Shown: positions 1 through 63,132 of the stretch, in pieces
Layout of the letters: each line of letters starts with the position of its first letter
Position numbering within the stretch: the first letter of the stretch is position 1
Assembly: GCA_017465665.1 (NCBI GenBank)
Contig: JAFTVU010000098.1
Span: 1-63,132, forward strand
DNA length: 63,132 nt
Direction: 5' to 3'
DNA from: Oscillospiraceae bacterium
Lineage (GTDB): Bacteria > Bacillota > Clostridia > Oscillospirales > Ruminococcaceae
Program-made: the position numbers and the translations under genes
The notes under the pieces: generated by a model
What the model was told of the DNA's origin: nothing
Database searches by the model: none
Seen by the model: only the letters and a program-made list of their open reading frames with translations

Positions 1-680
1 ACCTGTCCTGTGATAAAACGGTTTTCGGCAACTGCACGAACTGCAGCAGCGACCTCCTCTGCCCTGCCCAGTCTCATAAGCGGAGTGCTCTCGGCAAGCT
101 CCTGCAGCTCGTCTTCGGAAAGATGAGAGCAGTTCATGGGGCTGTCGATCACACCGGGGGCGATACAGTTGACGGTTATCCCTGATGCGCCAAGCTCCTT
201 TGCAAGAGCCTTTGTCATGCCGATCATTCCGGCCTTTGCGGCGGAATATGCGACCTCGCAGGAAGCTCCGTGTACTCCCCACACGGAGGAGATGTTCACA
301 ACAGCTCCGCTCTTGCGGGATATCATGGACTTCACACACGACTGTGTCATATTGAAGCAGCCTGTGAGGTTTATACCGAGAACTCTGTTCCACTCTTCCT
401 GGGTCATATCCGTGAACAGACCTATGTGAGATATGCCTGCGTTGTTTACGAGGATATCTATATGCCCGTATTCGCGGAGTATCTGCGCCACTGCACAGTC
501 AACGCTTTCCCTGTCAGATATATCTGCTCTGACAGCCCTGCAGCCAAGGCTGCGTTCAAGTGCTTCAGCCGCTTCGCTGCGTGAATTATATGTGATGATA
601 ACATCATCGGTCTTTGCAAACTCGGCTGCTATTGCGCTTCCGATGGCGCCTGTGCCGCCTGTTATCACTACTACGCTCAT
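1..680 (-). CDS. Short-chain dehydrogenase/reductase, FabG-like (3' end outside window)
   Basis: The reading frame starts at ATG 680 and stays open to the window edge, so the C-terminus is missing. The translation has the Rossmann glycine motif TGGTGAIG near residue 7, NNAG near residue 85, the catalytic Ser in NISS and the YSAAK Tyr/Lys pair, so it is a classical SDR. The closest family match is 3-oxoacyl-ACP reductase (FabG), but many sugar or alcohol SDRs look alike. The start codon overlaps the stop of the upstream Clp ATPase gene as ATGA, so it is probably translationally coupled to it. It lies apart from any fatty-acid synthesis genes, so a FabG role is a family-level guess. Confidence 0.85.
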   Translation of the reverse strand, partial: MSVVVITGGTGAIGSAIAAEFAKTDDVIITYNSRSEAAEALERSLGCRAVRADISDRESVDCAVAQILREYGHIDILVNNAGISHIGLFTDMTQEEWNRVLGINLTGCFNMTQSCVKSMISRKSGAVVNISSVWGVHGASCEVAYSAAKAGMIGMTKALAKELGASGITVNCIAPGVIDSPMNCSHLSEDELQELAESTPLMRLGRAEEVAAAVRAVAENRFITGQ

Positions 681-3046
681 TGTGCGTCCACCCTGATATC
701 GTCATTGTCAGCGGTTATGCTTATCTTTGACAGCACCTTATCCGCATTGTCGATAATTGTCTCTGCAATGACATCCTCGATATCGCTGCGGATAACTCTG
801 CGGATATCACGGCCGCCATACTTGCCGCCGTATGCTTTCTTTGCAACAGCCGCATATACGTCATCTGTAATGGTAAGCTCTATCTTCTTCTCGCTAAGCG
901 GCTTTTCAAGCTCGGAAAGCATCAGCTTTGCGATCTCGGCATAAGCTTCCTCGGTGAGCGGTGCAAATGCAACTATCTCATCCACTCTTGCAATGAACTC
1001 GGGGCGCAGGAAATCACGCAGGCCTTTCATGGCGCGCTCCTTGCTCATATCGCCCTCTGTTCTGGAAAATCCGATACCGCCTACAGAGTTGTGACCCGAA
1101 CCTGCATTTGAAGTCATACAGATAACGGTATTTTCAAAGCTGACAGAGCGTCCATGAGCGTCGTTTATCTTACCCTCGTCCAGTATCTGGAGCAGGATGT
1201 TCATAACATCGGGATGCGCCTTTTCTATCTCATCGAAAAGGATAACGGAATAAGGTCTGCGGCGCACCTTTTCGGTGAGCTGTCCTGCGTCATCGTATCC
1301 AACATATCCTGGAGGAGAGCCGATTATCCTTGATACGCTGTGCTTTTCCATATACTCCGACATATCAAGACGGATGAGCGGCTCGACAGAATCAAACATC
1401 TCCTTAGCCAGCACCTTGACAAGCTCTGTCTTACCCACGCCTGTAGGGCCGACAAAGATGAATGAAGCAGGTCTGCGGCGCTCTGTGAGCTGTACTCTGG
1501 TGCGCTTTATTGCCTTTGCGACCAGCTCGCAGGCTTCATCCTGACCGATGACCTTTGCTTTCAGTGCATCCTCAAGACCTGCGATGCGCTTGAACTCGGT
1601 CTCCTTTATCTTATTGGCAGGAATGCCTGTCCACATTTCAATGACCTTGGAAAGATCATCCATCGTTACGCAGACATTCTCCGCCTTTTCCTTTATCTCG
1701 TTTATGCGCTCCTCGTTCCGTGCGATCTTAGCCATTAGCTCCGCACGCTTCTCATAGAACTGCTCATCCGCAGCGTCCATCTGGGATTCCTCCGCATGGA
1801 GCTTTTCAGTTTCTGCCTTGAGCTTCTCATACTCGGTGATATCCTCGTTGACAAGGCTTGCACACGCACAGGATTCATCCAGCAGGTCGATAGCCTTATC
1901 GGGCAGGAAGCGATCATTGATGTAGCGCTCGGAAAGAACTGCGCACATTCTGGTAAGCTCTGAGGATATCTTTACCTTATGGTGGTTCTCGTAGTATTCC
2001 TTGATTCCCTCAAGCAGCTCAACGGTCTCCTCGATGGTGGGCTCGTTGACGGTAACAGGCTGGAAACGGCGCTCCAGAGCGCTGTCCTTTTCAATGTGCT
2101 TGCGGTACTCGTTGAATGTGGTTGCACCGATGACCTGAAGCTCGCCTCTGGAAAGGGCAGGCTTGAACATGTTAGCGGCGTTCATCGTGCCCTCGGAATC
2201 GCCTGTACCGACAAGATTGTGCACCTCATCAATAAACAGGATGATATTGCCTGCATTCTTTACCTCATCTATAAGAGCCTTTACCCTGCTCTCAAACTGA
2301 CCACGGAACTGTGTTCCTGCGATAAGCGCTGTGAGATCGAGCAGATACAGCTCCTTGCCCTGAAGTCTGAACGGAACATCTCCGCTGACAAGGCGAAGTG
2401 CAATACCCTCTGCAATAGCGGTCTTACCGACACCGGGTTCACCGATAAGGCAGGGATTGTTCTTGCTTCTTCTGGAAAGTATCTGGAGAACACGGTTAAT
2501 CTCACGATCTCTGCCGATGATACGGTCTATCTTGCCGTCCTTTGCTTTTCTGGTAAGATTTGTGCAGAATGTTTCAAGGTTGCGGCGCTTCTTGTCTGTT
2601 TTTTCCTTTTTCTTTGGCTTCTTCTCACCGCCGTCAGCGGCAGCGTCACCGCTCTCGCTGCTCTGTGAGGAGCTGCCGAAGATTCCCTTGAGGAAGCTCG
2701 GGAGCGTATTTGCTCCACCGCTCTCAAACATATCCTCGGAATCGTCATCGTCATCGTCATCATCAGCGTCTGCTGTAATGCCCATCAGCTCGGAGGCGAT
2801 ATCGCCAAGTCCAAGCTGCTGCATGAGCTCGCTGTCGGGCTTGCCGTCTTCATCGAACACGGCATTGTATGCATTATCGAAATCCTCCTCGGATATACCC
2901 ATCTGCTTGAGAGATTCGGTTATCTGCGGGAGATTCATCTCCTTTGCACATTTGAAGCATAAGCCCTCGTTCTTGCGCTCAGTACCCGAAAGTGTGGATA
3001 TGAACATGACCGCCGGGCGCTTTTTACATCTTGTACACATCATCAT
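677..3046 (-). CDS. ClpE/ClpC-type AAA+ unfoldase (Clp protease ATP-binding subunit)
   Basis: This 789-residue protein carries two AAA+ modules: the first Walker A is GEPGVGKT near residue 200 and the second GPTGVGKT near residue 525, followed by the ClpB/C-type C-terminal domain. It should unfold substrates for ClpP. The N-terminus lacks the usual Clp_N repeats. Instead it has a zinc-finger-like set of cysteines (C4, C7, C30, C33), as in ClpE, then an acidic run (about residues 90-105) and a Lys-rich linker. The middle region has a short coiled coil. Three Met codons begin the frame, with an AGGTGA site about 12 nt upstream. The ClpE label rests on the N-terminal cysteines; ClpC is the alternative. 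Confidence 0.9.
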   Translation of the reverse strand: MMMCTRCKKRPAVMFISTLSGTERKNEGLCFKCAKEMNLPQITESLKQMGISEEDFDNAYNAVFDEDGKPDSELMQQLGLGDIASELMGITADADDDDDDDDSEDMFESGGANTLPSFLKGIFGSSSQSSESGDAAADGGEKKPKKKEKTDKKRRNLETFCTNLTRKAKDGKIDRIIGRDREINRVLQILSRRSKNNPCLIGEPGVGKTAIAEGIALRLVSGDVPFRLQGKELYLLDLTALIAGTQFRGQFESRVKALIDEVKNAGNIILFIDEVHNLVGTGDSEGTMNAANMFKPALSRGELQVIGATTFNEYRKHIEKDSALERRFQPVTVNEPTIEETVELLEGIKEYYENHHKVKISSELTRMCAVLSERYINDRFLPDKAIDLLDESCACASLVNEDITEYEKLKAETEKLHAEESQMDAADEQFYEKRAELMAKIARNEERINEIKEKAENVCVTMDDLSKVIEMWTGIPANKIKETEFKRIAGLEDALKAKVIGQDEACELVAKAIKRTRVQLTERRRPASFIFVGPTGVGKTELVKVLAKEMFDSVEPLIRLDMSEYMEKHSVSRIIGSPPGYVGYDDAGQLTEKVRRRPYSVILFDEIEKAHPDVMNILLQILDEGKINDAHGRSVSFENTVICMTSNAGSGHNSVGGIGFSRTEGDMSKERAMKGLRDFLRPEFIARVDEIVAFAPLTEEAYAEIAKLMLSELEKPLSEKKIELTITDDVYAAVAKKAYGGKYGGRDIRRVIRSDIEDVIAETIIDNADKVLSKISITADNDDIRVDAQ

Positions 3047-3071
3047 AATTAATAATCACCTAATTTCTGTA

Positions 3072-4106
3072 TCAGCTGATGAAGTTCAGGAATTCAAAAT
3101 CATAGAAGAAGCTGAATATCATCGTACTATCTATCACGGCATTATTGAAGAAGATAATATTGCCGCCGCTCATCACAACTATCACTCTAACCAGCAGACA
3201 TACCACACAGACTGTGATCAATCCCTGAACGATACCCACAAGTCCGCCGCAGAATGAATTGAAGCCGCCTATCACAGGGATCTTGTTCACGAACTTCAGC
3301 ATCTTTGCCACGAGATTGAGGATTATCACCACTGCAAAGAATATCACTGAGAACACGATAGTCTGTACCGTAACATTAAAGCAGGGCTTTACGATGCCGT
3401 CGATCACCGCATCACGGATATTCACATGAGCGCTCTGCATAATGAGCACGATGGAACGCAGCGGCTCGATGCTGCCTGCAGATATCTGCGCAGACATATC
3501 ACCAAAAAAGAACGGTACTGCTTCGCCTACACTGTCAGTAAAGGTAATAAAAGCACGATAGATCTCACTGTTCTGCATATTAATTGCGATCACCTGTGCT
3601 GTTATCATCTGACCGAGACCGTATCTGTTTATATCGGTCATCGTAAACTCGGCTGTTTTTCCGTTCATCGCCGAAAGATCAGCGTCTGCGGCAATTCCGA
3701 ACTTTGTCAGATCCACAGCTTCTATACCTGTTTCGCTAAGGTCAACAGACGAAAGATCGAACAGCGCCTTGTTCGTACCCGAATAATTCGGCTCGATATC
3801 CTCCACAGCAACTCCGTTTACACGGACTGTACTGAAATCAACATTCTCGATGCCATCCATTACAACAGAGCCCATCACTTCATCAATAGCGATGTTCACT
3901 GTCTGCTTTACGGGCTGTTCTACATACGAAGTGTATATAGTATCGCTGATAGGCTTGCTCAAGGTCATAGCACAGATAAATCCGACTACAACCGCCGCCA
4001 GACCCACGACCGCGCTTGCAAAGCCTCTTTTAAGACCCGAAAACAGCATACCTATCAGTATTGCCGCTACCGCAAGGTCATATACTAATGCAAATTGGGT
4101 TCCCAT
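3072..4106 (-). CDS. CvpA-family-like membrane protein
   Basis: The 344-residue product has hydrophobic segments near residues 8-25 and 30-50, then a roughly 150-residue soluble insert, and two or more membrane spans near residues 245-320. The opening, with a short hydrophobic helix followed by LKRGFASAVVGLAAVVVGF, resembles CvpA (colicin V production) family proteins, whose biochemical role is not settled. The large extracytoplasmic insert is longer than in typical CvpA (about 160-220 residues in total). It lies between a membrane beta-propeller-like gene and the Clp ATPase gene, with short gaps, in one co-directional run. Confidence 0.7.
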   Translation of the reverse strand: MGTQFALVYDLAVAAILIGMLFSGLKRGFASAVVGLAAVVVGFICAMTLSKPISDTIYTSYVEQPVKQTVNIAIDEVMGSVVMDGIENVDFSTVRVNGVAVEDIEPNYSGTNKALFDLSSVDLSETGIEAVDLTKFGIAADADLSAMNGKTAEFTMTDINRYGLGQMITAQVIAINMQNSEIYRAFITFTDSVGEAVPFFFGDMSAQISAGSIEPLRSIVLIMQSAHVNIRDAVIDGIVKPCFNVTVQTIVFSVIFFAVVIILNLVAKMLKFVNKIPVIGGFNSFCGGLVGIVQGLITVCVVCLLVRVIVVMSGGNIIFFNNAVIDSTMIFSFFYDFEFLNFIS

Positions 4107-4142
4107 AGTTCTCCTTTCGTATGCCTTATACTGATATCAGTA

Positions 4143-5348
4143 TTACAGCGCTATACGCTGCACCTCGTTATAGCCGAGGAGATAGGCATACCCGTTCATA
4201 ACGATAACATCGGAATACACATCATCCAGTGCATATTCTTTAAGAGGCTGTAGCTTATCATTATAAGATGAAAGCTTATTGCCTGAAAGCACATAGCATA
4301 TTCCGTTATCCTCACACACGCTTGTTAATTTCTCTATATATAATTCCGCAGGGGCTGCAAGATCGCTCTTGTACACAGCCAGCACATCGCCGCTGGAACC
4401 AGAATCACTGAACACGACTGTACGAAGCTCATCCCATTCGGGGATATCGGAAATGCTTCTCGCAAAACCGCCTGCCGCAAGTTGCTCGCCTGTTTCGGTG
4501 TTGTATACGGCACAGCCGTTTCCTGTTGCTACGAACAGTCCCTCACTGCAAAGTCCCATCTCATAGGAGATATCGCTGCCTGCAAAGACGCGCCATATCT
4601 CTGATTCTGCATTATCCAGATCAAATCTGTAGAGGTACAGGCGAAGATCTCCGCCCTGAGAGCCGAGAGCAGTTACATAGATGCTCTCGTCATCCTCCGA
4701 GAAGCATACCTGCATTATCTTATAGTCGGGAGAAGCCCAGCGGAATATCTGCTTACCCTCCGCATTGAATACATAAAGGTAATTGGAATACCTTGTGGAT
4801 GTAGTAACTACGGCACAACGCTCATCATTGCCTATCTGTGCAAATACTATGCTATCCTCAAGAGTATTGGTGTATACCTGCTCGGTACGGGAATAAAAAT
4901 TCATTTCCTTACCGTTCTTATCATAAACAACGATACGTTTATCATTGGAATCGGCAACAGGATTCTGAAATCCATGCTGGATATCCGTTATCTGAGCGCC
5001 CTCGTTATTATATGTATAGATATAGGTATCAGTCAGCAGGTAGAAGCTGTCGCCCAGCTCGTCAAGCACATAGCCTGCACTGCCGGGAAGCTCTACAGGG
5101 AAGCCGCCCTCGCCTACATCCAGTGCCGCATCCTTGAGCGGTGCGATTATCTTGCTCCAGTTCAGTGCAATAAGCAGCACTATCAGAACAAGCAGGATAA
5201 TTACCGCTATATTAAAAGCTATCTTCTGTCTGGCTCTTTTCTTTCTGAAGCTGTTGATGTCATTGCGCTTATCCAGACGCTTTTTTGCCTGCTCTTCAGC
5301 AGGACGCTCGGTATTTTTAGCTTTCAGCTTATCTTTATTCTTTTCCAT
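4143..5348 (-). CDS. Single-pass membrane protein with beta-propeller-like repeats (DUF5711-like)
   Basis: The 401-residue protein begins with about 45 highly charged residues rich in Lys, Arg and Glu. One transmembrane helix follows (about residues 46-64), then about 330 residues of repeated short beta-strand patterns with recurring Tyr and Asp-Gly turns, as expected for a WD/PQQ-like propeller. The topology suggests a cytoplasmic charged tail and an outside propeller. No catalytic motif is visible. Its place between the CvpA-like gene and truA fits the DUF5711 family that I recall from Ruminococcus-like genomes; that name needs a profile search. Function unknown. Confidence 0.65.
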   Translation of the reverse strand: MEKNKDKLKAKNTERPAEEQAKKRLDKRNDINSFRKKRARQKIAFNIAVIILLVLIVLLIALNWSKIIAPLKDAALDVGEGGFPVELPGSAGYVLDELGDSFYLLTDTYIYTYNNEGAQITDIQHGFQNPVADSNDKRIVVYDKNGKEMNFYSRTEQVYTNTLEDSIVFAQIGNDERCAVVTTSTRYSNYLYVFNAEGKQIFRWASPDYKIMQVCFSEDDESIYVTALGSQGGDLRLYLYRFDLDNAESEIWRVFAGSDISYEMGLCSEGLFVATGNGCAVYNTETGEQLAAGGFARSISDIPEWDELRTVVFSDSGSSGDVLAVYKSDLAAPAELYIEKLTSVCEDNGICYVLSGNKLSSYNDKLQPLKEYALDDVYSDVIVMNGYAYLLGYNEVQRIAL

Positions 5349-5392
5349 TTCAATACTTCACCATCCTTGTAAGATAAAACGGAATATAAATA

Positions 5393-6136
5393 TCAATAGA
5401 ATACCTTGTTCAGATACAGACCCTCAGGCGGAAGAGTAATACCGCTGAGCGCTCTGTCCCCTGTTTCAAGGGCATGCAAGATATCCTGCTCTGTACGCTT
5501 GCCCTCGCTTATATAGATCAGAGTGCCTGTGACTATCCTCACCATGTTGTAGAGGAAGCCGTTGCCGCTGATGCGGACCTCGCACTGTCCATCGTGCTCT
5601 GTGACGGTTATATCATAGATAGTACGCACTGTGGACTTCATGCGTGCTTTTCCCTCAGCACGGCAGAAGCCGCCGAAATCATGCTCGCCGATAAGCAGCT
5701 TTGCCGCTTTGTTCATGGCTTCTATATCAAGCTTGTAGGGGTAATGATACGCAAGCTGCTGCATGAAAACATCACGCTGCGGCTTGTTATTTATGATATA
5801 CACGTACTCCTTGCCTTTTGCACAGTAGCGTGCGTGGAAATCGTCATCGGCCTCCTCACAGGAGAGCACTGCGATATCAGGCGGAAGCAATGTGTTCATT
5901 CCCTTTACAAAGCCCTCGCAAGGGACACGGTTATCGATATGCACATTGAAGCAGAATTCCCGCGCATGAACTCCCGTATCCGTTCTGGAGCAGCCGTATA
6001 TTACAGGAGCAGGTATCTTCAGCAGCTTGCCGATGGCTTTCTCCACCGTTTCCTGAACGGTCACGGCGTTATCCTGCCGCTGAAAGCCGTGATAGGCTGC
6101 TCCGTTGTATGCAATAAATACTTTCAGATTTCTCAT
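5393..6136 (-). CDS. truA: tRNA pseudouridine(38-40) synthase TruA
   Basis: TruA converts uridines 38-40 of the tRNA anticodon stem to pseudouridine. The 247-residue length is normal for the family. The catalytic aspartate sits in CSRTDTGVHA at Asp53, and the N-terminal IAYNGAAYHGFQRQ and the later GNGFLYNMVRIVTGT motifs are classic TruA. It follows ecfT closely in the same direction. Pairing of truA with ECF transporter genes is common in Firmicutes, although the ribosomal protein genes often found with them are absent here. Confidence 0.95.
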   Translation of the reverse strand: MRNLKVFIAYNGAAYHGFQRQDNAVTVQETVEKAIGKLLKIPAPVIYGCSRTDTGVHAREFCFNVHIDNRVPCEGFVKGMNTLLPPDIAVLSCEEADDDFHARYCAKGKEYVYIINNKPQRDVFMQQLAYHYPYKLDIEAMNKAAKLLIGEHDFGGFCRAEGKARMKSTVRTIYDITVTEHDGQCEVRISGNGFLYNMVRIVTGTLIYISEGKRTEQDILHALETGDRALSGITLPPEGLYLNKVFY

Positions 6137-6155
6137 TATCTCTCCGACAAAACAG

Positions 6156-6968
6156 TTAAGGGAGTATGGGGAAGCAGTTTATTACTATAACTCCCGCCAG
6201 CAATGTCAGCATCACAATAATTGCGATATAATCACGCGGGGCTGTCTTAAGCTGCCTGAGTCTTGTTCTTCCCTCTCCGCCGCGGTAACAGCGGCATTCC
6301 ATCGCAGTCGCAAGCTCACTCGCACGCTTAAATGCCGATACGAACAAAGGTATCAGCACGGGCACAAGTGCCTTTGCTTTCTTTATCAGACCGCCGCTGT
6401 CAAGCTCAGCTCCCCTTGCTTTCTGGGCTGCCATGATCTTGTCTGTTTCCTCCACCAGTGTAGGGATAAAGCGCAGTGCGATAGTCATCATCATGGAAAG
6501 CTCATGCACGGGGAACTTTATCTTCTTAAGCGGTGAGAGCAGACGTTCAATGGCATCTGTCAGCATTATGGGAGACGTAGTATATGTCAGCAGCGACATT
6601 CCGACTATCAGCGAGATAACACGTATCAGCATGAATGTAGCCATGCGGATACCCTCGGGATAGACAGATATCACCCACCACTGGAACAGCGGTGTTTCTC
6701 CCTTGATGAAGAGCAGGTTCAAAAGACCTGTGAATATCATCAGCGGAAGTATCGGCTTTAAGCTCTTCAGTATCATTATCAGCTTTATGCCTGACAGGAT
6801 GTAACAGAACACCATGAAAAGCACGCTGACAAGCAGACCTGTATAGCTCTGTGCGGAAAATATGATCACCAGATACAAGATATCCAGCAATATTTTTACG
6901 CGGCTGTCAAGCCTGTGTATGACAGAATTTCCGGGGAAATACTGTCCTATCGTTATATCCTTTATCAT
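6156..6968 (-). CDS. ecfT: Energy-coupling factor transporter transmembrane protein EcfT
   Basis: EcfT is the membrane scaffold of group II ECF vitamin/cofactor importers; it couples the EcfA ATPases to interchangeable substrate-binding S components. The 270-residue protein has about five to six hydrophobic segments and the coupling-helix signature in the C-terminal half: the stretch [11 protein letters not shown] matches the first Ala-Arg-Gly motif, and [13 protein letters not shown] matches the second. The start overlaps the end of the EcfA fusion gene as ATGA. No S component lies in the window, so the substrate is not determined; the core complex probably serves several S proteins. Confidence 0.93.
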
Positions 6969-8731
6969 TTGCTCTGTCCTTTTATAAGAGGCAGCAGTCT
7001 TTCCGCTGCTCTTTCTGTTGTATAAATATCATTTCCTATATCTGTTCCGAGATCGCGCAGGATGTGGGACATCCTTGTTATCTGCGGTACATCAAGACCT
7101 ATTCGTGCAAGCTCGTCTGTGCGCTCGAATACTCTGTCTGTATCGTCATAGCAGAACAGCTTTGCCTTGTTCATTACAAGCACCTTTGAAGCATACCGCA
7201 CGATATCCTCCATAGAATGGGATACCAGCAGTATAGTCTTGCCTGAGCGCTTATGGTACTCCTTGATGCGGTCAAGTATCTTTTCCCTGCCCTTAGGGTC
7301 AAGACCTGCCGCAGGCTCGTCCAGGATGAGCACCTGCGGATCCATTGCAAGAACGCCTGCCAGTGCAACTCTGCGCTGCTGTCCGCCTGAAAGCTCAAAG
7401 GGTGAGCGCTCCAGCAGATGGAGTATATCCATGCTCTCCGCTGCTTCATGCACGCGCCTGTTTATCTCCTCATCGGAAAGCCCCATGTTCTTCGGGCCGT
7501 AGGCTATATCCTTTGCAACAGTTTCCTCAAAGAGCTGATGCTCGGAATACTGGAACACAAGGCCTACCTTGAAACGGATATCACGTATATTTACGCTCTT
7601 ATCCCAGATACTGATGCCATCGACAAGCACTTCGCCTGATGTGGGCTTTACAAGTCCGTTGAGGTGCTGTATCAGCGTGGATTTGCCGCTGCCCGTGTGT
7701 CCGATTATGCCGACAAACTCGCCCTTTTCGATATTCAGGGTGACGTTATCAACGGCTGTTTTTTCAAAGGGTGTGCCGACGCTGTATTTATATGTGAGAT
7801 CGCGCACGGTTATTATTCCGCCGTCAGCAGGCTCCGGGGTATCTATGTGCTGTACGCCCGAAAGATCTGCTTTCGCGCCCTTTGTCAGCGCAGAGATAGC
7901 CTCTGCACACTCCTGCTCATATATAAGCTCGTTGGAGATATCCACACCGCCGTCACGCAGCATATATGCAAGCTCCGTCACCTGTGGAACATCCAGACCG
8001 ACTGCTTTCAGCTCCTGCATTCGGGAGAATATCTTTTTGGGAACATCGTCCATTATTATCCTGCCCTTGTCCATTACAACGACACGGTCAGCCTGTGCAG
8101 CCTCATCCATGTAATGGGTGATAAGGATAACGGTTATTCCCTTATCCTTATTAAGGTGCTTGATGGTCTTCATTATCTCGCGTCTGCCCTTGGGGTCAAG
8201 CATGGCGGTAGGCTCATCCATGACGATACAGCGCGGCTGCATGGCGATGATTCCCGCAATGGCGATACGCTGCTTCTGTCCGCCCGAAAGCTGATGCGGC
8301 GCGTGCTCGCGGAATTCATACATATCCACCTGCTTCAGTGCATAATCCACACGCTCACGTATCTCCTCGGGAGGTACGCCGAGGTTTTCAGGTGCGAAAG
8401 CCACATCCTCCTCCACGATGGTAGCCACAAGCTGATTATCGGGATTCTGGAATACCATGCCCACTGTCTGGCGGATATCGAACAGGCGCTCTTCATCGGC
8501 TGTGTCGATACCGTCAACAGTTACTGTGCCCTCTGTGGGTACAAGTATCGCATTGAACAGCTTTGCAAGAGTGGATTTACCGCAGCCGTTATGACCCAGA
8601 ACAGCAAGGAACTGTCCCTCGGGAACGGTGAGGTCTATTCTTTTGAGAACGCTGTTGCGCTCGATCTCATTGCCCTCTTCATCACGGGTGATGTAATCAA
8701 AGCTGAGGTTGTCTACTTCAATAATGTTCAA
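6965..8731 (-). CDS. Fused two-domain ECF transporter ATPase (EcfA1-EcfA2)
   Basis: One 588-residue polypeptide holds two complete ABC ATPase domains. The first has Walker [10 protein letters not shown] (about residue 47), signature LSGGQKQR and Walker [14 protein letters not shown]. The second has GHTGSGKST (about residue 343), LSGGQQRR and [13 protein letters not shown]. In most Firmicutes EcfA1 and EcfA2 are separate genes; here they form one chain joined by a linker of about 50 residues. Both halves end with a similar segment (VPQxTxMxxxLRDxGxDI...N), typical of EcfA C-termini, which supports duplication plus fusion rather than a mis-called frame. It energises EcfT, encoded next door. Confidence 0.93.
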
Positions 8732-8755
8732 ATCTGTATCCTCTGTTATTATATA

Positions 8756-9622
8756 TTAAAGGAATTTTACTATTGCGGTGCTTCCGCAGGGCAGCGGCAT
8801 ACCTGTCTGCTGCACGGGAAGTCCTATCTCCTCGGAGATTATCTCGATATTGAAACGCTTACCGACTGTCTGCTGGAGAAGATAGCTCATTACAGACGCG
8901 GAAAGTCCTGTTGTGTAGCTGTTGAGCAGGATAAACAGCGGCTTATCGGAAAGAAGCTGTGTTATCATCACCATCAGGTCGTAGATATTATCCTCTAAGC
9001 GCCACATCTCGCCGTTTGTTCCTCTGCCGTAGCTGGGAGGATCAAGGATGATGCCGTCGTAACGAGTGCCGCGGCGGATCTCTCTGCCGATGAACTTAAC
9101 AGCATCGTCAACTATCCAGCGGATGGGCTTATCGGAAAGCCCTGACAGCTTTGCGTTTGTGCGTGCCCAGTCCACCATGCCCTTGACTGCGTCACAGTGG
9201 CATACGGATGCGCCTGCCTTTGCGCAGGCAAGAGTTGCGCCGCCTGTGTAAGCAAAGAGGTTCAGCACGTTTATGGGTCTGTTGGCGTTCTTTATCTCGT
9301 TCATGCAGTAATCCCAGTTTACAGCCTGCTCGGGGAAAAGACCCGTGTGCTTGAAGCCTGTGGGCTTTACCATAAACGTTAGCTCGCCGTACTTTATCTG
9401 CCAGCTCTCAGGAAGCTTTCTGCGGTAATCCCACGAGCCGCCGCCCTGAGAGGAGCGGTTATACTTTGCGTGGGCGGTATGCCACTCGGCAGCCTCGCCC
9501 TCGCACTTCCAGATTATCTGCGGATCGGGACGGATGAGCGTTACATCGCCCCAACGCTCCAGACGCTCTCCATCGGAGGTATCTATAAGGCAGTAATCCT
9601 GCCACTTATCGGAAATTCTCAT
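8756..9622 (-). CDS. Class I SAM-dependent methyltransferase, RlmI/RlmK-like (COG1092 type)
   Basis: The 288-residue protein has a Rossmann methyltransferase core: NLFAYTGGATLACAKAGA (motif I), an acidic motif II, and the catalytic DPPSYGRG (motif IV) near residue 190, as in 23S rRNA cytosine methyltransferases of the RlmI/RlmK group. The N-terminal part matches the short-form members that lack a PUA domain. RNA methylation is the likely role, but target and position cannot be read from the sequence. It starts 13 bp after the preceding small gene in the same direction. Confidence 0.85.
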   Translation of the reverse strand: MRISDKWQDYCLIDTSDGERLERWGDVTLIRPDPQIIWKCEGEAAEWHTAHAKYNRSSQGGGSWDYRRKLPESWQIKYGELTFMVKPTGFKHTGLFPEQAVNWDYCMNEIKNANRPINVLNLFAYTGGATLACAKAGASVCHCDAVKGMVDWARTNAKLSGLSDKPIRWIVDDAVKFIGREIRRGTRYDGIILDPPSYGRGTNGEMWRLEDNIYDLMVMITQLLSDKPLFILLNSYTTGLSASVMSYLLQQTVGKRFNIEIISEEIGLPVQQTGMPLPCGSTAIVKFL

Positions 9623-9635
9623 GTTTTGTCGTCCT

Positions 9636-9971
9636 TTATACTTCGTATTTTTTCAGTACATCAGTTATCGTATCAAGAAAAGCCTCTTCGCCGAATGTGT
9701 TCAGCTTGAAGAACACAGCCTGACTGCCGCCTGAGGAAATTGCGGAACAGAACAGCCTGCCACCATTTTCAACAAGAGTTATATTAAGGCTGACACGATT
9801 GCTTCCAACAACCGAATAACGTTCATAGACCCGTACAGCACATCTGAAATCACTGCCCGAAAAATGCGATTCATCCTCTAATTCAGCTGTAAGACTTTTT
9901 GTTGCCGCTTCGTCAAGCTCAGAAAGTATGGTGTTGAAATCTCCTCTGAGTTCACATTCGTACTTTGCCAT
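9636..9971 (-). CDS. Small uncharacterised protein (DUF6054-like)
   Basis: The 111-residue soluble protein starts MAKYECELRGDF and shows alternating alpha/beta segments with no signal peptide, membrane span or catalytic motif. It resembles short proteins that I remember as DUF6054, but I could not verify this. It sits 17 bp downstream of glmM and 13 bp upstream of the methyltransferase gene, inside the long minus-strand run, with an AGGA-type ribosome site, so it is very likely expressed. Function unknown. Confidence 0.75.
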   Translation of the reverse strand: MAKYECELRGDFNTILSELDEAATKSLTAELEDESHFSGSDFRCAVRVYERYSVVGSNRVSLNITLVENGGRLFCSAISSGGSQAVFFKLNTFGEEAFLDTITDVLKKYEV

Positions 9972-9988
9972 TCGATTCCTCCGTATTA

Positions 9989-11341
9989 TCAGCAGAGCGC
10001 AGCTCTTACCTCGTCTGCTATCATGTTCGTAAGGCGTGTAACCATATCCATGTCCTTACCCTCAAGCATTACGCGCACAAGCGGTTCTGTACCGCTCTCA
10101 CGGACAAGCACCCTGCCCTCGCCGCTGAACTCACGCTCAGCCAGATCTATACATTCCATAATTGATGGAGTGCTGCTCCACTTACCTTTGCTCTGCTCGG
10201 TTATCTTTACGTTTACGAGCAGCTGGGGGTAGTCCTTTATATCACAGACGAGCTCGGAAAGCTTCTTGCCTGTTTCTTTCATAACCTTAAGCAGCATTGC
10301 GGCGGTCATCTGGCCGTCGCCTGTGGTGGCATAGTCAAGAAGTATGATGTGTCCCGACTGCTCGCCGCCGATATTATAGCCGCCTTTCTGCATATCCTCA
10401 AGAACGTAACGGTCACCCACCTTGGAGCAGATGGTCTTTATACCGTTCTCACGCATGAAATTGTGGAAGCCGAGGTTGCTCATTACGGTCACCACAGCAG
10501 TATCGCCTTTCAGCATTCCCTTATCCTTAAGATACTTCGAAACAACTGCGATTATTCTGTCGCCATCCACTACCTTGCCGTTTTCATCCACTGCAAGACA
10601 ACGGTCTGCGTCGCCGTCAAATGCGAATGCCACATCCACCTTATTGTTCTTAACGTACTCGGAAAGGTTGCTCATATATGTGGAGCCGCACTTATCATTG
10701 ATGTTGGTGCCATCGGGCGAATTGCCGATGAACTGACCGCTGACGCCCATGGAAGTGAACAGCTTTTCAGCAGTTGCTGCGGAGCTGCCGTTTGCGCAGT
10801 CAAAGGCAACGTTCATGCCTGTGAGATCAGCGCCGATGCACTCTCTTATATGCCCTATGTAATCATCTGCTGCATTGGAGCGGCGCATTATCCTGCCGAC
10901 AGCAGTACCCTCCATCAGCGTTATCTCATCAGGTCTGTCAAGGATGAGCGCTTCTATCTCCTCCTCAACGCTGTCGGGCAGCTTGAAGCCCTCGCCCGAA
11001 AACAGCTTGATACCGTTATACTCAACGGAATTGTGGGATGCGCTTATCATAACGCCTGCATCCGCATTGTACTTCTTTACAAGATACGCCACTGCAGGTG
11101 TGGGCACAACACCGAGCTGCTCCACCTGAGCGCCCACAGAAGCAAGTCCTGCTGATAGTGCCGCTTCAAGAATCTTTGAGGAGATGCGTGTATCCATTCC
11201 GACAAGGATACGAGGCTGCTTGTTTCCGCACTCCTTTGTGAGAACGTGAGCTGCCGCTCTGCCTATCTCCATCGCACGCTCGCAGGTGAGCTCAGTTATT
11301 GCGACGCCGCGTGCGCCGTCTGTTCCGAAAATTCTTCCCAT
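9989..11341 (-). CDS. glmM: Phosphoglucosamine mutase GlmM
   Basis: GlmM interconverts glucosamine-6-phosphate and glucosamine-1-phosphate, feeding UDP-GlcNAc for peptidoglycan. The 450-residue length is typical. The phosphoserine loop is ISASHNS with Ser102, the metal-binding loop is FAFDGDADRC, and the phosphate-binding RESGTEPLVRVM is near the C-terminus. The N-terminal FGTDGARGVA is also diagnostic. It follows ruvB by 24 bp, so it is probably co-transcribed with the recombination genes. Confidence 0.97.
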   Translation of the reverse strand: MGRIFGTDGARGVAITELTCERAMEIGRAAAHVLTKECGNKQPRILVGMDTRISSKILEAALSAGLASVGAQVEQLGVVPTPAVAYLVKKYNADAGVMISASHNSVEYNGIKLFSGEGFKLPDSVEEEIEALILDRPDEITLMEGTAVGRIMRRSNAADDYIGHIRECIGADLTGMNVAFDCANGSSAATAEKLFTSMGVSGQFIGNSPDGTNINDKCGSTYMSNLSEYVKNNKVDVAFAFDGDADRCLAVDENGKVVDGDRIIAVVSKYLKDKGMLKGDTAVVTVMSNLGFHNFMRENGIKTICSKVGDRYVLEDMQKGGYNIGGEQSGHIILLDYATTGDGQMTAAMLLKVMKETGKKLSELVCDIKDYPQLLVNVKITEQSKGKWSSTPSIMECIDLAEREFSGEGRVLVRESGTEPLVRVMLEGKDMDMVTRLTNMIADEVRAALC

Positions 11342-11365
11342 AATAATGTTTCCCCTGATATATAT

Positions 11366-12421
11366 TTAGTCTAATAAGGTCTGCTGACCATCTTTTATGA
11401 TACCTAAATGCTGATATGCAAGCGCTGTTGCGGTACGGCCGCGGGGAGTCCTTGCTACAAAGCCGAGCTGCATAAGGAACGGCTCGCAGACCTCCTCCAG
11501 CGTTACGCTCTCCTCACCTAATGCGGACGCAAGAGTTTCTAGTCCGACAGGGCCGCCGTTATATCCCTTGATTATCATTTCAAGGAAGCGCTTATCAAGG
11601 CTGTCAAGTCCAAGCTTGTCTATCTCCAGACGATCAAGCGCGATATCCGCTATCTCACGGGTTATCTTGCCATCGCCGAGCACCTCGGCAAAGTCACGCA
11701 CACGCTTTAAAAGGCGGTTTGCGATACGGGGCGTGCCTCTGGAGCGCCTTGCTATCTCCATTGCGCCGTCACGGGTGCAGGGTATCGCAAGGATTATCGC
11801 AGAACGCTGCACGATATCACACAGCTCCTCGGGGCTGTACAGCTCAAGTCTCTGCACCACGCCGAAGCGGTCACGCAGAGGTGCGGAAAGCTGTCCTGAA
11901 CGGGTGGTAGCGCCGATGAGCGTGAAGTGCGGCAGATCTATTCTGATGGAACGTGCGGACGGGCCGTTGCCCATGATGATATCCAGCACATAATCCTCCA
12001 TTGCAGGATACAGCACCTCCTCCACCTGACGGGAAAGGCGGTGTATCTCATCAATGAACAGCACATCGTTGGGCTGAAGATTTGTCAGCAGCGCTGCAAG
12101 GTCGCCTGCCTTTTCGATGGCAGGACCTGAGGTAACACGTATGTTTACACCCATCTCATTTGCAATTATGCAGGAAAGGGTCGTCTTACCGAGACCGGGA
12201 GGTCCGTACAGCAGCACATGATCGAGGCACTCGCCGCGCTTCTTTGCTGCTTCTATGTATACCGCCATGTTTTCCTTTACCTTGGTCTGTCCGATATACT
12301 CGGAAAGAACCTTAGGGCGCAGGCTGTATTCTATATCGGTATCTGCTGCATTATATTCGGGTTCTACTATTCTGTTACTGCTCTTTTCAAACAGCTCATC
12401 CGAATTATTCATTTCCAGCAT
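11366..12421 (-). CDS. ruvB: Holliday junction branch migration helicase RuvB
   Basis: RuvB is the hexameric AAA+ motor that drives branch migration with RuvA. Walker A is GPPGLGKTT, Walker [12 protein letters not shown], sensor [18 protein letters not shown], and the winged-helix C-terminus ends in [16 protein letters not shown]. The frame extends upstream to 12583, but those 54 residues are low-complexity and lie inside the TPR gene. I choose ATG 12421 because GGGTGAG lies just upstream and the product then has the normal 351-residue length. The start therefore overlaps the TPR gene end by 17 bp. Confidence 0.95.
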
Positions 12422-13397
12422 CGTTCTCACCCTTTTCACAAGTTTTGTTTCTGTTGAGGTCGCAGTGCTCGCAGGAGGAGCTGCAGGTCTTTTTAGGCTG
12501 CGTTTCCTCGCCCTTATCGATGTGCCTGTAATACTCTGTGGGCAGATCGCTGCCGTCTGCGCCCTTGGCATTGTTGAAATCATAGATGGCTGTCATGCGC
12601 TTTGAAAGCACTTCAGGTCTTTCGTAGCCGCACATTATCGCCTTTTCATAATATTCGCGGCATTTATCGTCATTGCCGTTCATGGCGTGTATCGTTGCGA
12701 GCTCTGCAAAAATGAGCGGATGGTTCTCCTGTATCTTTGTAAGATCTTCAAGCACCTTTATCGCCTTATCATCCTCACCGCGCGCAATATGTATCTTCGC
12801 TATGCTGTAATGTGAATAGCCGTGGTTAGGGTCGTAGTGTATAGCCTGCTCGAAGCAGTACATTGCCTTATCAAGTCTGCCCTCTACGAAATACGCATGT
12901 CCCAGACGTGACTGGACCTCGGGGTTGTCGGGAGAATACTCCACCGCCTTGCGGTAGCACCACAGCAGTTTGGAGTTATCGTTGTACTGCTCATGCACAT
13001 GTATCAGCCACTCGATACAGAACACCTGATTCTGACGGATATCTGACATCATAAGCGCCTTTGTGAGCAGCTCCTCGGCTGTAACAAGATCACCTTTCAT
13101 AAAGGCATATACGCCCTTGTATGCGATACGTGCTACCTTATCTTTCATGACAGCCTTATAGCCGTCCTTGCCCATCGCTTTCATAGCCGCACGTCTGTTG
13201 TGAAAATAAGATTTTATGATATCCGAGAAAAGATATAAAAGCAAAATAACTACTGACGTGGCAATTATCCGGATAAAAAGTCTTATATTATCAGTCGCTA
13301 TCATCGGTCCTGAAATAAATGCCATTCCAGCTACAATTCCAAATCCGATAGATAAATATTTGAAATTGGCATGAAAAAGATCATTATTCCTGTTCAT
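12405..13397 (-). CDS. Membrane-anchored TPR protein between ruvA and ruvB
   Basis: The product (330 residues from ATG 13397) has two hydrophobic helices near residues 15-33 and 42-62. A chain of TPR repeats follows (about residues 90-270, with motifs such as [20 protein letters not shown]). The C-terminal tail is rich in Cys ([16 protein letters not shown]), which could bind metal. ATG 13397 is preferred over 13406 because AAGGA lies 8 nt before it; the earlier ATG abuts the ribosome site. TPRs suggest a protein-interaction role at the membrane. Finding it between ruvA and ruvB is unusual. Function unknown. Confidence 0.85.
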
Positions 13398-13409
13398 TTT
13401 CATCATCCT

Positions 13410-14006
13410 TTAATTGCCCAGATTCTTCAATGCGTACTTGATTATCTCCTCAACGGACGCATCGGGGCTTACTCCTGCAATAGCCGCCTGAGCCTGCGGC
13501 ATTCCGAAGCCCAGCACGCAAAGAGCTGTAAGCGCTTCGGATACGTTGTTTCCGCCCGGTACCTGTGCAGGTGCGGCAGCGTAATCAGCAGCGGAGATGT
13601 GCTGCTCCTTGGCTACCTTATCCTTGAGCTCCAGCACGATACGCTGTGCTATCTTTGCACCAACGCCCGGGGAACGGGTAAGTGTCTTGCTGTCGCCTGT
13701 TGTTATGCAGAGCGCAAGCTTTGATGGTGTGATATCGGACAGTATCGAAAGCGCGACTTTAGGACCTACGCCCGATACTGATATGAGCTGCTTGAAGCAG
13801 GCAAGCTCAGAAGTATCCGCAAAGCCGAAAAGATCAACTGCGTCCTCACGCACATGAAGATATGTAAACAATCTGACCTCACCGCTTGAGCCTATCTGTC
13901 TCAGTGTGTTCATGGTGGTGCGGCATGCATATCCGACACCTCCGCATTCAACCACTGCAAGCGTGGGCTCTGTATGGATGAGCTCTCCTCGTACACTGTA
14001 TATCAT
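13410..14006 (-). CDS. ruvA: Holliday junction branch migration complex subunit RuvA
   Basis: RuvA binds four-way junctions as a tetramer and loads RuvB. The 198-residue length is normal. It opens MIYSVRGELI in the OB-fold, carries the helix-hairpin-helix motifs LISVSGVGPKVALSIL and LTRSPGVGAKIAQRIVLELKDK, and ends with a domain III-like helical region. The start overlaps the ruvC stop by one base (TAATG), indicating coupling. Confidence 0.97.
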   Translation of the reverse strand: MIYSVRGELIHTEPTLAVVECGGVGYACRTTMNTLRQIGSSGEVRLFTYLHVREDAVDLFGFADTSELACFKQLISVSGVGPKVALSILSDITPSKLALCITTGDSKTLTRSPGVGAKIAQRIVLELKDKVAKEQHISAADYAAAPAQVPGGNNVSEALTALCVLGFGMPQAQAAIAGVSPDASVEEIIKYALKNLGN

Positions 14007-14518
14007 TATCTCTTACCTTTCTCCATTGCAAGTATCCTTGACAAAGACGAACCGCTGGAATGGCCGTGGCATATCGCCAGTGCCACCGCGTCCGCCGTAT
14101 CATCAGGCTTGGGACATTCCTTAAGGCGCAGGATGTTCTTTACCATCTCCTGCACCTGATGCTTTTCGGCACGTCCGTAGCCGACCACCGACTGCTTTAC
14201 CTGCAGGGGCGTATACTCATATATCTCCACGCCATGCTTTGCAGCGGCAAGAGTTATCACTCCCCTTGCCTGCGCCACATCGATACCCGTGGTCTTGTTG
14301 TTTGTGAAGTACAGACGCTCGATGGACATGCAATCGGGTCTGAACATCTCTATAAGGCTGTTCATGTCGTCATAAATCTCAACCAGGCGCTGTTCAAACG
14401 GAGTGTGCGCTTCGGTGGTGATAGCACCGTAATTCACAACGGTGAACTGATTATGATCGTAATCCAGCACGCCATAGCCTACGATGGCGTAACCGGGGTC
14501 TATTCCGAGTATCCTCAT
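14006..14518 (-). CDS. ruvC: Crossover junction endodeoxyribonuclease RuvC
   Basis: RuvC cuts Holliday junctions by an RNase H-fold, metal-dependent mechanism. The 170-residue protein has catalytic Asp7 in MRILGIDPGYAIVGYG, the acidic residue in SIERLYFTNN (about 66) and the C-terminal acidic pair in KPDDTADAVALAICH. The DNA-binding GYGRAEKHQVQ motif is present. Its start overlaps the radical SAM gene stop as TGATG, so ruvC is coupled to the first gene of the operon. Confidence 0.97.
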   Translation of the reverse strand: MRILGIDPGYAIVGYGVLDYDHNQFTVVNYGAITTEAHTPFEQRLVEIYDDMNSLIEMFRPDCMSIERLYFTNNKTTGIDVAQARGVITLAAAKHGVEIYEYTPLQVKQSVVGYGRAEKHQVQEMVKNILRLKECPKPDDTADAVALAICHGHSSGSSLSRILAMEKGKR

Positions 14519-15135
14519 CAGGTGTAGCTCTCGTTATCGGTAACGTAGTGACGTACTCTCAACGGAATGCCCATGCTGTCTGCAAGAGCATGACAGCGCT
14601 GTATCTCCTCCTCGCTGATGATATCCACTACTGTAAAGCCAACAGTCGGAACTATCTGCTTCATATCCTCTGCGAACTTAAGCATCACATCAAAGGACTT
14701 CTCGCCGAAAGAGGGACGTGTCACCTCGTTATAGCGGCAGGCATCGGGTGCATTAAGGCTGATGGAAACGCTATCGATAACGCCCCTGAAGCTGTTTATA
14801 TCGAAATCACGGTGGATGAGCTTCACAAGTCCGTTTGTATTAAGGCGGATACGCATATCGGAATGCTGCTTTATGTACTCAGCCACACGAACTATCATAT
14901 CTGCGCGTACACAGGGCTCTCCATAGCCGCAGAAGACCGCATCTGTCATTCCGCTCTTGTCAAAAACGTCAAATGCAGCGGTTATCTCCTCGAAAGACGG
15001 CTCATGCTCCAGCCAGAGACTGTCATTATCCTTGATAGAATCAGCGTTATCTCTTATGCAGAAAACGCACTTGCAGGGACAGCCGTTGGTAATGTTGATA
15101 TACAGCTTGCCCTCAAATTTATAGAAAATGGTCAA
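14518..15135 (-). CDS. TatD-linked-type radical SAM protein
   Basis: The protein (205 residues from TTG 15135) has the radical SAM cysteine cluster CKCVFC (CxxxCxxC form CPCKCVFC) at about residues 18-25. The GYGEPC segment follows as the SAM-binding GGEP equivalent. It resembles the small radical SAM family often linked to tatD. I prefer the TTG at 15135 because GGCAGG lies 8 nt upstream and the product then begins TIFYKFEGKLYINITN, as I recall for the family; GTG 15144 would abut the ribosome site. It is the first gene of the ruv operon. Substrate unknown; no tatD gene is in the window. Confidence 0.85.
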   Translation of the reverse strand: MTIFYKFEGKLYINITNGCPCKCVFCIRDNADSIKDNDSLWLEHEPSFEEITAAFDVFDKSGMTDAVFCGYGEPCVRADMIVRVAEYIKQHSDMRIRLNTNGLVKLIHRDFDINSFRGVIDSVSISLNAPDACRYNEVTRPSFGEKSFDVMLKFAEDMKQIVPTVGFTVVDIISEEEIQRCHALADSMGIPLRVRHYVTDNESYT

Positions 15136-15170
15136 AACAAACACCTGCCCATAATATAATTTTACATTAT

Positions 15171-15199
15171 ATTATACCATTATATCGTTAATTTGTCAA
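15171..15199 (-). promoter_or_regulatory. Consensus sigma-A promoter of the ruv/glmM run
   Basis: On the minus strand TTGACA (15194-15199) and TATAAT (15171-15176) are both perfect matches separated by exactly 17 bp. The predicted start is about 25-30 nt before the radical SAM gene start. No other comparable promoter or terminator was found between here and position 1, so it may drive up to fifteen genes. Confidence 0.85.
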
Positions 15200-15255
15200 A
15201 TATTTTTTGCCGAAATATGTACATTTTTAACAGGAATTTCAGACAAAATAACAAG

Positions 15256-15284
15256 CAAAAAGACCTCGTTCTTTTACGAGGTCT
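15256..15284 (-). terminator. Intrinsic terminator overlapping the end of the DHH phosphoesterase gene
   Basis: The minus strand reads AGACCTCGT, a six-base loop, ACGAGGTCT and then TTTTTG. The hairpin begins before the TAA stop of the phosphoesterase gene at 15274, so the terminator is partly coding. Confidence 0.85.
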
Positions 15285-16341
15285 TCTCAGAGTCTTTGAT
15301 TTTCTTTTCAAGTGCTTCCATTGCAGCCTTTTCACTGCTCTTTTCAACGGGAGTCATCTCGTCCTTGCGGATACCGTCAATAACATTGAGGAACAGGTTC
15401 TGGATAACACGGTTATAATCAATGCTTATATCAAGTATCTTGGTCTCAACGGCAAAGCCGCCTGCCATGGATTTATGTCCGCCGCCGCTGCCTACATCCT
15501 CAAGCGCTTTCTGGGAGATCTGACCTGCGTCAAGCTCGTCCAGCTCGGAACGGACAGAAAATTTAAAGCCGTGCTCCTTACGCGTGTACACAACGCAGAA
15601 ATCAACTATATCAAGGCTGAGAATAAAATCCGACATAGTTGCAACAAATGCATCCGCGCAATCGAAATTCAGAAATGCAAAAGCAACGCCGTTGTAGACC
15701 TCAACTTTTTTCATGGAATCAACAAAGGCTTCAAGCTCGTCATACTGGATAGTTCCCGACTGGAAACGGCGGATAGCAACCATATCAGCCTTGGGGAAAA
15801 GATACTTGTATATCTCTACGTCAAGTTCCGTAACACCACGGGTGAAATCCTTGGTATCCATCTTCAGACCGTACAGCAACGCTGTAGCCACATCCTGCGG
15901 CATATCGATATTATAGAGCCTGTAATAATCAGCAATTATTGTGGCGCAACTGCCGACTATGCGGATATCCTTGTACTTATAGCTCTTTATCTCATTGAAC
16001 ACGGGATGGTGATCTATAACAGCCACCTCGTCTCCCACGAGATCAAGAATGTTTGCATTGCCCTTCTGCGCGTCTACAGTGATTATGTAATCATCAGGCT
16101 TCATATCCTTGATATCTTCATCGGTCGTCATGGAGATGCCGAAATCAGCTACCATATTCGCAGTTGCTGTACGCTCAACATTACCGTGGTGGCAGATAGT
16201 AGTACGGATATTGAACTTACCCAGCAGCACCTGCAGCCCGTATGCGCTTGCGATAGCATCAGGATCCGGGAAGTTATGCGTCTGGATAAAAACGCGGTGA
16301 CCTTTCAACAAGGTGACTAGCTCACTGAGTTTAGGGGACAT
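15274..16341 (-). CDS. DHH-family phosphoesterase (NrnA/RecJ-like superfamily)
   Basis: The 355-residue protein carries the N-terminal DHH domain with THNFPDPDAIASA (motif I), a TVDAQK aspartate and the signature VIDHHPVF. The C-terminal DHHA1-like GGGHKSMAGG motif follows near residue 290. NrnA-type members degrade nano-RNA or dephosphorylate pAp, and GdpP-type members cleave cyclic dinucleotides. No GGDEF or PAS domain is present, so an NrnA-like role is more likely. AGGAG precedes the ATG by 6 nt. It is monocistronic, with its own promoter and terminator. C-terminal residues 315-355 are charged and low complexity. Confidence 0.88.
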   Translation of the reverse strand: MSPKLSELVTLLKGHRVFIQTHNFPDPDAIASAYGLQVLLGKFNIRTTICHHGNVERTATANMVADFGISMTTDEDIKDMKPDDYIITVDAQKGNANILDLVGDEVAVIDHHPVFNEIKSYKYKDIRIVGSCATIIADYYRLYNIDMPQDVATALLYGLKMDTKDFTRGVTELDVEIYKYLFPKADMVAIRRFQSGTIQYDELEAFVDSMKKVEVYNGVAFAFLNFDCADAFVATMSDFILSLDIVDFCVVYTRKEHGFKFSVRSELDELDAGQISQKALEDVGSGGGHKSMAGGFAVETKILDISIDYNRVIQNLFLNVIDGIRKDEMTPVEKSSEKAAMEALEKKIKDSEKTS

Positions 16342-16439
16342 TTTTATCTCCTTTCGGCAGAATGAGCCTCTGCCTTTTTATGTGCCTTATGAACAGGAGA
16401 TACACCGATATCACATGGCATACCACTCTATTCTATATA

Positions 16440-16468
16440 ATTATATCACACCAGAGTAGTAATTTCAA
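16440..16468 (-). promoter_or_regulatory. Sigma-A promoter of the DHH phosphoesterase gene
   Basis: TTGAAA (16463-16468), a 17-bp spacer and a perfect TATAAT (16440-16445) on the minus strand. The leader of about 90 nt contains a 6-bp hairpin, GGCAGA/TCTGCC (about 16355-16374), next to the AAAGGAG ribosome site. Confidence 0.75.
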
Positions 16469-16636
16469 TACGAAAGTATCGAAAATATTATATAAAAATC
16501 AACACTTTAAACTAGTAAAAATCAGCAAAAAGAATGGCAGATATTACAATACCTGCCAAAATCAAATCATGTTGGAAATGGAAATATCATTAACTCCGCC
16601 GCAGCCTATGATAAGCTGTACGCGGATACGGTGATG
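16469..16636. other. Intergenic stretch without a recognised gene
   Basis: Together with the promoter and leader to its left, this forms a gap of nearly 300 bp between two minus-strand genes. An open frame exists on the plus strand but has no ribosome site and biased AT-rich composition, so I do not call it. An inverted repeat GGCAG/CTGCC lies at about 16534-16558. A strong terminator for the membrane protein gene to the right was not seen; only weak dyads were found. Confidence 0.5.
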
Positions 16637-17179
16637 TCACAGAGTTTTTTTGCCTGTACTGAGGGAACGTATCACCGTGCGGCGGCGCTCGGTCTCAGCG
16701 TTCTCACTGAGCGAATCCACCCTGCCCCTGTACATGAAATATGAAAGCTGCCTAAGGCTGAGCGCTGCAGCAGGTATTAATCCAAGAACGCAGAACTCGT
16801 TCCTGCCGAAGAGCTCGGCAAGCAGCGCGGAAAGCGCTGACGAAGCCACCACTACCGCAAAAACGATGTTAAGTGCGCTCTCAGCCGAAGCCTTGTCGTA
16901 ATCCTTATCCTCGCGCTGTCTCAGACGATGAGATGGCGCAAACAGCTCCACAAGCATTATTATAAGCGCGATCGTGAGGACGCCGAAAACGGCATTTCTC
17001 AAGGAGAGGATATCGGGAGTGATATTCCCTGCCCCTGCAAAATACACAACCGCCGCCGCTACCGCAGCTATTGACGAGAACGTCCAGCAGAGCAGGCCGC
17101 GGCGTGTTGGCGTAAGACCTCGGATAAGCGCTGTTACCAGTACAGCGGCTGCACCCGCGCACAGTGTCATTCTTATCAT
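16637..17179 (-). CDS. Unknown four-helix membrane protein
   Basis: The 180-residue protein has four hydrophobic segments (about residues 4-22, 30-49, 60-82, 103-128) and a basic C-terminal tail. I do not recognise the family. Its start overlaps the end of the 566-residue membrane protein gene by 4 bp, and it is the last gene of the operon that begins with the response regulator gene at 21593. It may be part of a membrane complex sensed or controlled by that two-component system. That is inference from gene order only. Confidence 0.75.
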   Translation of the reverse strand: MIRMTLCAGAAAVLVTALIRGLTPTRRGLLCWTFSSIAAVAAAVVYFAGAGNITPDILSLRNAVFGVLTIALIIMLVELFAPSHRLRQREDKDYDKASAESALNIVFAVVVASSALSALLAELFGRNEFCVLGLIPAAALSLRQLSYFMYRGRVDSLSENAETERRRTVIRSLSTGKKTL

Positions 17180-18876
17180 TCGGTCACCGCCTTTCGGGTA
17201 TAGGAATAAGGCTCGCCCACGATATCATCGGTTGCCTTGCTCTTTTTTCTGCTTTTTCGCTCTGCCCTGCTCTTTTCATGGGATGGCTGGATATCAAACA
17301 CGGATTTCTCGCTGACCCATAGCATGAACTTCGTCTTAAGCAGCACGGTATCACCGTCCGCTGCAACGCCGAACAGCGCCGCATCCTCAGTGGAGAGCAC
17401 CTTTGCAAGCCCGAACTGGCAAAGGAACGCGACCAACGGCTCATAGCCTGTAAGTCCGCTGCGTTCTGCCGAAAGAGTGTAACCCTTATCGGATGCGAAG
17501 TCCACCGCAGAAAAGCGGCTGAGGAATTCGCCAAGGCGGTCTGTAATCTCGTCAAAAGTGGGCTGCTCGGAAAAGGCTCTGCCCTCGCCGCACATACCAA
17601 GTCTGAGCGCGGTTATGATGTTCTGCTCAAACAGGCTGTCGTTTCCTGTGATAGCCTGATCTGTGCTTTTTGCCGCAAGAACGCTCTTCTGCTTTACAAA
17701 GATCATTGCAAACAGCAGGGACAGCACATCCACCAGCACTGCAAGCAGCAGGGATATCACAGCGTCAGCGCCGAAAGCGCCGCTGGTTACCGCAACGAGA
17801 GGTAAAGTATAGATATTTTCAAAGGTGAGATCATCGGCATTCACTTCACAGCCTGCTGCGGAAAGCGTATCACAGGCGGCTGCGACAGTGGATGAAAGCC
17901 GCTCACGGACAACCGCCGCTGTGTCATTGCCTGCTATTTCCGCATAGCTCGGAAGTGATATGGTAACACTTGTATCGGAAATGTATTCAGGTATATCAAG
18001 AGCGTTTCCCGAAATACTCTTGTACAGTGCAGATATCTTTGAGGCTGCGTTTTCATCGCCTGCCGCTGCAAGTGAACGCATCATCTCTGCGCGTGCGTGA
18101 AACTCCTCGCCCTCATACGCTGCTACAGTGCCCTCTATCAGCGAAAGCTGCGCTGCAAGCTCGCCTGTTCTTGCCGCTATCTCGGAAGTATCGGTCATGC
18201 CGTATTTATTGAGTATGGCTTCGAGTTTTGCCTGCTGCTCCGCTGTGCTGCCCTGTGATATGCTTGCGATATACGCAGCATAGGCAGCCGCGTAATCCTC
18301 GTAATCCTCATACTGCCAGCTGTATGGCTTTGCCATATCTGAAGATACGGAGCTGTCGGCGCTGTTAATCTCCTCAGATAGCTTTTCAAGTGTTGCTTTT
18401 TCAGAGGTGAACGTTGTATGGGTGCTTATGATGTAATTCACACCCTCGTCCACTGCCGAGGTATATGCCTCATCACCTGCACTGAGAAGCTGCTCCTGCT
18501 GTGCGGTCAGGGTCTTGACATAGCCGCTGTAGGTGCGCTCAAGATACTGGCTCGGAGGGTTGATGTTATTGTATATTCCCACAAAGGAAAAGTAGCTTGA
18601 ACAGCATATTGCCATAAGCAGCGCGATTCCCTTTCCGAAAGAGAACCTGCGGCGCACGCTGTTTTCAAGGAAATATACCACCGACTGTACAGCCAGCGCA
18701 AACAGCAGCGGCGCATAAGCAAACGTTGCTGCAAAGTAAGCCTTTGCGCCATCCAGAGTTGTGAAGAACGATATTATCTGGAGCAGCAGCGAGACCACTG
18801 CCGCAACCACCATCAGCGCCTGCTCCTTAAACAGGAACAGCTCGCTACCGCTGCTGAAAAAGCGTTTCTTATTCAT
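17176..18876 (-). CDS. Unknown large membrane protein of the two-component operon
   Basis: The 566-residue protein has three N-terminal membrane spans (about residues 22-42, 50-70, 84-104). A long Ala/Ser/Glu-rich, probably helical domain follows (about 115-360), then another hydrophobic span (about 365-392) and a cytoplasmic C-terminal domain that ends in a basic tail (KSRAERKSRKKSK). I recognise no catalytic motif. The gene starts inside the last codons of the histidine kinase gene (8-bp overlap) and overlaps the next membrane gene too, so all four are tightly coupled. A role in envelope stress or cell-wall remodelling is plausible but unproven. Confidence 0.8.
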   Translation of the reverse strand: MNKKRFFSSGSELFLFKEQALMVVAAVVSLLLQIISFFTTLDGAKAYFAATFAYAPLLFALAVQSVVYFLENSVRRRFSFGKGIALLMAICCSSYFSFVGIYNNINPPSQYLERTYSGYVKTLTAQQEQLLSAGDEAYTSAVDEGVNYIISTHTTFTSEKATLEKLSEEINSADSSVSSDMAKPYSWQYEDYEDYAAAYAAYIASISQGSTAEQQAKLEAILNKYGMTDTSEIAARTGELAAQLSLIEGTVAAYEGEEFHARAEMMRSLAAAGDENAASKISALYKSISGNALDIPEYISDTSVTISLPSYAEIAGNDTAAVVRERLSSTVAAACDTLSAAGCEVNADDLTFENIYTLPLVAVTSGAFGADAVISLLLAVLVDVLSLLFAMIFVKQKSVLAAKSTDQAITGNDSLFEQNIITALRLGMCGEGRAFSEQPTFDEITDRLGEFLSRFSAVDFASDKGYTLSAERSGLTGYEPLVAFLCQFGLAKVLSTEDAALFGVAADGDTVLLKTKFMLWVSEKSVFDIQPSHEKSRAERKSRKKSKATDDIVGEPYSYTRKAVTE

Positions 18877-20917
18877 CCGCTGTCACCGCCTGCTGCTCAG
18901 GCTGGGCGGTCTGATCTACCATCTGAAATCCCACTATCGCCTTGAACATATCTCCGTCAAGCTCGATATCGAATGTTCCGCCACAGGCAAGCGTAAAGCC
19001 CTGCGCGATGGAAAGTCCCAGACCTGCGCCCTCGGTGCTGCGTGCCTTATCGCCACGGGTGAAGCGTTCAAGTATCTCCTCCTTGGTGAAGTTCATCTCA
19101 TAGGAGGCAATGTTCTTGATGATGATATATGCAAAATTACCGTGCTTTTCAAGGGAGTAATATATGCGAGTGCCACGGAGGGAATATTTCAGCGCATTGT
19201 CCAGCAGGTTCTGGATGACTCTGTACAGGCGCTTTCCGTCGCTGATAACGGTAACGGGCGGCTCGCATATATTCACCTTTATATCAAGACCCGACGCGGA
19301 GATCTTATCCTCCATCTCGCCGAGGGTCTGGTAGGAAAGACGGGTGAGATCAAGCGGCTCGCGCTCTACGGTTATCTCGCCGCTTGTGGTCTTTGCAAGC
19401 TCGAACACATCCGAAACGATGTTCTTCAGGCGCTCGGACTTTCTCTGCAGGATGCCGACGTACTCTGCCGCGTCACCTGTAAGCTCCTCCTTGGAGAGCA
19501 GCTCGATATAGCCGATGATAGAGGTCAGCGGAGTTTTCAGATCATGCGATACATTGGTGACAAGCTCCATCTTGGTGCGCTCTGCCTTTACAGTCTCCTC
19601 AAGACCTCTGCGGTACTGCTCGGAGATGGCTGAGAGCATCTCGGAGGACTCGGTAAAGGGTGAGTTCTTGCTGAGCTTCGGCTTGTAGGAATAGTTGCCG
19701 TAATACGCCTCGCGTATCTGATGCTCAAGCTTTGCTTCATCGCGCAGGATGATAAATCTGCCATAAACGAACGGGATGAGCAGTATAATTTCGATAATTA
19801 CAAGTAAAGCTGTTTCAACGAAAGCCAAGAACAAAAGGAAATTAACCACTGTAGCGATAATGAATATGCAATCAAGTATGATGAGCCTCTTGCCTACTGT
19901 TCCCTTATAGAACTCGCCTGTGAACACCTCTGCGATGAAGCGAGGGAATCTCGCCGCCTGCTTCAGGAGCGCAAGGAGCTGCTTGCCCAGCCACTTCAGC
20001 AGCTTGAGTGCATAATATACAGCAAGTCCTACGATGCTTCCGCGGTATGCCTTGCCGTTCTTCATGCGTACTGCGATGGATATTGCATGATACAGCAGGA
20101 ACAGCATGGTAAGCGCCATCACAAAGCCGCCTACAGCCATTATAACGATACGTCCGTTGTGGCTGTGTGTAAGTGCGCTCATGCCTGCATCGTTGAATAT
20201 GATGAAGCCCATCCATACAGCGGTGCATATCGCTCCGATAAGGGATATCTCAAACGGCAGACGCAGGAACTTCGGGAAAGTGACGTTTCCCTCGCCGTCC
20301 TCGCCGCTTACCTCCCACAGCATGAAAAGCAGCACAAAGCCGAGAACTATCAGCACAATCTCGGAGATGAGCACTATCTGCATGTTGCGGCGTGTCTGAT
20401 ACCACCATGCGGAGCCGCTGTCATACTGAGCCTGCGAATAGCCTATGGTTATGTGTTCATCATCCGACTTGTAGATATTCAGATAAAAACGTGAACGTGA
20501 CGCAAGACCGTTCGGCAGGCTGCCGTTATATCTTGACACACCGCTCTCGTCAACCGTGAAGATGATATCCGCATTTTTATTATTCGTCATAACATTGCCG
20601 CGGTAGTGGAATTTCACATAATACGGCAGGTCGTCTATCCTGTCCTGAAGCTCTTCCATCTCACGCAGGTTATAAGCTTCCGTGATGACAGATTCCGCTC
20701 TGATATAATCGGATGTCACCTTATCGGCGAAGCAGTCCGATTCGTAGTAGTTATCCGCAAGAAGTGCGTCCATTATGTAGATATTGCCGTCCATGTAGCC
20801 GAAAGCAGGCAGATATGCCGCTATCGCTCCCACTGCGGCGAAGCACGCAACGTACAGTAGTACCAGCAGCACCTTTACACCGCGGCTTCTGCTAAATTTT
20901 TTCGATCTTGTAGCCAA
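18869..20917 (-). CDS. Sensor histidine kinase with a multi-span sensor region
   Basis: The 682-residue kinase has an N-terminal span (about 14-38), an extracytoplasmic region of about 145 residues, and then several more membrane helices (about 180-380). The HisKA box follows with SHDLKTPLTS (phospho-accepting His near residue 456), then an N box (QNLLDNALKYS) and the G box GAGLGLSIA. It should autophosphorylate and signal to the response regulator gene just upstream. The proposed start is TTG 20917, inside the last codons of the regulator gene (26-bp overlap); there is no better ATG nearby. Stimulus unknown. Confidence 0.9.
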   Translation of the reverse strand: MATRSKKFSRSRGVKVLLVLLYVACFAAVGAIAAYLPAFGYMDGNIYIMDALLADNYYESDCFADKVTSDYIRAESVITEAYNLREMEELQDRIDDLPYYVKFHYRGNVMTNNKNADIIFTVDESGVSRYNGSLPNGLASRSRFYLNIYKSDDEHITIGYSQAQYDSGSAWWYQTRRNMQIVLISEIVLIVLGFVLLFMLWEVSGEDGEGNVTFPKFLRLPFEISLIGAICTAVWMGFIIFNDAGMSALTHSHNGRIVIMAVGGFVMALTMLFLLYHAISIAVRMKNGKAYRGSIVGLAVYYALKLLKWLGKQLLALLKQAARFPRFIAEVFTGEFYKGTVGKRLIILDCIFIIATVVNFLLFLAFVETALLVIIEIILLIPFVYGRFIILRDEAKLEHQIREAYYGNYSYKPKLSKNSPFTESSEMLSAISEQYRRGLEETVKAERTKMELVTNVSHDLKTPLTSIIGYIELLSKEELTGDAAEYVGILQRKSERLKNIVSDVFELAKTTSGEITVEREPLDLTRLSYQTLGEMEDKISASGLDIKVNICEPPVTVISDGKRLYRVIQNLLDNALKYSLRGTRIYYSLEKHGNFAYIIIKNIASYEMNFTKEEILERFTRGDKARSTEGAGLGLSIAQGFTLACGGTFDIELDGDMFKAIVGFQMVDQTAQPEQQAVTADE

Positions 20918-21593
20918 CGCCCCACACCACCTTTAAATATTTTGGTTCCCTAGGATTGATCTCTATTTTTTCACGGATACGGCGGATATGCACCATCACT
21001 GTGTTCTCAACTGCGTATGCCGTTTCGTGCCAGACCTTTTCGTATATCTGCTCTGCCGAGAATACTCTGCCTGCATTGGACATCAGCAGCTCTAAGATGC
21101 TGTATTCCTTTGCGGTGAGCTTCACAGGCTCGCCCTCCACAAGCACTGAACGCTCGCTCGTTTTCAGCGTAAGACCGCCGATGCAGATATCGCTGCCCAG
21201 CATCCTGCTGGAATAATCCCCAAGCGACATGTATCTGCGCAGCTGTGATTTCACGCGCGCTATCAGTTCGGGCGGAGAGAACGGCTTTGTTATGTAATCG
21301 TCCGCACCCACTGAAAGTCCGAGAATCTTATCGCTCTCCTCCGTTTTTGCGGAAAGCATGATTATCGGGATGTTACGCTCATCGCGTATCTTAATCGTGG
21401 CGGAGATACCGTCCATTTCGGGCATCATGATATCGAGGATGATGAGGTGTATCTCCTCATCGGTGAGCCTCTCAACAGCCTCCGCGCCGTTGTAAGCGCA
21501 TACGGTATCTATGCCCTCCAGCTTCAGCAGCTTTGATATCGCTGACACTATCTCCCTGTCGTCGTCAACGACAAGTACCTTTTGCTGAGACAT
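20892..21593 (-). CDS. OmpR/PhoB-family response regulator
   Basis: The 233-residue protein has a receiver domain with the acidic pocket VVDDD, phospho-acceptor Asp54 in IILDIMMPEMDG, the conserved Thr/Ser in MLSAKTE and Lys in TKPFSP, followed by a winged-helix DNA-binding domain ending VVWGVGYKIE. It is the first gene of the operon with the kinase and two membrane proteins. The upstream region shared with pdaA holds three direct repeats of ATTTCTTA, which are candidate binding sites for it. Confidence 0.95.
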   Translation of the reverse strand: MSQQKVLVVDDDREIVSAISKLLKLEGIDTVCAYNGAEAVERLTDEEIHLIILDIMMPEMDGISATIKIRDERNIPIIMLSAKTEESDKILGLSVGADDYITKPFSPPELIARVKSQLRRYMSLGDYSSRMLGSDICIGGLTLKTSERSVLVEGEPVKLTAKEYSILELLMSNAGRVFSAEQIYEKVWHETAYAVENTVMVHIRRIREKIEINPREPKYLKVVWGVGYKIEKI

Positions 21594-21635
21594 TTATTTT
21601 CCCCCTTTTTCTTGTATAACATGATTTTAGCATGG

Positions 21636-21677
21636 ATTTCTTATAAAAAATCCGACAAATTTCTTACAAATTTCTTA
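21636..21677. promoter_or_regulatory. Three direct repeats between the response regulator gene and pdaA
   Basis: ATTTCTTA occurs at 21636-21643, 21659-21666 and 21670-21677. The start-to-start distances are 23 and 11 bp, about two and one helical turns. Direct repeats on one helix face are typical of OmpR-family regulator sites. The tract lies between divergent genes, so it could control both. Confidence 0.55.
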
Positions 21678-21743
21678 ACGAATAGCCGCAATAAAAAAAG
21701 CTACAATAACATCGATACCACGGCAAAATGGAGATGAACAAAT

Positions 21744-22499
21744 ATGAAAGAACTATTCGCCGCTTCGCTGGTGCTTTGCTCAGCCGCAGCGGCTACGGAA
21801 TATGATTACCTCTATGACTACAGCGATGAGAAGATAGCCTACGGAATGGGTGTGGATACAGATTCCGCAAACCGTCCGCTGGGCGCTATATCGGCGCAGG
21901 CACAGTACGGCGACAAGGGCGCGCTGTTTATCGGAGAGGAAAGCGAAAAGCGACTGTGGCTCACCTTTGACGAGGGCTACGAGAACGGATTTACTCCGCA
22001 GATACTGGATACCCTCAGGGATAAAGACGTAAAGGCGGTGTTTTTTGTCACATACGATTACTGTGTGAAAAATCCTGAGCTGATACGCCGCATGATAGAC
22101 GAGGGGCATACTATAGGAAATCACACATGGAGCCATCCGTCACTGGCGGAATGCTCGCCTGATGAGCTGTATTCCGAGATATCGCTGCTGCACGACTATG
22201 TCAGCGATAATTTCGGATATGAGATGTACGTCATGCGTCCGCCTATGGGTGAATTTTCCGAACGTGTGCTCGCCTGTGCACAGAAGCTCGGCTACACCAC
22301 CGTTTTGTGGAGCTTTGCTTATCCCGACTGGGATGTGAACGCTCAGCCCGAAAAATCCGCCGCTTATGAGAAGATAACATCAAAGACGCACAACGGCGCT
22401 GTGTATCTGCTTCATGCAGTGTCTCAGACAAACACCGAGATACTGGGCGATGTCATCGACTACTGGAAAGAAAACGGCTACGCCATAACTCCGATGTAA
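21744..22499 (+). CDS. pdaA: PdaA-type polysaccharide deacetylase (delta-lactam-biosynthetic de-N-acetylase)
   Basis: PdaA removes acetyl groups from N-acetylmuramic acid on the way to muramic delta-lactam, the mark recognised by cortex-lytic enzymes at spore germination. The 251-residue protein has a short N-terminal signal-like segment, the catalytic TFDEGYEN (about residue 74), the metal-binding HTWSHPS and the RPPMGEFS motif, all as in PdaA rather than generic chitin deacetylases. It fits the gerA operon and sigK elsewhere in the window. It is monocistronic with a terminator. It sits divergent from a two-component operon, and its own promoter is not a clear sigma-A site. Confidence 0.87.
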   Translation: MKELFAASLVLCSAAAATEYDYLYDYSDEKIAYGMGVDTDSANRPLGAISAQAQYGDKGALFIGEESEKRLWLTFDEGYENGFTPQILDTLRDKDVKAVFFVTYDYCVKNPELIRRMIDEGHTIGNHTWSHPSLAECSPDELYSEISLLHDYVSDNFGYEMYVMRPPMGEFSERVLACAQKLGYTTVLWSFAYPDWDVNAQPEKSAAYEKITSKTHNGAVYLLHAVSQTNTEILGDVIDYWKENGYAITPM

Positions 22500-22505
22500 G
22501 CACAA

Positions 22506-22540
22506 GGGAGCATTTCAGTATGTCCGAAATGCTCCCTGTT
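22506..22540. terminator. Terminator shared by pdaA and the convergent lipoprotein gene
   Basis: GGGAGCATTTC, a nine-base loop and GAAATGCTCCC are followed by TGTTATTTATT on the plus strand. The convergent lipoprotein gene stops at 22543, directly beside the hairpin. Confidence 0.8.
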
Positions 22541-22542
22541 AT

Positions 22543-23445
22543 TTATTCTGTTTCGGAAGTATCATCGGACAGCTGCTCTGCTATCTGCGAAAATACGTTT
22601 GCCGTGCGTACAGACGGGCGCTCAAATACACTTGCTGTCACAAACAGCACTTCTGCTCCGTCTGAAACCATGCTGTACAGAGTATCATCATCGGTGATAT
22701 CGTCATAGGTAAGGCGGTCACTTGCGATGATGTACTGCGGCACTGCTTCGGAAAGCTCAAGCAGCTCTGAATAGCCATCGGCTGTGCAGAGGTTTTCACC
22801 GCTCATGGAGAGCACTGCGCTCTCAAAAGTTCCTGCACCTGCGGCAGTGAGCTTATCCGTTACATAGATGAAGCTGCCAAGCTCTGCGCTTTCTGCTGCA
22901 GAAGTCAGCGCTCTTACTGCTTTCTCACCTGCGGCTGCGCCCTGCTCTGTTCCACCGAAGACCGACGCTATATCGCTGTACAGTGCGCCGTAGGCTTCCA
23001 CCGATACAGGAGGCTGCAGGCATATCACCTGAGCACCCTCGTCATTAAGCGCATAGATATCACGCTCCGACATTCCAGAAAGCGTGAACACCACATCGGG
23101 AGAAAGTCCGTTTATCACCTCGATATCGGGGTTTTCGGAGCTGCCTACTGTCTGCAGGCTGAGCTCGGGATGATCGCAATAGTTGCTGATACCACGGAGT
23201 CTTGCGGTGTAGCCCAGCTCTGCGAGTATCTCCGTCACTGCGGGAGATAGGCTTACAACACGCTGGGGCGCTGCATCTATCGTAACTCCGCAGATATCTA
23301 CGGGGAAAACGCTTGCTTCGGCAGTTTCAACGGGAACGGAGGATACGACTATCTCCGACGGGATAGAGGATGATGATTCCTCGCCGTCCTCACAGCCCGA
23401 AAGCATAAGACAGCCTATCAATATCAAAGAAAGGTATTTTTTCAT
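22543..23445 (-). CDS. Periplasmic-binding-type lipoprotein, Fe/B12 class (BtuF/FhuD-like)
   Basis: The 300-residue protein has a lipoprotein signal ending LMLSGC (Cys18), a Ser-rich linker and a class III substrate-binding fold starting RVVSLSPAVTEILAELG, as in cobalamin or siderophore binding proteins. A Fe/B12 ABC importer would normally need permease and ATPase genes, but neither is adjacent. Instead the gene follows an AAA ATPase gene (9-bp gap) and dusB. It may work with an importer encoded elsewhere, or bind its ligand for another purpose. Confidence 0.85.
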   Translation of the reverse strand: MKKYLSLILIGCLMLSGCEDGEESSSSIPSEIVVSSVPVETAEASVFPVDICGVTIDAAPQRVVSLSPAVTEILAELGYTARLRGISNYCDHPELSLQTVGSSENPDIEVINGLSPDVVFTLSGMSERDIYALNDEGAQVICLQPPVSVEAYGALYSDIASVFGGTEQGAAAGEKAVRALTSAAESAELGSFIYVTDKLTAAGAGTFESAVLSMSGENLCTADGYSELLELSEAVPQYIIASDRLTYDDITDDDTLYSMVSDGAEVLFVTASVFERPSVRTANVFSQIAEQLSDDTSETE

Positions 23446-23454
23446 ACTGCCTCC

Positions 23455-24636
23455 TTATATCTCAAGACCGAGTTCAAGTCTGCCCTGCAGCCAGTCAACG
23501 AACTGACGGGCAATCCTGGGAGAACGTCCGCTCCTGCGGATGGCAAAGCGCTCCGCTGCGGCATAAAGCTGCTCCTCGGGAAGTTCGATATTGCGGTCTG
23601 CGGCTATCTGTCTTACGATATCCAGATATACCTCCTTATTGGGCTTGCCAAAGGTCACGAAAAGACCGAAGCGGTCTGCGAGAGACATGCTCTCGTCCAC
23701 TGCGTCTGTGGGGCTTACCTCGTCACGCAGGCGCTCGGCAGTGGTCTCCTTGATTATCTTGCGGCGGTTGGTAGTAGCATAGATAAGAATGTTTTCGGGA
23801 CGTGCGGCAAGCGAGCCCTCCAGTGCAGCCTTGAGCGCGTTGTAGCGGTCATCGTTCTCTGTGAATGTAAGATCATCGATGAAGATGATGAAATACTTGT
23901 TTCTGCCTTTCAACATGGAATAGAGCTTGGGAAGATGTTCAACATCGTTCTTTGATACCTCGATCATGCAGAGCTGCGGATATTCACGCAGGAGCGCCTT
24001 TACAGTGCTGGATTTACCTGTGCCCCTGTCGCCGTACAGCAGGACGTTCTGTGCGGGCTTGCCGTTTATAAAGCACTCCGTATTCTCAACGATCTGCCTG
24101 CGCTGTACCTCATAATTCTTGAGATCGGACAGCGTGATCGCATCTGTGTTTTCGATGGGGAGAAGCTCCGCTCCGTCAAAGGTAAAGGCTCTGTATCTCG
24201 CAAATATTCCGCTGCCGTTCTTTGCGGCAAAATCAAGGAAATAATCAGCGGTATAATCAAACGTGCCCTGCTCGTAATCGGGAAGCAGCTTTATCACATC
24301 TGCGCTGCAGCGGTCCGACATCTGCTCCTTAAGCTTTTCGGAGCTGTATTCCGCCAGACGTCTGATAACTGCAATATCGAACTCAACCGCCCTTTTCTGC
24401 TGCTCTGTCGGAGCGGCGCATTTTTCTATAAACTCATGCTTACCATAGGCAAGCATATCATGCAGATACTGCGCGAGACTCTTGTTTTCAGCCAGCAGTA
24501 TACGGCATATCCTGCTGTAGCCTGCAAGACAATTTGCTTCAAAACCGTTCGCAATACATGAAAAAGCCATAACAATGGGATCGTGCCTGATATCAAAGGC
24601 ACAGCAAGCGTTCAGCATCATATTAAGCTGTTTCAT
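23455..24636 (-). CDS. AAA ATPase of the DUF815 type
   Basis: The 393-residue protein has Walker A GDRGTGKSST near residue 205, Walker B FIIFIDDLTF and a downstream arginine-rich sensor region, followed by a lid-like C-terminus. The pattern (N-terminal helical domain of about 150 residues, then a single P-loop domain) matches the DUF815 family of uncharacterised ATPases. The gene overlaps dusB by 4 bp (ATGA), so the two are coupled, but no mechanistic link is known to me. Confidence 0.85.
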   Translation of the reverse strand: MKQLNMMLNACCAFDIRHDPIVMAFSCIANGFEANCLAGYSRICRILLAENKSLAQYLHDMLAYGKHEFIEKCAAPTEQQKRAVEFDIAVIRRLAEYSSEKLKEQMSDRCSADVIKLLPDYEQGTFDYTADYFLDFAAKNGSGIFARYRAFTFDGAELLPIENTDAITLSDLKNYEVQRRQIVENTECFINGKPAQNVLLYGDRGTGKSSTVKALLREYPQLCMIEVSKNDVEHLPKLYSMLKGRNKYFIIFIDDLTFTENDDRYNALKAALEGSLAARPENILIYATTNRRKIIKETTAERLRDEVSPTDAVDESMSLADRFGLFVTFGKPNKEVYLDIVRQIAADRNIELPEEQLYAAAERFAIRRSGRSPRIARQFVDWLQGRLELGLEI

Positions 24637-25619
24637 TTTATTCCTCCCTGAGCGGCGGAAACTTCCTCTATCATCCGCTCCAGATCATACATTGTATTTA
24701 ATGTGCCGCAGAGATTTCTGAATCTCGCTGCACCAGTCATTCCCTTGAGATACCACGAGGCATGGCGGCGTGCTTCTTTCATGCCGACTGTTTCGCCCTT
24801 ATCCTCAACGAGCAGCCCGATGTGGCGGCGCATGATGACGAGCTTTTCCTCAAAACTCGGCTCGGGACGGACGGGCTTGCCCTCGAAATAGTCCCTTATC
24901 TGCCCGAAGAGCCACGGTCTGCCATAGCTGCCTCTGCCTATCATGACGAGATCGCAGCCTGTATAGTCGTACATCTCGATACATTTTTCCACGCTGTCCA
25001 CATCGCCGTTACCTATCACGGGAATGCTTACAGCCTGCTTTACGGCACGGATGATATCCCAATCCGCCTTGCCGCTGTAAAGCTGCTCCTTTGTTCTGCC
25101 GTGGACTGCTACTGCCGCAGCGCCGTTTTCCTCTGCTATCCTTGCCATCTCAACAGCATTTACGCAGTTATCATCCCAGCCCTTGCGGATCTTTACAGTA
25201 ACAGGGATATCGGTAGCCTGCACAGCAGCCTTTACCACCTCGCCGAAGAGCTGAGGTGTTTTCATGAGCGCGCTGCCTGCTCCGCCGCCTACTATCTTGG
25301 GCATGGGACAGCCAGCGTTTATATCAATTATCTCGGGAGCGTATTTTTCGGCTATCTTTACTGCGCCTGCCATGAACTCAGGCTCAGCACCGAAAAGCTG
25401 AACTGCCATTGGGCGCTCGGTCTCCGTGACGGAAAGCAGCTCCGCAGTTTTTCTGTCGCTGTAGCACAGACCCTTGCAGCTCGCCATCTCACCCACTACA
25501 TAAGACGCGCCGTATTCCTTTGCCATCAGGCGGTAGGCTCTGTCCGCCACGCTTGCCATCGGGGCAAGAGCGGCTGTCCTTTCTATATGGACATTGCCGA
25601 TGTTTATATATTCTATCAA
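24633..25619 (-). CDS. dusB: tRNA-dihydrouridine synthase (DusB type)
   Basis: The FMN enzyme reduces uridines in the tRNA D-loop. The 328-residue protein has the TIM-barrel pattern: APMASVADRAYR at the N-terminus, INAGCPMPKIVGGGAGSALM with the catalytic Cys, VKIRKGWDD, VHGRTKEQLYSG, and IGNGDVDS near the phosphate-binding site. It is the first gene of a three-gene operon, with an AAGG-type site before an ATG-like start that reads MIEYINIGNV. Confidence 0.95.
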   Translation of the reverse strand: MIEYINIGNVHIERTAALAPMASVADRAYRLMAKEYGASYVVGEMASCKGLCYSDRKTAELLSVTETERPMAVQLFGAEPEFMAGAVKIAEKYAPEIIDINAGCPMPKIVGGGAGSALMKTPQLFGEVVKAAVQATDIPVTVKIRKGWDDNCVNAVEMARIAEENGAAAVAVHGRTKEQLYSGKADWDIIRAVKQAVSIPVIGNGDVDSVEKCIEMYDYTGCDLVMIGRGSYGRPWLFGQIRDYFEGKPVRPEPSFEEKLVIMRRHIGLLVEDKGETVGMKEARRHASWYLKGMTGAARFRNLCGTLNTMYDLERMIEEVSAAQGGIK

Positions 25620-25665
25620 GGTGGTTTCCTTTCATTTTATCATATCACATAGTTATCTATTTTAT

Positions 25666-25694
25666 ATTTTACCACAAAATCTCACAGTGTTCAA
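25666..25694 (-). promoter_or_regulatory. Sigma-A promoter of the dusB operon
   Basis: TTGAAC (25689-25694), 17 bp, TAAAAT (25666-25671) on the minus strand, about 45 bp before the dusB start. Confidence 0.65.
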
Positions 25695-25747
25695 GCGTTT
25701 TTTGATTTTATATTAAAATAGCTTCAAATTATAATTTCACCCGTATA

Positions 25748-25776
25748 TTGTAATTTCTACGCAAATATGCTATAAT
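25748..25776 (+). promoter_or_regulatory. Sigma-A promoter of the HGSNAT-like gene
   Basis: TTGTAA (25748-25753), 17 bp, perfect TATAAT (25771-25776), about 40 bp before the ATG. It is back-to-back with the dusB promoter. Confidence 0.75.
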
Positions 25777-25818
25777 AAGATTTTAGATGTACTTTTTTTA
25801 ATACGATCGGAGGAAGCT

Positions 25819-26586
25819 ATGGCTAAATCTTCAAATACAGGCTACAACGAAAATGCACACTCCACCCGTGTAGGTCTCTTTGATGAGATACGCGGCTTTG
25901 CGATACTCTGCATGGTGATATACCACGCAATGTATGACCTGAAATTTCTGCATGGCATAGATGTACCCATTTTCTTTGAGGGCTGGTTCGATATCATCCG
26001 TGATATCTTCGCAGGTGCGTTCATGTTCATTTCGGGTACTGTGTGCCGTTACTCCTCAAGCAATCTCAAACGAGGTGTACAGTGCTTCTTCATCGGCATG
26101 ATAATGACTTTCGTGCTGCCCTTCTTCACAAACGGCACGATACTTTTCGGCATACTCCATTTCATGGGCGTCTGCATGATGCTTTATGGTCTGGGTGAAA
26201 AGCTGCTGGATAAGCTGCCTGCGCTGGTCGGTATCATAATCTGTGTGTTCCTGTATATCTTCACAATGAACATCACAAACGGCTATATCGGTATCGGCGG
26301 CATTGCTATCATCGATATTCCCCAGATCGCTTATGATGTGGGTATCCTGTTCCCTCTCGGAATGCACAATGCATATTTCTACTCCTCGGATTACTTCCCC
26401 CTGCTGCCCTGGATGTTCGTGTTCTTTGCAGGCAGCTACTTCGGCGTCTATGCGAAAAAGGGACAGCTCCCCAAGTGGTGCTACAACACACATATCAAGT
26501 GGCTTGCAACAGTCGGCAAGTATACCATCTGGATCTATATCCTGCACCAGCCTGTCCTTTATTTGCTGTTTAACCTGATCTTCTGA
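25819..26586 (+). CDS. HGSNAT-domain (DUF1624-like) membrane acyltransferase-like protein
   Basis: The 255-residue protein has about seven hydrophobic helices. Its first segment, RGFAILCMVIYHAMYDL, carries the conserved Arg and His of the heparan-alpha-glucosaminide N-acetyltransferase / acyltransferase-3-like membrane family. Members transfer acetyl groups from cytosolic donors to sugars across the membrane, but substrate and activity here are unknown. It is monocistronic, with a GGAGG site 7 nt before ATG. The C-terminal IWIYILHQPVLYLL helix is typical of the family. Confidence 0.8.
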   Translation: MAKSSNTGYNENAHSTRVGLFDEIRGFAILCMVIYHAMYDLKFLHGIDVPIFFEGWFDIIRDIFAGAFMFISGTVCRYSSSNLKRGVQCFFIGMIMTFVLPFFTNGTILFGILHFMGVCMMLYGLGEKLLDKLPALVGIIICVFLYIFTMNITNGYIGIGGIAIIDIPQIAYDVGILFPLGMHNAYFYSSDYFPLLPWMFVFFAGSYFGVYAKKGQLPKWCYNTHIKWLATVGKYTIWIYILHQPVLYLLFNLIF

Positions 26587-26618
26587 TAAAAGGTAATAAA
26601 AATGGCTCAATAAAACAC

Positions 26619-26647
26619 TTGAAAAAATCTCTGAAATGATATATAAT
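26619..26647 (+). promoter_or_regulatory. Sigma-A promoter of lon
   Basis: TTGAAA (26619-26624), 17 bp, TATAAT (26642-26647). The leader of about 95 nt carries hairpins ACGGGT/ACCCGT (about 26665-26684) and GGGC/GCCC (about 26704-26717). I see no CIRCE or CtsR operator. Confidence 0.75.
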
Positions 26648-26750
26648 AGTATTTGCGTTTATTATACGGGTGTGTAATTACCCGTACCGCTATGACAGAC
26701 AATGGGCATTTCCGCCCGAACAGATAGATAACCCCTAGGAAAGGATGATA

Positions 26751-29159
26751 ATGATGACCAAGAACAAAACATTACCCGCAATATCACTCCGCGGTCTTGT
26801 GGTGTTTCCGTCTATGGTGCTGCACTTCGACGTGGGCAGAGAGCGCTCTGTAAACGCGCTGAAGGCTGCTACTGAGGGTGACGGACTTATTTTCCTCGTA
26901 GCCCAGAAGGATCCTGCCGCAGCAGATCCCGATACCGACGATATCTACGAGATAGGCGTGGTTTCGGAGGTAAGACAGCTTCTTACAACTCCCGATGGCT
27001 CTACAAGAGTTCTGGTGGAGGGTCTGTACCGTGCAAAGCGCGTAAAGACCGTTTCACGCAGCGATTACTTCAAATTCGAGGTAAAGGAGCTCGGCAGCCG
27101 CAGCACAGCTCTCGCAGAGACAACTCAGGCTGCTGCAAAGCGTGCGCTCAAGGATACTTTCATCGACTATGCACAGGTAACTCCCAAAATGCCCCGTGAG
27201 CTGTATGACAGCATCGTTGGCGAGGAGGACTGCGCAAAGCTGTTTGAGAAGGTAGTTTTCAATGTAGTTCTGAAGGTGGACGACAAGCAGAAGCTGCTTG
27301 AAACAAACGGCACTCTTAACCGCATCAAGGCGCTCATCGGTATGCTGAAGAGCGAGCTTGAGATAATTGAAACAGAGATGGATATCCAGGAGCAGGTACG
27401 CGAGCAGGTTGACAAGAACCAGCGCGAATATTACCTGCGCGAGCAGATGCGCGTTATCTCCAGACAGCTTGGCGACGGCGATAATCCTCAGGAGGAAGCT
27501 GACCGCTACATAGAAAAGATCACAGCACTGGGTCTGCCTCAGGAGAGCGAGGAAAAGCTCATCAAGGAGGCTGAAAAACTTACAAAGATGTCCTACACCT
27601 CACAGGAGGCAGGCGTTATCAGAGGCTATCTGGATACCGTTCTGGAGCTGCCCTGGAACATCAGGACAAAGGACAAGCTGGATATAAACAAGGTGCAGAA
27701 GCAGCTTGATAAGGATCACTATGGTCTGAAAAAGGTCAAGGAGCGTATCACTGAAACTATTGCGGTGCGTGCTCTTGCGCCCGATGTAAAGGGTCAGATC
27801 ATCTGCCTGTACGGACCTCCGGGAGTCGGCAAGACATCCATAGGCAAGTCCATCGCTAAAGCGCTGGGCAGAAATTACGCGCGTATCTCCCTTGGCGGCG
27901 TGCATGACGAGGCCGAGATAAGAGGTCACAGAAAGACATACGTAGGCTCTATGCCGGGCCGTGTCATTGCGGCGCTCAAGCAGGCAAAGAGCATGAACCC
28001 CGTTATCCTGCTGGACGAGATAGACAAGATGGGCAGCGATTACAAGGGCGACCCCTCCTCTGCTATGCTGGAGGTACTGGACGCTGAGCAGAACAACGCT
28101 TTCGTTGACCACTACCTTGAGATCCCTGTTGATCTCAGCGATGTGCTGTTCATCACCACAGCAAACTCACTCGATACCATCAGCGCTCCCCTGCGCGACC
28201 GTATGGAGGTAATAGAGCTCAACAGCTATACCCGTGAGGAGAAGTTCAACATAGCGAAGAAGCACCTGCTGCCGAAGCAGCTTGCAAAGCACGGTGAAAA
28301 GCCCGCAAACGTAAAGGTAAGCGACGCTGCGCTGTACTCCATCATTGATTTCTACACCCGTGAGGCAGGCGTAAGAAAGCTGGAGCGCCGTATTGCGGAT
28401 ATCTGCCGCAAATCTGCAAAGATGCTGGTTTCGGGCGACGCTAAGGTCAATGTTACAGATAAGAACATCAACGATTTCCTCGGCGTCAAGAAGTATCTGC
28501 CTGAGCATCTTGCCGCACAGGATGAGGTGGGTCTTGTAAACGGACTTGCATGGACTTCCGTTGGCGGTACGATGCTTCCGCTGGAAGTTCTCGTGCTGGA
28601 TGGCACAGGCAAGACAGAGTTCACAGGCAGTCTCGGCGATGTTATGAAGGAATCCGCAAAGATAGCGGTCAGCCTCACAAGGGCGCTTGCTTCAAAGTAC
28701 AATATAGACCCTGAGTTCTACAAGAACAAGGATATTCACGTTCACGCTCCCGAGGGCGCTGTGCCCAAGGATGGTCCGTCTGCGGGCGTAACGCTGACAA
28801 CAGCTCTGGTATCCGCACTGAGCGGAATCCCCGTGCGCCGTGATGTAGCAATGACAGGTGAGATAACCCTGCGTGGCAAGGTGCTGGCTATCGGCGGTCT
28901 CAAGGAGAAGACCATGGCGGCGTACCGTGCAGGCGTAAAGACCGTATGCATCCCCAAGGAGAACGAGCCTGACATCGACGAGCTGGATGATGTTGTAAAG
29001 CAGAACATCCGTTTCGTTGTTGCGGAGGATATCTCCACAGTACTGGAAGCGGCACTGGTGATGCCTAATGTATCCCCCAAGAAAAAGGGCAGCATGAAGA
29101 AAAAGACGATAAGCACCGAAGCTCCTGAAAAGAAGATACCTGTGCTTTCGGCTAACTGA
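26751..29159 (+). CDS. lon: ATP-dependent protease Lon (LonA type)
   Basis: Lon unfolds and degrades damaged and regulatory proteins. The protein has the N-terminal LON substrate domain (PAISLRGLVVFPSMVLHFDVGR), a coiled-coil region, the AAA+ module (GPPGVGKTSIG, ILLDEIDKMG) and the C-terminal Ser-Lys protease domain with catalytic Ser in PKDGPSAG (about residue 677) and Lys in GGLKEK. About 802 residues is normal. Several ATGs lie together at 26745-26756; I choose 26751 because AAAGG lies 6 nt upstream. The C-terminus has a Lys-rich tail of about 25 residues. Confidence 0.97.
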   Translation: MMTKNKTLPAISLRGLVVFPSMVLHFDVGRERSVNALKAATEGDGLIFLVAQKDPAAADPDTDDIYEIGVVSEVRQLLTTPDGSTRVLVEGLYRAKRVKTVSRSDYFKFEVKELGSRSTALAETTQAAAKRALKDTFIDYAQVTPKMPRELYDSIVGEEDCAKLFEKVVFNVVLKVDDKQKLLETNGTLNRIKALIGMLKSELEIIETEMDIQEQVREQVDKNQREYYLREQMRVISRQLGDGDNPQEEADRYIEKITALGLPQESEEKLIKEAEKLTKMSYTSQEAGVIRGYLDTVLELPWNIRTKDKLDINKVQKQLDKDHYGLKKVKERITETIAVRALAPDVKGQIICLYGPPGVGKTSIGKSIAKALGRNYARISLGGVHDEAEIRGHRKTYVGSMPGRVIAALKQAKSMNPVILLDEIDKMGSDYKGDPSSAMLEVLDAEQNNAFVDHYLEIPVDLSDVLFITTANSLDTISAPLRDRMEVIELNSYTREEKFNIAKKHLLPKQLAKHGEKPANVKVSDAALYSIIDFYTREAGVRKLERRIADICRKSAKMLVSGDAKVNVTDKNINDFLGVKKYLPEHLAAQDEVGLVNGLAWTSVGGTMLPLEVLVLDGTGKTEFTGSLGDVMKESAKIAVSLTRALASKYNIDPEFYKNKDIHVHAPEGAVPKDGPSAGVTLTTALVSALSGIPVRRDVAMTGEITLRGKVLAIGGLKEKTMAAYRAGVKTVCIPKENEPDIDELDDVVKQNIRFVVAEDISTVLEAALVMPNVSPKKKGSMKKKTISTEAPEKKIPVLSAN

Positions 29160-29169
29160 TAAGAAAAAC

Positions 29170-29190
29170 GGGCGGACACAGTCCGCCCTT
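29170..29190 (+). terminator. Hairpin between lon and engB
   Basis: GGGCGGAC, a three-base loop and GTCCGCCC are followed only by TTA, so the uridine tract is poor. It may attenuate or protect the transcript rather than fully terminate. engB starts 13 bp later. Confidence 0.4.
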
Positions 29191-29202
29191 ACAAGGTGAC
29201 AA

Positions 29203-29826
29203 ATGAATTTTAACAAAGCTCAATTCTTTACATCCTACGGCAGCTTTAAGCAGATACCCAAATCCACAAAGACTGAAATAGCTTTCGCAGGACGTTCAAA
29301 TGTCGGCAAATCCTCGCTGATAAACAAGATATTCAACCGCAAATCCCTTGCGAGAGTCAGCGCTGTGCCAGGCAAGACCGCTACCATCAACTTCTACTCG
29401 CTGGAGGATGTGTTCTTCGTTGACCTCCCCGGCTATGGCTATGCAAAGGTTGCAAAATCTGAAAAGGAGCGATGGGGCGAACTAATCGAGGGTTACCTCA
29501 ACGATGACCGTTCGCTGGCGCTGGTATTTCAGCTGATAGATTTCCGCCATCCGCCCACAAAGGATGACATCATGATGGTGGATTTCCTCATTGACAGCGG
29601 TATCCCGTTCGTGGTGATACTCACAAAAGCGGACAAGCTCTCAAAAAAGCAGCGTGCAGACAGACGTGCTGCTCTGCTGACGGAGCTTCCCTGCGCTGAA
29701 GATATCACGATAATCGAGTTCTCAGCCCAGACGGGCGAGGGTGTGGAGGATATCCGCACGATAATCGAGGAGCTTGCAGAGAGCGAGGATATACTCATTG
29801 AGGGCGAGGAAGAAATTCACGAGTGA
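29203..29826 (+). CDS. engB: Ribosome biogenesis GTPase EngB/YsxC
   Basis: The 207-residue TRAFAC-class GTPase helps assemble the 50S subunit. The G motifs are visible: GRSNVGKSSL (G1), the TATINFYS region (G2), DLPGYGYAK (G3) and TKADKLSK (G4). It follows lon, the usual neighbour in many Firmicutes. An AAGGTGA site precedes the ATG. Confidence 0.96.
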   Translation: MNFNKAQFFTSYGSFKQIPKSTKTEIAFAGRSNVGKSSLINKIFNRKSLARVSAVPGKTATINFYSLEDVFFVDLPGYGYAKVAKSEKERWGELIEGYLNDDRSLALVFQLIDFRHPPTKDDIMMVDFLIDSGIPFVVILTKADKLSKKQRADRRAALLTELPCAEDITIIEFSAQTGEGVEDIRTIIEELAESEDILIEGEEEIHE

Positions 29827-29857
29827 GAAATTTCATCTTTCTCTCACATTCGTATCC

Positions 29858-29886
29858 TTGACACCTCAACTATTAAGTTATATAAT
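29858..29886 (+). promoter_or_regulatory. Consensus sigma-A promoter before the 35-residue peptide gene
   Basis: Perfect TTGACA (29858-29863), 17 bp, perfect TATAAT (29881-29886). The transcript would start about 30 nt before the small gene and continue into the DUF624-like gene. Confidence 0.85.
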
Positions 29887-29923
29887 GGATAAGTAACATA
29901 TCTGCTTTGAAAGGACGTAACTC

Positions 29924-30031
29924 ATGGACGAAAAAAAGAGAAAAAGAATGCTTAAGGTATTCCGTGTGCTTGCTTTTGTAATGGCGATAATCATGGTGCT
30001 CGGTATCATTCTGCAGGCATTTGTAATATAA
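29924..30031 (+). CDS. Small membrane peptide, 35 residues
   Basis: This short frame reads MDEKKRKRMLKVFRVLAFVM and onward, ending in a stop after 35 residues. It has eight charged residues at the N-terminus and one hydrophobic helix (about residues 12-35). GAAAGGA lies 8 nt before ATG, and a perfect promoter is just upstream, so translation is likely. It resembles tiny DUF4044-type membrane proteins, but the match is unverified. It lies 34 bp upstream of the DUF624-like gene, so the two probably form a transcript. Function unknown. Confidence 0.75.
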   Translation: MDEKKRKRMLKVFRVLAFVMAIIMVLGIILQAFVI

Positions 30032-30065
30032 ATAGCACATACGCAACGAAAGGATAACTTGACAA

Positions 30066-30881
30066 ATGGGTCTGTTCACCAACTATAATGACAGCGGCTC
30101 GGGAGTAGCCAAAAAAGCTCCGCAGAAGAAGCCGTTCTTCCGTTTTATTGACGCTTTCGTCAATAAGTTCTGGGTACTGCTCCAGATCAATCTCATATAT
30201 GTTCTGTTCTGCCTGCCGATCGTAACTTTCGGTCCTGCTACTGCGGCAATGACAACACTTATGAGAAACATCTATCTTGAAAGGCCGCAGTTCATCTTCC
30301 ATGATTTCTGGCAGGCTTTCAAGAAGAACTTCAAGCAGTCTGTCGTGATCGGTATCGTTGATATCCTTGCCATCGTGCTTGCGGTATTTGCTTTCATCTT
30401 CTACACACCGTATCTTGATACCGAGGACAACTACTGGCTCTACTGTGCGCTCACAATGGCGGCGGAGGTCATCTTCCTGATGATCAACTTCTACATCTAT
30501 CCCCAGATAGTTGCGCTTAACCTCAGGATGCCAGCTATCATCAAGAACTCTGTTATCCTTGCTTTCGTAAACATAAAGGGAAACCTCATAACACTGGCGG
30601 TGTTCATCATCTATGCAGTGCTGTTCCTGTTCTTCCCTCCCGTTATGGCTGTGGTATCTGTGGTGTTCCCGTTTGCGTTCATGGCGCTGGTAAGCATCTT
30701 CTGCTGCTACCCTGCTATTCAGAAGCTCATCATCAATCCTTTCTATGAGGCAAACGGAGAGAAAAATCCCGAGCTGCCTGACTACGATGACGATGAAGCA
30801 GTATTCGAGGACAAGGGCGGCGAGGAAGCTCCCATCAAGATGAAAAAGGAACGCTCCAAGGGCGGAAAGACTATCAGATAA
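30066..30881 (+). CDS. DUF624/YesL-like membrane protein
   Basis: The 271-residue protein has about five to six hydrophobic helices (near residues 35-57, 95-120, 130-155, 170-200, 205-225) and an acidic then basic C-terminal tail (YDDDDEAVF..., KKERSKGGK). The N-terminal FVNKFWVLLQINLIYVLFCLPIVTFGPAT is the recognisable DUF624 opening. Related YesL proteins lie beside carbohydrate ABC importers, but none is here. Function unknown. The gene is followed by a strong terminator. Confidence 0.8.
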   Translation: MGLFTNYNDSGSGVAKKAPQKKPFFRFIDAFVNKFWVLLQINLIYVLFCLPIVTFGPATAAMTTLMRNIYLERPQFIFHDFWQAFKKNFKQSVVIGIVDILAIVLAVFAFIFYTPYLDTEDNYWLYCALTMAAEVIFLMINFYIYPQIVALNLRMPAIIKNSVILAFVNIKGNLITLAVFIIYAVLFLFFPPVMAVVSVVFPFAFMALVSIFCCYPAIQKLIINPFYEANGEKNPELPDYDDDEAVFEDKGGEEAPIKMKKERSKGGKTIR

Positions 30882-30896
30882 TTTCGTACAGGCACA

Positions 30897-30927
30897 GGCG
30901 GGATAGGCTCATCCCGCCTTGATTTTT
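30897..30927 (+). terminator. Intrinsic terminator after the DUF624-like gene
   Basis: GGCGGGAT, six-base loop, ATCCCGCC, then TTGATTTTT. Confidence 0.88.
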
Positions 30928-30985
30928 AACATAGCTGAAATATTACAGGAAATATTCAACCTTTCACGCTGATAAGGAGGCGCGT

Positions 30986-31771
30986 ATGGACATCATCGAT
31001 AAGAACATAGATAAGGGCAAGGCTTTTGACTGGGGCAGGACATCGGGCGACTACGCAAAATACCGTGATATCTACCCTGAGGAGTTCTACAAAAGGATAG
31101 CTGACAGAGGTCTGTGCATAAAGGGACAGCGCGTGCTGGATCTCGGTACGGGTACGGGTGTGCTTCCGAGGAACATGTACCGTTACGGCGCAGACTGGAC
31201 AGGTACGGATATCTCCGAAAACCAGATAGCCCACGCAAGGATGCTTTCGCAGGGGATGGACATAGATTATCACGCCATGTCAGCGGAGGATATCGACTTC
31301 CCAGACAACACCTTTGATATAGTCACCGCATGCCAGTGCTTCTTCTATTTCAGGCACGAGCAGCTTATTCCTATCTTCCGCAGGATAATGAAGCCTGACG
31401 GACGGCTACTGATACTGTACATGGCATGGTTGCCGCTAGAGGATAAAATAGCAGGCGCAAGCGAGAAGCTTATACTGAAATACAACCCTGCATGGAGCGG
31501 ACACAGCGAAACTATACACGCGATAGATATCCCAGAATGCTATAACAGCGATTTTGAGGTAGTGTACAACGATGTGTATACCCTTAACGTGCCGTTTACC
31601 CGTGAAAGCTGGAACGGCAGGATAAAAGCCTGCAGAGGAATAGGAGCTTCACTCTCCCCTGACGAGATAGAAAAATGGGAAAAGGAGCACACTCAGCTGC
31701 TTTGTGACATAGCGCCTGAGAAGTTCGATATCCTCCATTATGCGGCAATGGCAGAGCTCAGAAGAAAATAA
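30986..31771 (+). CDS. Class I SAM-dependent methyltransferase, unknown substrate
   Basis: The 261-residue protein has a methyltransferase type-11-like core: RVLDLGTGTGVLPRNM (SAM-binding motif I, about residues 47-62), WTGTDISENQI (motif II) and FDIVTACQCFFYF (motif IV). The N-terminal FDWGRTSGDYAKYRDIYP is seen in small-molecule methyltransferases often annotated as UbiE-like. It stands alone between two terminators with a GGAGG site before ATG. Substrate cannot be inferred. Confidence 0.85.
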   Translation: MDIIDKNIDKGKAFDWGRTSGDYAKYRDIYPEEFYKRIADRGLCIKGQRVLDLGTGTGVLPRNMYRYGADWTGTDISENQIAHARMLSQGMDIDYHAMSAEDIDFPDNTFDIVTACQCFFYFRHEQLIPIFRRIMKPDGRLLILYMAWLPLEDKIAGASEKLILKYNPAWSGHSETIHAIDIPECYNSDFEVVYNDVYTLNVPFTRESWNGRIKACRGIGASLSPDEIEKWEKEHTQLLCDIAPEKFDILHYAAMAELRRK

Positions 31772-31777
31772 ACAGCA

Positions 31778-31816
31778 ACAGCTCCGTAGATGTGCTATTC
31801 TACGGAGCTGTTTTTA
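31778..31816. terminator. Terminator between the methyltransferase and the polyamine operon
   Basis: ACAGCTCCGTAG, ten-base loop, CTACGGAGCTGT, then TTTTA on the plus strand. It also sits just past the stop of the convergent nspC-type gene, where it lacks a uridine tract but may still act as the 3' boundary. Confidence 0.8.
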
Positions 31817-31819
31817 TGT

Positions 31820-32989
31820 TTATCTTGTTCCGAGGCGGTATCTGAAATCCTCATAACCGAACCGTGCGAGCAATCTGAACGTACCCTCGGCACTGAGCTG
31901 CCATATATCGGGCAGCGGCATACCGTTAAAGGTGTTGTTCTTACAGGTGGAATATATCGCCATATCTTCGAACAGCAGCCTGCTTCCCTCTTTAAGCTGT
32001 TCAGCAAAGCTGTAGTCACCTACGATATCTCCGGCAAGGCAGGTAGGACCGCCCAGACGATATGTGAACGCCTTTTCACCTGCTTCTCCCGAAGCATACA
32101 GCGGCGGACGATACGGCATTTCAATCACATCGGGCGTATGGCACGCTGCCGACATATCCAGTATCGCAATATCGGTATCGCCGTTTTTCAATGTATCAAG
32201 CACCTCGGTAAGCAGGTAGCCTGCATTCAGCGCTACAGCTTCGCCAGGCTCAAGGTATATCTGTAGTTCATAGGTATCACGCATACGGATGATACAGCGT
32301 TCAAGGCGCGGAATATCGTAATCCTTACGGGTGATATGATGTCCGCCGCCCATGTTGAGCCACTTCATCTGACCGAGATATGCGCCGAACTTCTCCTCCA
32401 CTGCTGCAAGCGTTATCTCCAGCGCATCGGAATCCTGCTCGCACAGCGTATGGAAATGCAGACCGTCAAGCAAGGATATAAGCTCCTCTGTCATCTGCTC
32501 ATTCCACTGCGCCAGAGTAGTTCCAAGCCTGCTGCCCTTTGCGCAGGGGTCGTATATCTCATGCCCGTCCTGCGTTGAGCACTCGGGGTTTATACGAAGT
32601 CCCACGGACTTTCCCGCAGCCTTTGCAGCAGCGCCGAACTTTCTGAGCTGTGACGGTGAATTGAACACGATGTGATCTGCGTATTCAAGCAGCTCTGTAA
32701 ACTCATCCTGACGGTATGCCGCACAGAACACGTGGCACTCCTTATCGGGCATTTTTTCTGCGCCGAGGCGTGCTTCAAACAGGCCGCTTGCTTCTGTTCC
32801 TGCAAGATACGGTGCAATTGACGGGTACAGATCGTAATTTGAAAATGCTTTCTGCGCAAGAAGTATCCTGCAGTCTGTCCTGTCCTGCACTGCTTTCAGT
32901 ATCCTGCCGTTTTCTATGAGTTTTGCCTCATCGATGATATAGCAGGGCGTCGGGAGTGCGGAGCCGAGTATCCTTTCCTGTGCTGTCAT
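31820..32989 (-). CDS. nspC: Carboxy(nor)spermidine decarboxylase
   Basis: This PLP enzyme of the alanine racemase-fold decarboxylases converts carboxyspermidine (or carboxynorspermidine) to spermidine (or norspermidine). The 389-residue protein has the PLP lysine in LAQKAFSNYD (about residue 48), the LHFHTLCEQ segment, the glycine-rich GGGHH phosphate loop and, near the C-terminus, GPTCLAGDI with the active-site Cys. Length and order match NspC. It is the last gene of the polyamine operon, one base after the dehydrogenase gene. With agmatine-derived putrescine as input, carboxyspermidine to spermidine is the probable reaction. Confidence 0.93.
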   Translation of the reverse strand: MTAQERILGSALPTPCYIIDEAKLIENGRILKAVQDRTDCRILLAQKAFSNYDLYPSIAPYLAGTEASGLFEARLGAEKMPDKECHVFCAAYRQDEFTELLEYADHIVFNSPSQLRKFGAAAKAAGKSVGLRINPECSTQDGHEIYDPCAKGSRLGTTLAQWNEQMTEELISLLDGLHFHTLCEQDSDALEITLAAVEEKFGAYLGQMKWLNMGGGHHITRKDYDIPRLERCIIRMRDTYELQIYLEPGEAVALNAGYLLTEVLDTLKNGDTDIAILDMSAACHTPDVIEMPYRPPLYASGEAGEKAFTYRLGGPTCLAGDIVGDYSFAEQLKEGSRLLFEDMAIYSTCKNNTFNGMPLPDIWQLSAEGTFRLLARFGYEDFRYRLGTR

Positions 32990-32990
32990 A

Positions 32991-34250
32991 TCAGTCTACC
33001 AGAACGGGTGTGTGGCTCTCACGGTGAGGAAGCCCGTACTTGTCAAGCGCCTCGATATAGGGATCGGGATCGAACTCCTCCACGGTATACACGCCTGCCT
33101 TGTTCCACTTGCCTGTCAGCAGCATGAGAGCGCCGCACATTGCAGGAACACCTGTGGTATAGGAGATAGCCTGAGATTCTACCTCTGCGTAGCACTCCTG
33201 ATGATCGCACACGTTGTAGATGTAATAGGTCTTATCCTTGCCGTCCTTTTTGCCTGTGAAGATACAGCCGATATTGGTCTTGCCCTTTGTGCGGGGACCG
33301 AGAGAAGCTGGATCGGGCAGCAGTGCTTTCAGGAACTGGATGGGTACTATCTCATGTCCCTCATAATTGATTGGTGTTGTGGAGAGCATACCTACATTCT
33401 CAAGGCACTTCATGTGGGTGAGATAGCTCTGTCCGAATGTCATGAAGAAACGGATGCGCTTTACATCGGGGATGTTTTTTGCAAGTGACTCTATCTCCTC
33501 ATGGTGGAGCAGGTACATATCCTTCATGCCGACTTCTTCAAAATCGTACTCGCGCTTGATGCTCATTGCAGGTATCTCCACCCACTTGCCGTTCTCCCAG
33601 TAGCTGCCCGGAGCGGATACCTCACGCAGGTTTATCTCGGGATTAAAGTTGGTTGCAAAGGGATAGCCGTGATCGCCGCCGTTGCAATCGAGGATATCGA
33701 TAGTTTCGATGGTATCGAACTCATGCTTGAGCGCATACGCACAATACGCCTGAGTTACACCCGGATCAAAGCCGCTGCCGAGCAGTGCTGTAAGACCTGC
33801 GTCCTCGAACTTTTTCTTATATGCCCACTGCCATGTGTAATCAAAGTACGCGGAGAAGCCCTCCTCCTTGCAGCGCTTGTCGTAAACTGAACGCCACTCG
33901 GGATCGTCGATGTTTTCAGGCTCGTAGTTGGCGGTATCCATGTAGTTCACGCCGCAGGCAAGACAGGCATCCATGATAGTGAGATCCTGATAAGGAAGCG
34001 CGATGTTCATTACCAGCTCGGGCTTGTAGGAATTGATGAGCGCGATGAGCTCATCAACGTTATCAGCGTCCACCTGTGCGGTAGTGATAACTGTGGATGT
34101 GATGGGACGGAGCTTTTCCGCCAGAGCATCACACTTGCTCTTTGTGCGGCTTGCGATACATATCTCGGTGAACACCTCGCTCACCTGGCAGCACTTTCTG
34201 ATAGCTACATTGGCTACGCCGCCGCAGCCTATAATTAATACTTTACTCAT
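32991..34250 (-). CDS. Carboxy(nor)spermidine dehydrogenase (saccharopine dehydrogenase family)
   Basis: The enzyme condenses L-aspartate semialdehyde with putrescine (or diaminopropane) and reduces the product with NADPH to carboxyspermidine. The 419-residue protein starts MSKVLIIGCGGVANVAIRK, a Rossmann glycine motif, and shows the Lys1-type features MNIALPYQDLTIMDACLACG and LGSGFDPGVTQAYCAYA. The frame continues five codons upstream, but GGAGG lies 7 nt before ATG 34250, which I take as the start. Adjacency to the nspC-type gene distinguishes it from saccharopine dehydrogenase. Confidence 0.93.
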   Translation of the reverse strand: MSKVLIIGCGGVANVAIRKCCQVSEVFTEICIASRTKSKCDALAEKLRPITSTVITTAQVDADNVDELIALINSYKPELVMNIALPYQDLTIMDACLACGVNYMDTANYEPENIDDPEWRSVYDKRCKEEGFSAYFDYTWQWAYKKKFEDAGLTALLGSGFDPGVTQAYCAYALKHEFDTIETIDILDCNGGDHGYPFATNFNPEINLREVSAPGSYWENGKWVEIPAMSIKREYDFEEVGMKDMYLLHHEEIESLAKNIPDVKRIRFFMTFGQSYLTHMKCLENVGMLSTTPINYEGHEIVPIQFLKALLPDPASLGPRTKGKTNIGCIFTGKKDGKDKTYYIYNVCDHQECYAEVESQAISYTTGVPAMCGALMLLTGKWNKAGVYTVEEFDPDPYIEALDKYGLPHRESHTPVLVD

Positions 34251-34303
34251 AATATCCTCCTGCATCGGGATTATCGCCCGACTTCTTCTTTGTTATTTCA
34301 AGT

Positions 34304-35164
34304 TTATCTCTTATTCTTCATTATTGCCAGTATCAGCTCCCTGAGCGTCTTGCAGGCGAACGCTGTACTTGCTCCGCTCGTATCAAGCATGGGTGCAAGC
34401 TCGTTGATATCTGCACCGACAACGTTATGCTCGCATACCTTTTCAATAGCATCCAGAAGCTGCATAAAGCTGATACCTCCAGCCTCGGGAGTGCCTGTGC
34501 CGCTGAAATACGCAGGATCAAGGCAGTCGAGATCAATGGTGAAGTATACAGGCTTGTCGCCTATCTCACAAAGAGCTTCAGCAAGTCCGTCAAGGGAAAA
34601 TCTATGCATATCTGTGTGCTCTTTTGCAAAGCGGAACTCCTCACGCTCACCGCTTCTGATACAGAACTGGTGGATGCGTCCGTCGCCGATGATATCATGG
34701 CAGCGGCGTATAACGCACGCATGACTAAGCTCTGCACCGAGGTAATCATCACGCAGGTCGCAATGTGCGTCAAAGTGGATGATGTGGATATCGGGATACT
34801 TCTTCTGCACCGCACGGAATGCGCCGAGAGTCACCAGATGCTCACCGCCGATAAGCAGCGGCAGCTTGCCGTCAGCAAGTATCTTCTGCGTGTGAGCTTC
34901 GATATCAGAAAGAGCGCTCTCTGCCGAGCCGAAGCACAGCTCCAGATCACCGCTGTCGAACACCTTGAAGTCTGTGATATCCTCATCCTGATAGGGTGAA
35001 TAGGTCTCTATTCCGAAGCTTTCATGACGTATCGCAGACGGACCTGATCTTGCGCCCGGGCGGTAGCTCGTGGTGCTGTCGAAAGGAGCGCCGAACAGCA
35101 CCAGCTCAGCCTCCTCATAGCTGCTGTCACAGCCGATAAAGGTCTCGACGTTTCTCTGCATCAC
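34304..35164 (-). CDS. speB: Agmatinase (agmatine ureohydrolase) SpeB
   Basis: SpeB hydrolyses agmatine to putrescine and urea. The 286-residue protein is an arginase-fold Mn enzyme with the ligand motifs GGEHLVTLG, HFDAHCDLRDDY and TIDLDCLDPAYF. Because speA lies in the same operon, agmatinase fits better than arginase or formimidoglutamase. Its start overlaps the speE end by 4 bp. Confidence 0.94.
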   Translation of the reverse strand: MMQRNVETFIGCDSSYEEAELVLFGAPFDSTTSYRPGARSGPSAIRHESFGIETYSPYQDEDITDFKVFDSGDLELCFGSAESALSDIEAHTQKILADGKLPLLIGGEHLVTLGAFRAVQKKYPDIHIIHFDAHCDLRDDYLGAELSHACVIRRCHDIIGDGRIHQFCIRSGEREEFRFAKEHTDMHRFSLDGLAEALCEIGDKPVYFTIDLDCLDPAYFSGTGTPEAGGISFMQLLDAIEKVCEHNVVGADINELAPMLDTSGASTAFACKTLRELILAIMKNKR

Positions 35165-36012
35165 TCCACCTCCCTGAGCATCTCTTCAAGGAATGCAGGA
35201 AGATAGAATGCGCCTGCGTGAAGCTGCGTGGTGTAATACTTCGTGCGCATATTATGCTTCTTCCAGGCTTCTGCATCAAGATCGTTTATGGGGTGATACT
35301 TCTTGCTTGCGAAGCCGAACAGCCAGTAGCCAGCAGCGTAAGTAGGGATGTGTGCCTGATACACCTTGCTTATGGGGAAAGTCTGCACTATGCGCTTGTG
35401 ACTGCGCTGCATAGCCTCAGCATCCTGCTTGTAAAAGGGGCTTCCCTGCTGATTTACCATGATACCGTCCTCACGCAATGCGTTGAAGCAGTTTCCGTAG
35501 AACTCAAGGGTGAAAAGTCCCTCGGACGGGCCAAAAGGATCGGTGCTGTCTACGATGATGAGATCGTACTTATTCTCGCAGCGGCGGATGAACTTCAGCG
35601 CATTCTCAAAGTAGATGTGAACACGGCAGTCATCCATTCGGCAGGCGTTTCCGGGAAGATATGCACGGCATGCCTCCACGACCTGAGGATCCATCTCAAC
35701 AAGGTCGATGTGCTCTACCCTGTCATAGCGTGTAAGCTCACGAACTACGCCGCCATCGCCTGCGCCTATAACAAGGATATCCTTGATACCCTTATGCACC
35801 GCCATCGGCACGTGTGTTATCATCTCGTCATAGATGAACTCGTCACGCTCTGTCAGCATTACATTGCCGTCAAGTGCGAGAACTCGTCCGAACTCGGGGG
35901 TCTCAAATATATCTATGCGCTGATAATCGCTCTGGTGGGAATACAGATGCTTATTAACGCGGATACTATGCTTCACGTCAGGGGTGTGAAGCTCACTGAA
36001 CCATAATTCCAA
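35161..36012 (-). CDS. speE: Spermidine synthase-like aminopropyltransferase SpeE
   Basis: SpeE moves an aminopropyl group from decarboxylated SAM to putrescine. The 283-residue protein has the family motifs LTERDEFIYDEMITHVPM, the nucleotide loop VIGAGDGGVVREL and the catalytic DSTDPFGPSEGLF, with the residues expected for an active enzyme. It needs decarboxylated SAM from SpeD, yet no speD is in the operon or window. Two routes to spermidine therefore meet here: SpeE, and the dehydrogenase/decarboxylase pair. It lies 15 bp downstream of speA. Confidence 0.93.
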   Translation of the reverse strand: MELWFSELHTPDVKHSIRVNKHLYSHQSDYQRIDIFETPEFGRVLALDGNVMLTERDEFIYDEMITHVPMAVHKGIKDILVIGAGDGGVVRELTRYDRVEHIDLVEMDPQVVEACRAYLPGNACRMDDCRVHIYFENALKFIRRCENKYDLIIVDSTDPFGPSEGLFTLEFYGNCFNALREDGIMVNQQGSPFYKQDAEAMQRSHKRIVQTFPISKVYQAHIPTYAAGYWLFGFASKKYHPINDLDAEAWKKHNMRTKYYTTQLHAGAFYLPAFLEEMLREVE

Positions 36013-36027
36013 TCTATGTACCTCCTG

Positions 36028-37491
36028 TTATTTCAATACGTTGAGATAACGTATCTCCTCGTCCTCGGGGCCTGTCATCGAACAGCCCTTGGAGCGTGCG
36101 TATTCAATATAATCTATTATCTGTGCGGTTATGCGCTCTCCCGGAGCAAGTATCGGTATTCCCGGAGGATAGCACATTACGAACTCGCTGCACACACGAC
36201 CTACGCTCTCACGAAGCGGCAGGCTCTCCTTTTCAGCATAGAACGCCTCCTGCGGGCTGCTCACCACAACAGGGTCTATATACTCCTGATTGAGCAGACC
36301 CGTACCATCAGTGGAGTAACGGCGGCGTATCTCGGCAAGTGCGGAAACAAGGCGCTCAAGCTCCTGCGGACGATCGCCCATAGAGAGGTATGCAAGGATA
36401 TTTCCAATATCACCGAACTCTATCTGGATATCGTACTCATCACGCAGGATATCGTATACCTCGATGCCTGCAAGACCGATATCAAGCGTGTGAACAGACA
36501 GCTTTGTGGTATCAAAATCAAATACCGAGTTGCCATTGACAAGCTCCTTGCCAAAGGCGTAATAGCCGCCTATCTCGTTTATCTCATCCCTCGCGTAATC
36601 CGCCATATCCGCCACCTGACGGAACACCTTGCGTCCACGCAGTGCCAGATTGCGGCGGCTGATATCCAGACTTGACATCAAAAGATAGCTTGCAGAGGTG
36701 GTCTGGGTGAGGTTTATTATCTGGCGGACATAGCCTGCGTGTACATTCGGACCTGTAAGCAGCAGGCTCGACTGAGTAAGGCTTCCGCCGCTCTTATGCA
36801 TGGAGACAGCCGCCATATCAGCGCCAGCTGCCATTGCGGAAACAGGAAGTCCGCTGCCGAAATACAGGTGAGTTCCGTGGGCTTCATCCGCAAGGCAGAG
36901 CATTCCTGCATCATGCGCCATCTTTACGATAGCACGAAGATCGGAGCAGATTCCGTAATATGTAGGGTTATTTACCAGAACAGCAACCGCATTCGGATGC
37001 TCCTTTATTGCCTTTGCTACCTGCTCTCTCTGCATACCGAGTGAGATTCCGAGGCGCTGATCAACCTCGGGATTCACATACACAGGAACGGCACCGCAAA
37101 GCACCAGTGCATTGATGACGCTTCTGTGCACGTTTCTGGGGAGTATTATCTCATCGCCGCGCTTGCAGGCAGAAAGCACCATGCTCTGCACGGAACTTGT
37201 GGTTCCGCCCACCATCAGGAATGCGTGCGCTGCACCGAAAGCGTCAGCGGCGAGCTCCTCAGCCTGCTGTATGACGGATATCGGGTGGCAGAGATTATCC
37301 AGCGGCTTCATGCTGTTTACGTCCACGCCTACGCACTGCTGACCGAGGAACTCGGTAAGCTCAGGGTTGCCGCGTCCGCGCTTGTGTCCGGGAACGTCAA
37401 AGGGTACTACGCGCATCTGACGGAACTGTTCAAGAGCCTCGTGTATCGGCGCTCTTGTCTGATCAAGATGTCTGCTTGAAGAAATACTCAT
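36028..37491 (-). CDS. speA: Arginine decarboxylase SpeA (Orn/Lys/Arg decarboxylase, AAT fold)
   Basis: This PLP enzyme belongs to the short, fold-I Orn/Lys/Arg decarboxylase group (487 residues). Key segments are VPGHKRGRGNPEL, GGTTSSVQSMVLSA, LADEAHGTHLYF and SMHKSGGSLTQSSLLL with the PLP lysine. Arginine is the likely substrate because agmatinase follows in the operon; lysine decarboxylase is the alternative. An open frame runs upstream to 37689, but it passes through a terminator hairpin; GGAGAG precedes ATG 37491, which gives the family's normal N-terminus. It is the first gene behind the structured leader. Confidence 0.93.
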   Translation of the reverse strand: MSISSSRHLDQTRAPIHEALEQFRQMRVVPFDVPGHKRGRGNPELTEFLGQQCVGVDVNSMKPLDNLCHPISVIQQAEELAADAFGAAHAFLMVGGTTSSVQSMVLSACKRGDEIILPRNVHRSVINALVLCGAVPVYVNPEVDQRLGISLGMQREQVAKAIKEHPNAVAVLVNNPTYYGICSDLRAIVKMAHDAGMLCLADEAHGTHLYFGSGLPVSAMAAGADMAAVSMHKSGGSLTQSSLLLTGPNVHAGYVRQIINLTQTTSASYLLMSSLDISRRNLALRGRKVFRQVADMADYARDEINEIGGYYAFGKELVNGNSVFDFDTTKLSVHTLDIGLAGIEVYDILRDEYDIQIEFGDIGNILAYLSMGDRPQELERLVSALAEIRRRYSTDGTGLLNQEYIDPVVVSSPQEAFYAEKESLPLRESVGRVCSEFVMCYPPGIPILAPGERITAQIIDYIEYARSKGCSMTGPEDEEIRYLNVLK

Positions 37492-37882
37492 ATCCTCTCT
37501 CCTTGCTGTGAGAAATAAAAAAGCTGTACCATGCGCAAAAATGCATAGTACAGCTTGTGACATTACTTTACCGTAATAAATTACAGAATATACAAACAGA
37601 TAAACTGCAACAGTAACATTATTCGGATTTTCAGAGTCTATATAGCAATCACTTTTACTACTCTTATTGACCGTTTCACAAGTATGCACCGAGCTTAATG
37701 CTCTTCTGCATTTTTCGGTTATGAAGTAACCAACTTATAAAATTTGAGCTTTTAACTCAATCAATAATGCGGCTTTCACCGCAGATCGGCAGTGGACCCG
37801 GCTGTCCGTATGGCCTCAACTCCGAAAGGAGTGGTCCTTATGGTTGCTGGAAAGACTCCAATATCCTTCCAAATACATTACG
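37492..37882 (-). ncRNA. Structured 5' leader of the polyamine operon (candidate riboswitch/attenuator)
   Basis: About 390 nt lie between the predicted transcription start (about 37882) and speA. In transcript order the minus strand shows these hairpins: GGAAGG/CUUUCC (37849-37870); a helix GGACC/GGUCC (37833-37837 with 37794-37798) enclosing ACUCC-UUUC-GGAGU (37819-37832); UGCGGU-GAAA-GCCGCA, a GNRA-capped helix (37768-37783); a 7-bp hairpin at 37744-37760; a 7-bp hairpin at 37715-37733; and a two-part hairpin at 37684-37711. A 13-bp terminator at 37513-37555 follows. It matches none of the classes that I could compare by eye (SAM, lysine, cobalamin, guanidine, c-di-GMP, M-box, T-box). Ligand unknown; arginine, agmatine or a polyamine would fit the genes. 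Confidence 0.65.
37513..37555 (-). terminator. Intrinsic terminator in the speA leader
   Basis: On the minus strand AGCTGTACTATGC and GCATGGTACAGCT form a 13-bp stem, followed by TTTTTTATTT. It ends about 21 nt before the speA start, so it must be bypassed for operon expression. A GUGCAU segment in the preceding hairpin could pair with the AUGCAU of the 5' arm, offering an alternative antiterminator. Confidence 0.85.
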
Positions 37883-37888
37883 ATTTGG

Positions 37889-37917
37889 ATTATACTATAT
37901 TTTTCGGCTTTTGTCAA
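37889..37917 (-). promoter_or_regulatory. Consensus sigma-A promoter of the polyamine operon
   Basis: Perfect TTGACA (37912-37917), 17 bp, perfect TATAAT (37889-37894) on the minus strand. Confidence 0.88.
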
Positions 37918-37920
37918 GTA

Positions 37921-37950
37921 GTATTTTAATATTTTATTGCATTAAAATAC
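37921..37950. promoter_or_regulatory. Perfect 10-bp palindrome upstream of the speA promoter
   Basis: GTATTTTAAT (37921-37930) and ATTAAAATAC (37941-37950) form a perfect inverted repeat around a 10-bp centre. It lies 3 bp beyond the -35 box, between the divergent polyamine and gerA operons, where a transcription factor could act. It lacks a uridine tract, so a terminator is unlikely. Confidence 0.5.
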
Positions 37951-38037
37951 ACTGATACTCGGGTGAGCATTTATACAGTGCATAATAGCGGTTGTTTCGG
38001 GAGATATTAACAGAAACACCCCGAAAGGAGCGCTGAT

Positions 38038-39528
38038 ATGCCAAGCGAAAATGTACACACAAATCTACCCTCGGATACTCCGATAGATACAGATCTGGAC
38101 AAGAATCTGCAAAACATAAAGCTGATGACGGGAAATTCATCCGATGTGGTAATAAAGCCTGCACTGGTCTGCGGCAACAGGATAGCTGTAGTGACCACAG
38201 AAGGCATGACAGGCGTTTCTACACTTGCGGCATTAGTATATGAAAAGCTGAACGACCTCGACGGCAGAGGCTCACTGCCGCCAAGCGAGCTGGTGGAGAA
38301 CTTCTTTGATTCCTATCTCATTGCGGCGCAACAGCTTGATGTAAAGGATCTGGGCGACCTGTGCTGGAAGCTGGAAAGCGGCTTTGCCATTCTGCTTACG
38401 GACGGCAGCTCACGCGCCATTGCGATCGGCGTGCAGGGATTTCAGTTCCGAAGCGTTGGCGAGCCCTCCACGGAAAACGATGTACGCGGCTCACGGGAGG
38501 GCTTTGTGGAGGTCATCCGCTTTAATATGGGGCTTGTACGCAGGCGCATAAAATCGCCTACGCTGGTGTTTGAAATGTCGCAGATAGGAGAGCGCAGCAA
38601 AACAGATGTCTGCCTGTGCTATTTAAGCGATAAGGTATCGCCGAAGCTGCTGAATAACATTAAGAAGCGGCTGCAGAGCGTAAAGCTCAACACCGTTCTG
38701 GAGGGCGGATATATCCAGCCCTATCTTGAGGGCAAGGGCGGCTGGTTCTTTTCTGAATGCGGCACCTGTGAACGTCCCGACAGCTTTGCAGCAAAGCTTT
38801 ATGAGGGCAGAGTGGGAATACTTGTGGACGGAACGCCTTTCGCGCTGGTAGTGCCGTACCTTTTCATCGAGAGCTTTCAGACGATGGATGACTACACCCA
38901 GAAGCCATATTACGCCACATTCATCCGATTTGTAAGACTTGCCGCGTATCTCATAACCGTTTTTCTGCCAGGAGCTTATGTAGCTATCGCTTCATTCAGC
39001 CCTGAGATGCTGCCATCGGCGCTCATCCTTAACCTTGCTGCGGCAGAACAGACCGCGCCATTCTCGTTGATGGTGGAATGTCTGCTCATCCATTTCATGT
39101 ACGAGATACTGCGTGAAGCGGGTCTGCGTCTGCCGCGCCCTATCGGTCATGCCATCGGCGTTGTCGGCGGACTTGTCATCGGTGATATAACCGTTAATGC
39201 AGGGCTTGTGGGTGCGCCGATGGTGCTGGTGGTTGCGCTTTCGGGTCTTTGCAGCTTTGTTGTTCCTGCCATGTACGAAAAGACCGTGGTACTGAGGTTT
39301 CTGTATATCATAGCAGGCGGCATCTTCGGACTTTTCGGACTGTTTCTTGCGGCGGCTGCGGTGATAGTGAAGATGTGCAGTCTGAACACCTACGGCGTGC
39401 CGTATATGTCGCCGCTGTCACCCTTTACTCCACGCGCAAGCCGCGATATGCTTATCAGAACAGGCTGGAAGCAGCTTGCAAAGGGTGATGTTTCACTTGA
39501 GAGCCTGAACGGCTCTGAGGAGGTGTGA
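38038..39528 (+). CDS. GerAA-type spore germination receptor subunit A
   Basis: The A subunit of nutrient germinant receptors sits in the spore inner membrane. The 496-residue protein has a hydrophilic N-terminal domain of about 250 residues, with the ERPDSFAAKLYEGRVGILVDGTP region typical of GerA. About five to six membrane spans follow (residues 285-460), including the PRPIGHAIGVVGGLVIGD motif. GAAAGGAG lies 7 nt before ATG. It is the first of three ger genes. A CATAATA box near 37980 resembles a sigma-G -10 element, but I see no convincing -35. Confidence 0.93.
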   Translation: MPSENVHTNLPSDTPIDTDLDKNLQNIKLMTGNSSDVVIKPALVCGNRIAVVTTEGMTGVSTLAALVYEKLNDLDGRGSLPPSELVENFFDSYLIAAQQLDVKDLGDLCWKLESGFAILLTDGSSRAIAIGVQGFQFRSVGEPSTENDVRGSREGFVEVIRFNMGLVRRRIKSPTLVFEMSQIGERSKTDVCLCYLSDKVSPKLLNNIKKRLQSVKLNTVLEGGYIQPYLEGKGGWFFSECGTCERPDSFAAKLYEGRVGILVDGTPFALVVPYLFIESFQTMDDYTQKPYYATFIRFVRLAAYLITVFLPGAYVAIASFSPEMLPSALILNLAAAEQTAPFSLMVECLLIHFMYEILREAGLRLPRPIGHAIGVVGGLVIGDITVNAGLVGAPMVLVVALSGLCSFVVPAMYEKTVVLRFLYIIAGGIFGLFGLFLAAAAVIVKMCSLNTYGVPYMSPLSPFTPRASRDMLIRTGWKQLAKGDVSLESLNGSEEV

Positions 39529-39529
39529 G

Positions 39530-40471
39530 ATGATAAGCTCATATCAGTTACTGTGTATACTGCTGCTTTCAAGACTATCAGCCGAATTTTTCTATCCCTC
39601 CGTCGGCGGCTACGGCTGGAGCACTATTGCAGCCGCAGCGCTTACAGAGGGCGTACGGTTTCTGCTTGCACTTCCCTTTCTGCTGTATTCTATCCGTGGC
39701 ACCAGCTTCTATGGCTCTACTGCAAGAAAAAGCAGGATAGCAGGCTGGGTATTCGCAGTTGCGGCAGCCTTTCTGATATCTCTTGCAGCGGTTCGCGGCG
39801 CTCTGTACACCGCTGAATTTGCACAGCGCACCGTGCTTGTAGGAATGTCAGGCGCGGTGTCTGCCGTGCTTACAGCTGCTTTCGCTGTGTATTCGGCTTC
39901 AAAGGGCGCGGAGGCTATCGCTCGCTCAGGAGTGATAATACTGGCAGGAACAGCCATCCTGACAGTTATCATCGCAATAGCCGCCATACCGCACATGAGG
40001 GAGCTGCAGCTGCCTCAAGCGGAGATGGACGGCAGCTTCTTTGAGCAGGTATATGAACGCATATACCGCGGCGGTGAATATATGATATTTGCCGCACTGC
40101 TCCCCTATGTCAAAAGAACGGAAAAAGGGCTGTCACCGTGCGGTGCGCTGCTCTGCTTCAGCGGTATCTCACTGGTATCGGTCATCCTGATAAACGTATT
40201 CGGCATGGCAGTGCTGGGTGAATTTTACGGTGTTGCTGATTTCCCGTTCACTGCGGCGGCTCAGCTTTCGGATATTGCGCTGTTCAAGCGTCTTGACGGC
40301 TTCGCAGGAGCTATGTGGTCAGCGGCTGCGGCGCTCAGATGCGGAATGCTGCTGTTCAGTGCGTATGCCGTGATATATGCCGTTGTATCAGAAAGGAAAG
40401 GAGCAAGAAATGAGAAGAACACTCACCGCGGCAATACTGGCAGGATGTCTGCTTCTCAGCGGATGCGCTGA
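39530..40471 (+). CDS. GerAB-type spore germination receptor subunit B
   Basis: The 313-residue protein belongs to the APC-like amino acid transporter superfamily (spore germination permease) and is thought to bind the germinant. About ten hydrophobic segments are visible. It follows gerA subunit A by one base, with GGAGG overlapping the previous stop. About 313 residues is short compared with the usual 360-370. The C-terminal 20 residues overlap the start of the C subunit gene and are not membrane-like, so the functional end is probably near residue 290. Confidence 0.88.
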   Translation: MISSYQLLCILLLSRLSAEFFYPSVGGYGWSTIAAAALTEGVRFLLALPFLLYSIRGTSFYGSTARKSRIAGWVFAVAAAFLISLAAVRGALYTAEFAQRTVLVGMSGAVSAVLTAAFAVYSASKGAEAIARSGVIILAGTAILTVIIAIAAIPHMRELQLPQAEMDGSFFEQVYERIYRGGEYMIFAALLPYVKRTEKGLSPCGALLCFSGISLVSVILINVFGMAVLGEFYGVADFPFTAAAQLSDIALFKRLDGFAGAMWSAAAALRCGMLLFSAYAVIYAVVSERKGARNEKNTHRGNTGRMSASQRMR

Positions 40472-41342
40472 TGTTACAGAGCTGGGCGACCGCGCGATAG
40501 TCCAGCTTGCCGCAATAGACCATGACGGCAGCGAATATAAGCTGAGCTGCCTGCTTTTCAGCGCAGGCGGCAGCGGCGGCACAATTGACGTCACAAAGGA
40601 TAATGTAATAAAGGTAACGGGCAGTGGTGAAACACTCAGCGAGGCTATCGAAGAGGTATCGCTTATCGACGGCAAGGATATCTACATGAGCGAGGCAAAG
40701 CTGATCGTTCTCGGCAGCGGCTTTGAGCAGCAGGATGTGATATCGTCACTGATGATGCTGTACAGGGATATGCGCTGCAGCCTCAGTACGCCCATCTGCT
40801 GCGCAGACAGTGCGGAGCTTCTTACAGACCTTGAATTCACCGAGGGAATAACAGCGGCGGAAAAGCCATTTTCCATGATACGCAATGCCGAGCTGATGGC
40901 TGCAGCACAGGAAACTACGCTGCTGGATGTGCTCTCAGGCAACGAAGCAGACCGAGCTGTGATGATCCCCAGCTTTGAGGAGAGCAAAAACGGCTCAGGA
41001 ATGACCACTGATGAGGATGGCAGAACAGCTGTGCTGAACGGCTCACGCTTTATCTCGGACGGGCATCTTAAAGGCTTTGCAGATATGGAGCAGACCACAG
41101 GCTACCTACTGCTGACAGGACTTGCAGACAGTGTTTCTCTCAGCTATACAGCTGACGGTCATGAATATCGGTGCGAGGCATATAATATCACCTCCGACAT
41201 CACCGCGCCCGATAAGGTAAGGCTGACCGCAGATTACCGCAGCACAGGCGGCGAGCCGCTTTCAGACAAGCACGAAAGAATAGCAGAAAAAGAACTGAAC
41301 GAGCTTGCGTCAAACGGGGCTGCACTCATGGGAAGAGCATAA
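40410..41342 (+). CDS. GerAC-type germination receptor lipoprotein, short C-terminus
   Basis: The C subunit is a lipoprotein required for receptor function. Starting at ATG 40410 (GGAAAGGAG 7 nt upstream) the product has 310 residues and a clear lipobox LLLSGC (Cys19). The fold opens CADVTELGDRAIVQLAAID, as in the family (usually W/R-E-I in place of T-E-L). An upstream in-frame ATG at 40377 gives no signal peptide. Typical GerAC has about 370 residues. This one stops soon after the EKELNELASNG helix, so the terminal strands of domain III are apparently missing. It overlaps the B subunit gene by 62 bp. Confidence 0.87.
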   Translation: MRRTLTAAILAGCLLLSGCADVTELGDRAIVQLAAIDHDGSEYKLSCLLFSAGGSGGTIDVTKDNVIKVTGSGETLSEAIEEVSLIDGKDIYMSEAKLIVLGSGFEQQDVISSLMMLYRDMRCSLSTPICCADSAELLTDLEFTEGITAAEKPFSMIRNAELMAAAQETTLLDVLSGNEADRAVMIPSFEESKNGSGMTTDEDGRTAVLNGSRFISDGHLKGFADMEQTTGYLLLTGLADSVSLSYTADGHEYRCEAYNITSDITAPDKVRLTADYRSTGGEPLSDKHERIAEKELNELASNGAALMGRA

Positions 41343-41382
41343 AAAAACTGCCGCATATCAGCTGATATGCGGCGTTTCTTAT
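41343..41382. terminator. Bidirectional terminator between the ger operon and the LRR protein
   Basis: GCCGCATATC, a four-base centre AGCT and GATATGCGGC form a 10-bp stem. The plus side is followed by GTTTCTTATTT and the minus side by AGTTTTTTT, so it can serve both convergent genes. Confidence 0.88.
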
Positions 41383-41398
41383 TTAGTTATGTAATTAA

Positions 41399-43225
41399 TT
41401 ACACCTTGCAGGATACTATTCTTGTGTAATCACTGTATACCTTCTTGCCGTTCACTGTGGTGTAGGAACGAACCTTGAAGTAATATGTCTTGCCTGCGGT
41501 CAGACCAGACTTCTTGAAAGAAGTTGTAGAGCCGCTGGTGATGGTCTTTATCACCTTGTATGTGCCATTCTTGGAGGATGCCATAGCGATCTCATAGCCC
41601 TCTGCGCCAATGGACTTGCCCCAGGTTATCTGAGCGACCTTGGACTTGGATTTCTTCGCGGATACGGTCGCAGGTGCCGGAGAGGTAACCTTTGCTCCGT
41701 CATAAGCACTGCTTGCAGACTGGAGTGTAGTGCTGCCGCTCTTTACATAAGCACGAACCTTGTAATAGTATGTGGAACCCTTTGTGAGACCCTTGTCGGT
41801 ATAAGTGTTTGTAAGTGTGGTAGCGATCTTCTTATAGCCACTGGACTTATTTGTAGAACGATATACAATGTAGCCTGTAGCGTTCTCAGCTTCGTTCCAC
41901 TTAACATTGATGGAGCTTGTTGTAGCTGCGGACGCAACTACACCTGTTACCTTCTTGGGAGTAACCTTAACAGTTACAGTCTTGGAAACACCATTAATTG
42001 TAGTAACAGTAACCTTAGTGATACCGCCTGCCTTACCTGTTACAACACCATCCTGATCTACTGTTGCAACAGCAGAGTTGGAACTGGATATATAATAGAT
42101 CTTACCAAGCGCAGAGGTATTGGGTGTAACTGCGATCTTGAGTGTGAGCTTATCACCTGCAGCAATAGTATCATTGCCGCTGATGCTTACAGCTGTAGTA
42201 GCAGCATATACTTTCTTAGCAACACCGCCCTTGTAGTTATCCCACTCGGCCTTGTACGTGGAAGGATAATATACTACAGCATCGGAGCCGCTTTCAAATG
42301 CAGACTTGATATTTGTATAGCTGCCGCCGAATACAACTCTTTCAAGCTTATCGCACTCAGAGAAGATCAGTTCTCCGACCTTGTTGAGATTCTTACCGAT
42401 ATAGCAGCTTGTCATGGAAGAACAGCCCTTAAATGCCTCTGTCTTGATCTCCTTGATCTTATTGGGGATAGTGAAAGATGTTATACCTGTGCAGCCTGCA
42501 AATGCGAACTCGCCGATAGTCTTGAGCTCTGCAGGCAGAACCATTGCCCCTTTAAGAGAAGAACAGTTATAAAATGCACTGTCACCAATAGTAGTCACGG
42601 TGCTGGGCATGTTGATAGCACCAAGAGAAGTACAATTCATAAATGCATTTGCACCGATAGTCTGGAGTGCATTAGGAAGCGTAACATTACCAAGCTTTGT
42701 ACAATCAGCAAACATACTTGTTGGGATCTCTGTCACATTACCTGTGATAGTAACAGTATAAAGAGATGCACACGACTGAAATGCAGAAGCACCGATAGTT
42801 GTGAGAGAACTTGGCAGCTTTATACCTGTGAGCTTGGGACAGTTTGAAAAAGCATTTCCGCCGATAGTTGTGATAGTATCGGGAAGTGTTACAGACTGGA
42901 GTGCAGAATAGCCCTTGCACAGAGATGGTCCTATCTCATTAATGCCGGCAGAAAATGTAATGGATGTTATTCTTGCCTGCAGTGCAGCATTTGCAATTCC
43001 TGTAACAGCACTTACCTGATAAGTGCCCACCTTTGCAGGAACTGTAAGTGTTGTTTCAGAGCCTGCATAGCCTGTTATTACTGCCTTACCGTTGGACACG
43101 GTATAACGCCAGTCACCATCGATCTCAGCATAAGCCGTCGTAATGCAGAACACGGAGCTCAGCGAGAACACCATGATAAGGCTTACGAGCATAGACAGAA
43201 ATCTCATAGTCTTTCTTTTTGTCAT
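41399..43225 (-). CDS. BspA-type leucine-rich-repeat surface protein with Big_2 and Fn3 domains
   Basis: The 608-residue secreted protein has a signal peptide (residues 1-33, ending AYA). About ten LRR_5/BspA repeats follow (about 50-320; recurring patterns such as IGANAFMNCTSL and ITTIGGNAFSNC), then a bacterial Ig-like Big_2 domain (about 345-425), and two fibronectin type III domains (about 428-515 and 520-606). There is no LPXTG, dockerin or membrane anchor, so attachment is unclear. Such proteins mediate adhesion to surfaces or plant fibre. Single gene with AGGAGG 8 nt before ATG; a TATAAT lies about 75 bp upstream with a poor -35. Confidence 0.9.
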   Translation of the reverse strand: MTKRKTMRFLSMLVSLIMVFSLSSVFCITTAYAEIDGDWRYTVSNGKAVITGYAGSETTLTVPAKVGTYQVSAVTGIANAALQARITSITFSAGINEIGPSLCKGYSALQSVTLPDTITTIGGNAFSNCPKLTGIKLPSSLTTIGASAFQSCASLYTVTITGNVTEIPTSMFADCTKLGNVTLPNALQTIGANAFMNCTSLGAINMPSTVTTIGDSAFYNCSSLKGAMVLPAELKTIGEFAFAGCTGITSFTIPNKIKEIKTEAFKGCSSMTSCYIGKNLNKVGELIFSECDKLERVVFGGSYTNIKSAFESGSDAVVYYPSTYKAEWDNYKGGVAKKVYAATTAVSISGNDTIAAGDKLTLKIAVTPNTSALGKIYYISSSNSAVATVDQDGVVTGKAGGITKVTVTTINGVSKTVTVKVTPKKVTGVVASAATTSSINVKWNEAENATGYIVYRSTNKSSGYKKIATTLTNTYTDKGLTKGSTYYYKVRAYVKSGSTTLQSASSAYDGAKVTSPAPATVSAKKSKSKVAQITWGKSIGAEGYEIAMASSKNGTYKVIKTITSGSTTSFKKSGLTAGKTYYFKVRSYTTVNGKKVYSDYTRIVSCKV

Positions 43226-43409
43226 AATGATCCTCCTATTGAAAATACGATCTGCGACAGAGAAAACCGCACAAATTATACTAAAACACCGTATAGTACA
43301 GCTATTCTATCGAGTATACAATATATTTTACCATAATATCTTCCTTTTTTCAAGCATCGGAATATAAAAATTAATAACACAATTCCGTGCAAAATGACGA
43401 TATCACGAC
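43226..43409. other. AT-rich divergent intergenic region before metA
   Basis: It separates the LRR gene leader from the metA promoter. It contains a minus-strand TATAAT (about 43273-43278) for the LRR gene. I see no S-box or T-box leader in front of metA and no small gene. Confidence 0.5.
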
Positions 43410-43438
43410 TTGACAAAAGCTATGAATTAATATATAAT
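43410..43438 (+). promoter_or_regulatory. Consensus sigma-A promoter of metA
   Basis: Perfect TTGACA (43410-43415), 17 bp, perfect TATAAT (43433-43438). The leader is only about 35 nt, too short for a riboswitch. Confidence 0.85.
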
Positions 43439-43478
43439 TCTATATAAATATATAAAACAACTGAAAGGAATACATACT

Positions 43479-44396
43479 ATGCCTGTAAAGATAGCAGATG
43501 GGCTGCCCGCACAGTCTATACTTGAGGACGAGCACATCTTTATAATGACCGAGCACCGCGCTCTGCATCAGGATATCAGACCGCTGAAGATAGGCATGCT
43601 GAACCTGATGCCTACAAAGATAGCAACGGAAACACAGATACTCCGCTGCCTTTCCAACACTCCGCTGCAGATAGAGGTCACCCTCGTTCAGACATCCACA
43701 TACACCAGCAAGAATACCTCCAGCGAGCACCTGCTCACTTTCTATAAGACCTTTGACGAGATACGCGGCACAAACTTTGACGGCTTCATCATCACAGGTG
43801 CGCCCGTTGAACAGATGCCCTTTGAAGACGTGGAATACTGGAACGAGCTGTGTGAGATAATGGAATGGACCAAGACCCACTCCCACTCTACTTTCCATAT
43901 ATGCTGGGGCGCTCAGGCCGCACTGTATTATCACTACGGTGTTCCGAAGTACCAGCTCGACAGCAAGATGTCAGGTGTATTTAACCATCAGATACTTACG
44001 CCCAAGAGCAGACTTTTCCGCGGCTTTGACAGCGAGTTCCTCGCACCGCATTCACGCCACACAGAGGTAAGGATAGAGGATATCGAAAAGGTGCCCGAGC
44101 TGAAGATAATGGCGGTATCTCCCGAAGCGGGAATATACGCTGTATGCAGTGAGGACAGCAAGCAGTTCTTTATAACAGGGCACTCGGAATATGACGCAGA
44201 TACGCTGGCATCGGAATACTTCCGTGATGTGGACAGAGGGCTTGATCCGCACGTTCCCGTCAACTACTTCCCCGATGACGACCCCACAAAGACTCCGCTC
44301 ATGAGATGGCGCAGTCATGCGACGCTGCTGTACACAAACTGGCTGAACTACTTCGTTTACCAGACAACTCCCTTTGATATCTCTGAAAAAGTATGA
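43479..44396 (+). CDS. metA: Homoserine O-acetyltransferase of the MetA family
   Basis: MetA activates homoserine for methionine synthesis. The 305-residue protein has the nucleophile Cys142 in [11 protein letters not shown] and the His in [12 protein letters not shown]. The residue at position 111 is Glu ([16 protein letters not shown]). In characterised MetA proteins Glu111 directs acetyl-CoA use and Gly111 succinyl-CoA, so an acetyltransferase (MetAA) is predicted although such proteins are often labelled succinyltransferases. GAAAGGA lies upstream of ATG. Single gene with its own promoter and terminator. Confidence 0.95.
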
Positions 44397-44404
44397 TATA
44401 CCAG

Positions 44405-44438
44405 AAATACCCGAAAGTTTATCTTTCGGGTATTTTTT
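44405..44438 (+). terminator. Intrinsic terminator of metA
   Basis: AATACCCGAAAG, five-base loop, CTTTCGGGTATT, then TTTTT. The convergent MFS gene ends 8 bp beyond. Confidence 0.9.
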
Positions 44439-44445
44439 TATCTAT

Positions 44446-45609
44446 TCACTTCCCTGTTATCCTGTTCAGGCGCTCGGAAAGGATCATCATAGCCGCCAGC
44501 ACCAGAAGCAGGAAGAACGGCAGAAGTCCAAGCGATATATTATCGGCAATAAGTCCGAACAGGGGCGGCATAAATGTCGAGCCGACGTACGCACTAGCCA
44601 TCTGCACACCAATGACCGCCTGTGAGTTTTCAGCGCCGAAGCGCTCAGGTGTTGCATGGATAAGGCAGGGATAAACAGGCGCACAGCCAAGACCGATAAG
44701 AAGTATACCTGCCGCTGCCGCAACGCTTCCGAAAGGCAGCAGCATGACGATTATTCCGCCGCACATTATGATGCTTCCTGTGCGTACCAGCACAGCGTCC
44801 GAAAAGCGCTCGGTGAGGAAGCCGTTAAGGAAGCGACCTACTGTTATACCAAGATAGAATATAGCGCCCCAGCCTGCCGCAACATCAGCGGAGATGCCCT
44901 TTTCAAAAACAACGTAGCTTACCGCCCACAGACCTGCTGTGCCCTCAATTCCGCAGTAGCACAAAAAGGCTATCGCTACCTCCTTTACTCCGCGGATGGA
45001 GAGCGTTCTCTTCAGACCGAGACGTTCATGCGTTGCTTCTGCTGCCGAAGTGTTTTCGGCGGCTTTTTTCTTCCATAAGGGCAGAGATACGAACAGAGCA
45101 GCGGTCAGCACTATCTGTATCAGGGAGATGGTAAGATAGCCCTCGCCCCAGTGTCTTCCGCCTGTGAGGAACCAGGACATCACATACGGGCCTACGGAAC
45201 AGCCAACGCCCCAGAAGCAGTGCAGCCAGCTCATGTGTCGGCTCTTATAATGAAGCGCTACGAAATTGTTGAGTGCCGCGTCCACACTGCCTGCGCCGAG
45301 CCCGTAGGGTATTCCCCAGAGGCAGAGCTGCCAGAACTGCGTGCTTACGGAAAACCCGAACAGCGCACAGGCTGTCATCGCTACACTGAGCGCTGTTACA
45401 AGTCCCGTACCCAGCCTGTGCACGAGCCACTCGCTCATCAGTGCGGACAATATAGTGCCGCCTGATATTATCATCGTTATGATGCCTGCAAAGGATACGG
45501 GTACGCCAAGCCCCTCATACATACTCGGCCATGCAGCACCGAGAATGCCATCGGGAAGTCCCAGGCTGATGAATGAGATGTATATTATCGCTAAAAGAAA
45601 ATGTATCAT
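44446..45609 (-). CDS. Major facilitator superfamily transporter
   Basis: The protein has about twelve membrane helices, the first starting MIHFLLAIIYISFISLGLPDGILG. The loop between helices 2 and 3 is partly conserved (SEWLVHRLGTGLVTAL), as in MFS. I choose ATG 45609 (387 residues). The frame continues to 45672, but those 21 extra residues are hydrophilic and overlap the HPr gene end. A dyad CCCTGC/GCAGGG lies between the two genes. It is the last gene of the glucan/PTS operon; sugar or sugar-derivative transport is possible but not shown. Confidence 0.85.
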   Translation of the reverse strand: MIHFLLAIIYISFISLGLPDGILGAAWPSMYEGLGVPVSFAGIITMIISGGTILSALMSEWLVHRLGTGLVTALSVAMTACALFGFSVSTQFWQLCLWGIPYGLGAGSVDAALNNFVALHYKSRHMSWLHCFWGVGCSVGPYVMSWFLTGGRHWGEGYLTISLIQIVLTAALFVSLPLWKKKAAENTSAAEATHERLGLKRTLSIRGVKEVAIAFLCYCGIEGTAGLWAVSYVVFEKGISADVAAGWGAIFYLGITVGRFLNGFLTERFSDAVLVRTGSIIMCGGIIVMLLPFGSVAAAAGILLIGLGCAPVYPCLIHATPERFGAENSQAVIGVQMASAYVGSTFMPPLFGLIADNISLGLLPFFLLLVLAAMMILSERLNRITGK

Positions 45610-45655
45610 TTTTATTGACCTGTTATATGTATTTCCCTGCATTGCAGGGATGTTA

Positions 45656-45913
45656 TCAGAGATATTTCTCAAAGAACTCGCGCATTGCTCTTTCGCTTGC
45701 TTCCTCGTTGCCGCCGTTTACAGTAACTGTGACGGTATCTCCGGACTTTACGCCAAGGCTCATCAGTGCCATCAGCTTTGAAGCGCCTGCAGAGCTTTCG
45801 CCTTTAGTTACTGTTATCTCGCTGTCGAGAGCCTTTGCCGCTTTCGCCAGAAGTCCCGCAGGACGCGCGTGAATGCCGAGCTTATCTTTTATGGTATAAG
45901 TGAAAGACCTCAT
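45656..45913 (-). CDS. HPr-family phosphocarrier with atypical regulatory-serine site
   Basis: HPr relays phosphate from Enzyme I to PTS permeases. The 85-residue protein has the active-site His15 in GIHARPAG. In Bacillus HPr the regulatory Ser46 lies in KSIMGVMSLG. Here the aligned stretch is SKLMALMSLG, so Lys occupies position 46 and Ser sits at 45. Control by HPr kinase may be absent or shifted. The gene directly follows the malQ stop (TAGATG) in the operon with a PTS permease, so it may be a dedicated HPr rather than the general one. AGGA lies 11 nt upstream. Confidence 0.9.
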   Translation of the reverse strand: MRSFTYTIKDKLGIHARPAGLLAKAAKALDSEITVTKGESSAGASKLMALMSLGVKSGDTVTVTVNGGNEEASERAMREFFEKYL

Positions 45914-47449
45914 CTAAGTTTTCCTTTCGTTATCAATTATAGCTGTTTGTGGCTGAAAATTCAAGGGGTGGCGGTCATATATCATTGTCATTTTTGATAT
46001 TTCCTTGCTCAATTCGTCGGAAAGGTCTGTAGCCCTGAGCCGCCATGTCCAGTTACCGCCGATAGTTGACGGCACATTCATCCTTGCTTTGTCCGTAAGA
46101 CCCAGCCAGTCCTGCATGGGGATGATACAGCGCTCCGCCCTGCTTCTCATGATAAGCGCTATAAAGCTGAGATGCAGCTTTTCATCGGGTGTGCAGTGAT
46201 CGCACAGATACTGACGTGCAGCCTGCCGCTCCTTATCCGATATGGTATGATACCAGGAAGCTATGGTCTGATTATCGTGAGTACCAGTGTATGCAACGCA
46301 GTTATCCGCATAGTTGTGCGGAAGATGATCGCTGCCGCTGCTGTCACGGGAATCAAAGGCGAACTCCAGCACTTTCATATTGGGGAAACCACATTCACGG
46401 ACGAGCTGCCGCACCGTATCAGTAACAAAGCCGAGATCCTCTGCAATGATATCACGGCTGCCAAGCTTCTCCCTTACGGCACGGAAAAGCTCGCTGCCGT
46501 AAGCTTTCTTCCAGCAGCCATTGCGAGCGGTCTTTTCCCCGTAGGGGATGGAATAATACTCATCAAAGCCGCGGAAGTGATCTATCCTTACAACATCATA
46601 AAGCCTGAAGCAATGTGCCAGACGTTCTATCCACCATGCAAAGCCGCTTTTTCTGTGGTATTCCCAGTCATACAGCGGATTTCCCCATAGCTGACCATCC
46701 GCAGCAAAGCCATCCGGCGGACATCCTGCAACCGCTGCAGGAACATTGCTTCTGTCAAGCTGAAAAAGCTGCGGAGAAGTCCACATCTCCACGCTGTCCG
46801 CCGAAACATAGATAGGGATATCGCCTATTATGCTTATACCGCGCTCATTTGCGTACTTCTTTAATCTGTGCCACTGCGTAAAGAAACGATACTGCAGGAA
46901 CTCGTGGAAACGCACCTCAGCAGAAAGCAGCTTTCCGTACCGGGCCATAGCCTCGGGCTTACGCAGACGGATATCATCATCCCACTTCTGCAACGGACTT
47001 CCACCGAAATGCTGCTTCAACGCCATGAAGAGCGCATATTCGCTCAGCCAATGCTCCTGTGCTGTGAACTCCGCTATGCGCTTTTGCTCCGAGCTGTCTG
47101 TTCGTGCAAATGCCTTGCGGAGAAGCGGCAGTCTATTTTTATAAAGCGCGCCGTAATCTATCGCTGCGCCGTCCTCGGCAAGCTCTGCGGAGCACTCTTT
47201 TTTGGTGAGAAGTCCGTCCGAAACAAGCTCCTCAAGGCTGATGAAATAGGGATTTCCTGCAAAGGATGAGAAGCTCTGATACGGGGAGTCACCGCAGCCT
47301 GTCGGCCCGAGGGGCAGTATCTGCCAGCAGCTCTGACCTGCCGCAAACAGCCAGTCCACAAAGCGGTATGCTGCGCTGTCAAAGCAGCCTATCCCGTATT
47401 CTGAGGGCAGGCTTGATATGGCAAGCAGGATACCCGATACTCTTTTCAT
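45914..47449 (-). CDS. malQ: 4-alpha-glucanotransferase (amylomaltase) MalQ
   Basis: MalQ disproportionates maltodextrins, feeding longer chains to glycogen phosphorylase and releasing glucose. The 511-residue GH77 protein has GIGCFDSAAYRFVDWL at the N-terminus, GDIPIYVSADSVEMW, the nucleophile region VRIDHFRGFDEYY, the acid/base IIAEDLGFVTDTV and YTGTHDNQTIASWY. It overlaps the EEP gene by 4 bp and is followed directly by the HPr gene. Partnership with glgP and PTS genes in one operon supports starch or glycogen breakdown. Confidence 0.96.
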   Translation of the reverse strand: MKRVSGILLAISSLPSEYGIGCFDSAAYRFVDWLFAAGQSCWQILPLGPTGCGDSPYQSFSSFAGNPYFISLEELVSDGLLTKKECSAELAEDGAAIDYGALYKNRLPLLRKAFARTDSSEQKRIAEFTAQEHWLSEYALFMALKQHFGGSPLQKWDDDIRLRKPEAMARYGKLLSAEVRFHEFLQYRFFTQWHRLKKYANERGISIIGDIPIYVSADSVEMWTSPQLFQLDRSNVPAAVAGCPPDGFAADGQLWGNPLYDWEYHRKSGFAWWIERLAHCFRLYDVVRIDHFRGFDEYYSIPYGEKTARNGCWKKAYGSELFRAVREKLGSRDIIAEDLGFVTDTVRQLVRECGFPNMKVLEFAFDSRDSSGSDHLPHNYADNCVAYTGTHDNQTIASWYHTISDKERQAARQYLCDHCTPDEKLHLSFIALIMRSRAERCIIPMQDWLGLTDKARMNVPSTIGGNWTWRLRATDLSDELSKEISKMTMIYDRHPLNFQPQTAIIDNERKT

Positions 47450-48279
47450 ATACTGCTCCTTTCAACGTTTATCAGAACTCCGTAATGATCTGACACAACA
47501 GGCAGACGAATACCATTGAACACCACTTCCGAGCTTTGTACATCCACCTTTTCACTGCACAGGATGAGATCTATGCGCTTATCCTCCTGCGAGCCGTGCC
47601 AGCCGTCTATACCGCCCGAAACTGTGATGCCGCTGTCCCTGCGCTCAGCAAGCGTGTAGGTATCATGAAAGCCGCTGTGCAGCATGAGATCATAGCCCTC
47701 GCCTCTTATATCCGCAGGTGAATTGAAATCGCCCATCAGCCATGTCCTGCCGCAATCATGCACATGGCTCAGCGTCTGCTGCCACTGGAACGAAAACGGC
47801 TCATCGGTATCGCTCCACCAGCCGTAATGCACACAGTAGAACCAATCCTCGGGGAACTCCTGTGCGCGTACTCCGAGCAGCTTGCGGGTCTTCCAGTTCA
47901 TGGGGTCATCCACGCGGCTGACGTGCAGGCTCTCAGCGGATATTATCGGTGAACGGCTGAGCAGCGCAATGCCCTCGTTATATCTTCCGTAGCCAAGCTT
48001 TATCGGCAGCCATGTCCAGTAATATTCACTGCCACGCTGACGGAGCATCTCTGCTGCTCTGAGTGCGTGATTATCCTCCCGTACAGTCACATCGCTGACG
48101 CATGGGAAGTAGCCCTGAAGCTCTCCTGTAAACACGGGTGCGCCAAGGCTCTGGCTGACCTCCTGCAGCGCTATGATATCGGGACGGATATCACAGACGG
48201 CGGTGACGAAATCACGCAGCTTATGCACGTAATCCGCTTCAACAAGGCTGTGGGTGTTGAGTGTGAGAAGCTTCATCAT
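47446..48279 (-). CDS. Endonuclease/exonuclease/phosphatase-family hydrolase
   Basis: The 277-residue protein has the EEP fold motifs: LLTLNTHSL, DIIALQEVSQS with the metal-binding Glu, WLMGDFNSPADI near residue 180, and the terminal VSDHYGVLI. Family members hydrolyse phosphodiester or phosphomonoester bonds; the substrate here is not evident. It lies between the PTS permease and malQ, so a sugar-phosphate or lipid-linked role is possible. ATG 48279 or the adjacent ATG 48276 is the start; an upstream frame extension overlaps the PTS gene and is rejected. Confidence 0.87.
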   Translation of the reverse strand: MMKLLTLNTHSLVEADYVHKLRDFVTAVCDIRPDIIALQEVSQSLGAPVFTGELQGYFPCVSDVTVREDNHALRAAEMLRQRGSEYYWTWLPIKLGYGRYNEGIALLSRSPIISAESLHVSRVDDPMNWKTRKLLGVRAQEFPEDWFYCVHYGWWSDTDEPFSFQWQQTLSHVHDCGRTWLMGDFNSPADIRGEGYDLMLHSGFHDTYTLAERRDSGITVSGGIDGWHGSQEDKRIDLILCSEKVDVQSSEVVFNGIRLPVVSDHYGVLINVERSSI

Positions 48280-48281
48280 GC

Positions 48282-50441
48282 TCACAGGATATCGTTGATA
48301 TCGGATTTCAGGACATCCGCTTTCGGGCCGTATATTGCCTGTATGCCCTCGCCCTTTTTGAGAAGACCCAGAGCGCCCTCTGCTTTCCACGCTGCTTCAT
48401 CCGCTACAAGCGCAGGGTCTCTTACAGTGACACGCAGACGGGTCATGCACGCATCGACAAGGATGATGTTGTCACGTCCGCCGAGAAGTGCAATTATGCG
48501 CTCGGGCTGGCTGTCACCGCCTGAGGTGCGTGCCTCTGCCGCAGAATCCTCAAGCGAGCCTGCGGAATAGTTGCCGAGTCTTCCGGGAGTTGCGAAGCGG
48601 AATCTACCTATCATGAAATAGGCAACGAAATATCCTACGATAAAGAACGCGATACTGCTCAGGATGAAGTTCACGATATCTCCGCCAAGACCTGCCTGCA
48701 GCGACATCGGAACGCGTGTTGCGAACTCCACATTACCAAACGAGTGAAGCCTTAGATCAATTACATCAGACAGTGCAAATGCCGCGCCCTGAAGCAACGC
48801 ATACACGATATACAGCGGTATAGCACAGAACATGAACATGAACTCAAGCGGCTCGGTAACACCTGTCAGGAACACTGCAAGCGAAGCGGAAAAGAACATG
48901 GAGCGATAGGCTCTGCGCTTATCGGGGTCTACCCTGCGGTACATCGCAAGCGCGATTCCGAGGAGAAGTCCTGTTGCGCCTATCATCTGACCTACCTTGA
49001 AGCGCGCGGGCGTCACTGATGCCAGCAGCGCCTCATAGCCTGCGGTATCGCCTGCGTTCTTCAGATTGATGAGGTCTGTTATCCATGCGAGCCACAACGG
49101 GTCCTGACCAAACACGGTCGTACCTGCGTTTGCGCCTGTCTGGATGAGGTAGCTGCCGCCGAACTCGGTGTAGTTCATGGGGATAGTGAGCATGTGGTGA
49201 AGTCCGAATGGCAGCAGCAGACGCTCAAGCGTACCATAGATGAACGGAGCAAGGAACGGTGCGGTATCCGCGGAATCAGCTATCCAGATACCGAAGCGGT
49301 TGATACCGAGCTGTACAAATGGCCACACAGCGCACAGCACAAGGGATACTATCACTGACCAGAGTATCACGACAAGCGGCACAAAACGCTTGCCGTTGAA
49401 GAATGAGAGCGCATCGGGGAGCTTTCGGAAATTGTAGTACTTGTTGTACACGATACCTCCCACAAAGCCTGCGATGATGCCGACGAAAACGCCCATATTG
49501 AGCGCAGGTGCGCCGAGCACGGAGGTAAAGTAATTCTCCACCTGCATCTCCTGTCCGAAGAATGAATGAGCAACTGCGGACGGATCTGCAAGCATTTCTG
49601 CGGAAACTCCGAACACTGCGCCTGTTATTCGATTGATGAGTATGAAAGCAAGCAGCGCCGCAAAGCCGCCTCCTGCCCTGTCCTTTGCCCAGCTTCCACC
49701 GATGGCTACTGCAAAGAGGATGTGCAGATTTCCGATTATCGCCCAGCCGATGTTTTCAAGCACTCCGCCTATCGACTGAACCAGCGCGATATCTCCGCCT
49801 GCCATGGCTACAAGCTTGCCTATACTTATCATAAGACCTGCGGCAGGCATTACCGCAATTACCGTCATCAGCACCTTGCCAAGCTTCTGCAGCAGATCGA
49901 AATTAAAGCCGCGCTTCTTTGGTGCAGTGGCTGCATCCTCTGTGCCTGCGGCGGCGCGCTCATCGCTCTGAGGTGCGGTGTCCTCCAGTGTGATGAGCGT
50001 ATCCCCTGCTTTCACCTCTCCATCATATACAGAGAGCGTCATATCCTCCGCACCCTCGCATATAAGAACAGGTGTTATAACGTCGATACCACGGGATCGC
50101 AGCAGATCCATGTTGACCTCTGCGATAAGGTCGCCGCGCTTCACCTTATCTCCCGAAACGACATGAACATTGAAGCCCTCGCCTTTCAGCGCAACTGTTT
50201 CCAGTCCAAAGTGGATGAGCAGCTCTAAGCCGCTGTCCGAGGTGATACCATAGGCGTGCTTTGTTTCCGCTACGGAGGATATCACACCATCCACAGGGCT
50301 GTATATCCTGCCATCGGACGGGATGACAGCACAGCCGTCTCCCAGCACTCTGCCACGGAACACCTCATCGGGTACTCTGTCAAGGCTGACAGCCCGTCCG
50401 TTAAGCGGAGAATATATCTGTATTCTTTTCTTCTCGCTCAT
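48282..50441 (-). CDS. PTS glucose/maltose-type permease, IIA-IIC-IIB fusion
   Basis: This 719-residue protein imports and phosphorylates a sugar. Domain order is unusual. The IIA-Glc domain is N-terminal (residues 1-150, with His62 and active-site His77 in ELLIHFGLE). The membrane IIC domain follows (about 180-600, about ten spans). The IIB domain is C-terminal (about 635-719, active Cys in VDACMTRLRV). Glucose-family enzymes are more often IIC-IIB-IIA or IIB-IIC-IIA. Family plus the glgP/malQ neighbours suggests glucose or maltose. The gene lies between a palindromic repeat and the EEP gene. Confidence 0.94.
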   Translation of the reverse strand: MSEKKRIQIYSPLNGRAVSLDRVPDEVFRGRVLGDGCAVIPSDGRIYSPVDGVISSVAETKHAYGITSDSGLELLIHFGLETVALKGEGFNVHVVSGDKVKRGDLIAEVNMDLLRSRGIDVITPVLICEGAEDMTLSVYDGEVKAGDTLITLEDTAPQSDERAAAGTEDAATAPKKRGFNFDLLQKLGKVLMTVIAVMPAAGLMISIGKLVAMAGGDIALVQSIGGVLENIGWAIIGNLHILFAVAIGGSWAKDRAGGGFAALLAFILINRITGAVFGVSAEMLADPSAVAHSFFGQEMQVENYFTSVLGAPALNMGVFVGIIAGFVGGIVYNKYYNFRKLPDALSFFNGKRFVPLVVILWSVIVSLVLCAVWPFVQLGINRFGIWIADSADTAPFLAPFIYGTLERLLLPFGLHHMLTIPMNYTEFGGSYLIQTGANAGTTVFGQDPLWLAWITDLINLKNAGDTAGYEALLASVTPARFKVGQMIGATGLLLGIALAMYRRVDPDKRRAYRSMFFSASLAVFLTGVTEPLEFMFMFCAIPLYIVYALLQGAAFALSDVIDLRLHSFGNVEFATRVPMSLQAGLGGDIVNFILSSIAFFIVGYFVAYFMIGRFRFATPGRLGNYSAGSLEDSAAEARTSGGDSQPERIIALLGGRDNIILVDACMTRLRVTVRDPALVADEAAWKAEGALGLLKKGEGIQAIYGPKADVLKSDINDIL

Positions 50442-50468
50442 TGTTTCTCCTTTAATAACACAAATTAG

Positions 50469-50603
50469 AATTTATCGGTGCGTAAATAAATTTGAAACGG
50501 TGTAGGGGCGACCTGTGCTCGCCCGTGATAAATGCGTTATTGCACGGGCGGATATGGAATCCGCCCCTACGATCATCTGTTAATTAGATCGTACCGATAA
50601 ATT
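50469..50603. repeat. Palindromic MITE-like intergenic repeat
   Basis: This 135-bp stretch is a nested inverted repeat: outer arms AATTTATCGGT (50469-50479) and ACCGATAAATT (50593-50603), middle arms GTAGGGGCG (50502-50510) and CGCCCCTAC (50562-50570), and inner arms GCCCGTG / CACGGGC (about 50521-50547). The outer arm reaches the glgP stop codon. The core sequence resembles the GTAGGGGCG-type extragenic repeats I have seen across gut Firmicutes. It may also fold as an RNA terminator for glgP. No transposase is present. Confidence 0.75.
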
Positions 50604-52854
50604 ACAATTTCCAGATATCCCTGTTGTACTCTGCGATAGTTCTGTCGGATGAAAAATATCCTGCATTGGCGATATTTATCAACATCTTTTCAGCCCATTT
50701 CCGCCTGTCGGCATAGTCTGCGTAGGCTCTTTCGCGTGTTGTGATATAATCCGCAAAGTCAGGAAAGGTCATGAACCAGTCCTTGCCGCGAAGCTCCGCA
50801 CTCAGGCGCTCAAGCCGCTTTCTGTCGCCCAGTGCAAGCAGCTCCTTGCCTGTGATGAAATCCACCGCACGCTTTATGATTGGATCGGATGAATAGTAGT
50901 CCTCGGCGCGGTAGCTGCCGCTCTTGTAGCGCTGCACAACTGTTTCGCTGCTGTCACCGAAGATATAGATATTCTCATCACCTACAAGGCTGTGTATCTC
51001 CACGTTTGCGCCGTCCTCAGTGCCGAGAGTTACCGCGCCGTTGAGCATCAGCTTCATATTTCCTGTACCGCTTGCTTCCTTTGATGCAAGGGATATCTGC
51101 TGTGAGATATCGCAGGCAGGGATGAGCTTTTCCGCCGCGGTGACGTTATAATTCTCCACCATCACCACATTGAAATATCTGCATACATCCTTGTCCTCGC
51201 TGATAAGCTGCTGCATACACAGTATGAGATGGATGATATCCTGCGCTATCGTATAAGCGGGTGCGGCTTTTGCTCCGAAGATGACAGTGACGGGTGTGGA
51301 CGGCAGACTGCCGCTCTTTATCTCAAGATATTTGTGGATGACATACAGCACGTTCATCTGCTGGCGCTTGTACTCATGCAGGCGCTTTATCTGGATATCA
51401 AAGACAGAGCTGTCGTCCACTGTGATACCCTGCTTTGCTTTCAGCCAGTCACTCAGGGCGGTCTTATTCTGCTGCTTTATCCGCAGCAGCGCTTCAAGCA
51501 CCTCATTGTCCTCGCGATGATCCAGCAGGCGTTTGAGCTGCATTGCGTCCTTTTTCCAGCCGCTGCCGATAAGCTCCGTAATAAGCTGTGAGAGCGCACC
51601 GTTGCAGTGCATCAGCCATCTGCGGAACGTTACACCGTTTGTTTTGTTATTGAATTTTTCGGGGTACACCTCGTAGAAATGGTGAAGCTCCACGTTTTTG
51701 AGGATATCCGTGTGAAGCTTTGCAACTCCGTTTACACTGAAGCAGCAATGGATGCAGATATTCGCCATGTGGACTCGCTCGTTGCTGTCGATGATGTGAA
51801 GCGCTGTGTCCTGATACAGCCTGCGCACCTTATCGTCCAGCACCTCGATGATCGGCAGCAGCTGCGGCACGACCTTTTTCAGCTGCTTTACCTCCCACTT
51901 TTCAAGCGCCTCCGCAAGGATGGTGTGATTGGTATAAGCACAGGTGCGGCTGACGATGCGAATAGCCTCGTCCATCTCTATACCGCGCTCTGTGAGAAGC
52001 CTGATAAGCTCAGGTATCATCATTGTGGGGTGAGTATCGTTTATCTGGATGACCGCATGCTCATAAAGGCGCGATATATCTCCGCCCTTATGCTCCACCT
52101 CGTCAAGGATGAGCTGTGCACCGCAGGATACCATCAGATACTGCTGATAGATACGCAGCAGTCTTCCCTCTTCATCACTGTCATCGGGATAGAGGAACAG
52201 CGTAAGGTTCTTCGGGATATCGGACTTGTTGAAAGATATGCCGTCACCGAGGATGCTTTCATCCGCTGTTTCCACATCGAACAGGTGCAGCTTGTTTGTA
52301 ACGCCCTCGTAGCCTGTAACGTTGATATCGTACATACGCGCCTGCAGCTCTCGACCTCGGAAGCGCACTGTATATACGGTATCCGTCCTGTGGAGCGGAG
52401 AGAATTTATTCAGCCAGCGGTCGGGCTGTGTTGTCTGGGTGTTGTTCTCGAACACCTGGCGGAAAAGTCCCAGATGATAGCACAGACCGATGCCATCACC
52501 GTTAAGACCCAGTGTGGCAACAGAATCAAGAAAGCAGGCTGCCAGACGTCCGAGACCGCCGTTGCCGAGAGAGGGCTCGCACTCAAGCTCCTCGATAGCG
52601 GATATGCTCCTGCCGTTTTCGGAAAGCTCGCGCTTTACTTCGTCATAGATGCCGAGATTTATCATGTCGTTTGAAAGCAGCTTGCCGATGAGGAACTCCG
52701 CTGAAATGTAGTACAGCTTCTTTGCGGATGCGGTGCAGCGCTTTTGCTCGGAGCGCCTGTACACCTCTTTAAGCAGTGCTGCGAATATCTCTATATCCGT
52801 ACATTCACGGACAGGGCGCTGGTATTCCCTTTGCAGTATCTCACTCAGTATCAC
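50602..52854 (-). CDS. glgP: Glycogen/maltodextrin phosphorylase
   Basis: GlgP releases glucose-1-phosphate from alpha-1,4-glucans. The 750-residue GT35 protein has the N-terminal [15 protein letters not shown], the [16 protein letters not shown] stretch and the PLP-binding [27 protein letters not shown] region with its Lys. It is slightly shorter than the usual 800-840 residues. The start is GTG 52854 with AAAGGAG 9 nt upstream. A TATAAT (52898-52903) upstream has only a weak -35. It is the first gene of the glucan/PTS operon. Confidence 0.95.
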
Positions 52855-52919
52855 GGTGGTTATCTCCTTTTTATGTTGGATTTACTGATATTTCTGTATT
52901 ATACTGCTCAAAAAATGCA

Positions 52920-52952
52920 AAAATAAACATGGCGCACAAAAAGTACGCCATG
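52920..52952 (-). terminator. Intrinsic terminator of the MATE gene
   Basis: On the minus strand CATGGCGTAC, five-base loop, GTGCGCCATG, then TTTATTTTT. It separates the MATE gene from glgP. Confidence 0.8.
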
Positions 52953-52975
52953 AATACATATTGATTTGATCAGTG

Positions 52976-54409
52976 TCACTCGGCTCTGCTGTCAGAAACT
53001 ATGTTCTGCAGCCACACTCCGCTTCGCAGCATAAAGAAGCCTATAACGACCTTGATGATCTCCGTGAACTGCACAAGGAACACCACCGTAACAACAGGCA
53101 GAGCTGTGTAGTTTGCAAGGACAAACGCAAACGGGATCATGATCACCCAGGTGAATACGCTGTCGAACAGGAATGTGACTATCGTCTTGCCGCCCGAACG
53201 CAGCGTAAAATACGCGCAATGCGAAAACGCACACAGCGGCATTACCAGCGCCGATACAAGTATCAGCGAGGCTGCAAGCTCCCTTATGACCTGCTCGGTA
53301 TTGTAGATGTTCGGGAAGAAGCGTCCCACTACCGCCATTATCGCAGCTACCGCCGCACAGCAGGAAACGCTGAAGAATATCATCTTGTTATCGGCATCGC
53401 GCGCTTCCTTTATCTTGCCTGCACCGAGGTACTGACCAACGATAACGCTGATGCAGCCGCCAAGCTGGATATACACGATATTGAACAGGTTCGTGATGGT
53501 GGAGGAGATGTTCTGCGCCGCTACCACCTCTAAACCACGGACTGCGTAGCACTGTGCAATGACCGCCATGCCCGATGCCCACATCATCTCGTTCACCATG
53601 AGCGGTGTACCCTTTATCAGTATGCTTTTGCATATAGCTGCAGGTATTTTAGGGCTTCTGTATGCGCCGATGATATAACGGTTCTTCTGAGGGTGTGTGT
53701 GAGTCCATATCACTACTATCAGAAGCTCAGCAAAACGCGCGACCACAGTTGCTATAGCCGCGCCGCGAACTCCCATTGCGGGAATATTCAGCGGATCGCT
53801 CTCGCCGAAGATATTAGCTGAACCGAAGATGAGCAGATAGTCAAGCATAAGATTTACCGCAACCGCGCATACGCTGGCTATCATAGGTATCAGGGTCTGA
53901 CCCGTTTCACGGATGGTGCTTACATAAGCCTGACATAGTGCAAACGGAATGAGCGAAAGCATCATCACCGCCATATACTCCTCGCCGTACTTCAGCGCAA
54001 GGGTGATATCTCCCACCTCGCCGCTGTCGTTGAGATACAGCGAGATAAGCTCAGTACCGAGAAAGCCTGACAGCAGCAGAGCCGCTACCGAGAGCAGCAG
54101 CACGGTATATACCTTGAAGCGGAAGCAATGCTTCTGACCCTCGTCGTCGCCCTTGCCGAAGAACTGCGTTCCGAAGATGCCTGCGCCCGATACTCCGCCG
54201 AAGATGCAGATATTGAACACGAACAGAAGCTGATTGACTATAGCAACACCCGACATCTGCTCTGTTCCTATCTGACCTACCATTATATTATCAAGAAAGC
54301 TGACGAAGCTTGTGACTGCATTCTGTATTATCATGGGCAGCGCAAGCATTATGACGCGGCGGTAAAAATTACTGTCGCCGATGAATGTTTTTCTGAATTT
54401 CTGTAACAT
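52976..54409 (-). CDS. MATE-family efflux transporter (first copy)
   Basis: The 477-residue protein has about twelve membrane helices in two homologous halves, with the opening ALPMIIQNAVTSFVSFLDNIMVGQIGTEQMSGVAIVNQL and the half-2 repeat LIKGTPLMVNEMMWASGM typical of MATE (MatE) proteins. Such antiporters export cationic compounds using Na or H gradients; no substrate can be assigned. Single gene with its own consensus promoter and terminator. Confidence 0.92.
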   Translation of the reverse strand: MLQKFRKTFIGDSNFYRRVIMLALPMIIQNAVTSFVSFLDNIMVGQIGTEQMSGVAIVNQLLFVFNICIFGGVSGAGIFGTQFFGKGDDEGQKHCFRFKVYTVLLLSVAALLLSGFLGTELISLYLNDSGEVGDITLALKYGEEYMAVMMLSLIPFALCQAYVSTIRETGQTLIPMIASVCAVAVNLMLDYLLIFGSANIFGESDPLNIPAMGVRGAAIATVVARFAELLIVVIWTHTHPQKNRYIIGAYRSPKIPAAICKSILIKGTPLMVNEMMWASGMAVIAQCYAVRGLEVVAAQNISSTITNLFNIVYIQLGGCISVIVGQYLGAGKIKEARDADNKMIFFSVSCCAAVAAIMAVVGRFFPNIYNTEQVIRELAASLILVSALVMPLCAFSHCAYFTLRSGGKTIVTFLFDSVFTWVIMIPFAFVLANYTALPVVTVVFLVQFTEIIKVVIGFFMLRSGVWLQNIVSDSRAE

Positions 54410-54455
54410 GATCCTCTGTTTCTTTCATTTGTTCTTGGCATAAGCCGAAGTATAT

Positions 54456-54484
54456 TATAACGCGGAAACATAACGATGTCAAGT
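54456..54484 (-). promoter_or_regulatory. Consensus sigma-A promoter of the first MATE gene
   Basis: Perfect TTGACA (54479-54484), 17 bp, perfect TATAAT (54456-54461) on the minus strand. A hairpin AGAGCCGA/TCGGCTCT (about 54487-54514) lies just upstream and may end the kinase-like gene's transcript, although it lacks a uridine tract. Confidence 0.85.
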
Positions 54485-54519
54485 GCAGAGCCGACCCATG
54501 TACGGATCGGCTCTGTCTG

Positions 54520-55317
54520 CTATATCAATCTGTCTTTTATGAGCTTATAGGCCGCAGACCAGTCCCTGTGCGCATTGCTTATTACAAGGCTGTCTGCAGA
54601 CAGTTTCGAAAGGATATCAAGCTCCCTACGCTGACGTTCTTCAAGACACGCAATGTATCCGTCAAAGCCGCTTGCGCCGATACTTTTGCCGTAAGCTCCG
54701 TTAACATGGTAATCAATGACCTGCTCCAGCCAGCCGTCACGCTCCTTTGAAGCTTTCATGACAGTTTCTGCGATATCATCATTGCTGAGATATATCACCA
54801 GCGGATTTAATGATCTGATGATATCCGCTATTTCGCTGATATAGCCGAATGAATCATCCTCTGAAAAGCCGAAGCGCATCATCGTTTCACACATAGGATT
54901 CTGCAGCATCACACAGTTAAAAACATACACAGTATCCTCGTCAGAGTTATTCACAAAGCTGCGCCATTTTTCCAGCATAACGGGCTTTTCAATATCCCAC
55001 GGAAGAGCATCATATATCTTATAGCGCATAAGCCTGCCCTGCAGCTCGCCATCAAACTGAGAGAGCGGTACTGCATGACCGTTGCAGAGCTGCTCTGAAC
55101 AGCTTCTTATGCGCTGCTGTTCATCGGGGCTGAATCTTTCCGCCAGCACATCCTCGCTGAGAAATGCGTGGAACTCCCAATCGGCAGGATGATTGCCGCT
55201 GCCCTCATCAGACCAGCAGACCTTTTTCTGTGCGCCGATGACATCCGCAGCATAGTGCGTCGCAGTACTCTTACCCGAACAAGGAAGACCCTCTATTATT
55301 ACAAGCCTGTTATCCAT
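54520..55317 (-). CDS. P-loop kinase-like NTPase of unknown substrate
   Basis: The product (265 residues from ATG 55317) opens MDNRLVIIEGLPCSGKSTATH, a clear Walker A. It has no obvious Walker B beyond VYVFNCVMLQNP and resembles thymidylate or small-molecule kinases, or putative nucleotide kinases adjacent to GNAT genes. A TTG at 55329 is an alternative start, but it sits one base after the ribosome site. The gene overlaps the GNAT/DUF2087 gene by 8 bp and is the last gene of its operon. Substrate unknown. Confidence 0.75.
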   Translation of the reverse strand: MDNRLVIIEGLPCSGKSTATHYAADVIGAQKKVCWSDEGSGNHPADWEFHAFLSEDVLAERFSPDEQQRIRSCSEQLCNGHAVPLSQFDGELQGRLMRYKIYDALPWDIEKPVMLEKWRSFVNNSDEDTVYVFNCVMLQNPMCETMMRFGFSEDDSFGYISEIADIIRSLNPLVIYLSNDDIAETVMKASKERDGWLEQVIDYHVNGAYGKSIGASGFDGYIACLEERQRRELDILSKLSADSLVISNAHRDWSAAYKLIKDRLI

Positions 55318-56077
55318 AGATGCGTTCAAGCTCCTCTATCGTCGGCAGGACATCGCTGCGGCGGTATTCCTTTCCGTAATCATCACGCCGGAGTATCCTG
55401 TGATCGCACAGCTCACGGCGGAGCGTTACGGGATCGCCGTAGGTATGCCATTCATTAAGCTGTGCATTTACTTCCTTTTCCGTATACACCTTATCCGTTA
55501 CGAACTTATCCGCAAGGTAGATGAACACATGCAGCTTCATCTTTCTTTTTGCGGGAAGTGCAGTGATCCTGCCCTCGTTATCAAGGAAAGTCCTGAGCTG
55601 CGCCATGCTGTCGCCGCACTTTGAGATACGTCGGTACATCCTTGCGGTGTCTCCGCCATCTTCCTTTACATCACAGAAGTAATGGAAGCCGCATTTCTCA
55701 TAGAACTCTGTATGTGAAGTGATGAGATACAGCGTATCCGTGCCGAGCCTGGAAAGATCGGCGCAGATATAATCCATGAGATACTTTGCAAGACCCTGTC
55801 CGCGGTACTCAGGCTCTGTAAATACGGCGCAGATATTCGGCGCGAGATCCTTACGCTCGTGGAAGTCGTTTTCAATAACGCCCATGCCGCTTATTATCTT
55901 ATCTCCGTCTTTTAACACATACCACTGTACGCGTCCGTTTTTGTTATCGAGGCTCTCCTGCATGCTCTCTGTATAAGCCTCTACGGGAACGCCCCATTTT
56001 TCGTGAAACCACTGCGCTGCGGCAGCTACCGCATCCGCAGCATCACGTATCTTTATCAGTTTGTAATTGCTGTTCAT
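55310..56077 (-). CDS. GNAT acetyltransferase fused to a DUF2087-like domain
   Basis: The N-terminal half (residues 1-155 of 255) is a GNAT fold with the acetyl-CoA loop EPEYRGQGLAKYLMDYI and the YEKCGFHY strand. The C-terminal part, from about residue 175, matches the DUF2087 pattern (FIYLADKF, YTEKEVNAQLNEWH, LRRELCDHRILRRDDYGKEYRR), a basic domain of unknown role often fused to helix-turn-helix proteins. I choose ATG 56077 because AGAGGA lies 7 nt upstream; the longer frame has 13 extra residues. It overlaps the SnoaL-like gene by 4 bp. Confidence 0.85.
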   Translation of the reverse strand: MNSNYKLIKIRDAADAVAAAAQWFHEKWGVPVEAYTESMQESLDNKNGRVQWYVLKDGDKIISGMGVIENDFHERKDLAPNICAVFTEPEYRGQGLAKYLMDYICADLSRLGTDTLYLITSHTEFYEKCGFHYFCDVKEDGGDTARMYRRISKCGDSMAQLRTFLDNEGRITALPAKRKMKLHVFIYLADKFVTDKVYTEKEVNAQLNEWHTYGDPVTLRRELCDHRILRRDDYGKEYRRSDVLPTIEELERIYG

Positions 56078-56481
56078 AAATATATCCTCTGATCCATATT
56101 GAATATCAGCCGCCATTTGTCATCCGTCATCTGCCATGTGGAGGTCACACGGAACACCCCTGCAAGATCGGCGTTTTCGGGGCTGTCTGCCATCGTTCTT
56201 ACTATGTAATGCACCTGATACAGTGTCTGCGTGATAGTGAGCAGTTCGAACTCGCTGAGCTCAAACCCCGAAATGCCGAAGCCGCTTATCAGCACCGCAT
56301 ACTGCGCGCCTGTGAGCCTTGCGCCGCCGCACAGCATCACCGCATCCTCTGAGACCAGCTCGGAAAACGCTGCACTATCCTTATTCAGAGCAGCATTCCA
56401 CATGGCTCTTTCAAGCTCGATAGGGTAGCATTCTTCATCTGACACATTATCGATCGATACATCATTCATCTTATCATTCAT
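56074..56481 (-). CDS. SnoaL/NTF2-like small protein
   Basis: The 135-residue product has the helix-plus-curved-sheet pattern of NTF2-fold proteins (ERAMWNAALNKDSAAFSELVSEDAVMLCGG, and a terminal TSTWQMTDDKWRLIFNMDQ). Members bind small hydrophobic ligands or act as isomerases or accessory domains. I choose ATG 56481 because AGAGG lies 5 nt upstream. It sits between the chemoreceptor-like gene and the GNAT gene in one operon. Confidence 0.75.
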   Translation of the reverse strand: MNDKMNDVSIDNVSDEECYPIELERAMWNAALNKDSAAFSELVSEDAVMLCGGARLTGAQYAVLISGFGISGFELSEFELLTITQTLYQVHYIVRTMADSPENADLAGVFRVTSTWQMTDDKWRLIFNMDQRIYL

Positions 56482-56497
56482 AAGACCTCTGTTTCTG

Positions 56498-57988
56498 TTA
56501 CTTGGTAAGGCGCTCAAGCTCCTCTGCCATCAGCCTGATATCCTTTACCATATTGCCAAGCTCTGCTGTGCCTGCGCTGTTTTCCTGTATTGCCGCCGCA
56601 ACATGCTGTACTGCGCCGCAGTTGTTTTCGATATTTCCGCTTACGCTTACCAGCTTTTCGGATACGCCTGTGCCGCTCGCTGCGACATTGCCGATAACGC
56701 TGTTCATATCCACGATATTACGGGATATCTCTGCATTTGCGCGGCTGAGCTGCTCTGCGGAAAGGCGCATCTGCTCCATGCTTTCGATACCCTCTGCGGT
56801 GAGCTGTGTGTTCTTCTCCATCGCAACTACTGTTGAGGATATGTTTTCTGTAACATCATGGATTATAGTGCCGATCTCGGAGGCGGCTTTCTTTGTCTGC
56901 TCGGAAAGCTTTTTTATCTCGGATGCAACTACAGAGAAGCCCTTGCCTGCCGCACCTGCTCTGGATGCTTCTATTGAAGCGTTGATAGCCAGAATGTTCG
57001 TCTGGGTGGAGATATCTGTGATAACGCGCGCTATCCTGATTATCTGTGCAGATTGCTCGGAAAGGCGGGATATCAGCTCCTTGCTTTCATCGGTGCTGCG
57101 ACTTATCTCGCCCATGCTTTCACTTGCACGGGTTATCTTTTCATCGTTCTCTGCTGTGACCTTATCTGCATGCTCTGTAAGCTCTGCTATGCTGCGGCTC
57201 ATCTCCGAAAGCTCGTCAAGGCTCTGTGATATGGCGGTCATGCTGTCTTCAACTGCCTTTATGTGCTCAAAATTAGCCTCGCTGTCTTTCATGACAGTGG
57301 AGGATTCGTCTGCGATACTGCTGTTTGCTTCAGCGGCGGCGGTGGATATCTTATCCAGCTCCTTTACAGTATCCAGCAGCTTTACGGAGACCTCAAGGGA
57401 TTTCTCACGCATGATGCGCTGCTGCTCAGCGCCCATGAGATTTCCGAGCATCGATGTGGTACGCCTGCAGAGCATGGTGAATATAGCGGATATAGCCAGA
57501 AGCATGAGTGCTCTGGGCAGTATACCGAACAGTACGACATCTTTCATATCATCGAAGTTATGATCGATAACATGTCCTGCGTTAAAGGAATTTATCTGTG
57601 CAAAGGAAACACCGAGAATAGTTCCGATGGTTGCGATGATGTTAAGTCTGCCAGAAAAGTACAGGCTTGCTATCGCTATGGGATATACATAAAGCAGCAC
57701 CGCATGCCACGAAAGGTACACCGATACCACTACTGTGAAAACAACGGCGCAGATCGCTATAACATACTTTACCCATGCGTCGTTACGCTTGAATACATTT
57801 ACGATAAGTGCAGGTATAACGAGCATAACAGCGCCCTTTATAAAAGCCATTATCATCGTGGACAGCTCTATCACGAATATACCCAGTATATCCAGAACGA
57901 GCACCAGTGAATACACTGCTACTGTCAGCAGCATCACCTTTGCCGCCGCTTTGTTTGCGCTTCTTTCGTTTTCTTTCAGCAGTTCCAT
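56498..57988 (-). CDS. Methyl-accepting chemotaxis-like protein with membrane N-domain
   Basis: The 496-residue protein has about six membrane helices in its first 180 residues and no extracytoplasmic ligand domain of the usual Cache or 4HB type. A long coiled-coil signalling domain follows, with the hairpin tip [31 protein letters not shown] (partly degenerate relative to the usual AALNAAIEAARAGE). Chemoreceptors normally act on CheA/CheW, but no chemotaxis or flagellar genes are in the window. It follows the DUF3795 gene by 22 bp in a TetR-motif-bearing operon. Confidence 0.88.
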
Positions 57989-58010
57989 TGTTTTTCTCCT
58001 TTTCAGATAA

Positions 58011-58460
58011 TTACTTTCTGCGCTTCAGCAGAACTATCTCCGCATCAGCACCATTCATACCAAACTCTGTTACAAGCAGATACTTCTCATCCGCTGCAAT
58101 ACCGTAGCACCTTTCTGTGCCGCGTTTCGGGAGCATATTTCCGAAATAAACGCTGTTATCGTCCCACAGCTTTACATTCTGACCGCCAGGTAAGCTGTAC
58201 TCGCTGTTTATGTATGAACCCAGCAGCAGGTTAAGCTCTGTTACTTCATCCATATCCTCTATGCCGAGAGCATTTATCTCACATATAAGCTGCTCCCTTG
58301 CCTTGCACTCCGTGCAGCCATTACAGCTCTCCCTGCCGAATGACCTGCAGCACTCCGCAGCGATACAGCTTCCGCCGTACGGATGACCGCCTGTTGCTTT
58401 GCAGCCCTTGCAGGTAGTATTCAGCTCACATTCCTTACAATCGATCCCACAAAAATTCAT
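58011..58460 (-). CDS. Cysteine-rich DUF3795-type protein
   Basis: The 149-residue protein has about thirteen cysteines in its first 60 residues, in patterns such as [17 protein letters not shown] and CNGCTECK, suggesting metal binding. It matches the DUF3795 family that begins with a CGxxCxxC motif. Function unknown. It is the first gene of an operon starting from a consensus promoter that carries an operator-like motif shared with the tetR gene. AGGTGAG precedes the ATG. Confidence 0.83.
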
Positions 58461-58473
58461 ATCTCACCTCATT

Positions 58474-58496
58474 AAAAGCACACGTTTTGCATCATT
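58474..58496. promoter_or_regulatory. Operator-like motif upstream of the DUF3795 operon
   Basis: Both this 23-bp site and 59173-59195 fit the pattern AAAAnCAnrYG then TTTTrCATCATT, differing in about five positions. It lies just downstream of the -10 box, where a repressor would block transcription. Confidence 0.55.
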
Positions 58497-58502
58497 TGTT
58501 TT

Positions 58503-58544
58503 ATTATACCACAACAAGCAGCCCTTGTCAAGATGACAAGGGCT
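58503..58544 (-). promoter_or_regulatory. Consensus promoter of the DUF3795 operon inside a tetR-end hairpin
   Basis: Perfect TTGACA (58526-58531), 17 bp, perfect TATAAT (58503-58508) on the minus strand. The -35 sits in the arm of an 11-bp hairpin (58520-58544; AGCCCTTGTCA/TGACAAGGGCT) just after the tetR stop. The hairpin has no uridine tract, so it may be a weak terminator or only a DNA dyad. Confidence 0.8.
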
Positions 58545-58552
58545 TATCATAT

Positions 58553-59158
58553 TCATCTCTGCTGCGGAATAACAGTGCAATTACCTGCTTTGCCCGATTT
58601 TATCAGCGCAAGCATCGCAAAGAAATCATTGCTGAGCATCTCCTGGACTTCCTCAGGTGAAAAGCTGCACATGCCAGAGGCTATCAGCGCACCTACACCA
58701 TAGGTGTATATCCAGACATGTCTGAACAGGAGCTTTGCCTCATCACGGGAGAGCCCGTAATCCTCCTGCATCACATCAACGCAAAGCAGCGCCATATCGC
58801 CCAGATTTCTTACGATATCATCAAAGGTCTCAGCCTCGGGCTTTTCGCTCATAAACAGCAGACGGTAGAGCTTCGGCTGCTCCTGTGCGAAAATTATCAT
58901 CTGCAAGCCCACCTGCTTGAACACAGGGGTGAAATTCCTTGCTTTGTCTGCGTATTCCTCAAACCTGGAAAGGGCGGCCTTGCGTACCTCCGCAAAGACC
59001 TCCTGCATGCTGTCAAACACAGTGAATATCGGTCTTGCAGAGCTGCCGAGCGCAGCACCAAGCTCTCTTGATGTGAGCGCTTTAAGACCCTTATCTGCGG
59101 CTATCTTCAGTGCCGCTTCTACTATCTCTTCTCGGGTAAATTTTGGTTTCGGGGGCAT
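58553..59158 (-). CDS. TetR/AcrR-family transcriptional regulator
   Basis: The 201-residue protein has an N-terminal helix-turn-helix (KFTREEIVEAALKIAADKGLKALTSRELGAALGSSARPIFTVF) and a helical ligand domain of unknown specificity. The same DNA motif lies at its own promoter (59173-59195) and at the DUF3795 operon promoter (58474-58496), so it probably represses both and responds to a small ligand. It is divergent from the tspO gene. Confidence 0.92.
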   Translation of the reverse strand: MPPKPKFTREEIVEAALKIAADKGLKALTSRELGAALGSSARPIFTVFDSMQEVFAEVRKAALSRFEEYADKARNFTPVFKQVGLQMIIFAQEQPKLYRLLFMSEKPEAETFDDIVRNLGDMALLCVDVMQEDYGLSRDEAKLLFRHVWIYTYGVGALIASGMCSFSPEEVQEMLSNDFFAMLALIKSGKAGNCTVIPQQR

Positions 59159-59172
59159 AGCACACCTCTTTT

Positions 59173-59195
59173 AAAATCATGTGTTTTACATCATT
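59173..59195. promoter_or_regulatory. Operator-like motif at the tetR promoter
   Basis: It contains ATGT-GTTTT-ACAT, an imperfect dyad, and matches the motif at 58474-58496. It touches the -10 element, as expected for autorepression. Confidence 0.55.
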
Positions 59196-59221
59196 ATAGC
59201 AAATTACCTGCATCATGTCAA
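59193..59221 (-). promoter_or_regulatory. Consensus sigma-A promoter of tetR
   Basis: Perfect TTGACA (59216-59221), 17 bp, perfect TATAAT (59193-59198) on the minus strand. Confidence 0.85.
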
Positions 59222-59286
59222 GCCTGTGAACACATATTTCTGCGGACATCCTCATAAGCTTATATAAAACAATACAGGAGGTAACC

Positions 59287-59760
59287 ATGAAGAAACACAA
59301 TATTTCCGACATACTTCTTTATGTAATTTCAGCCGAGCTTATCGGTGCGCTTTCGGCGCTGCTATCGGGTGGTTTTTCGGGCTTTTACGATAAATATGCA
59401 GAGCCGCCCCTGCTTCCGCCTGCGTGGCTGTTTCCCGTAGTGTGGACGATACTATACGCGCTTATGGGATTTTCCGCGTACCTGATACACTCATCAGACG
59501 CTGCCGCCGCAGACAAGCGCAGGGCGCTCACGCTCTACTGGGTGCAGCTTGCCGTCAATTTCAGCTGGAGCATCGTGTTCTTCCGATTTGAGGCGCTGTG
59601 GCTCGCGTTTGCGGTGATAATACTGCTGTGGGTGCTTATCATCGCTATGATTGCAAGCTTTCACAGAATACGTCCTGCAGCCGCATATCTGAATGTACCC
59701 TATCTTATCTGGGTGACTTTCGCAGCGTATCTCAACCTTGCGACCGCACTTTTAAACTGA
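59287..59760 (+). CDS. tspO: TspO/MBR-family membrane protein
   Basis: TspO proteins are five-helix membrane proteins that bind porphyrins and other tetrapyrroles. The 157-residue product has five hydrophobic segments and the family's PPLLPPAWLFPVVWTILYALMGFSAYL motif (about residues 40-66), plus WSIVFFRFEALWLAF. A GGAGG site precedes ATG. It is divergent from tetR, sharing its intergenic region, so the regulator may also control it. A terminator follows directly. Confidence 0.9.
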   Translation: MKKHNISDILLYVISAELIGALSALLSGGFSGFYDKYAEPPLLPPAWLFPVVWTILYALMGFSAYLIHSSDAAAADKRRALTLYWVQLAVNFSWSIVFFRFEALWLAFAVIILLWVLIIAMIASFHRIRPAAAYLNVPYLIWVTFAAYLNLATALLN

Positions 59761-59768
59761 CGCAAAAA

Positions 59769-59800
59769 TACCCGAGAGCGATCTCGGGTATCTTCTATAT
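59769..59800. terminator. Bidirectional terminator between tspO and the SprA-like gene
   Basis: ATACCCGAGA, four-base loop, TCTCGGGTAT. It is followed by CTTCTATATT on the plus strand and by TTTTTG on the minus strand. Confidence 0.85.
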
Positions 59801-59803
59801 TCA

Positions 59804-60367
59804 TCATACTGCGATATCAAGTGCTGCGCCTTTCTGACCCTGAGCATCTTCCATGCCCACATTGAATTTTTCAGCCTGTTCAGCGTTCCTCTTGATAGTG
59901 GTTGTTGTAGTGCCGCCTGAGATATACACTCTGCCGCACTCATTGCATATTCCTGTATGCAGAACAACGTTCTGGGATACTATCTCATCTCCGTCACGCT
60001 CTGCCTTTGCCTGATTGCGTACCACGTGCTCCTGCTCATGACCTCTTACCTGCGCAGCCGCAGACTTCGGATCTATCTTTGTAGGAACCTGGAACGAAAC
60101 TCCCGAATCATCCGAACCATCCTGATACTTTCTGTTTTCGCAGGTCTTGCACTCAAAACTATCGAAACGGCGCTTTTTATCCGCTTCATCATCAACGCCA
60201 TTAACAACGTCACCCTTTTTGGCGCTGTCAGCAGCACCTGTGCTGCGGGAAGTATCAGAAACACTGTCAGGCTTATGCGAAGCGCCTGTCTGCTTCATAC
60301 TGCCGAGGTAAGCATTCATGCCTGCAAGTGCAGTGCCCATACCCATACCGATAGGATCTATCATCAT
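59804..60367 (-). CDS. SprA-family-like putative zinc metalloprotease
   Basis: The 187-residue product has an N-terminal Gly/Met-rich region, a CKTCENRKYQDGSDDSGVSF segment (about residues 77-96) and the zinc-protease motif HEQEH in AAQVRGHEQEHVVRNQA. It also has a CNEC pair, with patterns that I recall from SprA-like proteins. Its substrate is unknown. I choose ATG 60367, with AAAGGAG 8 nt upstream. It is monocistronic, with promoter 60400-60428 and the terminator shared with tspO. Confidence 0.75.
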   Translation of the reverse strand: MMIDPIGMGMGTALAGMNAYLGSMKQTGASHKPDSVSDTSRSTGAADSAKKGDVVNGVDDEADKKRRFDSFECKTCENRKYQDGSDDSGVSFQVPTKIDPKSAAAQVRGHEQEHVVRNQAKAERDGDEIVSQNVVLHTGICNECGRVYISGGTTTTTIKRNAEQAEKFNVGMEDAQGQKGAALDIAV

Positions 60368-60399
60368 AAAAAGCACTCCTTTCATCAGTTTCTATTAAT

Positions 60400-60428
60400 A
60401 ATATATCACATATCTCTCAAAAAATCAA
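60400..60428 (-). promoter_or_regulatory. Sigma-A promoter of the SprA-like gene
   Basis: TTGATT (60423-60428), 17 bp, TATATT (60400-60405) on the minus strand. Confidence 0.6.
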
Positions 60429-60457
60429 GTGATAAAACGAAATTAACGCACCAAAAA

Positions 60458-61813
60458 CTAATCCGAAGCAGCAACAGCAGCTCTTTTCTTCCACACACCG
60501 CTCTTATAGCGTATAAGGCTCATTACAGCGGTGAGCACCCATGTAAGGCAGGTAGTTCCCCATACAGCCCAGTAGCCTACGCCCTCGATATTCACAAGTA
60601 TCGCGGCAAAGCCGATACGGCCTACAACCTCTGCGATGCCGTTGAGCAGCGCAAAGCCGACATCTCCTGCGCCGTTGAGCATACCGCGTGTAATGTGGAT
60701 AAGTCCCAGCGGAAAATAGAACAAGCAGGAAAGCTTCAGCGCCTTTTCGCCGATATCCAGAACGGCAGGTTCATCCACGAATACGCCGATAACGTTTCTG
60801 CTGAACAGCATGAAAAGCGCCAGCATCAGCACAGAAAAGCCGAGACCCACGATAACGCAGCGGTGATAGCCCTTGACGGCACGGTCACGCTTGCCTGCGC
60901 CGATATTCTGTCCCGCAAAGGTGGAGATGGCTACGTTGAGCGACGCAAACGGCTGCTGCACCAGCTGCTCCACACGCATGGATGCGGTGTATGCCGCCAT
61001 AACATCCTCGCCGAAGCCGTTGGCTGTTCGCTGAAGCGATATCATGGACACCGAAACAAGCGCATTCTGCAGCGCTATCGGGATGCCTGTAACAAGGCAT
61101 CTGGAGAATATCTGCCAGCGGAAAGAAAGCTCCTCACGGGCTATCCTGAAGCAGGGATTCTTTACGAACGCGAATATTATACTGCCGACTGCCGATACTC
61201 CCTGCGCGATGATCGTTGCAAGAGCCGCGCCCTCAACATCCATCTGGAATACCACCACAAAAAGCAGATCAAGCACCACATTGATGATACTTGCAATGAT
61301 GAGGAATATCAAGGGGGTGCGCGAATCACCCAGAGAACGCAGCACGGAATTTATCCAGTTGTATGCTGCTACTGCTATAGTTCCCATGCAGGATATCTGC
61401 ATATATCCCACAGCATCGGGAAGCAGGCTTTCGGGGGTATCAAGAAAACGCAGCAGAGGCTCTGCACAGAGCGTTGCCACAACGCTTATCACCACGCCCA
61501 GCATTCCGAGAGCATAGGCGGAGTTTGCTATCAGCCGCTTGACTGCACTTATATCCTTTGCACCGAAGCGCTGTGCAATAAGTATTCCCGCACCTGTTGC
61601 AAGTCCGATGCAAAGGGTATAGAAAAGATATGTGATAGAGCCTGTAGAGCCTACCGCCGCAAGCTTATCGCTACCCAGATATTTTCCGACAATGGCGGAA
61701 TCCACCACATTATAAAGCTGCTGGAAAAGGTTTCCCACCAGCAGCGGCATTGTAAATTTGATTATATGGCCGAGCTCGCTGCCCTCGGTCATGCTGCGTA
61801 CATAAGCTGACAT
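60458..61813 (-). CDS. MATE-family efflux transporter (second copy)
   Basis: The 451-residue protein has about twelve membrane helices. The first half starts IIKFTMPLLVGNLFQQLYNVVDSAIVGKYLGSDKLAAVGS and the second half has a matching repeat, as in MATE antiporters. It differs clearly from the MATE copy at 52976-54409, so this is not a recent duplication. Substrate unknown. It is monocistronic with its own promoter (61845-61873). No clear terminator was seen on its 3' side. Confidence 0.92.
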   Translation of the reverse strand: MSAYVRSMTEGSELGHIIKFTMPLLVGNLFQQLYNVVDSAIVGKYLGSDKLAAVGSTGSITYLFYTLCIGLATGAGILIAQRFGAKDISAVKRLIANSAYALGMLGVVISVVATLCAEPLLRFLDTPESLLPDAVGYMQISCMGTIAVAAYNWINSVLRSLGDSRTPLIFLIIASIINVVLDLLFVVVFQMDVEGAALATIIAQGVSAVGSIIFAFVKNPCFRIAREELSFRWQIFSRCLVTGIPIALQNALVSVSMISLQRTANGFGEDVMAAYTASMRVEQLVQQPFASLNVAISTFAGQNIGAGKRDRAVKGYHRCVIVGLGFSVLMLALFMLFSRNVIGVFVDEPAVLDIGEKALKLSCLFYFPLGLIHITRGMLNGAGDVGFALLNGIAEVVGRIGFAAILVNIEGVGYWAVWGTTCLTWVLTAVMSLIRYKSGVWKKRAAVAASD

Positions 61814-61844
61814 AATTACCTCTCAGTTTTTATTGACCCTGATG

Positions 61845-61873
61845 ATTATAGCACCGTTAAAGCTTGATTTCAA
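61845..61873 (-). promoter_or_regulatory. Sigma-A promoter of the second MATE gene
   Basis: TTGAAA (61868-61873), 17 bp, perfect TATAAT (61845-61850) on the minus strand. Confidence 0.75.
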
Positions 61874-61911
61874 GAGGTTTCAGCGATTTTTTCAAAAAAC
61901 GTCATAAACAA

Positions 61912-61963
61912 CAAAAACCGCCGCCGTAAGCCACAGGATATCCTGCAAAATAACGGCGGCGGT
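61912..61963 (-). terminator. Intrinsic terminator of the GNAT gene
   Basis: On the minus strand ACCGCCGCCGT, a long loop with its own small dyad (CAGGATATCCTG), ACGGCGGCGGT, then TTTTTG. Confidence 0.8.
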
Positions 61964-61968
61964 GATGT

Positions 61969-62517
61969 TTATGGTCTGTGTCCGTGATACACGTGCTCGT
62001 ACATGGTCTCACGGATAGTAACAAATTCTGCTTCTGTAAGCAGCGACGGTGATGACATTATCACAAGCGGAATAGGCTGTTCATCCTCGCCCATAGCAGG
62101 CTGGATATATTCATAGGGATTCTGTACATAACCGATACGATTATAGAAGCCTATCCTGCGCGCCGCGATCGGGCTGTCCTCGGGCGGCTCCGCTTCAAGC
62201 ACGAGCGTTCTTGCGCCCACATAACGGCGCAGCTCCTCCATCATCGCTGCACCTGTTCCCTTTCCGCGAAGCTGGGGCGCTACTGCGAAATGCTCCACAT
62301 ACACAAAAGTGCCGAAATCCCAGAAGTTCAGCACTCCGCCCAGCTTATCGGGACAGTACACCATGCTTCTGAACTGCTCGTTTTCATACTCAGCGAGAAA
62401 GCCGCTATAGTCCCATCGCTCATCGGACGGAAAGGAGCATTCAAGAAGCTGCCAAACCTGTTCAAAAAGCTCCACATCTATCATATTTTCATGATCGTAA
62501 ATCGTAACATCCATCAT
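61969..62517 (-). CDS. GNAT-family N-acetyltransferase
   Basis: The 182-residue protein has a GNAT core: the acetyl-CoA loop APQLRGKGTGAAMMEEL (about residues 82-98) and the C-terminal NRIGYVQNPYEYIQP strand. Substrate is not evident. The frame extends 54 codons upstream, but AGAGG lies 6 nt before ATG 62517, where the fold also begins (MMDVTIYDHEN), so the extension is rejected. Single gene with promoter and terminator. Confidence 0.88.
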   Translation of the reverse strand: MMDVTIYDHENMIDVELFEQVWQLLECSFPSDERWDYSGFLAEYENEQFRSMVYCPDKLGGVLNFWDFGTFVYVEHFAVAPQLRGKGTGAAMMEELRRYVGARTLVLEAEPPEDSPIAARRIGFYNRIGYVQNPYEYIQPAMGEDEQPIPLVIMSSPSLLTEAEFVTIRETMYEHVYHGHRP

Positions 62518-62535
62518 TGTACACCTCTTTTTATC

Positions 62536-62565
62536 AGTATAACACATAAAACCGATACAATTCAA
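62536..62565 (-). promoter_or_regulatory. Sigma-A promoter of the GNAT gene
   Basis: TTGAAT (62560-62565), 18 bp, TATACT (62536-62541) on the minus strand. Confidence 0.6.
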
Positions 62566-62622
62566 GTGCTTTTGTAATTTTGTACAGGCAGCAGCTAATA
62601 GAATGGGGCGGGAGGGATAAAT

Positions 62623-63132
62623 ATGCTTGATATCATTCTTCAGCTTGCGCTGGAAAACCTGCTGTTCTTCGGGCTGCATCTTGAAAACCGCAACCTGTTC
62701 CCGAAGCAGCTTTCAAAAAAGGAGGAAGCCGAGGTCATCGCCAGGATAGCCGAGGGCGACACCGCAGCTCGTGACAAGCTCATCGAGCACAACCTGCGGC
62801 TTGTGGCATACATCGTCAATAAAAACTACCCCGATTCAAACGAGCAGGATGATCTTATCTCCATCGGTACTATCGGTCTTATCCGCGCCGCCGAGACCTT
62901 TGATTTCAGCAAGGGGCATCACTTCTCCACCTATGCGTCGAAATGTATAGATAATCAGATCAAGATGTATTTCCGCAAGATAAAGCACCAGCTGACAGAA
63001 GTGTCGATAAGCGACCCGATAGACTCAGACGCCGAGGGCAATGCGCTCACATTGGCTGACATCTGCAGCTCAGACATCAACGTCGAGGAGGATGTCATGC
63101 TGAAGATCAACTCCGAGAAGCTGTACCGTTTC
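62623..63132 (+). CDS. sigK: SigK-like RNA polymerase sigma factor (3' end outside window)
   Basis: The frame starts at ATG 62623 with GGGAGGG upstream and remains open to the edge (170 codons seen). The product has the sporulation sigma factor pattern: NLFPKQLSKKEEAEVIAR, GDTAARDKLIEHNLRLVAYIV (region 2.1), DDLISIGTIGLIRAAETFDFSKGHHFSTYASKCIDNQIKMYFR (region 2.2-2.4) and the VSISDPIDSDAEGNALTLADI tail seen in SigK and SigE. The N-terminus matches SigK more closely than SigE. No skin-type insertion interrupts the part seen. It fits the spore genes elsewhere in the window. Confidence 0.88.
   Translation, partial: MLDIILQLALENLLFFGLHLENRNLFPKQLSKKEEAEVIARIAEGDTAARDKLIEHNLRLVAYIVNKNYPDSNEQDDLISIGTIGLIRAAETFDFSKGHHFSTYASKCIDNQIKMYFRKIKHQLTEVSISDPIDSDAEGNALTLADICSSDINVEEDVMLKINSEKLYRF

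Follow-up and report, generated by a model that had tools for sequence, protein, structure and literature searches.

Polyamines occur in abundance and bind RNA without specificity, and convincing polyamine riboswitches have therefore been difficult to identify. The described spermidine riboswitch consists of SAM-I variants with 13 examples, in which spermidine triggers premature termination, and the passages of this paper that concern the class state that further classes surely await discovery (PMC10853860). In the accessible text of a paper on the S. agalactiae PotABCD system, a single 'leader' passage deals with attenuator structures in the pot operons of other species.

A further RNA has been described in S. 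pneumoniae. SN20/srn235/F59 sits between SP0915 (minus strand) and SP0916 (plus strand) (PMC2887815, PMC12323649), and its length is given as 318 nt in PMC2887815, as 327 nt by coordinates in PMC12323649 and as 82 nt in PMC3395615. The passages of the pneumococcal papers that mention SN20/srn235/F59/Spd_sr49 treat it as an sRNA; one proposes an FMN-like switch, and a review table carries it with a lung entry. Neither 'polyamine' nor 'spermidine' occurs in the main text of PMC3395615, PMC12323649 or PMC4387999, and 'spermidine' is absent from that of PMC2887815. A paper on the transcriptional landscape of S. pneumoniae TIGR4 has none of polyamine, spermidine, SP_0916, F59 or cad in its main text. 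F59 (also SN20, srn235 or Spd_sr49) and, judging by name, the SpF59 of Rfam appear to be the same RNA. In this study, we focused on a leader in a stretch of 63,132 nucleotides from an Oscillospiraceae bacterium (contig JAFTVU010000098.1), the whole of which is called the window below.

A folded leader before a polyamine operon

A sequence-only reading of the window had claimed a perfect sigma-A promoter, a folded leader of about 390 nt and a 13-bp terminator before speA. All three were recovered, the terminator hairpin with 14 pairs. The leader occupies the approximately 390 nt between the promoter and a speA-led operon of five genes on the minus strand, in the order speA, speE, agmatinase, carboxyspermidine dehydrogenase-like gene, nspC:

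37889..37917, minus strand: sigma-A-type promoter, TTGACA (starts at 37917), 17-nt spacer, TATAAT (ends at 37889); 12 of 12 consensus positions
37521..37556, minus strand: intrinsic terminator, 14-pair hairpin followed by TTTTATTTCT (U tract)
36028..37491, minus strand: speA-type Orn/Lys/Arg decarboxylase, first gene of the operon; PF01276 (OKR_DC_1), 227.9 bits; substrate putative
35161..36012, minus strand: speE, spermidine synthase; TIGR00417, 308.8 bits (cutoff 249.55)
34304..35164, minus strand: agmatinase; TIGR01230, 288.4 bits (cutoff 174.3)
32991..34265, minus strand: carboxy(nor)spermidine dehydrogenase/synthase-like protein; NF043000, 403.1 bits (below the cutoff of 800); also matches saccharopine dehydrogenase domains
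31820..32989, minus strand: nspC, carboxy(nor)spermidine decarboxylase; TIGR01047, 419.4 bits (cutoff 409.05)

Promoter-like sites with at least 9 of 12 consensus positions were as frequent between 36500 and 39000 as in shuffled sequence (3 versus 3.1), so it is the perfect match alone that is notable and not the count. Terminator-like sites in the same region numbered 6 versus 2.0 in shuffles. From the -10 box, transcription is expected to start near 37882, and the T tract of the terminator ends 21 nt 5' of the speA ATG (37491-37489). The part of the leader at 37639-37882 folds with -73.7 kcal/mol (z -3.66), and only 1 of 200 dinucleotide shuffles folds equally well. The divergent neighbor at 38038-39528, read from its ORF by eye, looks like a spore-germination protein.

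A close speA is present in 38 of the 41 genomes of the window's genus, and the RNA in 3. The speA of these three genomes is 84-100% identical to that of the window, versus 63-69% in the other 35. The RNA thus seems to accompany this form of the operon. The estimated contamination of the window's genome is 8.79%, so the contig might be foreign to the bin; the conclusions on the RNA are unaffected by this.

Architecture and distribution of the RNA

In the whole window, Rfam release 15 gave one match at gathering score, RF02440 (SpF59_sRNA, ldcC RNA), at 37786-37837 on the minus strand. It scored 70.2 bits versus a gathering score of 37.2 and spanned the model end to end (positions 1-54). The entry has the type 'Gene; sRNA' and names no function. 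Other curated riboswitch and leader families (T-box, lysine and others) were absent from the window at gathering score, and a permissive scan of 37300-38100 added just three matches, all far below their gathering scores. Membership in the SAM-I variants was considered and rejected: no SAM family reached its gathering score in the window, nor did one appear in the permissive scan. Alignments of homologues revealed a conserved, modular RNA of about 230 nt, much longer than the 54 nt of RF02440, with the following parts:

37631..37861, minus strand: whole RNA, closed by P1 and P2
37861-37853 / 37639-37631, minus strand: P1, closing helix, UUGGAGUCU / AGACUCUGA; from pairing within versus between loci
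37848-37844 / 37648-37644, minus strand: P2, AGCAA / UUGCU
37786..37837, minus strand: domain A, equal to RF02440; covariance model match and covariation; P3 (GGACC/GGUCC), P3a (ACUCC/GGAGU), P4 (GGC/GCC) with the conserved loop CAUACGGACA, then a conserved GCCGA
37768..37783, minus strand: P5 hairpin, GAAA loop in the window
37664..37767, minus strand: domain B (P6, P7, P8 and P8a); alignments, RNAalifold and covariation
37767-37760 / 37671-37664, minus strand: P6, UUAUUGAU / GUCAAUAA, enclosing P7 and P8
37758-37755 / 37749-37746, minus strand: P7, GAGU/GCUC, inside P6
37742-37734 / 37682-37674, minus strand: P8, UUUUAUAAG / CUUGUGAAA, enclosing P8a and a variable hairpin
37731-37728 / 37720-37717, minus strand: P8a, GGUU/AACC, inside P8
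37651..37663, minus strand: strongly conserved element GAGUAGUAAAAGU, unpaired in the model, preceding the 3' strands of P2 and P1

The sequence-only reading had placed the RNA in no known class. This holds for domain B, which matched no Rfam family at gathering score in the window, and fails for domain A. A confident Rfam hit to a known class had been named there as an argument against a new riboswitch; RF02440 describes an sRNA without defining a functional class, so it provides that argument by the letter only. The GNRA-capped helix of the same reading is P5, whose loop and sequence vary among homologues.

The sequence-only reading had proposed a search for covariation among homologues, and this was found. 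Unguided RNAalifold predicted P3, P3a, P4, P6, P7 and P8. The structure evaluated in 107 sequences had 42 pairs, comprising RNAalifold's 31 less one and 12 that were chosen by hand from column tables (P5, P8a and two in P3a), so the measure leans towards pairing; 96.0% of its cells were paired, versus 89.3% in shuffles. Two-sided changes occurred at 22 pairs (331 cells), versus 10.7 in shuffles, and none of the 500 shuffles, which keep the kinship of these related loci, reached any of five measures. Pairing fell to 26-50% when the partners were slid by 1-3 columns. P8 showed changes on one side only and no two-sided ones. Pairs of P3 that are invariant among the 107 sequences vary in remoter loci by eye, with A-U replaced by G-C in L251 and L255 and AGAC/GUCU in L206. 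For P1/P2, the longest helix averaged 8.75 bp within loci, 7.43 bp with partners swapped between loci (none of 60 permutations above 7.66 bp) and 6.10 bp when shuffled, in the 122 of 161 loci with the GAGTAGTAAAAG pattern. Landmarks were parsed in 161 of 179 unique loci; the 18 failures include L048, L049, L070, L138, L146 and L159. The 107 sequences (alignment A1) were drawn from 133 listed loci, 26 being removed by hand for length, and the 5' end is misplaced in a few rows (L058, L129, L139). Alignment A2 holds 43 of 85 listed loci and L211.

Of 197 genomes in the window's family, 49 had RF02440, as did 18 of 398 genomes across the phylum and one of 14 named control genomes, that of Lactococcus lactis. 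A pattern scan of named genomes matched at least 119 stretches, and the matches listed include Oscillospiraceae, Lachnospiraceae, Paenibacillus, Bacillus/Neobacillus, Lactococcus, Acidaminococcus, Phascolarctobacterium and Holdemania, as well as one Spirochaetes MAG that is possibly misbinned. R1, a 166-position model trained partly on loci from the same phylum genomes (A1 includes such loci), matched 20 of the 398 phylum genomes, two of them (G466 and G219) beyond RF02440. R2, a model of domain B plus tail, matched 53 of the 197 family genomes, 46 in common with RF02440 and 7 by R2 alone; RF02440 alone was found in three (G035, G075, G101). Across the phylum, R2 matched 23 of 378 genomes, including 17 of the 18 with RF02440; the eighteenth, G588, was matched by R1 and may lie outside the 378-genome sample. 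Four weak new matches (43-54 bits) in this search were all 5' of speD-speA.

These models also uncovered the modularity of the RNA. The R1 matches L211, L209 and L212 are without a recognisable domain A. The seven family loci found by R2 alone all lie 5' of speA or speD; by eye, domain A is very divergent in L251, L252 and L255, none was recognisable in L249 and L254, and L250 and L253 were ambiguous. Domain A is thus absent from some loci and divergent in others, most loci retain domain B, and RF02440 covers a part that not every locus has. An Rfam scan of eleven further loci of the R1/R2 type gave nothing at gathering score but a tRNA. The switch-carrying part of the RNA has no Rfam match. 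Since most loci were found via domain A, the sample of loci is not independent of it. Two loci before speD, L274 and L277, are without domain A and most of domain B and keep P2, the switch strand, GAGUAGUAAAAGU and a matching terminator; these minimal versions may define the true core.

A side branch was also observed. Divergent copies at L048:2001-3426, L049:2001-3100 and L187:1540-2615 (minus strand), with R1 scores of 28.6-42.5 bits, precede a lipoprotein-like ORF instead of a polyamine gene. The ORFs of L048 and L049 contain a Peptidase_C39-like domain, and that of L187 is alike by eye. It is possible that these three are a variant with another regulon. Relatives of the C39-like lipoprotein were found in 3 of 299 genomes, one of them weak; the RNA-core pattern had no match in these three loci, nor R1 in the two good ones, so the link between RNA and lipoprotein rests on the three original loci.

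Downstream genes and a probable terminator switch

The genes behind the RNA were surveyed with seven reference proteins (five from the window, one SpeD and one PotA), on the motif's strand and with a predicted start no more than 900 nt away, intervening unrecognised ORFs being allowed. Nine of the 179 unique loci were too short for evaluation. In 168 of the remaining 170, the first gene to be recognised on the same strand was a polyamine gene: speD in 63, speA in 49, potA in 32 and carboxyspermidine dehydrogenase in 24; 2 loci showed none of these four. It lies 565-627 nt downstream in L030, L042, L126 and L135. Minimum identities to the references were 74% (speD), 68% (speA), 50% (potA) and 64% (carboxyspermidine dehydrogenase). 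Families were assigned by Pfam/NCBIfam to representatives alone, with TIGR03331 (405.5 bits) for SpeD and NF043075 and TIGR01187, above cutoff, for PotA. The 15 loci added by R1/R2 (L206, L209, L211, L212, L249-L255, L274-L277) are all 5' of speA or speD. SpeD and the carboxyspermidine enzyme belong to different routes to spermidine, and PotA to polyamine import. Since two spermidine routes and import share the RNA, spermidine is the simplest common signal; with speD, potA and carboxyspermidine dehydrogenase in the lead, arginine would be a less likely ligand than spermidine or another polyamine.

Two elements of the window form the putative switch:

37676..37688, minus strand: switch strand UGCAUACUUGUGA, whose CUUGUGA pairs in P8 or with the terminator 5' arm
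37542..37560, minus strand: antiterminator partner, UCACAAG (37560-37554) and UAUGCA (37547-37542), overlapping the terminator 5' arm; duplex -17.3 kcal/mol

The sequence-only reading had proposed UGCAU (37688-37684) as an antiterminator. This segment can pair with the terminator arm and is the outer half of the helix: in the window, UGCAUA-CUUGUGA pairs with UCACAAG, 6 nt, and UAUGCA, and the conserved part is CUUGUGA/UCACAAG. By a strict scan, 116 of 155 leaders have a terminator separating the motif from the gene, versus 3, 3 and 1 in three dinucleotide shuffles; a lenient scan found a hairpin in 146 of 158 and none in 12. In these 146 loci, the duplex between the switch strand and the terminator arm of the same locus (22 nt) averaged -12.44 kcal/mol, versus -10.66 (sd 0.19) with arms swapped between loci, -6.74 with shuffled arms and -5.60 with linker windows, and none of 200 permutations was as low. 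The longest contiguous helix did not separate own from swapped arms (6.84 versus 6.78) because ACUUGUG is nearly invariant.

These data bear on the older view of the RNA as a trans-acting sRNA, taken by RF02440 and the pneumococcal papers, in which the terminator would end the sRNA and speA would be transcribed by read-through. The Rfam type and the listing of a discrete RNA in the S. pneumoniae material available to us agree with it. However, a free sRNA explains neither the same-strand polyamine gene that is the first recognised in nearly every locus nor a terminator arm that tracks the RNA within loci, and we regard this view as very improbable.

A leader peptide translated over the switch strand (GTG AAA CGG TCA ATA AGA GTA GTA AAA ..., with Arg and Lys codons) could also act by translational attenuation. 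The GTG is present in 130 of 161 loci, 148 of 159 have TCAATA in frame with it, and 26 loci have a 14-codon ORF. However, GTA replaces GTG in the other 31 loci, the 3' GACTC is spread over the three frames (57/46/42 in 145 loci) and ORF lengths scatter. With a Shine-Dalgarno-like stretch in one locus and no ribosome-binding site in 160 of 161, and with the 3' frame not kept, translational attenuation is disfavored and scarcely credible.

We consider it close to certain from these comparisons that the RNA acts in cis as a transcription attenuator of polyamine genes. The terminator and the antiterminator share a strand with P8, which gives the mutually exclusive structures of an expression platform; on the computed energies, it may work in either direction. 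Because the 3' strand of P8 and the terminator 5' arm are complementary, the RNA can adopt either of two states. If P8 is kept, the terminator would be free to form and the genes would be off; if the 3' strand of P8 serves as antiterminator, they would be on. By nearest-neighbor energies before completion of the terminator, the P8 state is favored by a median of +5.8 kcal/mol. In the 137 of 146 loci that were compared, P8 was at least as stable in 126 and the antiterminator was favored in 11. The window's values are +6.5 kcal/mol for P8 over the antiterminator state, and -123.5 versus -103.2 at full length. A simple switch that is turned off by its ligand would be antiterminated by default; the switch may therefore run in either direction, or pseudoknots, kinetics or a protein may contribute.

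A few leaders may depart from this platform. In the speA leader L083:4377-4536, the P8 and P6 3' strands have been lost and a CGCAAG-type terminator is retained; it could be a copy in decay or a switch that has been rewired. The potA leaders L146 (Lactococcus sp.), L159 and L138, with R1 scores of 57-85 bits, had no ACUUGUG strand that could be found and may use another expression platform.

Riboswitch reading and comparison with known systems

The attenuator probably works as a polyamine riboswitch that binds the polyamine directly, a reading that we hold with moderate confidence. As expected of a riboswitch, the RNA is structured and conserved, shows covariation and lies in the leader of an mRNA. 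The layout, the covariation and the link to polyamine genes thus agree with the riboswitch proposed by the sequence-only reading; its novelty is reduced by the 54-nt part already in Rfam. The pathway product, most likely spermidine, would stabilise the P8 fold, so that synthesis and uptake stop. It would be unusual for a small-molecule pocket that domain A is unrecognisable in several loci and that L274 and L277 do without most of domain B.

The dispensable domain A would suit a protein site, as would the long conserved unpaired stretches GAGUAGUAAAAGU, AUACGGACA and GCCGA, and the computed energies give no ligand-free antiterminated state. An RNA-binding regulator that senses polyamines, or is limited by them, might pick between terminator and antiterminator. 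However, when the ORFs of 49 family loci were inspected by eye, no extra gene recurred in the interval from the RNA to the first polyamine gene, and riboswitches typically have such a size, structure and linkage to both biosynthesis and transport genes. We regard a leader read by a protein as the main alternative, possible and rather unlikely.

On the riboswitch reading, the motif could represent a second natural polyamine riboswitch class, spread over Bacillota and unrelated in structure to the SAM-I-derived one. It would be modular, with a detachable domain A, a more widely kept domain B with the switch strand, and reuse of domain A before the secreted C39-like lipoprotein with altered 3' parts (L048, L049, L187). 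The chances of this fuller proposal seem evenly balanced to us. With well over 100 natural examples before four kinds of lead gene, a covarying structure model and a defined switch strand, the motif makes the question of a polyamine riboswitch directly testable. If the reading is true, it provides a mechanism by which gut Oscillospiraceae and Lachnospiraceae, and relatives of Paenibacillus and Bacillus, control the synthesis and import of polyamines.

In the accessible part of the open-licence PMC literature, we found no treatment of this RNA as a polyamine regulator. RF02440, with its 54 positions, is without domain B, P1/P2, the terminator and the antiterminator of the window's RNA. The pneumococcal F59 was likened to the window's RNA by name; SP0916 is presumably the pneumococcal speA/cad gene. 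The 318/327-nt pneumococcal transcript is what a terminated leader would look like, and the 'sRNA' would become, if the reading is true, the leader of a decarboxylase operon. The SAM-I-variant spermidine riboswitch, as far as the available text of its description goes, and the window's RNA are alike as leaders of polyamine genes; the window's RNA differs in having another fold and many more loci (PMC10853860).
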